From: a virus
Reading direction: 5' to 3' (one strand)
DNA length: 20,829 nucleotides
IMG/VR virus record: IMGVR_UViG_3300035204_000981
Span: 1 to 20,829 of that record
The position numbers and the translations under genes are program-made. Below the pieces are notes generated by a model, which was given only the letters and a program-made list of their open reading frames with translations, was not told the origin of the DNA and ran no database searches. This document shows, piece by piece, positions 1 to 20,829 of the stretch (within the stretch, counting starts at the first letter, position 1; each line of letters starts with the position of its first letter).

Positions 1-243
1 TACTTTTTGCTTATGAGCATCTTTTTGTCCTTTAAACTTACGTAATTGTAACTCCATATGATCTAAAAAGTTAGCTGGTGGGTGTCCGGGAGGACCCCAT
101 CTAGAAATAATTTTCATAACTTTAAAATGTTCTATTGCAGAATTAAGAGAGGAATAGTCAGGAAAACCCGGTGCACAAAATTCTTTATTTCTGTGATATG
201 CTGGATCATTTCTATCTGGAATTTTATTTCTTTGTAAACCCAT
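1..243 (-). CDS. Unidentified protein, C-terminus cut by window edge
   Basis: An open frame of 81 codons runs from an ATG at 243 off the left edge with no stop. The visible N-terminus begins MGLQRNKIPDRND and contains a proline/glycine-rich stretch around residues 50-58 (WGPPGHPPANF), followed by a basic segment rich in K, R and Q. It lies 38 bases downstream of the small basic gene at 282-575, on the same strand, so it is probably co-transcribed with it from the late promoter near 3760. No clear Shine-Dalgarno sequence precedes the ATG, and the upstream bases are almost pure A/T. I do not recognise the family. Open frame, ATG and gene order support a real gene. Its function is unknown. Confidence 0.6.
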   Translation of the reverse strand, partial: MGLQRNKIPDRNDPAYHRNKEFCAPGFPDYSSLNSAIEHFKVMKIISRWGPPGHPPANFLDHMELQLRKFKGQKDAHKQKV

Positions 244-281
244 AATAATAATATACTAAATTTATTAACAAAGATCAAGTA

Positions 282-575
282 TTATTTTCTTCTTAATGAC
301 TTATTTAATGCCCTAACCCTACGTGAAGCAGGATTATACTTTTTAGTAAACTTGATTTTTCTTTGTAATCTAGCACCCATTCTAGCTCTTAATTTTTTCA
401 TTTGGAAACGTTTTTTAATATCTAACGGGGCACTACAAACACTAGGATTGCTAACAATTCTACCCTTTTTTCTACCAAATGTACAACGATATTTTCTAAC
501 TACTGACTTACCTTTACGACCATAAATCATTTTGGCTTCGTGAATGCCATCTATTATAATGTCGCTAATAAACAT
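282..575 (-). CDS. Small very basic protein, paralogue of the next gene upstream
   Basis: This 97-residue protein is extremely rich in Lys and Arg. It shares a colinear pattern with the 113-residue product of 577-918: an acidic or hydrophobic start, then IYGRKGK, YRC, KGRIV, P-x-x-C-x-AP, and a C-terminal TKKYNPAS followed by basic residues. Two cysteines (in YRCTFG and PSVCSAP) are conserved between the two copies and could form a metal site or disulfide, but only two are present. The start lies one base past the stop of the upstream copy, so the pair looks like a tandem duplication translated together. AGGAAAAAGATAAA before the ATG is a plausible ribosome site. The charge suggests nucleic acid binding, perhaps in the capsid or on DNA being packaged; that is inference. 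Confidence 0.8.
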   Translation of the reverse strand: MFISDIIIDGIHEAKMIYGRKGKSVVRKYRCTFGRKKGRIVSNPSVCSAPLDIKKRFQMKKLRARMGARLQRKIKFTKKYNPASRRVRALNKSLRRK

Positions 576-576
576 T

Positions 577-918
577 TTATCTTTTTCCTAGCTTAACAGG
601 CTTTAAAGCTTTCATTTTTGGTGCTCTTCTTTTCTTCACCATTTTATTAAGCTTTCTTACAAGTTTTGATGCTGGATTGTATTTTTTAGTATATGATGAT
701 CTTTTGCCTTGAATTGTAGAACGTTTAGCTCTAGTGGCTTTCATTCTTTGTTTTTTTGCAATATTCATTGGTGCTGTACAAGTGGCCGGATCGGCTACTA
801 TTCTACCTTTTCTTGGCCCCGATTGACATCTATATCTTCTCTTAATAGTTTGTCCATACTTTCCGTATATTTGCGGTGTACCTTCTGGTAATGGCCCCAT
901 AATATCTTTTATTAGCAT
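577..918 (-). CDS. Small very basic protein, tandem paralogue
   Basis: This 113-residue Lys/Arg-rich protein is the upstream member of a tandem pair with 282-575. Shared blocks in order are IYGKYGQ, YRCQSGPRKGRIV, PATCTAP, and TKKYNPASKLVRKLNK. It carries an extra basic tail (residues about 95-113, with repeated K and R around APKMKALKP) that the other copy lacks. I recall similar sequences in marine T4-like phages without a known function. AAGGAATTAAA before the ATG is a reasonable ribosome site. It sits in the set of genes behind the late-type promoter at 3754-3761, next to a small membrane protein. A nucleic-acid-binding or virion-core role is inference from charge and location. Confidence 0.8.
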   Translation of the reverse strand: MLIKDIMGPLPEGTPQIYGKYGQTIKRRYRCQSGPRKGRIVADPATCTAPMNIAKKQRMKATRAKRSTIQGKRSSYTKKYNPASKLVRKLNKMVKKRRAPKMKALKPVKLGKR

Positions 919-927
919 TTTAATTCC

Positions 928-1197
928 TTATTTCAATATGGATGTAACAAGCATTGAGATTAATGTAAAAAACATAGTACCAGCTGACCATAAAATAATT
1001 TTTTGCATTTTTTCAAATCCTTTATCAACACTTACTTCAATCTTATCCATATGGGCTTCAACTCTATCAAATCTTGACCCTATTTCTTCGTGTCTTTCAC
1101 GACTTAATGCAACGTGAACTTCTAAACTGTCAAATTCTACAGTTTCTTTTGTTTTTGCTGTAGAACTCACTATAACTGGTTTTTTTGGTGTATCCAT
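928..1197 (-). CDS. Small coiled-coil protein with C-terminal membrane segment, possibly holin-like
   Basis: This 89-residue protein has a polar N-terminus, a helical heptad-like region (about residues 25-65, rich in E, R, D and K with spaced L, V, I and M) and one hydrophobic segment at residues 67-88 (starting IILWSAGTMFF) that ends one Lys before the C-terminus. This coiled coil plus C-terminal membrane anchor resembles XhlA-type haemolysin/holin accessory proteins, but I cannot confirm membership. The ribosome site AAGGAG is well placed, and the stop codon of the upstream gene (1213-1215) lies just before it, so translation is probably coupled. A late location fits lysis or envelope functions. 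Alternative: an unrelated membrane-anchored structural or exclusion protein. Confidence 0.75.
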   Translation of the reverse strand: MDTPKKPVIVSSTAKTKETVEFDSLEVHVALSRERHEEIGSRFDRVEAHMDKIEVSVDKGFEKMQKIILWSAGTMFFTLISMLVTSILK

Positions 1198-1212
1198 TGT
1201 GTCTCTTGCTCC

Positions 1213-1587
1213 TTAAAATTTAGTAATCCATATGTTTGTATTTACTCCTTGAGTGTGTATAGTGTCACTAAACAAAACGATGTTATTTAGACGGTTTTCG
1301 AGCACCCCTACAGGATTTGAGCCTAGCTCAAATAAATTTTTTTGTTCAACTCCAAATCTTACTTCATATACCTGCTTACCTTTATATATAGATTTGCGTG
1401 GTTTTGAAAAGAATAATATTTTACCATACATAGTAATCATCTGATGTAAATGATCAAAGTCTTTTTGCTTATCTTGATCTAAAGTATCATTTTGATAATC
1501 TATTGGTAAAGTTGTAACTATCTTATAAACTTCAAGATCTTCGCTTACTTGCATATACTGATTTTTACTTGTATTTAGAGAATACAT
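1213..1587 (-). CDS. Conserved-type hypothetical protein
   Basis: This 124-residue protein has no motif I recognise. It looks like a single soluble alpha/beta domain: no signal peptide, no membrane segment, no cysteines, alternating hydrophobic strands (YKIVTTLPI, KILFFSK, QVYEVRFGV) and a central acidic helix. Its ATG overlaps the TAA of the large gene upstream as TAATG at 1585-1589, which indicates translational coupling with the DUF6267-type protein. A functional link to that protein is possible but is only inferred from the coupling. Confidence 0.75.
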   Translation of the reverse strand: MYSLNTSKNQYMQVSEDLEVYKIVTTLPIDYQNDTLDQDKQKDFDHLHQMITMYGKILFFSKPRKSIYKGKQVYEVRFGVEQKNLFELGSNPVGVLENRLNNIVLFSDTIHTQGVNTNIWITKF

Positions 1588-3494
1588 TATCTTCTTGTTG
1601 CTCCTACTGCCACATTTTTAGGCAATGATTTTTGTCTTACATTATGCCTATCTTGTAAGTTTCTTTCTTTAACCATATTTTGTAATATTCCATAAAGTTC
1701 ACTTTTAGGAGAATGTTCTCTTATATAATGCATTATATCAATTGTAACATTATATCTTTCTTTTTCTTTTAAACGATCCCAATCAGATGCAAATCTTCTT
1801 ATTTTTTTCAACTCACGTGATCTTACAGCTAATTGCGTTTCTAATCTAATTAACATACTTGACGTTTGTTTTCTTGAAAAATTATCATTAGAAATATATC
1901 TTAATAATTGATTTATATCAGTATAATGTCTTTGCAACCTATCAATATAGTTTTGACTTCTAGTATCATCAAATTGTATTATTGACCCAGCTCCAACTAT
2001 ACTATGTAATAACAAATATAAATCTGTTCCATTTGTTCTAAAGAAATCATAATTACCATAACTCATACTTCTAATAATATAATTTCTTGCTATTCTTTGA
2101 TATTTGTATTCACCTGTTAAAACTAATAATGCTAAACAATATGCATAAGCTAATTCACCATTTTCTGATGCTGATCCTTTTCCTAAATCCTGTCTTGACC
2201 TAAATGCTCTGCTTTCAGACAAATCATTAACAAGTGTATATTCTATATCTTCTTTAGCAAAGTTCTTTCTTGAAAAATCTAATCTATCTACAACTTTAAC
2301 TGCATTACCTACGTGATCAACTGCAACAAAGCCTTCTTGATCTCTAACAACATACTCGTCGCCTTGTAGTTCAAAAGCATCTATAGATTTAATATTTTTT
2401 AATTTCTGATACAATGTATTTTTAATTGCCGTTAATTTTAACCAACCACTATACCAATTTTGAACATTCTTTTTATTTGACATATAATAATTTCGCCATT
2501 GTTCTAGTGCTAATAATTTTCTTTGTCCAGCTGGGCCTTCCCTACCTGTTTTTAATTTTTCAATTGCTTTTTCAACTCTTGATTCATAGTCTTTTGCAAA
2601 GTTATAAAAAAATGCTAAAGGATCTTGTGTAATTTCTCCTGCTTTAATCATATTATTATGATTGGCGTGAACAAGATTTTTAAAATCTTTACCTAATTCA
2701 TTAGCTTCTAAAAAATCAAAAATATTGCCTGCTGAATTAATATATTTTTCAGCATCACTAATAGCTTGAGTTATATTTGCATACTCACCTTTTGTAAGAT
2801 TCACAACTCCTGTAAAGTCTTTTATATAAGCATCATCAAACCATACTTTAGGGGTTCTAGTTAAACTTTCTAAATCAATATCAAAACTTGCTGACATACT
2901 ATCTAAACTTTTTCCTGAATAGCTTGTATGAAAAACAATACCTAAATCTGCTTGTTGTATTTCTTTTGCTAGTTCCATACTTTGTGGAACAGCATAAGTT
3001 ATTGTATTTGGTTTAAATGCAATATATGATTCACCTTGAAAATTTATTGTTTTCAAATCACCTTTAGTCCAGAGTAAATCTCCTTGTAATACATTTTGTA
3101 TACCTAATTTTTGTAAACTATTAAATGCTACAACTAACTTATTTCGTAAACCTTGCTTACTAGTTTCTCCAGCATCAGGGTGATTAGTTGTAATATCTCT
3201 TATACTTTTATTAAGTTTTGCATCTTTATTAAATGCACTTTTTGTAGCAACAAAGAACTTTCCGTCACTAGGATCAGTACCACAAACTATTGCCGGTGAT
3301 CCGTCCCATTTTATTGTTACATTAAATTTTTTAGTACTTGATGTTTTGGCTAGATTGGCTAAATTTCGTAAAAAAGCGACAGCTTTTAAGGCACCTGCTT
3401 TACCTTGAAATAGTGCCAAATCTTCTAAATGTGTAAGGTGTAGATTTGGATTCTCTTGTAATAAATCATTAGCTTTCATTGTTATTGGACTCAT
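1587..3494 (-). CDS. DUF6267-type protein with ligase/nucleotidyltransferase-like motifs
   Basis: This 635-residue protein matches my recollection of the DUF6267 family of marine T4-like phages, which has no assigned function. Reading its motifs suggests a covalent nucleotidyltransferase (DNA/RNA ligase-type) core: KWDGSP at 62-67 looks like motif I (KxDG, with the Lys that would be adenylylated); QGDLLW at 137-142 resembles motif III; LGIVFHTSYSG near 184-194 may be motif IIIa; EGFVAVD at 387-393 and VKVVDR at 399-404 resemble motifs IV and V. About 190 residues separate IIIa and IV, longer than in small ligases, with a Lys/Glu-rich helical part between. The C-terminal third is helical and basic. 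The start overlaps the 86-residue gene by 26 bases. A second in-frame ATG at 3477-3479 is possible; neither start has a strong ribosome site. Activity is inferred, not known. Confidence 0.85.
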   Translation of the reverse strand: MSPITMKANDLLQENPNLHLTHLEDLALFQGKAGALKAVAFLRNLANLAKTSSTKKFNVTIKWDGSPAIVCGTDPSDGKFFVATKSAFNKDAKLNKSIRDITTNHPDAGETSKQGLRNKLVVAFNSLQKLGIQNVLQGDLLWTKGDLKTINFQGESYIAFKPNTITYAVPQSMELAKEIQQADLGIVFHTSYSGKSLDSMSASFDIDLESLTRTPKVWFDDAYIKDFTGVVNLTKGEYANITQAISDAEKYINSAGNIFDFLEANELGKDFKNLVHANHNNMIKAGEITQDPLAFFYNFAKDYESRVEKAIEKLKTGREGPAGQRKLLALEQWRNYYMSNKKNVQNWYSGWLKLTAIKNTLYQKLKNIKSIDAFELQGDEYVVRDQEGFVAVDHVGNAVKVVDRLDFSRKNFAKEDIEYTLVNDLSESRAFRSRQDLGKGSASENGELAYAYCLALLVLTGEYKYQRIARNYIIRSMSYGNYDFFRTNGTDLYLLLHSIVGAGSIIQFDDTRSQNYIDRLQRHYTDINQLLRYISNDNFSRKQTSSMLIRLETQLAVRSRELKKIRRFASDWDRLKEKERYNVTIDIMHYIREHSPKSELYGILQNMVKERNLQDRHNVRQKSLPKNVAVGATRR

Positions 3495-3729
3495 TCAACT
3501 TTTTTATTCCACGCTCAAATTTCTTTGGGTCTGCTGTCTTGATGCTATTAACAAATCTCTTTATTAAATCTTCAGCAACTGCTTCATCATATGATTCATA
3601 TATCATTTTAGTGACATTAATTGCTGATGATATAACGTGTCCAGCACGAGTCTCAACTAAATTATTCATATCGGTGGTAGGGACTACTCTACTAATCTCT
3701 TGCAATATGGTACGTGTATGTTTTTTCAT
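3469..3729 (-). CDS. Small conserved-type protein, first gene behind a late promoter
   Basis: This 86-residue, mainly helical protein has a basic start (MKKHTRTILQEISRV), a central ETRAGHVISSAINV stretch and a basic C-terminal helix (KKFERGIKKLNES). I recall similar short proteins preceding the DUF6267-type gene in marine T4-like phages, with no known function. It overlaps that gene by 26 bases and is the first gene after the TATAAATA element at 3754-3761, so it probably opens the late transcript. AAGGCGG upstream is an unusually distant ribosome site. No enzyme motif is visible. Confidence 0.75.
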   Translation of the reverse strand: MKKHTRTILQEISRVVPTTDMNNLVETRAGHVISSAINVTKMIYESYDEAVAEDLIKRFVNSIKTADPKKFERGIKKLNESNNNES

Positions 3730-3753
3730 AGTTCAAATTACCGCCTTATGAAA

Positions 3754-3761
3754 TATTTATA
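3754..3761 (-). promoter_or_regulatory. T4-type late promoter element TATAAATA
   Basis: On the minus strand the octamer TATAAATA, the exact consensus of T4 late promoters (used with the phage sigma factor gp55), lies 24 bases upstream of the ATG of the 86-residue gene. It sits in the 58-base gap after the gp41 helicase gene. That would mark a switch from early/middle replication genes to late genes. AT-rich DNA makes chance matches more likely, but the location in a gap at a functional boundary supports it. Confidence 0.65.
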
Positions 3762-3787
3762 ACATTTTTACAAAAAATTAACAGCAT

Positions 3788-5191
3788 TTATTGGGTATTA
3801 TCGAAAGTTTGCCGTTGTGACTTCAATAAATCACGCAATCCTTTAGTAATTTCCGTCTTTTCGGCTACTACTGAGGCTTCAGACTTTTCAGTTACTATAG
3901 ATGACCTTTTCTTAATTGACTGTACTAATGCATCAGATGTTGTTGGTAAAATTTCCTCATCATCTTCATTTAAGTCAGTAATTCTTAATCTATCAATATC
4001 AAATGCTAAATCAATTTTACTTCCTACACCACCACTTGATCTAGTTTTAATTAATTGAATCTGATACCTTCCTCTCTCACGCATAGCTCTACTTGTAAAG
4101 ATACCTATTAAATTATCTGCTGTATTAATCTTACTAATACCACCTGCTATATGACTTTGATCATACTCTACTTCTTCAATTGCACCTCTATTTAATTGTG
4201 ATGCTGTAACTAATACTATTTGCTGTTCTACAGCAAAATTTCTTAATTCTTCTGATATAAATTTATCTTTAATAAACAATTCTGTTGGTGAAATTTTCTT
4301 ACTAATTGGCATCATTAAATCTAAATAATCAACTAATACTACATCTGGTTTTATACCTTTTTGTATAGTATATTCTTTAATAAATGAACGTAAATCATTT
4401 GTAGTACAGCCAGATGGCATATACTTAACTTGGAATTTACCTGATTTAGTTTTTTCTAATCTAACTGCTAAATCAACATCATCTATTTTTTTAAATATTT
4501 CATTAGTTGGTGTACCAGTAATCATTGCATCTAATCTCATTGCACTTAATTCTTCACTCAATTCAAATGTAAAATATAAAACATTAAGATTTGAACTAAC
4601 CCAATTTAAAGCCAAATTTTGTAAAAATAATGATTTACCTGCACCTGATGATCCTGCAAAAATTGTAAGTTCACCTTTATTAAATCCACCATATAATTTT
4701 TTATCTAGCATAGACCAACCAGTTTTAATTGTTCCATTATTATTTTTTAAATTTAATAATCTTGCTTTTGGATCTAAGAAATAATCTGTTCCTAAATTTT
4801 TTGTAAGTCCTATTCTTACTGCCGCTTTAATTTTTTCTTCAACAGGCCCATACTCTCCTTGTTCTAATAAATCAGCTGAATCAATAATTGCTCTTTCTAA
4901 TGCTTTATGTCTACAAAATGTTTCAAACTCGTCTAAAAACCAAGTCTTTTGTGTGTCATCAATATTTGGTACTGGTGTTAATTCTATTTCACATTTAGCT
5001 TGAACTTGTTGTATAGTTGGTAATGTTTGATATTTTTCTGAATGATCAACAAACATTGAAACTGTTTCAAAATACTTTTTACTAAAATATACTGGACTAA
5101 TAATATTTCGAGCTCTAACAAATAACTCAGGATCAGTTATCATAAACTCTAAAAATAATTTCTGTAAATCGTCTGTATATACTGTTGGCAT
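3788..5191 (-). CDS. gp41: Replicative DNA helicase, gp41/DnaB family
   Basis: This 467-residue protein is the phage replicative helicase, which travels 5'-3' on the lagging strand as a hexamer and works with the gp61 primase encoded just upstream. The N-terminal domain (about 1-130) is helical. The RecA-like motor domain has Walker A GSSGAGKS at 180-187, a Glu in YFTFEL around 207-211, Walker B VVLVDYLDLM at 284-293, SQLNRG at 331-336 and KTRSSGGVG at 382-390, which resembles the DnaB arginine-finger region. The length fits T4 gp41. The ATG overlaps the thyX stop as TAATG, so it is translationally coupled. It is the last gene of the primase-ClpP-ThyX-helicase operon, and a late promoter follows it. 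The C-terminal tail is charged and probably flexible. Confidence 0.95.
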   Translation of the reverse strand: MPTVYTDDLQKLFLEFMITDPELFVRARNIISPVYFSKKYFETVSMFVDHSEKYQTLPTIQQVQAKCEIELTPVPNIDDTQKTWFLDEFETFCRHKALERAIIDSADLLEQGEYGPVEEKIKAAVRIGLTKNLGTDYFLDPKARLLNLKNNNGTIKTGWSMLDKKLYGGFNKGELTIFAGSSGAGKSLFLQNLALNWVSSNLNVLYFTFELSEELSAMRLDAMITGTPTNEIFKKIDDVDLAVRLEKTKSGKFQVKYMPSGCTTNDLRSFIKEYTIQKGIKPDVVLVDYLDLMMPISKKISPTELFIKDKFISEELRNFAVEQQIVLVTASQLNRGAIEEVEYDQSHIAGGISKINTADNLIGIFTSRAMRERGRYQIQLIKTRSSGGVGSKIDLAFDIDRLRITDLNEDDEEILPTTSDALVQSIKKRSSIVTEKSEASVVAEKTEITKGLRDLLKSQRQTFDNTQ

Positions 5192-5841
5192 TATTCTATT
5201 ATAACTTCTTCATTTTGTTTTCGCAAGTATTTCCAACTATATGGAAACTCTTTATTACAAATAGCATCAATTTTATTAGCTATTTTTCTTGTTTCTAATT
5301 GTGTATCTTTAGCACATCTTAAATTACATACTCTAGCAAACGCATATAAACTACCAGACCAATACCAATCAGTCATCATTGATTGTGGTAAAACAGCTCT
5401 TGCCATTTCTGGTGCTACACCTTTTTCAATTAATTGGTTATACACAATTTTACATTTTTTCATAGCCGTTGCTACTCTACCAGATAACATTCTACCTAAT
5501 TGTATTTCTCCACCAGAGCCTTGTTTTGAATCTACTGGTTTGCCTCTCCAAACGTCTATGTCATATAATTCGGGTGTGTAATTAACATAACGCCTACTAA
5601 CTTCGTTCCAACTTAAACCAACTTGGTGTTTAACTAATTGTCTTGCAACAAATAGTGGTGCTTGAATTCTAAATTGTAAACTTGCGTGAGCAAATGGTGA
5701 CCAATGATTATGCTCTGCTAAAAACTTTATTAATTTTTCATCTTTATCATCAAACTTTGCTTTAGTTTTTGCATAACTTACTCTAGCGGCGTTTACTACC
5801 GTTAAGTCTGTTCCCATTTTGTCAACTAATGTGACTTTCAA
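5191..5841 (-). CDS. thyX: FAD-dependent thymidylate synthase ThyX
   Basis: This 216-residue protein makes dTMP from dUMP using methylene-tetrahydrofolate and reduced FAD, supporting phage DNA synthesis. Family features include NHWSPFAHASLQFRI at 45-59 and the signature region at 66-85. The usual ThyX motif RHR-x7-S reads KHQ at 71-73, followed by SWNEVSRRY at 77-85; the change from RHR to KHQ is notable, although the downstream NExSxRY is intact. The start codon is TTG at 5839-5841, chosen because AGGAG lies 6 bases upstream and the first internal ATG (residue 9) would cut into the first strand. It overlaps gp41 by one base (TAATG) and follows clpP by 9 bases. Confidence 0.93.
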   Translation of the reverse strand: MKVTLVDKMGTDLTVVNAARVSYAKTKAKFDDKDEKLIKFLAEHNHWSPFAHASLQFRIQAPLFVARQLVKHQVGLSWNEVSRRYVNYTPELYDIDVWRGKPVDSKQGSGGEIQLGRMLSGRVATAMKKCKIVYNQLIEKGVAPEMARAVLPQSMMTDWYWSGSLYAFARVCNLRCAKDTQLETRKIANKIDAICNKEFPYSWKYLRKQNEEVIIE

Positions 5842-5850
5842 GTTATTCTC

Positions 5851-6453
5851 CTAGTAAGTCGATACAATTTTATCTGCAATACCATATTTGACAGCTTCTT
5901 TGGCTGACAACCATCTATCTTCTGGTGGTAATAAAATATCTCTAACTCTTTTTTCAGATAAGCCTGTACATTTTTTATAATGCTCAAGCATTCTTTTTGT
6001 ACTTAATTCAAACTCTCTTACTCTTGCAAATAGTTCGTGTTCTTTACCACCTGATCCCCAACTATATTGATGTGATAATATAGATGTGTTTGGTGTAATA
6101 ACTCTACGTCCTTTGTGTCCACTCATAAAAGTTAATAGTCCACAACTTGCAATCATACCAAGTCCTACAGTCTTTACAGGTATAGCTGATCCTTTCATTG
6201 TATCTATTAATGCAAATGCAGAATGAACTTGGCCACCTGGTGAATTAATCACTAGTGTAAGCTCTTTTAGCCTTTGCGTATTTGGCACTAAATTCTTTTC
6301 AATAATTGCCTGAATTACTGGCTTTGTTGATGTGCTATCAAACCCATCACTAAAATACATTATCCCAGCTTCCCACATTAACATCCCTGGTTGCAACGGT
6401 TGTTGTTGTGGCTGTGGGGTTTTGTTTTTATCTTTATCTTTATTTTTCACCAT
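5851..6453 (-). CDS. clpP: ClpP-like serine protease
   Basis: This 200-residue protein belongs to the ClpP/crotonase-fold peptidases. The catalytic triad is complete by alignment to bacterial ClpP: Ser103 in GMIASCGL, His128 in SILSHQYSWG and Asp179 in PEDRWLSA. The oxyanion-side motif VINSPGGQV (68-76) and the C-terminal signature SAKEAVKYGIADKI (183-196) are also present. The N-terminus (1-22) is a Lys/Asp and Gln/Pro-rich low-complexity stretch instead of the usual axial loop, so pairing with host ClpX or ClpA is uncertain. AGGAG precedes the ATG, which begins one base after the primase stop. Between primase and ThyX it is placed for early expression, unlike a capsid-maturation protease. 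It might process or degrade host or replication proteins; that is inference. Confidence 0.92.
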   Translation of the reverse strand: MVKNKDKDKNKTPQPQQQPLQPGMLMWEAGIMYFSDGFDSTSTKPVIQAIIEKNLVPNTQRLKELTLVINSPGGQVHSAFALIDTMKGSAIPVKTVGLGMIASCGLLTFMSGHKGRRVITPNTSILSHQYSWGSGGKEHELFARVREFELSTKRMLEHYKKCTGLSEKRVRDILLPPEDRWLSAKEAVKYGIADKIVSTY

Positions 6454-6454
6454 A

Positions 6455-7444
6455 CTAGGCTCCTATTTTTTTCAAAACTTTTATTTTTGCTATATTACCT
6501 ATAGCACCATTAATTACAGATTGTACTGTATACAATCTCCCATAGTTATTTACTGCTTCTGCACAATCTTTAATATGAGTTTCCCATTGTGGGAAACTTA
6601 CTAACCAATTGTTTTCTACAGCAACATCAATTAAATTTCCACCAGATTTATCTCTATCTGGGCAAACAATAATAGTTTTGCCAATACTATTAATTAATTC
6701 TATTTGTCCTTGTGTAAGTTTATTTCCTAAAGAACTTACTGAATCTATTGCAAGTGCATCTAAGACACCTTCTGTTATTATAATATATTTTCTATCTTTA
6801 TACAAGTGGTCAAAATTATAAATGTATCCAGGTTGAACTACTGAATAATATTTTGGTACATTATCATAATTCTTTATAATTCTAGCTGTATATCCTACTA
6901 ATTTTTGATTAGCATAAAAAGGAATAATTACTCTTTCATTAATTCTCATATAAGGATCACTACTCCAATAAAACTTATCATAAAAATCTAAGCCTCTATC
7001 CATCAAATATTTGTAAACAAATAAAGCACTAGCCGGCGGATTTGCACCTTTAATAATTTCACTTAATAATACTGAATTATTTGGTAATTGTTTTTCTACA
7101 AATTCATTTGCATAATGCGTATGCCTAGTAATTGTTACAGTATCATCTTTTTCTTTCATTGCAATCAACTGTAATTCTTTTACTTTTGCTTCTGATACTC
7201 CAATATTAATTAATAAGTCACGCATTTTACGTCCTATTAATCTGCCAGGTGTATAAGATGCTTTATACCCACAATTAAAACAATGATAACTTGAAACTTC
7301 ACTAAATTTAAATCCACCACGTCTTCTTTTATCAGCAGAATGTCCTTGTGTTATACACATTGGACAATTAATAGTATGCCAACCAGATGGTGTTTTTTTA
7401 TGTTTTCCACCAATATGTGCTAAAATTGTAGATTGTAAATTCAT
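6455..7444 (-). CDS. gp61: DNA primase, gp61-type (zinc finger plus TOPRIM)
   Basis: This 329-residue protein would make RNA primers for lagging-strand synthesis with the gp41 helicase encoded three genes downstream. A zinc-binding domain is visible: CPMC at 27-30 and CFNC at 55-58. The TOPRIM catalytic region has IITEGVLDALAI (222-233, with Glu225) and VCPDRDKSGG (260-269, with Asp263 and Asp265). The length fits T4 gp61 (about 340). The ATG at 7442-7444 has no ribosome site upstream. Instead a promoter -10 box (7452-7457) ends only 7 bases before it, so the mRNA may be leaderless. It is the first gene of the primase-clpP-thyX-gp41 operon. Confidence 0.95.
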   Translation of the reverse strand: MNLQSTILAHIGGKHKKTPSGWHTINCPMCITQGHSADKRRRGGFKFSEVSSYHCFNCGYKASYTPGRLIGRKMRDLLINIGVSEAKVKELQLIAMKEKDDTVTITRHTHYANEFVEKQLPNNSVLLSEIIKGANPPASALFVYKYLMDRGLDFYDKFYWSSDPYMRINERVIIPFYANQKLVGYTARIIKNYDNVPKYYSVVQPGYIYNFDHLYKDRKYIIITEGVLDALAIDSVSSLGNKLTQGQIELINSIGKTIIVCPDRDKSGGNLIDVAVENNWLVSFPQWETHIKDCAEAVNNYGRLYTVQSVINGAIGNIAKIKVLKKIGA

Positions 7445-7451
7445 TAATATT

Positions 7452-7480
7452 ATTATACGTGAAAGCTATCTAAAAGTCAA
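7452..7480 (-). promoter_or_regulatory. Sigma70-type promoter for the primase operon
   Basis: On the minus strand TTGACT (7475-7480) is followed, after exactly 17 bases, by TATAAT (7452-7457). This is an 11-of-12 match to the bacterial housekeeping consensus at optimal spacing, just beyond the stop codon of the preceding gene. The predicted start site, about 7 bases after the -10 box, falls on or next to the A of the primase ATG. It would serve as an early promoter read by host RNA polymerase. Confidence 0.8.
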
Positions 7481-7485
7481 TTAAT

Positions 7486-8445
7486 TTAAGCTTTGTACGT
7501 ATTAACACCAATATCGTATGTTTTTAATTTGAATCTATTTGTAGCAATTCGGGATTTCGTTATTTCAGATACAATATCATTGAAATTTATTCTTTTTTCT
7601 AAGGCCATTTTCCAAATTGTTTGCACTCGTTGTCCAGTAGTTTCGATTAATTTAAAAGTCTGTTCTATTGGCCGTAAATCATTAACAAAATTATCAGCAA
7701 TTAAAGTATTTCCAAGCTTTGTAATACTAGATGGAATTAAATGTATATCGTTTTCTCTTAACACCTTCATTGGAGTATCGTTAATATGCGTTTCCCAAAT
7801 ACATCCATCATTAAAACTAATAACTGTTGCTGGTTTTAATTCAACTATTTTGTTTGCTTGTTTTTCATCAATAAATTTATCTGTAATAAGAACGGCACCT
7901 TCTGGGTTGTCTACAATATCAATATGATAATATTTAAAAAATTGATTGAAACTTTCGTCATACTCATAATCAAAACATACAGATAATAAGTTTTTTCCAA
8001 TTGCTTTTTTTGTTGCTAATACTGTATGAAGTAAGCTCATATAATCTGGCTCACACATATCTACATCAGGTGGCCATTGTACTTCTTTTAATTTCCTCAT
8101 AATATTTTGAGAAACACCAGCTGATGGATAAACTTTTAAATCAAACTGTTTTGTTAAAGAATTAATTAACATTACAATATCTTTTTGAATTGCTTGTCCA
8201 CGTTCTGCAAAGTCTGTTGCAACTATTAATGACACACCACTAAATGGTTGCCCTGATGTTATTTGTTTTGCATAATCTGAAAAAGCTACATTTAAGCAAC
8301 GAGTTTTAAAATCTTCTTTGTTAAGAAATGTTTCAAAAGATAATCGTACTACATTAGAACGTTTAGGATTTTTGTCAATACTTGCGTAAGCAGTATAACA
8401 TTTTTTATAATCTGGTTCTATGTGGCTATATAAAAGATCAAACAT
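7486..8445 (-). CDS. Unrecognised protein, possible degenerate dehydrogenase-like fold
   Basis: This 319-residue protein gives no firm family match. It appears soluble, with alternating strands and helices. The segment about 185-260 (GAVLITDKFIDEKQANKIV, then ATVISFNDG, then LRENDIHLIPSSITKLGN) loosely recalls the C-terminal half of the Rossmann domain in glutamate/leucine dehydrogenases, including the 'gI-viPd-laNaGG' region. However, the glycine-rich dinucleotide loop is absent and no catalytic Lys is evident, so the resemblance may be accidental. Its ATG overlaps the stop of the virion-type gene upstream (TAATG, 8443-8447), so the two are coupled; a chaperone or assembly role for that protein is another possibility. 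The strong primase promoter starts just past its stop codon. Confidence 0.8.
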   Translation of the reverse strand: MFDLLYSHIEPDYKKCYTAYASIDKNPKRSNVVRLSFETFLNKEDFKTRCLNVAFSDYAKQITSGQPFSGVSLIVATDFAERGQAIQKDIVMLINSLTKQFDLKVYPSAGVSQNIMRKLKEVQWPPDVDMCEPDYMSLLHTVLATKKAIGKNLLSVCFDYEYDESFNQFFKYYHIDIVDNPEGAVLITDKFIDEKQANKIVELKPATVISFNDGCIWETHINDTPMKVLRENDIHLIPSSITKLGNTLIADNFVNDLRPIEQTFKLIETTGQRVQTIWKMALEKRINFNDIVSEITKSRIATNRFKLKTYDIGVNTYKA

Positions 8446-9236
8446 TAATTTCTTAATAGCATTTGATCAAAGGTCCCTGTGTTTCCAGCCGCCGCTTTCC
8501 ATTTTACTCTAATCCATCTTACGGCAGTCTTAAATTGATACGGATTAATTCCTGTTTCGTTAGTAAGTGTTGTTGATACAGCACCCATACCTTGAATTTG
8601 TAATACAAACCAGTCATCATCATTAGTACTAGCAGTATCATCTACATTACCTTCTACGGCTACATCGCCAGTAAAGTCTGTAGTATAAATTGCTATTGTA
8701 TGAGCTCTTGCTGTAAGATTTTGCTCAGAAGAGCCTGACATATTATTACTAAAATTCCAGCTATTTCTAACTGTCCAAACGTTTGCTACTTGAGTTGGCC
8801 TTGTTGTTGGAAAACTATCGCCTTTGATTTCTACTACTCCTACGGCGTCACCAGATCTATCTGTATGAACTAGTGTTTTTGCACCACTTGAATTTTCAAC
8901 ATATGATGCAAAATGATATAAGCCTGGTGCTAAATTATATAATTCGTTGACTAAAATAGTCGTATCACATTTACCTCTAGTAGCATCACTAATTGTTAAT
9001 TGCTTTGCTAATACAGTTTCATTAGTTTCTATATCTGTCATATTAAAATAAGCCGATTGACTTGTTAAGTCGTAGGGCTTATTATCAGAACTAACTAGAT
9101 TAAAATTTATCTTGTTATCTGTACCAGAATATAGTAATATAGTTTTGTCATACATTGGCATATTACTATTTAACGAAGTTGGTACCGTTAATGTATAAGT
9201 TTTATCTAAGATATATACTGTATATGAACTGGACAT
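8445..9236 (-). CDS. Beta-rich virion protein, BppU-like N-terminal domain
   Basis: From the ATG at 9234-9236 the product is 263 residues with no cysteine-rich or membrane part and is dominated by Thr, Ser and Asn strands. The first ~120 residues (INFNLVSSDNKPYDLT, then strands, then a G-x-YHFASYVE pattern) resemble the N-terminal domain of baseplate upper/receptor-binding proteins (BppU, DUF2479). The C-terminal part (FTGDVAVEGNVDD, DDWFVLQI, VRWIRVKWKAA, GTFDQMLLRN) resembles a repeated beta domain of tail-associated proteins in marine T4-like phages. An open frame continues upstream to 9305, but that would overlap the plus-strand gene by 59 bases, so the inner ATG is preferred. It is a structural-type protein inside a replication region. 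Baseplate, tail fibre or head decoration are all possible. Confidence 0.82.
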   Translation of the reverse strand: MSSSYTVYILDKTYTLTVPTSLNSNMPMYDKTILLYSGTDNKINFNLVSSDNKPYDLTSQSAYFNMTDIETNETVLAKQLTISDATRGKCDTTILVNELYNLAPGLYHFASYVENSSGAKTLVHTDRSGDAVGVVEIKGDSFPTTRPTQVANVWTVRNSWNFSNNMSGSSEQNLTARAHTIAIYTTDFTGDVAVEGNVDDTASTNDDDWFVLQIQGMGAVSTTLTNETGINPYQFKTAVRWIRVKWKAAAGNTGTFDQMLLRN

Positions 9237-9241
9237 ATTAA

Positions 9242-9249
9242 TATTTATG
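9242..9249 (-). promoter_or_regulatory. Possible late-type promoter element CATAAATA
   Basis: On the minus strand CATAAATA, one mismatch from the T4 late consensus TATAAATA, ends 5 bases before the ATG of the virion-type gene (9236). Transcription from it would begin at or next to the ATG. It overlaps the start codon of the plus-strand gene at 9247. A structural gene should be late, which favours it. The mismatch, the AT-rich context and the short leader count against it. Confidence 0.3.
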
Positions 9250-9618
9250 GAATACGCAGAGTTACAAGAGAAATTTCCGTTTTTAAGCTGTATTAAACAC
9301 AGCAATAACGAATATGTAGGTATATTACTTAATCAAGACCAATTCGTTACATCAATCTATGTTTATGATCAAATTAAAGATCATAACAAGAAGCAATTGT
9401 TCTTAGAATTAGGTGAAGTTTGGTGGTGGGAGTCTAATAGAACTATTCCTATCAATATCTTCTTGAATAGAGAATTTGAAGAATATAAACCTTACATTAA
9501 AACGTTCACTACTAAAGATACAGAAATAATTTTTGGTCCAAAAACTAGTTTAAACAATGTTTTAAAAAAACGTATTATAAGACGTAATATTAGCTTAATT
9601 AAGAAAAATAATGAATAA
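9247..9618 (+). CDS. Conserved-type hypothetical protein, only plus-strand gene
   Basis: This 123-residue protein starts MEYAELQEKFPFLSC and has a strongly conserved-looking core LFLELGEVWWWESNRTIPINIF (about residues 50-71), followed by a basic C-terminus (KKRIIRRNISLIKK). I recall very similar proteins in marine T4-like phages, which supports it as a real gene despite its opposite direction. No function is known to me. It is read divergently from the virion-type gene; the two start codons are only 10 bases apart, so any promoter or ribosome site for one lies inside or at the start of the other. No clear ribosome site or sigma70 promoter is visible upstream. It ends 50 bases from the convergent 201-residue gene. 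An antisense regulatory effect on the neighbour is possible. Confidence 0.85.
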   Translation: MEYAELQEKFPFLSCIKHSNNEYVGILLNQDQFVTSIYVYDQIKDHNKKQLFLELGEVWWWESNRTIPINIFLNREFEEYKPYIKTFTTKDTEIIFGPKTSLNNVLKKRIIRRNISLIKKNNE

Positions 9619-9667
9619 TAAGCATTTTCCTAAAGATTAAACGCATTTTAAGGGTCATACAGCAGGT

Positions 9668-10273
9668 TTAAGTGGCCACCTGGGGTGTTAGTACCCCCGA
9701 AAAATCATTACATATCAAGTTCATTTGCACAACAATGGCGTGGGCATAGGCTATGGCGTGTGCTTTCTTAAAGTAATAAGATCCATCGTTTGGTTTCTTC
9801 CATACATTACTTTCAATCTCATTCCAATTTTGTTTTAGCAGATGCCTTTTGGCTGGTCTTATTATTGCTAGTACCATTGCGAGTTGTTCTATACTTTTTG
9901 GTTTCATTGTTTGTAGTATCAAACTGTGTTCTCCTACGTGAAACAATTGACTGCTGAATTCTTTGTGCGTAAGTAATTCCCATATCGGCTCCTGTTTTAA
10001 AAGTTCTACTAAATGTTTTTCATTTTTTACATCATTGTAAATTGATACATTTAGAATATCTAATTTAAAATAACCTCTCTCTTCTGCTTCTTTATACTCA
10101 ATATTAGATACACCAAGTATTGGATTAACTGGAATATCAGTACAATACACACCTGTATTATGCTTCTTTAATCCATTCTTATCTTTAATACTTGCAGGTA
10201 TATGTTTTAATAACTTTAAAAGTTTATCTCTATTACCTGTATCTATATCTATATCAGTTTTTGCTATGTTCAT
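9668..10273 (-). CDS. DnaE-like (C-family polymerase palm/fingers) mini-protein
   Basis: This 201-residue protein carries, in order, short motifs that match bacterial DNA polymerase III alpha. DIDID followed by Arg15 (7-15) resembles the palm PD(F/I)DxDF..xR with two catalytic Asp. KHNTGVY (37-43) resembles rHaaGvv. GYFKLDILN (67-75) resembles K-FDFLGL with the third catalytic Asp, here Asp72. LFHVGEHS (110-117) resembles FQLES. KPKSIEQLAMVLAIIRPA (124-141) resembles P..FEDLIALVALfRPGP. FKKAHAIAYA (168-177) resembles FNKSHAAAYA. All connecting segments are far shorter than in DnaE (about 1,100 residues). PHP, beta-binding and OB domains are absent. GAGGAG lies 7 bases before the ATG. It overlaps the 89-residue gene by 20 bases at the end of the gp32-uvsX-uvsW operon. 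I recall homologues in marine T4-like phages annotated as hypothetical. Polymerase activity is unproven; a decoy, regulator or nuclease cofactor is possible. Confidence 0.88.
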   Translation of the reverse strand: MNIAKTDIDIDTGNRDKLLKLLKHIPASIKDKNGLKKHNTGVYCTDIPVNPILGVSNIEYKEAEERGYFKLDILNVSIYNDVKNEKHLVELLKQEPIWELLTHKEFSSQLFHVGEHSLILQTMKPKSIEQLAMVLAIIRPAKRHLLKQNWNEIESNVWKKPNDGSYYFKKAHAIAYAHAIVVQMNLICNDFSGVLTPQVAT

Positions 10274-10523
10274 TTATATACTCCTCGACTCTATTTTTAA
10301 GGGCTCCCATATAGACTTCTAACATTTTTACTCGCTTACCTAAATCTTGCATTTGAATTAATGATTCCTTAACAGTTTTTACATTTTTATTATAAAGTTC
10401 TTTTTCAGCTAACTGCACTATTACTTGTAATTTTTCCCACTCTTTTATAATATCTTTTCTATCTGTTTCAGTCAGAGTCATTGCTGTTGCAACAGACCGT
10501 AGATCACTTATTTCTTTCTTCAT
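10254..10523 (-). CDS. Small helical protein of unknown function
   Basis: This 89-residue, all-helical protein is rich in Glu, Lys, Val and Leu, with coiled-coil-like spacing over about residues 20-85. It has no cysteines, no membrane segment and no signal. Its ATG overlaps the stop of the zinc-finger gene upstream as ATGA, and its 3' end overlaps the DnaE-like gene by 20 bases, so all three are probably made together. It could be a small partner or adaptor for one of its neighbours; that rests only on the tight coupling. Confidence 0.75.
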   Translation of the reverse strand: MKKEISDLRSVATAMTLTETDRKDIIKEWEKLQVIVQLAEKELYNKNVKTVKESLIQMQDLGKRVKMLEVYMGALKNRVEEYINEHSKN

Positions 10524-11197
10524 AATCCGGCCGCCTTTGTTACATCCATTACAAATTTAACATCATCAGGACTATCTTGAAACCTTTTAGCCCAAGGATT
10601 TGGTGAAATATAATCTTCTATCATTGTCATTTGTTCTACAGATAATTTTTCTAATAAACTTATTCCACCTTTACTATTATAAAGAACCCACGGACTAATT
10701 TTACCTGATCTAATCATATGTATTGCTCTTGGTACAGATACTTCATTAAAAAAATTAGTCCAATCGGCATTTATTTCGTCTGCCCACTTTTGAATTGATA
10801 ATATAGTTCTTTCTGTTGCTGAACTAACATTTTCTCTATGACTAAATTCTTTAATATATTTTTCATATACTTCATCACTTGACCACCTATCAACTCTTTC
10901 TCTATTTTTTAATAACCATTCAATATAATGTTCTACTGAAGCAATATAAACTCCAGTTACATAATTTGCAAACTTAACAAATGCTGTATAATACTTGCTA
11001 TCCATAAAGTCTTCGTATGTTCTTTCATTTTTCATAGTAGTACTACTAATACGAAAAAAATGTTGATAACATCGTAAAGCTAATTGCACGTTTGTATCTT
11101 TCCTATTATTCCATCTTCGTTTTGGTTCACAAAGGTGTGCAACTAATGTGCTTTCATTAGTAAAACTTTTTTCACAAAATTTACATTGGTACATCAT
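10520..11197 (-). CDS. Zinc-finger protein conserved in marine T4-like phages
   Basis: This 225-residue protein opens with a single zinc finger: Cys5, Cys8, His21 and Cys23 in YQCKFCEKSF...LVAHLCEPKRRW (a C2HC arrangement). The rest is helical and tryptophan-rich (WLLKNRERVDRW, WADEINADWTNFF, SPWVLYNSKGGISLLEKL, PNPWAKRF). I recall this finger followed by LCEPKRR and later SPWVL as typical of a conserved but uncharacterised marine T4-like phage protein. The start has two adjacent ATGs; the first overlaps the upstream stop as ATGA. Its place in the gp32-uvsX-uvsW operon suggests a DNA replication, recombination or transcription role. DNA or protein binding by the finger is inferred. Confidence 0.87.
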   Translation of the reverse strand: MMYQCKFCEKSFTNESTLVAHLCEPKRRWNNRKDTNVQLALRCYQHFFRISSTTMKNERTYEDFMDSKYYTAFVKFANYVTGVYIASVEHYIEWLLKNRERVDRWSSDEVYEKYIKEFSHRENVSSATERTILSIQKWADEINADWTNFFNEVSVPRAIHMIRSGKISPWVLYNSKGGISLLEKLSVEQMTMIEDYISPNPWAKRFQDSPDDVKFVMDVTKAAGL

Positions 11198-11670
11198 TTT
11201 ATTAATAATTTAATTTCTTTATCATCTAATCCAGCATCACGAGCCAATTGTTTTGTAGCATCTTTGTCTAATATGTTTGACAATAACTCTACTTCATCAT
11301 TTTTATAATTTGGATATATTGACTGTAGAAACTCTATTCTTTTAGTTTTTTTACCTTTTCCTTTTGGTGCTTTAATCCAAGGATGAAACATTTTTTTACC
11401 TACACCACATAAACACAATAACTTCCAAAATAATAAACTATCATTTAAATGTTTTTGTAAAATAGAAAAATCTTTGTTACAAAACTCATTAACATTTTGA
11501 ATATATGTTTCTTGTAATATTTTAGAAGCTTTTATACTACTAGCAAATCGCATAGCAACATAAGGTGAAAATGATTTTTTAAGTTCACTATCTAATTTTT
11601 CATACCAATCTTTTTTACCAATATCTAAATTATATAACATTTGATTTAAATTAATATTTGGCTTTATCAT
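11194..11670 (-). CDS. Possible clamp-loader small subunit (gp62-like)
   Basis: This 158-residue, mostly helical protein shows a pattern I associate with gp62 of marine T4-like phages: SPYVAMRFASS (35-45), a central aromatic segment (LLFWKLL), GKKMFHPWIKAPKGKGKK like the 'P-KKRFSKWaK' block, and a C-terminal helix region with NYKNDEVELLSNILDKD. gp62 partners gp44 to load the gp45 sliding clamp. The match is weak at the N-terminus, where the usual 'aNEMN' stretch is not clear, and gp44 and gp45 are not in the window. The ATG overlaps the upstream stop as ATGA. Alternative: an unrelated helical replication accessory protein. Confidence 0.8.
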   Translation of the reverse strand: MIKPNINLNQMLYNLDIGKKDWYEKLDSELKKSFSPYVAMRFASSIKASKILQETYIQNVNEFCNKDFSILQKHLNDSLLFWKLLCLCGVGKKMFHPWIKAPKGKGKKTKRIEFLQSIYPNYKNDEVELLSNILDKDATKQLARDAGLDDKEIKLLIK

Positions 11671-12167
11671 AATATACTTCCTGCATCAAATGAATCTGGT
11701 ATTTGATTTGTTTCTTTTGCAAAGAAAACACAAGGTGGATTTGGTCCATCATTTAATGGCACAGCAATTATATGTCCGTGTTTTAATTTTGGAAAATACC
11801 ATTTAACTTCTTGGAATACATTTACAATTTTTACTTCATTTGCTTGTATCATTTTATGAGTAAGTGGATTAATTGTTAACACTTGAAATCCTCTATCATT
11901 TAAACTTGTTAAAGGAACCATTTCACATATTCCTAACTCTCGCTCTACAGCTAAGATGCTCCAATCAATTGGCATTTGAACACTATTTCTACCTACTTCC
12001 ATTATCATACTTGGAGCATTAAAAGTTTCCATAAAAATCAAAGGCACAAAAAAGAAATCTATGTTCTTTGGATTATTAGTATCAAGTACACAATATTGTA
12101 CTTCGTCTGCTGTATCTGGTACTTTATCTAAATTATACGACTGATTTTCTGTTGTTAATATTTTCAT
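11667..12167 (-). CDS. Conserved-type hypothetical protein of the uvsW operon
   Basis: This 166-residue, beta-rich protein contains VPLIFMETFNAPSMIMEVG, QMPIDWSILAVERELG, EMVPLTSLNDRGF and VKWYFPKLKHGHIIAVPL. I recall closely similar proteins in marine T4-like phages with no assigned function. No nucleotide-binding, metal or membrane motif is visible. Its start overlaps the uvsW stop as TAATG, and its stop overlaps the next gene as ATGA, so it is tightly co-translated with recombination and replication proteins. Nothing in the sequence points to a specific activity. Confidence 0.83.
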   Translation of the reverse strand: MKILTTENQSYNLDKVPDTADEVQYCVLDTNNPKNIDFFFVPLIFMETFNAPSMIMEVGRNSVQMPIDWSILAVERELGICEMVPLTSLNDRGFQVLTINPLTHKMIQANEVKIVNVFQEVKWYFPKLKHGHIIAVPLNDGPNPPCVFFAKETNQIPDSFDAGSIL

Positions 12168-13618
12168 TATATTTTTACCTTACTAACAGTATACGGGTAT
12201 TTGGCTTCTTTGTAAAACCTTTTTCTTGCTGTTAAGTGTCTTTTTGAATATTTGCAACTAGATGTTATATCCCAAATTTGTACATAATCCTTATCTTCTG
12301 CTTTTCTAATGCCTCTTCCTATACTTTGTATAACTCTTACAAAACTTTTTCCTGGTTCTACAAGTACTAGATTAAAAATTCTTGGTAAATTAATACCTAC
12401 AGCCGCTACACCATATGTTGCAATAATAACTTTATATTGTTCAGTAGCTACTTCTGAATATTCTTCTTCACGTGTTTCTAACTTTGTTTTACCTTGTATA
12501 AAAACTGATCCTGGAATTTCTTCTTGTAATAGCTCTCCTGTTTTAATTCTATCAACTAATATTAACGTATTACCTCCTGATCTTATTTCGTCAACTAACT
12601 TACTCATAAATGTAAGTCTTGGTTTAAAACTTGTAAGATATGTTAACTCTTCTGGGTATGTTCTAAAAGTTGCAAAATCTTGTGTTTGAATAATATTCAC
12701 GTGGCATTGTGCTAATACACCTTTTTCTTGTAGATCACTTGCTGATAATTGATTTATTACTTTACCTAACGAAGCTATTAAACTTACTTTTTCATAATCT
12801 TCTTTTGGTATTGTTCCAGTTAATCCCCACCTAATTGGAATATGTGCAAATGGTCCTGTTAATAATGTTTTTAATATATCTGCTTTTGCCATATGTACTT
12901 CATCTACTATTACACATACAACATCTTTTAGAAATTCATCTAAAGGAAAATCAGCTTCTGCTTTTTTAGTTTTTTTATGTAATACATTTAAACTTTGCCA
13001 AGTACAAATTGTATGTTGACGACCTAATTCTTTTCTTTCACCAAAATATACACCAACGTCTAGTCCACAAGTAATATAATCTTCTTCAGTTTGCCCTACT
13101 AAACTTTTATTAGGTACTATAACAATAGTTCTACCATATTTTTGACACATCTTTGATAATACGGCTGTAATTATTGTTTTTCCTGCACCTGTGGCAATTT
13201 CTTGTAAACTTTGTGGTACTTTTATAAATTCATTTATAACTTTAACTTGATAATCTCTTAATACAATTGAATTACCAGCACTAGGATGATTTTTAGGCCA
13301 CGTTATATCTGACAAATAACTTTCATCTATAGTTTCAAATTTTAAATTATAATCTTTTCTATAATCTTTAATTTGAATATCATATTCTTGATCTTCAATA
13401 ACAGGCAATATTTTATCAAGTAAGTTTAAATATGTTCTTCCACCTATATCACAAAAACGAATATTTCCATCCCATCTTCCTAACTTATATGCTGGTAAAT
13501 GGTATGCATATGGTATAAAGTATTTTAATTTGTCGGATATTTTTCTGCGAGTTACTACATCTAAGTTTTCAAACTTAACATTTACTTCGTCTTTAATATG
13601 CAGTACTGTTTTCTTCAT
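12167..13618 (-). CDS. uvsW: Superfamily 2 helicase UvsW
   Basis: This 483-residue protein is the T4 UvsW type of DNA helicase/branch-migration enzyme, which remodels forks, R-loops and recombination junctions. The visible motifs are Q-like LRDYQ at 120-124, motif I ATGAGKT at 142-148, motif II DEVH at 239-242, motif III GLTGT at 265-269, ATYGVAAVGIN at 400-410 and motif VI QSIGRGIRK at 431-439. The N-terminal ~110 residues form the small accessory domain typical of UvsW. Length matches T4 UvsW (about 500). No convincing ribosome site precedes the ATG, and a TATAAT box lies 5 bases upstream. The stop overlaps the next gene as TAATG. Confidence 0.95.
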   Translation of the reverse strand: MKKTVLHIKDEVNVKFENLDVVTRRKISDKLKYFIPYAYHLPAYKLGRWDGNIRFCDIGGRTYLNLLDKILPVIEDQEYDIQIKDYRKDYNLKFETIDESYLSDITWPKNHPSAGNSIVLRDYQVKVINEFIKVPQSLQEIATGAGKTIITAVLSKMCQKYGRTIVIVPNKSLVGQTEEDYITCGLDVGVYFGERKELGRQHTICTWQSLNVLHKKTKKAEADFPLDEFLKDVVCVIVDEVHMAKADILKTLLTGPFAHIPIRWGLTGTIPKEDYEKVSLIASLGKVINQLSASDLQEKGVLAQCHVNIIQTQDFATFRTYPEELTYLTSFKPRLTFMSKLVDEIRSGGNTLILVDRIKTGELLQEEIPGSVFIQGKTKLETREEEYSEVATEQYKVIIATYGVAAVGINLPRIFNLVLVEPGKSFVRVIQSIGRGIRKAEDKDYVQIWDITSSCKYSKRHLTARKRFYKEAKYPYTVSKVKI

Positions 13619-13623
13619 TTCTT

Positions 13624-13652
13624 ATTATACAGCTAAGACTATTTTTTTGCAA
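13624..13652 (-). promoter_or_regulatory. Possible promoter at the uvsW start
   Basis: On the minus strand TTGCAA (13647-13652) and TATAAT (13624-13629) are separated by 17 bases. The -10 box is perfect; the -35 box matches 4 of 6. The start of transcription would fall within the uvsW ATG, so this would give a leaderless uvsW mRNA, as proposed for the primase. The -35 box lies inside the end of the upstream gene, and AT-rich sequence makes chance TATAAT boxes common. Confidence 0.4.
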
Positions 13653-14112
13653 ATAATTCTGCATCATCTAGCCCTGCTACCCTTAATTTTACAATATTAT
13701 TAATTTGAAATTGTTTGGCATCAATGGCTTTAAGTAAACCTAAAAATTTATTTCTTAACAAAGCAAATTCATTAACTAGGTTAGCCATATCAACAACATC
13801 ATCTTCTCCGTCAATATAGTTTCTAACATCATTTGATGTTAATGCTCTTTGATAATTTTCTAAAAACTTTTTATAATGTTTACTTCTGATTTTTCTTAGT
13901 TGTATATTAAGAAATTCTAAAATTGCTTCGATTTCTTGTAATTGATTAAATCTATGTTCGACAACTCCTGGAATATTTTTAGCATTTCTTTCAATGTTAC
14001 CAGTAAGTCCACATTCAACTCTTGCTTCTTCAAGTTGATTTTCGTAGTATTCGATACATTCAGGAATTTTACTAAGGTTGTTAGAAACTTGTCCGTACCA
14101 TTTTGCTGACAT
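13639..14112 (-). CDS. Helical conserved-type protein between uvsX and uvsW
   Basis: This 157-residue helical protein has a block EHRFNQLQEIEAILEFLNIQLRKIRSKHYKKFLE (about 52-85) and a second block DMANLVNEFALLRNKFLGLLKAID with KLRVAGLDDAEL near the C-terminus. I recall the same pattern ('GxxEHRFNQLQ...ALTSxD...KLRxAGLxD') in marine T4-like phages, where it is uncharacterised. Heptad spacing suggests coiled coils. Its place between uvsX and uvsW makes a recombination-mediator role such as UvsY conceivable, but I see no direct UvsY motif. The ATG overlaps the stop of the 85-residue gene as TAATG. Confidence 0.87.
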   Translation of the reverse strand: MSAKWYGQVSNNLSKIPECIEYYENQLEEARVECGLTGNIERNAKNIPGVVEHRFNQLQEIEAILEFLNIQLRKIRSKHYKKFLENYQRALTSNDVRNYIDGEDDVVDMANLVNEFALLRNKFLGLLKAIDAKQFQINNIVKLRVAGLDDAELFAKK

Positions 14113-14369
14113 TAATAGTCCTCGTCGTTGTACGCAGATCCTTCACTTTCATCGTCATACTCTTCGATCTCTTCATAATGTTCTGCTATTGCTGTTTCTA
14201 AATAGTCATCACTTCCTTTGAACTCTTCTAAATCTTGGCCGTCAATACCGTAATCATCTAATAATGTTACATAAGCTTTTGCGGCTTCCATTCTATCTTT
14301 TTGTGGGATATATTCAACTATTTTATTCCAGGCTTCAAGTAGCATCGCTACCTCCGAGTGGTTCATCAT
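14112..14369 (-). CDS. Small acidic conserved-type protein after uvsX
   Basis: This 85-residue protein has a helical N-terminal half (HSEVAMLLEAWNKIVEYIPQKDRMEAAKAYVTLLDDYGID) and a very acidic C-terminal tail rich in Asp, Glu and Tyr. I recall the same layout in marine T4-like phages. The acidic tail could mimic DNA or contact a basic surface of UvsX or gp32, which is inference. There are two adjacent ATGs at 14364-14369 with AGGAG well placed upstream. The start lies inside the last 35 bases of uvsX, and the stop overlaps the next gene as TAATG, so it depends on uvsX translation. Confidence 0.85.
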   Translation of the reverse strand: MMNHSEVAMLLEAWNKIVEYIPQKDRMEAAKAYVTLLDDYGIDGQDLEEFKGSDDYLETAIAEHYEEIEEYDDESEGSAYNDEDY

Positions 14370-15438
14370 CGTTTGCTCCTATGGTGGCTTGTTTGGTTTT
14401 ATTTATGTTTTCCGAGCCAATCTGCTCTTGGAATTCAGCCATAACTAAATCCAAATTGTCACCGGTCCATTGTTTACGATAATGTAAATGCTCCTTACCA
14501 AATCTGTCAACATATTTTAATCTATTACCTTGTTTTACTAATACTTCTTTCTTTTCAAACAATTCTACTAATCCTGAATACGGATCCATTCCTTTTTCAT
14601 ATGGAATTTTTACTTGTACTGCTTCAAACGGTTTATTAAACCTTGATTTCATTACTTTACAAGCTGATCTTATACCAGTTACATCAGATATTTTATTGCC
14701 ATCTTCATCTTCTTTTAATTTTAACTTTTTCATTGCTATAACTATAGAACTTGCATACATAAATCCTTGTCCACCTGATATCTTGTCATCTGGATCAAAC
14801 ATATCTTGTGATGCGTATGTATGATTAGTTGCTACTAATCCAATATTTTCACTACCAATTAAATTTACTGTATTTCGAATGAGTGCTGTTAATGATTTGG
14901 CTTTTCTACCTAAATCACCTTTCATTTCACCTTTTTCAAATTGAGCTACATCTGTTGGTGTTAATAACATACCTAAACTATCTACAACAAATAAAATTTT
15001 TGGTTTGTCTTCTTTACCTTCGTAATCTTTTTTATAACTTGCAATAAAGTCACTAATAATTTTAGCAACATCATCTACCATTGATACATTAATTCTTAAT
15101 ATTTTTTCAGGTGATGTATCAACACCTAATGCTTGTAACCAATTTTCGTGTAATGCATTTTCACTATCCACTACAACACAAAAAATACCTTGGTTTTGTG
15201 CTTCTTTAATTAAATTACCAGAAGCAACTAAACTTTTACCTGAGCCAGATTCTCCTGCTAACATTGTTACTCTTCCAAGTGGGACTCCTTTATTAAAATC
15301 TCCACTAATTAAATAATTTAATGTATAATTTCCTGTTGATATCCACGTATCAGGATCTGATTCAAACCCCGTAGAAATACCTTGTATACTTTTTGTTATA
15401 CCCGATCTAAACTTACTAACGTCAAATGGTCTTACCAT
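14335..15438 (-). CDS. uvsX: Recombinase UvsX (RecA/Rad51 family)
   Basis: This 367-residue protein forms filaments on single-stranded DNA and promotes strand exchange, which T4-like phages use to start replication and repair breaks. Visible features are Walker A GESGSGKS at 62-69, the catalytic Glu93 in VVVDSENAL, Walker B ILFVVDSLG at 148-156, and the L2-like region with ATNHTYASQDMFDPDDKISGGQG. The C-terminus ends in an acidic DDEPLGG tail. Length is close to T4 UvsX (about 390). AGGAGG lies 4 bases before the ATG. Its 3' end overlaps the 85-residue gene by 35 bases. It follows gp32, its functional partner, and has a candidate promoter of its own at 15486-15514. Confidence 0.96.
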   Translation of the reverse strand: MVRPFDVSKFRSGITKSIQGISTGFESDPDTWISTGNYTLNYLISGDFNKGVPLGRVTMLAGESGSGKSLVASGNLIKEAQNQGIFCVVVDSENALHENWLQALGVDTSPEKILRINVSMVDDVAKIISDFIASYKKDYEGKEDKPKILFVVDSLGMLLTPTDVAQFEKGEMKGDLGRKAKSLTALIRNTVNLIGSENIGLVATNHTYASQDMFDPDDKISGGQGFMYASSIVIAMKKLKLKEDEDGNKISDVTGIRSACKVMKSRFNKPFEAVQVKIPYEKGMDPYSGLVELFEKKEVLVKQGNRLKYVDRFGKEHLHYRKQWTGDNLDLVMAEFQEQIGSENINKTKQATIGANDDEPLGGSDAT

Positions 15439-15459
15439 AATGCCTCCTGTTCTTTAATA

Positions 15460-15483
15460 AGGCTGTGAGTTTCCCCACAGCCT
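15460..15483 (-). promoter_or_regulatory. Hairpin/dyad between gp32 and uvsX
   Basis: A perfect 8-base-pair inverted repeat (minus strand AGGCTGTG and CACAGCCT around an 8-base loop) lies between gp32 and uvsX. It is GC-rich in an AT-rich genome. No U-run follows, so it is a poor intrinsic terminator. It also spans the predicted start site of the promoter at 15486-15514. It could attenuate read-through from gp32, protect a 3' end, or act as an operator. Confidence 0.55.
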
Positions 15484-15485
15484 AT

Positions 15486-15514
15486 ATTATACAAATTATT
15501 TGTTAGCTTGTCTA
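15486..15514 (-). promoter_or_regulatory. Sigma70-type promoter for uvsX
   Basis: On the minus strand TAGACA (15509-15514) and TATAAT (15486-15491) are separated by exactly 17 bases, an 11-of-12 match to consensus. The -35 box lies in the last codons of gp32. The predicted start, near 15479, gives a leader of about 40 bases with AGGAGG before uvsX. This would let uvsX be expressed apart from gp32. Confidence 0.62.
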
Positions 15515-16533
15515 CTTCTAATCATTGACAAAATATCATCTGCAGATACTTTGCTTTGACTTTTAGTAGATGTTGCTGTTGCTGTTGCAGGTGCATCGCT
15601 TACTGATGCTGTAACTGTTTCTGCAACTTTAACTTCAGCTTGAACAGGTGTTGGCGTTACTACTGCTTCAGTTTGTACTGGTGTTGGCTGTATTGGTGCC
15701 GTTTGTACTGGTTTTGAAGTAGTTGTAGCTGTTGCTCTAGATCCTGTGTTTAATCCAGCTGGTTTATAATATTGACCAAATCTTTCTGGATCATACAATT
15801 CACCATCAACTGATGCTTTAAACATCTCTTGAATCACATTTTGATCTTCTTGAGATGGTTTCTTAGGCATAAAGTCTGACAAGTTATACAATCCATATTG
15901 TTTGATTGCTCCTTGTTCTGATTCACTTAATGCTCTTGATTTAAACGACCAAGTTGAAGTTGAATAATCAGCATATCCACCTTTTTGTGTTTTAGTTAAT
16001 TTAAAATCTCTACCTTTTTCAATATCAGTTGGTAGATCTTCCATATCAGGATTCATTAATGCTGATCTAATGATTTGATAGATTGATGGATTAATTACAA
16101 ATCTTCGAATAGGATTTTCTGGTACAGTATCCTCGTCTAAAGTTGAATTAACTACAAAACCTTGAAAGATATAACTTCTTTTCTTCCAATATTTTCTACC
16201 CATATCTTCTAATGAAGAATCTTTAAACCAAGTTCTTACTTCTGCAAGTACTGAACAAGGTTCATTAAACATTTCCATACAAGGTACTTGTACTAAAGTT
16301 GGTTTAGTATCTGCTTGACCTTTAATGCCTGGAAATGGCAATTTAATCATTGCTCTTTCTACCCAGAAAAATGTATTTGATTTATCGCCGTCAGGTAAAA
16401 ACCTCATAGTAGAAGTTGTTCCTTCAGGTATATTCCAAAATGGGTAAATTGCGTTATCTGAAACTGATGCTCGATTTGAGTTTTTATTTTCTTGTGCCGC
16501 CAGTTTCGCACGGATGTCTGCTAATGATGCCAT
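15496..16533 (-). CDS. gp32: Single-stranded DNA-binding protein gp32
   Basis: This 345-residue protein coats single-stranded DNA cooperatively during replication, recombination and repair. The N-terminal MASLADIRAKLAAQE resembles the basic 'LAST'-type region used for cooperativity. The OB-fold core contains NIPEGTTSTMRFLPDGD (34-50), FFWVER (55-60) and VQVPCMEMFNEPCSVLAEVRTWF (81-103). Only two cysteines (85 and 93) are present here, so the T4 His-Cys3 zinc site is not conserved in full. A Thr/Ala/Pro/Val-rich linker (about 265-325) leads to a short tail SADDILSMIRSRQ that is much less acidic than T4's. A strong AAAGGAGG ribosome site at 16541-16548 lies 7 bases before the ATG, behind a repeat-bearing leader and a strong promoter. 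Confidence 0.95.
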   Translation of the reverse strand: MASLADIRAKLAAQENKNSNRASVSDNAIYPFWNIPEGTTSTMRFLPDGDKSNTFFWVERAMIKLPFPGIKGQADTKPTLVQVPCMEMFNEPCSVLAEVRTWFKDSSLEDMGRKYWKKRSYIFQGFVVNSTLDEDTVPENPIRRFVINPSIYQIIRSALMNPDMEDLPTDIEKGRDFKLTKTQKGGYADYSTSTWSFKSRALSESEQGAIKQYGLYNLSDFMPKKPSQEDQNVIQEMFKASVDGELYDPERFGQYYKPAGLNTGSRATATTTSKPVQTAPIQPTPVQTEAVVTPTPVQAEVKVAETVTASVSDAPATATATSTKSQSKVSADDILSMIRSRQANK

Positions 16534-16547
16534 ATAATTGCCTCCTT

Positions 16548-16587
16548 TTATTAAGCCTATGTTTGCCTATATTAGCCATTGTTTGCC
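16548..16587 (-). repeat. Tandem 20-base repeat in the gp32 leader
   Basis: Two adjacent 20-base units on the minus strand both begin GGCAAACA, continue with GGCT, and end in an A/T run (16587-16568 and 16567-16548). The second unit abuts the AAAGGAGG ribosome site. Upstream, ATAATGT and ACATTAT (16588-16615) can form a 7-pair hairpin at the predicted 5' end. The layout of a 5' structure, unstructured repeated A/U-rich sequence and then the ribosome site is like the T4 gene 32 autoregulatory leader. Confidence 0.65.
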
Positions 16588-16621
16588 ATAATGTATAAAA
16601 TATCTTAAACATTATATACAC

Positions 16622-16650
16622 ATTATATTTAGCTTTTATGATAAAGTCAA
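16622..16650 (-). promoter_or_regulatory. Strong sigma70-type promoter for gp32
   Basis: On the minus strand TTGACT (16645-16650), 17 bases, then TATAAT (16622-16627): 11 of 12 consensus bases at ideal spacing, in a 197-base gap. The predicted start near 16615 gives an ~80-base leader. A second TATAAT (16611-16616) follows the first but lacks a -35 box. This would be the main promoter of the gp32-uvsX-uvsW operon. Confidence 0.82.
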
Positions 16651-16666
16651 GTCTTTTTTTCATAGA

Positions 16667-16699
16667 AAGGAACCATAGCTTTTACACCTTAGGTTCCTT
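16667..16699 (-). terminator. Possible terminator hairpin before the gp32 promoter
   Basis: A perfect 8-base inverted repeat (minus strand AAGGAACC and GGTTCCTT, 17-base loop) lies between the stop of the 16731-17498 gene and the gp32 promoter. On the minus strand the stem ends in CCTTTCT, a weak U-rich tail. The location suits a terminator that insulates the gp32 operon, but the long loop and poor U-run make it uncertain. Confidence 0.4.
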
Positions 16700-16730
16700 A
16701 ATCCCGGGAGGGGCTTTTAAACCAACTGGG

Positions 16731-17498
16731 CTACTCTGTATATGAAATTACTTTATTACTATATTTTTTATAGCTTTTTTCCAATAATTCCAGATGTTCT
16801 TCAGGGTTAATTGTGCCAGTGGCTGTTACTACCCACTTTAATTCGTCTATTTTTTTAGCACCGTGTGGGTATACTAATTCATTTATTGCAAAGGCATTTG
16901 TATCCATTGGTACATCTACATAATACCTGTCCTGATCTTTATTCTTTTGGCAAAAATAAAAACTTGGTTTTCTTACATCATTTATTAGCAATCTAAATCC
17001 AGAAGGTTCATATGGTGTTAGTTTAGATGAATCTAAATCTACCGCGGCATCATTATGTAATGGAACATCATTTCTTTGTTGTACTAATTCTGCGTGATTA
17101 CATTGTATAGGTAATTTTTCAATTAACTCTATCAAGACATATAACTCTTTTGGTAAATGTGGATTATTTTTAACTTCTTTTGTACGTTTTAATCTGCTTG
17201 ACCAAGAAGTTCTTACCATAGAAGCATTAGTCCAATCTTCAGGTTTTTCAAATCCTTGACCACGTAAACAAACTATTCTCCAAAGTGTATGAGGATGTCT
17301 TTCAACATATTCTCCGTGTTTGTTTTTCTTACTTCCATATAAATCATTCTTTGTATGTATATCAGGAGGCCATATATAATTCCTATCAGAAAATACTTGT
17401 AGTTCTTCCAAATCTAATTTTTGATATGGAATATCTAATGGTATAAATGCTATGTTCTGAAATTTTTCAAACCTTTTATCACTATTATGGCCTTGCAT
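16731..17498 (-). CDS. Possible Fe(II)/2-oxoglutarate-type jelly-roll oxygenase
   Basis: This 255-residue protein has a C-terminal half that could form a double-stranded beta helix. H-x-D is at 148-150 (VPLHNDAAVD), FRLLIN is at 168-173, a strand SFYF at 179-182, then VPMDTNAFAINELVYPHGAK with His212. That H-x-D...H order is the iron-binding triad of 2-oxoglutarate oxygenases and of Asp/Asn beta-hydroxylases. The usual distal Arg that holds 2-oxoglutarate is not clear; Arg169 or nearby Lys residues would have to serve. The N-terminal 130 residues contain WRIVCLRG and W-rich segments I cannot place. AAAGGAAA precedes the ATG. It follows the lipoprotein gene by 25 bases and probably shares the promoter at 18318-18346. 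The oxygenase call is tentative. Confidence 0.82.
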   Translation of the reverse strand: MQGHNSDKRFEKFQNIAFIPLDIPYQKLDLEELQVFSDRNYIWPPDIHTKNDLYGSKKNKHGEYVERHPHTLWRIVCLRGQGFEKPEDWTNASMVRTSWSSRLKRTKEVKNNPHLPKELYVLIELIEKLPIQCNHAELVQQRNDVPLHNDAAVDLDSSKLTPYEPSGFRLLINDVRKPSFYFCQKNKDQDRYYVDVPMDTNAFAINELVYPHGAKKIDELKWVVTATGTINPEEHLELLEKSYKKYSNKVISYTE

Positions 17499-17523
17499 TT
17501 TTGTTTCCTTTAACTTTATTTAT

Positions 17524-17709
17524 TTACTTCCAAGTGAACGTCTGTGTAATAGTAAAATTTTCTGATCCATAACTACCATTAACACTATCGCCATCTTGAT
17601 CTGTATTTCCATATTTTAGTGTTGTAGTAGTTGGTGTTACTGATGAACAGCCTATTAATCCAGTAAATAATACTATTACTAATATTGTCTTAAAAATATT
17701 TTTTCGCAT
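17524..17709 (-). CDS. Small lipoprotein
   Basis: This 61-residue protein has a textbook lipoprotein signal: basic MRKNIFK, a hydrophobic core, and the lipobox LIGC with Cys21, followed by Ser22. Ser at +2 favours transport to the outer membrane. The mature 41 residues are Thr-, Gly- and Ser-rich and end in an aromatic strand (FTITQTFTWK). The start lies 20 bases inside the end of the membrane-protein gene, with AAAGGA upstream, so the two are coupled. Phage lipoproteins often block superinfection at the host surface or act in lysis; either is possible here, and nothing in the sequence decides. Confidence 0.85.
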   Translation of the reverse strand: MRKNIFKTILVIVLFTGLIGCSSVTPTTTTLKYGNTDQDGDSVNGSYGSENFTITQTFTWK

Positions 17710-18241
17710 AATCTTTTCCTTTGTTAACTACTAATAAGTAGGTATAATTTACCGGACGAGACAATGCTACGACCATAAAGGCCATTAGTGCTGTGTATAT
17801 AATAGTGCCATACAATGTATTTTGAAAGAACGGTATTGCCATAGTGTAACATAACATTAAGCCTTCTAATGTTTTAGGATAAGAATCATACATTATCCAT
17901 ACAGCAAAATTTGTTATTACAAAAAATAATATAGACGATACAAGAGCCATTACGCCTAACTGCATATATTTTTTACCAAATTGCATAGACCAATAACTTA
18001 TTAATGTTGACAAGCCTATTGCTCCATACACCCATATCATAAATGGATGAAAGCCAATTATAATATCTGCCATAAACATAGCCGTTAGCGGAACTGCCAT
18101 TGCTAACCATTTATCATTAACCATATAAGGTGCAAAAATAGCCGCGGCTAATATTGGTGTAAAATTTGGTGGATGTGGAATAAGTCTTCCCAAGGCAAGA
18201 ATGCCTGAAATATATAGAAATATTGTAATCGTTTTTATCAT
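17690..18241 (-). CDS. DUF6580-type inner-membrane protein
   Basis: This 183-residue protein has about five membrane segments. Its conserved blocks fit the bacterial DUF6580 family as I recall it: GRLIPHPPNFTP (18-29), PLTAMFMADIIIGFH (51-65), SSILFFVITNFAVWIMYDSYPKT (begins near 102) and a CYTMAIPFFQNTLYGTIIYT region (131-150). The family is common in bacteria and resembles small-molecule transporter S-components, but has no proven substrate. In a phage it looks like host-derived cargo. GGGGTGAT lies just before the ATG and is a good ribosome site. It is the first gene behind a near-perfect sigma70 promoter with a dyad, and is coupled to the lipoprotein gene by a 20-base overlap. Confidence 0.9.
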   Translation of the reverse strand: MIKTITIFLYISGILALGRLIPHPPNFTPILAAAIFAPYMVNDKWLAMAVPLTAMFMADIIIGFHPFMIWVYGAIGLSTLISYWSMQFGKKYMQLGVMALVSSILFFVITNFAVWIMYDSYPKTLEGLMLCYTMAIPFFQNTLYGTIIYTALMAFMVVALSRPVNYTYLLVVNKGKDYAKKYF

Positions 18242-18292
18242 AATATCACCCCAACCTAGATTGTTTAATACGGTAATTATATTTTATTTGTA

Positions 18293-18312
18293 TTAATACT
18301 ATTTAGTATTAA
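18293..18312. promoter_or_regulatory. Operator-like dyad at the cargo promoter
   Basis: A perfect inverted repeat with 9-base arms (TTAATACTA and TAGTATTAA) and a 2-base centre lies directly after the -10 box of the promoter at 18318-18346, covering the predicted +1 to about +19. A perfect dyad of this size at the start site suits a repressor operator. It could instead form an AU-rich hairpin at the 5' end of the mRNA. Confidence 0.55.
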
Positions 18313-18317
18313 CTTTA

Positions 18318-18346
18318 ATTGTATTATTTTTTAACTTAATTGTCAA
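18318..18346 (-). promoter_or_regulatory. Sigma70-type promoter for the membrane-protein/lipoprotein unit
   Basis: On the minus strand TTGACA (18341-18346), a perfect -35 box, is followed after 17 bases by TACAAT (18318-18323), 5 of 6 matches. It lies in the 110-base gap after the repeat-protein gene. The leader would be about 70 bases long. It gives the three-gene cargo unit its own host-type expression. Confidence 0.8.
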
Positions 18347-18351
18347 GTAAT

Positions 18352-18651
18352 TTACTTAGACTTTTTAAATGGATTCAAGCTCTTAATTTTGTCTGTTGCA
18401 CTAGATACTGCACCTTTGGCTTTATTAGTTGCTCCGGTTACTGCACCTTTGGCTTTATCAGTTGCGCCTTTGGCTTTATCGGTTGCTCCGGTTACTACAC
18501 CTTTAGCTTTATCAGTTACTCCGGTTACTACACCTTTAGCTTTATCAGTTACTCCGGTTACTGCACCTTTTACCTTATCAGTTGCTTTTCCAACTGCTTC
18601 GCCAATGTTTGGCATCTTAATCGTTGGGATTTTAATTTTCGGTAGTTTCAT
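18352..18651 (-). CDS. 11-residue-repeat amphipathic protein (LEA/synuclein-like)
   Basis: This 99-residue protein is built of near-identical 11-residue units of the form (A/V)TDKAKG(A/V)VTG, about six copies with one shortened to 7 residues (ATDKAKG). The N-terminus (MKLPKIKIPTIKMPNIG) and C-terminus (LNPFKKSK) are basic. 11-residue repeats with Lys on one face and Ala/Val on the other form amphipathic helices, as in group 3 LEA proteins and alpha-synuclein, which bind membranes or protect proteins. No cysteines and no aromatics in the repeat. AAGGAG precedes the ATG. It sits between a probable virion protein and the cargo promoter. A membrane-, capsid- or DNA-contacting role is inference. 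Confidence 0.85.
   Translation of the reverse strand: MKLPKIKIPTIKMPNIGEAVGKATDKVKGAVTGVTDKAKGVVTGVTDKAKGVVTGATDKAKGATDKAKGAVTGATNKAKGAVSSATDKIKSLNPFKKSK
18404..18590 (-). repeat. 33-base coding tandem repeats
   Basis: Within the 99-residue gene the DNA repeats every 33 bases (11 codons). The units at 18491-18523 and 18524-18556 are identical; flanking units differ by a few bases, and one unit is shortened to 21 bases. This pattern indicates recent copy-number change by slippage or recombination, so the repeat number probably varies between related phages. Confidence 0.85.
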
Positions 18652-18667
18652 ATAACTCCTTTTTTAA

Positions 18668-20692
18668 TTACTTAATACCTGCTAAATTCTGTACTCGAAG
18701 TATTACTTTATCTAAATCTGTTGGTGCTGTAGCTTCGCCATCTGTTTCAGTTGGTGCTTCTGTTGGTGTTTCTTCCGTACTTTCTTTTGATTCTGAACCA
18801 TCTAGTTCGTCAGCAATTTTATGTAACCAAGTTGATTCTGATGGATGTCTATCTCCGCCACTAGCTATATCTCCATACCCAATGCCATCAGCTTCTTGTC
18901 TAAGTTCTTGTGCAATTTGTACATCTGACTTACCAGCAAAATTTCCTTTTTCGTCTTGAATATCTTGCATTACTGCATCTCTATAATCTTCATAATCTTG
19001 CATAGCACCCCAATGTTCTGCATCAGCATCATTTTGTGTAAACTCATCACCTTCTTCTTTTGCGGCTTTCTTCATTGGTTCTGTTTTATTGCCATCTTTA
19101 TCTAAATCTAAGAAATCTGGTTTAGGTGCTTCTTCAACATCGGACTCATTAGCCCAACCAATTTTATCTGCTTTTTTAAGATCTCTATATTCTTTACCAA
19201 ATTTAACGTGTTGATTTCCATCTATACCTCTTGCACCTCTTTCAATGCCTTTATCTTTTTTAAGCCAAGTATCATAACTCATTGGCATTCTAGCATCTTT
19301 ACCTGTATAAGACATAACAGTTTTAAAATCTTCTGGATCTTCTGTAGCAATTCTTTCTGGATTAAACACACCTAAAATTCTATTAAATGTTTCATTTAAT
19401 TCTACTATTTCTTTTACTTCAGTTACATCTGTTGATTCAGCATTCGCAACTGCAACTGCTGGTTCATCTTTTTTAACTTTATCTAAAATTGCTTTAACAA
19501 CTTTAACATCTTCAGCTGTCATTGGATCTGGATCATTTCCATCTAATTTGTCGTGCATTCTTGATAAGAAAACTGAAATTTCATCATCTTTAACTAATTG
19601 AGCTAACTCACCTATTCTGTGTCTAATAGCATCAGTTGTATTTTTATATTGTACAACATCACTACCATATGCTTTTTGACTATCAGATGGTGCGTGAATT
19701 TCAACTGGTTCTTGTAATTTTGCTTCAACTCTTTTTCTTAAAGAATCAGTATCATTAATTTCTTCGTCGTGTATTTCTTGTATCATTGGTAACAAGTCTG
19801 TAATTCTGTTTTCAATATTAGTTACTGTAAACTTCTCTTTCATAGAATCTAATGTATCTTGATCAAATTCTTTTTCTTCAGTTTTTTTGAAATTTTCAAC
19901 ATATGACTCATATCCAGTACCAGTCATTAATTTTTTAATTGTTTCTCTTAATCTATCTTGATTATATGATATAGATGTTACTACTGAAGCCGCTTGTTCT
20001 TGTATTGCTGGAGAACGTCTAATTATGTTTAGTACTTCTCTAATTTTACTTAATCTTTCACTAATATTTGTAATACTTTGTCCTACTTCATCAAAAGGAT
20101 TTCCTCCTGCTTGAACGTGTCTAGTCATTGCTCTAGCGCCGTTTAAGTGTATAAATGGATATTTAAATCTCTCCCCATCAGCATTTTCTATATATAATGC
20201 TTTAATATTTCTTGATCTAGAACCGGGAATTTCTTCGTTAACTGCTTTTCTGTGCTTAATTAATAATTTAGCACCTTCTAGCTTTTGATTACTAGTTTTA
20301 ACGGTACCAGCAATTTGGCTATAACCTTCTGTTTTAATATTTTCATCTGACATAGTATTACTATTTAACCTAAATGCATAATTTTTAGGCTTAATCTCCC
20401 TTCCAAATTCACGTAAATCAAAGTCTAATAAGTTATCTTTGGCCAGATTTTTAACTGATTGTACTGTTTTTTCTATATTTTCTATATTTTCAGGACCTTT
20501 ATGCATTTTAACTTCTTCGTTTTCTGGAGATAAGTTAACCATTATATTAGGTTGATTAACATAAAAGAACCTTGCTTCTTCTGGATTTGATATCTCAGTT
20601 CCATCGGTATCGTCAAACATCTGGACTTGATACCCGTGACCTTTAAGTACCCTAAAAATCTTTTCTGCAACTGTGCTATAATTTACTGCCAT
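18668..20692 (-). CDS. Large conserved-type protein, probably virion-associated
   Basis: This 674-residue acidic protein begins MAVNYSTVAEKIFRVLKGHGYQVQMFDD, an opening I recall from large uncharacterised proteins of marine T4-like phages. The middle (about 200-440) is helical with coiled-coil-like stretches. A compact segment MSYTGKDARMPMSYDTWLKK (460-479) is followed by DLDKDGNKTEPM (529-540), an EF-hand/dockerin-like calcium loop. The C-terminus (640-660) is a Thr/Glu/Pro-rich linker before a final ILRVQNLAGIK helix. No enzyme motif is visible. The ribosome site is weak. The gene is 17 bases upstream of the repeat protein on the same strand. A structural, scaffolding or ejected-protein role is inferred from size, acidity and neighbours. 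Confidence 0.88.
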   Translation of the reverse strand: MAVNYSTVAEKIFRVLKGHGYQVQMFDDTDGTEISNPEEARFFYVNQPNIMVNLSPENEEVKMHKGPENIENIEKTVQSVKNLAKDNLLDFDLREFGREIKPKNYAFRLNSNTMSDENIKTEGYSQIAGTVKTSNQKLEGAKLLIKHRKAVNEEIPGSRSRNIKALYIENADGERFKYPFIHLNGARAMTRHVQAGGNPFDEVGQSITNISERLSKIREVLNIIRRSPAIQEQAASVVTSISYNQDRLRETIKKLMTGTGYESYVENFKKTEEKEFDQDTLDSMKEKFTVTNIENRITDLLPMIQEIHDEEINDTDSLRKRVEAKLQEPVEIHAPSDSQKAYGSDVVQYKNTTDAIRHRIGELAQLVKDDEISVFLSRMHDKLDGNDPDPMTAEDVKVVKAILDKVKKDEPAVAVANAESTDVTEVKEIVELNETFNRILGVFNPERIATEDPEDFKTVMSYTGKDARMPMSYDTWLKKDKGIERGARGIDGNQHVKFGKEYRDLKKADKIGWANESDVEEAPKPDFLDLDKDGNKTEPMKKAAKEEGDEFTQNDADAEHWGAMQDYEDYRDAVMQDIQDEKGNFAGKSDVQIAQELRQEADGIGYGDIASGGDRHPSESTWLHKIADELDGSESKESTEETPTEAPTETDGEATAPTDLDKVILRVQNLAGIK

Positions 20693-20709
20693 ACTAGTAT
20701 TTACCTGTT

Positions 20710-20829
20710 TTATATTATCATCGGCATTGGACCTGATATACCACCGTCTTCTGTATTATTATCACCTAAACTTTTTTCAAATATAGGATCATATCTTGAT
20801 AGATAACCAACTAATCTACAACATAATAA
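20710..20829 (-). CDS. C-terminal fragment of an unidentified protein
   Basis: An open frame enters from the right edge and ends at TAA (20710-20712), giving the last 39 residues. They include LVGYLSRYDPIFEKSL and end GGISGPMPMII. It lies 17 bases before the 674-residue gene on the same strand, so the two are probably co-transcribed. The composition is that of an ordinary coding sequence, not a shadow frame. The family cannot be told from this fragment. Confidence 0.6.
   Translation of the reverse strand, partial: LLCCRLVGYLSRYDPIFEKSLGDNNTEDGGISGPMPMII

Follow-up and report, generated by a model that had tools for sequence, protein, structure and literature searches.

The analysed sequence, called the window in the following, is the whole of an IMG/VR virus record of 20,829 bases. 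The gene under study is termed part 2. Its product is the C-terminal portion of a minimal DNA polymerase III alpha (Pol III alpha) that is split in two; it comprises the catalytic palm strands and the fingers, while the thumb is deleted. The protein falls into phrog_11778 (annotated as 'DNA polymerase', 197 positions) with an E-value of 1e-69, and residues 53-141 also match phrog_405, a DNA polymerase family of 1190 positions (E 6.2e-6). Coordinates of part 2, its motifs and its neighbours are given in Table 1.

A tblastn search with the window protein yielded 63 phage records, the best 60 of which had identities of 35-54%. Among these 60 listed records were 57 jumbo phages of 285-490 kb and three shorter ones (86-110 kb), and carriers include PA5oct, RaK2, GAP32, 121Q, Atu_ph07, Phosso, SCTP-2 and Vibrio phage 2.275.O. 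IMG/VR contained 40 part-2 loci with up to 91% identity across the full length. A scan of genome contigs revealed seven further loci, every one from MAGs or from an uncultured-bacterium bin, with contigs of 335, 283 and 153 kb among them. We read these seven as probably misbinned phage contigs. The 39 full-length IMG/VR loci encode 25 distinct proteins, and 23 of these together with the window protein formed the family alignment A1; L008 and L017 (near-identical to others) and the fragment L040 were left out.

Table 1. Positions of part 2, its conserved motifs and neighbouring genes in the window
Feature	Position	Strand	Basis
Part 2 (C-terminal half of split minimal Pol III alpha)	9668..10273	-	201 aa, ATG start
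Asp7-Ile-Asp9-Ile-Asp11 (DIDID)	10241..10255	-	26/26 aligned proteins; predicted strand 8-12
Lys70-Leu71-Asp72	10058..10066	-	pairs with E. coli K553 and D555; KxD in 26/26; predicted strand 70-75
Fingers motif MKPKSIEQLAMVLAIIRPAK, residues 123-142	9848..9907	-	partial Pfam DNA_pol3_finger; DnaE pairing to E. coli 641
FKKAHAIAYAH, residues 168-178	9740..9772	-	His in 26/26; short stretch paired with 5lew 774-787
gp41-like replicative helicase	3788..5191	-	tblastn to gp41/DnaB-type or primase/helicase genes; synteny
gp61-like DNA primase	6455..7444	-	phrog_47, E 9.1e-34; synteny
Small convergent conserved gene, downstream of part 2	9247..9618	+	phrog_11637, E 6.3e-34
Conserved neighbour, weak N-terminal C2H2 zinc finger	10520..11197	-	phrog_11058, E 1.2e-68
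UvsW helicase	12167..13618	-	phrog_16 (DNA helicase), E 2.8e-72; tblastn to RaK2 and SCTP-2 UvsW
Probable UvsY	13639..14112	-	PF11056, E 7e-4, just below cut-off

Further genes on the minus strand were noted in passing. Two adjacent Lys/Arg-rich paralogues of 97 and 113 aa lie at 282-918; they share a stretch around IYG...YRC..G..KGRIV..P..C.AP and have the look of nucleic-acid-binding proteins. At 1587-3494 a 635-aa protein with DUF6267 (PF19782, E 2.1e-93) is encoded, and at 18352-18651 a 99-aa protein made of imperfect GATDKAKGAVT-like repeats, which is LEA-like in look.

Homology of part 2 to bacterial DNA polymerase III alpha

Searches with the single window protein gave little. The Pfam scan listed a weak DNA_pol3_finger match (E 0.14) and no other domain, the NCBIfam scan gave zero matches, and DnaE was absent among the matches of a PDB search. 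Such results would suit a chance resemblance of motifs, or a degenerating piece of a host dnaE gene. Clear DnaE matches came solely from family-level alignments. When six relatives were scanned, five gave DNA_pol3_finger E-values of 0.0054-0.025, none of them above the curated cut-off. Using hhalign, we then aligned the 24-sequence part-2 family with DnaE from E. coli and from eight phages (nine sequences, some of them shortened). This resulted in a probability of 92.9, an E-value of 3.6e-7 and a score of 60.0, and paired window residues 35-141 with E. coli DnaE 508-641. As a control, 60 column shuffles were run; these peaked at a score of 23.9, and the reversed alignment reached 19.7.

The DIDID and SHA-type ends of the protein lie outside this local stretch. 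They are supported by the fold match, which spans residues 1-195, and by short hmmsearch stretches that are individually insignificant. A search of the PDB with the part-2 profile returned two chains at E ≤1, both of them Pol III alpha (5lew and 7pu7), with modest E-values of 0.0093 and 0.023. The matched stretches followed in order: DIDIDF, the KxD region with the fingers, and the SHA motif.

The AlphaFold model of part 2 had a pLDDT of 87.9. In a fold comparison against the PDB the top 13 rows were all C-family polymerases (Z 6.0-9.8), and row 14 dropped to Z 3.4. All 201 residues are covered by the palm/fingers match when model and fold comparison are considered together. Foldseek gave weaker best E-values of 1.5e-3 for part 2 and 1.3e-2 for part 1, the second half described below. 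Part 2 thus shares ancestry with bacterial DNA polymerase III alpha in the palm and fingers. A chance resemblance or a decaying dnaE fragment is practically negligible in view of the family profile, the fold and the shuffle tests. It is also at odds with the conservation of the family across jumbo phages of many hosts and with purifying selection on part 2 (dN/dS 0.07-0.14 for the window against six relatives, with dS above 1 in two of the six pairs, L007 and L012).

The preliminary description of this DNA had called the protein a mini C-family polymerase-like protein, and this is borne out by the profile, the shuffle control and the fold match. It had suggested a profile search and a structure prediction; the former found DnaE matches (PHROG, hmmsearch and hhalign) and the latter gave a model that matches the C-family fold in Foldseek and in the fold comparison.

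Catalytic residues and shortened linkers

All six DnaE motifs that had been noticed before are present in the reading frame in the expected order. For their conservation we aligned 26 proteins, namely the window protein and those of 10 named phages, nine IMG/VR loci and six MAG loci. None of the 26 lacks DxDxD, KxD, RP or the SHA-type His, with DxDxD displaced by two columns by the aligner in L186. The E. coli row had been cut beforehand to the expected segments, and therefore its motif placement is not independent evidence. E. coli PDFDVDF corresponds to residues 400-406, so that D401 pairs with Asp7, D403 with Asp9 and D405 with Asp11; Asp72 pairs with D555. The E. coli counterpart of the SHA-type motif reads FNKSHSAAYAL.

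With the catalytic residues of E. coli DnaE, which we take to be D401, D403 and D555, the sequence alignment predicts that all three metal-binding Asp are retained in the family. The earlier assignment of the catalytic Asp needs a correction at one position. Asp9 and Asp72 hold, and the place given to Asp11, the partner of D405, belongs to Asp7. The shortening of the linkers is also evident, as had been claimed: the first and third Asp (Asp7 and Asp72) are 65 residues apart compared to 154 in E. coli. Loss of the thumb can be read from the distance between Asp9 and His38, which is 29 residues, compared to 108 between D403 and H511 of E. coli.

The missing palm half is encoded by a second gene in relatives

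The window ORF starts at the PDIDIDF strand of DnaE, and GxGRGS is absent from it. Thus, the protein lacks the first half of the DnaE palm, the one that carries GxGRGS. When six large records were searched with PF07733, four turned out to contain another small ORF, located far from part 2. We refer to this gene as part 1. The part-1 proteins of the relatives have 169-182 aa and belong to phrog_11127. PF07733 was found in four of four part-1 proteins (E 1.4e-8 to 5.3e-12); it detects part 1 and not part 2. Near the C terminus these proteins have GRGS and then an EFLK/EFLN-type run, after which the chain stops at once or one residue later, a pattern that corresponds to GRGS...LLFERFLN of DnaE.

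In hhalign, part-1 residues 105-180 paired with E. coli DnaE 318-393 (E 1.5e-9). A search of the PDB with the part-1 profile gave zero chains at E ≤0.01. The model of part 1 (from L065) had a pLDDT of 90.6, and 15 of 15 listed rows of its fold comparison were C-family polymerases (Z 7.9-12.9), covering residues 81-182 at most. Residues 1-83 had no PDB counterpart in this comparison, which barely probes them, and a new fold is therefore not claimed. The two models tile the known structures one after the other: 279-395 and then 396-809 of E. coli 2hnh, 296-457 and then 457-872 of Taq 2hpi, and 825-967 and then 967-1362 of PolC 3f2b. Between the E. coli FLN at which part 1 ends and the PDFDVDF at which part 2 starts lies just PERVSM (394-399).

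The position of the break was analyzed in IMG/VR, where at least 80 part-1 loci with 78 distinct proteins were found (36 of the 78 form alignment A3). Of the 78 listed distinct proteins, 70 terminate 29 residues beyond GxGRGS and the other eight 30-35 residues beyond it. A fusion of part 1 with part 2 was found at none of the at least 80 IMG/VR part-1 loci. An intein at the break was considered and rejected, since part-1 proteins end at most 35 residues after GRGS and leave no space for an intein half. As a control for specificity, both PHROG profiles were applied to 14 control genomes. The phrog_11778 profile matched none of these and phrog_11127 matched eight, so the latter profile alone cannot single out the split form.

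A few part-1 observations deserve mention in their own right. In G017, part 1 lies within a 307-aa frame (L118, 4584-5504, plus strand) with an N terminus about 130 aa longer than in most, a possible domain fusion. The GRGS end of phrog_11127 has a weak second match (E 1.4e-4) in a 582-aa frame of G013 (C1:23826-23927, plus strand), located about 6 kb from part 2 of that record. Part 1 also matches phrog_13169 (463 positions) and phrog_7513 (461 positions) near their C-terminal ends; these families could represent the N-terminal parts of further DnaE proteins that are broken or split.

Co-occurrence of the two halves and of a B-family polymerase

Part 1 was present in 10 of 10 named phages that carry part 2. 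Part 2 might alternatively be a complete minimal polymerase in its own right. It carries the metal-binding Asp and the fingers and yields a confident model by itself. The GRGS half of the palm is absent from it, however, and a separate gene for this half exists in all ten named genomes, which makes a self-sufficient part 2 highly unlikely. Of the minimal polymerase proposed in the preliminary description the trimmed C-family unit stands, whereas its stand-alone nature does not, as the palm half with GxGRGS comes from a partner gene. The observation on part 2 was correct, yet half of the picture, and the GRGS half is encoded elsewhere. Homology, predicted fold, split point and conserved motifs, all computed, identify part 2 as the C-terminal half of a split C-family polymerase.

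The pairing extends beyond the named phages. Among the 60 listed of 63 part-2 records, 59 are also among the 60 listed of 155 part-1 records. The one missing from the listed part-1 rows is PP728206 (109,507 bases); conversely, OP752703 is among the listed part-1 rows and missing from those of part 2. We tested 14 IMG/VR records, picked for carrying one half, with both profiles. Both halves were detected in seven of seven records of at least 250 kb and in one of seven shorter ones. The other shorter records had part 1 only in four cases (G009, G014, G017 and G019, 156-228 kb) and part 2 only in two (G001 and G002), and part 2 was found in 10 of the 14 overall. We read the records with one half as probably incomplete. 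The distance between the two genes ranges from about 14 kb (CM1, XacN1) to 280 kb (G012). The pairwise distances of part 1 and part 2 across 18 genomes were correlated with a Mantel r of 0.77, a value reached by 0 of 5000 permutations. This correlated divergence fits joint inheritance of the halves; plain vertical descent may suffice for it, and contact between the proteins is unproven by it.

The N-terminal partner does not lie within the window. In 10 partial records with part-2 relatives 48-91% identical no part 1 was detected, in a search that had no positive control. In G001 (242,646 bases), the nearest long relative of the window, neither part 1 nor a B-family gene was detected. In G010 these genes are located at 9.8 kb (part 1) and 34 kb (B-family). 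The ORFs at the ends of G001 were compared with pieces of G010 (220-260 kb not included). A match was obtained for 17 of 32 ORFs, four of them off the expected places. ORFs of the left end map mostly to 80-129 kb of G010 (one to 295 kb) and those of the right end mostly to 300-323 kb and 1.5 kb; two end ORFs fall at 41 kb and 26 kb, within the region presumed to be missing. From these positions, G001 is probably without the stretch where part 1 and the B-family gene should sit, although this is not cleanly shown.

A B-family polymerase was found in 10 of 10 named phages, in agreement with the earlier statement that T4-like phages have such an enzyme of their own. It was also found in 12 of 19 IMG/VR records, the other seven being linear and at most 242,646 bases long. 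The presence of this second polymerase, the shortness of the protein and its shortened linkers could speak for a catalytically dead or non-polymerase protein that acts as a scaffold, or as a decoy for host DnaE partners. DnaE binds the clamp and tau by dedicated regions. These clamp- and tau-binding regions are absent from part 2, and the family is under purifying selection. In addition, DxDxD, KxD and the SHA-type His are invariant in the 26 aligned proteins, as is GxGRGS in 18 of 18 paired part-1 proteins. A dead protein is thus improbable, and the host decoy suggested in the preliminary description is disfavoured.

We infer instead that, quite probably, the two halves bind each other and the pair polymerises DNA. 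In this two-chain enzyme the distant second gene would encode an N-terminal subunit bearing the palm half with GxGRGS, and part 2 would supply the metal-binding Asp and the template-facing fingers. Both chains would associate in trans, with one active site rebuilt from the two. Part 1 would grip the dNTP phosphates through GRGS, the motif that holds the incoming dNTP phosphates in DnaE/Pol-beta.

Genomic neighbourhood and possible role

The surroundings of part 2 were compared at 20 loci, among them those of close relatives and, at the distant end, PA5oct and RaK2. Within the reach of each locus, and with single members undetected in some, the recurring order is uvsX, a uvsY-like gene, uvsW, three unknown genes, part 2, the convergent small gene, an unknown or structural gene, gp61 primase and gp41 helicase. 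XacN1 departs from this order; the region examined downstream of its part 2 contains genes for a dNMP kinase and for DnaQ and lacks an annotated gp61. The gp41-like gene of the window found tblastn partners in PA5oct, Phosso, RaK2, SCTP-2, Vibrio 2.275.O, Atu_ph07 and GAP32, and the counterpart of the probable UvsY in Vibrio phage 2.275.O carries a PF11056 annotation. In GAP32, three genes separate part 1 from the gp44 clamp loader.

Two small neighbours are constant. At all 20 loci, including that of RaK2, the phrog_11637 gene lies downstream of part 2, on the opposite strand and no more than about 0.8 kb away. Two genes upstream of part 2 is the phrog_11058 gene, whose zinc finger (zf-C2H2, E 1.9e-4) is below the curated cut-off. 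All 20 loci have a homologue of this gene on the upstream side of part 2, and therefore the product of this gene may be a partner of part 2.

Lacking the thumb as well as the PHP, clamp-binding, OB and tau domains, the two-chain enzyme should be distributive. The missing thumb and processivity domains suggest short-patch synthesis; loss of the thumb could also mean an activity other than polymerisation. Based on the UvsX-UvsY-UvsW-gp61-gp41 block and on the B-family polymerase in these genomes, an accessory role is proposed. As a tentative reading, the pair may be a short-patch polymerase that extends gp61 primers or 3' ends of D-loops. Synthesis would then be handed over to the B-family gp43, much as DnaE of B. 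subtilis passes synthesis on to PolC. The more specific version, a trans-assembled thumbless enzyme of about 370-380 aa dedicated to gp61/gp41/UvsX primer or D-loop extension before gp43 takes over, is somewhat unlikely. To our knowledge, a pair of this size would be the smallest C-family polymerase known.

A close rival to the primer or D-loop extension role is that the assembled polymerase serves damage tolerance, gap filling or recombination-linked repair, which is plausible while falling short of probable. Part 2 lies within the UvsX/UvsY/UvsW recombination block, and an enzyme without thumb and processivity domains suits short patches. A DnaQ-type exonuclease, encoded as a separate gene in eight of 10 named phages and located between UvsX and UvsW in RaK2 and GAP32, would fit as well. 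However, gp61 and gp41 share the same block, part 2 looks like a core gene with its presence in all ten named phages, and the separate exonuclease was undetected in two of the 10 named phages and six of the seven long IMG/VR records. DnaQ as an obligate proofreading subunit was rejected on the same distribution (eight of 10 named phages, one of seven long IMG/VR records).

If the pair is active, the catalytic core of Pol III could be reduced to about 370-380 residues, compared to 1160 in E. coli alpha, and could be divided through the middle of the palm. It would offer a small and tractable C-family enzyme, allow a test of the ancestral-replicase idea of Iyer et al. (PMC7824862) and bear on why phages with their own B-family replicase retain a second polymerase. 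If the more specific version, with primer or D-loop extension, holds, the pair would be a living model of the pre-fusion Pol III core. With two small genes, a defined break point and defined catalytic residues the pair is now testable, and PA5oct, RaK2, GAP32, 121Q, Sharanji and Phosso are isolated phages with both halves. In PA5oct these are gp196 (part 1) and gp264 (part 2), and the host given for Escherichia phage Sharanji is E. coli K-12 MG1655.

Comparison with known systems

Part 2 shares DxDxD, KxD, RP and the SHA-type motif with bacterial DnaE (E. coli, Thermus aquaticus, M. tuberculosis; Z 6.0-9.5). E. coli DnaE carries PHP, thumb, clamp-binding, OB and tau-binding parts in a single chain of 1160 aa. 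In contrast, part 2 has 201 aa, is thumbless, has its palm cut before PDIDIDF and is without GxGRGS in the same chain; the PHP, clamp-binding, OB and tau-binding domains of full-length DnaE and PolC are absent. PolC of Geobacillus kaustophilus (3f2b) was the top row of the fold comparison (Z 9.8, rmsd 5.0, 197 aligned residues), tied with the Taq rows to within 1. PolC, too, is a single chain with further domains. A polymerase in pieces is also known from phage MIJ3, whose B-family gp43 is split around an intein ORF according to the portion of that report covering the gene (PMC6892783). The MIJ3 gp43 belongs to the other polymerase family, is split at an intein and lies in neighbouring ORFs, unlike the C-family pair; MIJ3 additionally carries part 1 and part 2.

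Pieces of this system appear in other phage papers. The CBB paper mentions a truncated alpha of 172 aa with epsilon (relevant sections of PMC5259590), and the Atu_ph07 paper alpha and epsilon (relevant sections of PMC6102473). In a marine jumbo-phage survey (PMC9123017), PF07733 occurs in 51.9% of cluster PGC_A and is the sole gene unique to this cluster that a majority of its phages carry. Because this Pfam family picks up part 1 but leaves part 2 undetected, some of these PGC_A proteins may be part 1. A 2026 review of jumbo phages (PMC13282480) does not mention a split polymerase under the terms looked up, and a split viral C-family enzyme was not seen in the sections consulted of a 2026 survey of bacterial polymerases (PMC12926913). 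A published test of a two-piece polymerase was not found in literature that mostly excluded subscription papers and bioRxiv-only preprints.

The closest known system is a minimal Pol III alpha, split in two, that Iyer et al. described in 2021 for group 2.2 jumbo phages (PMC7824862). In the passages of that paper on this enzyme, it is phage-specific and occurs together with a B-family polymerase; the suggested role is either to synthesise one of the strands or to act in repair, and the phage version is regarded as a model of the ancestral form of the replicase. Similarly, the window protein represents the C-terminal family (phrog_11778) with the Mg2+/DNA-binding part, and a distant N-terminal, NTP-binding unit is present in its relatives. 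In contrast to those phages, the window is a fragment of 20.8 kb from an uncultured virus. The window is thus a further member of the already described split Pol III alpha, and the prediction is already in print. Relative to the same passages, three results go beyond the earlier work, namely the fixed position of the break, the test for selection and the test of correlated divergence.
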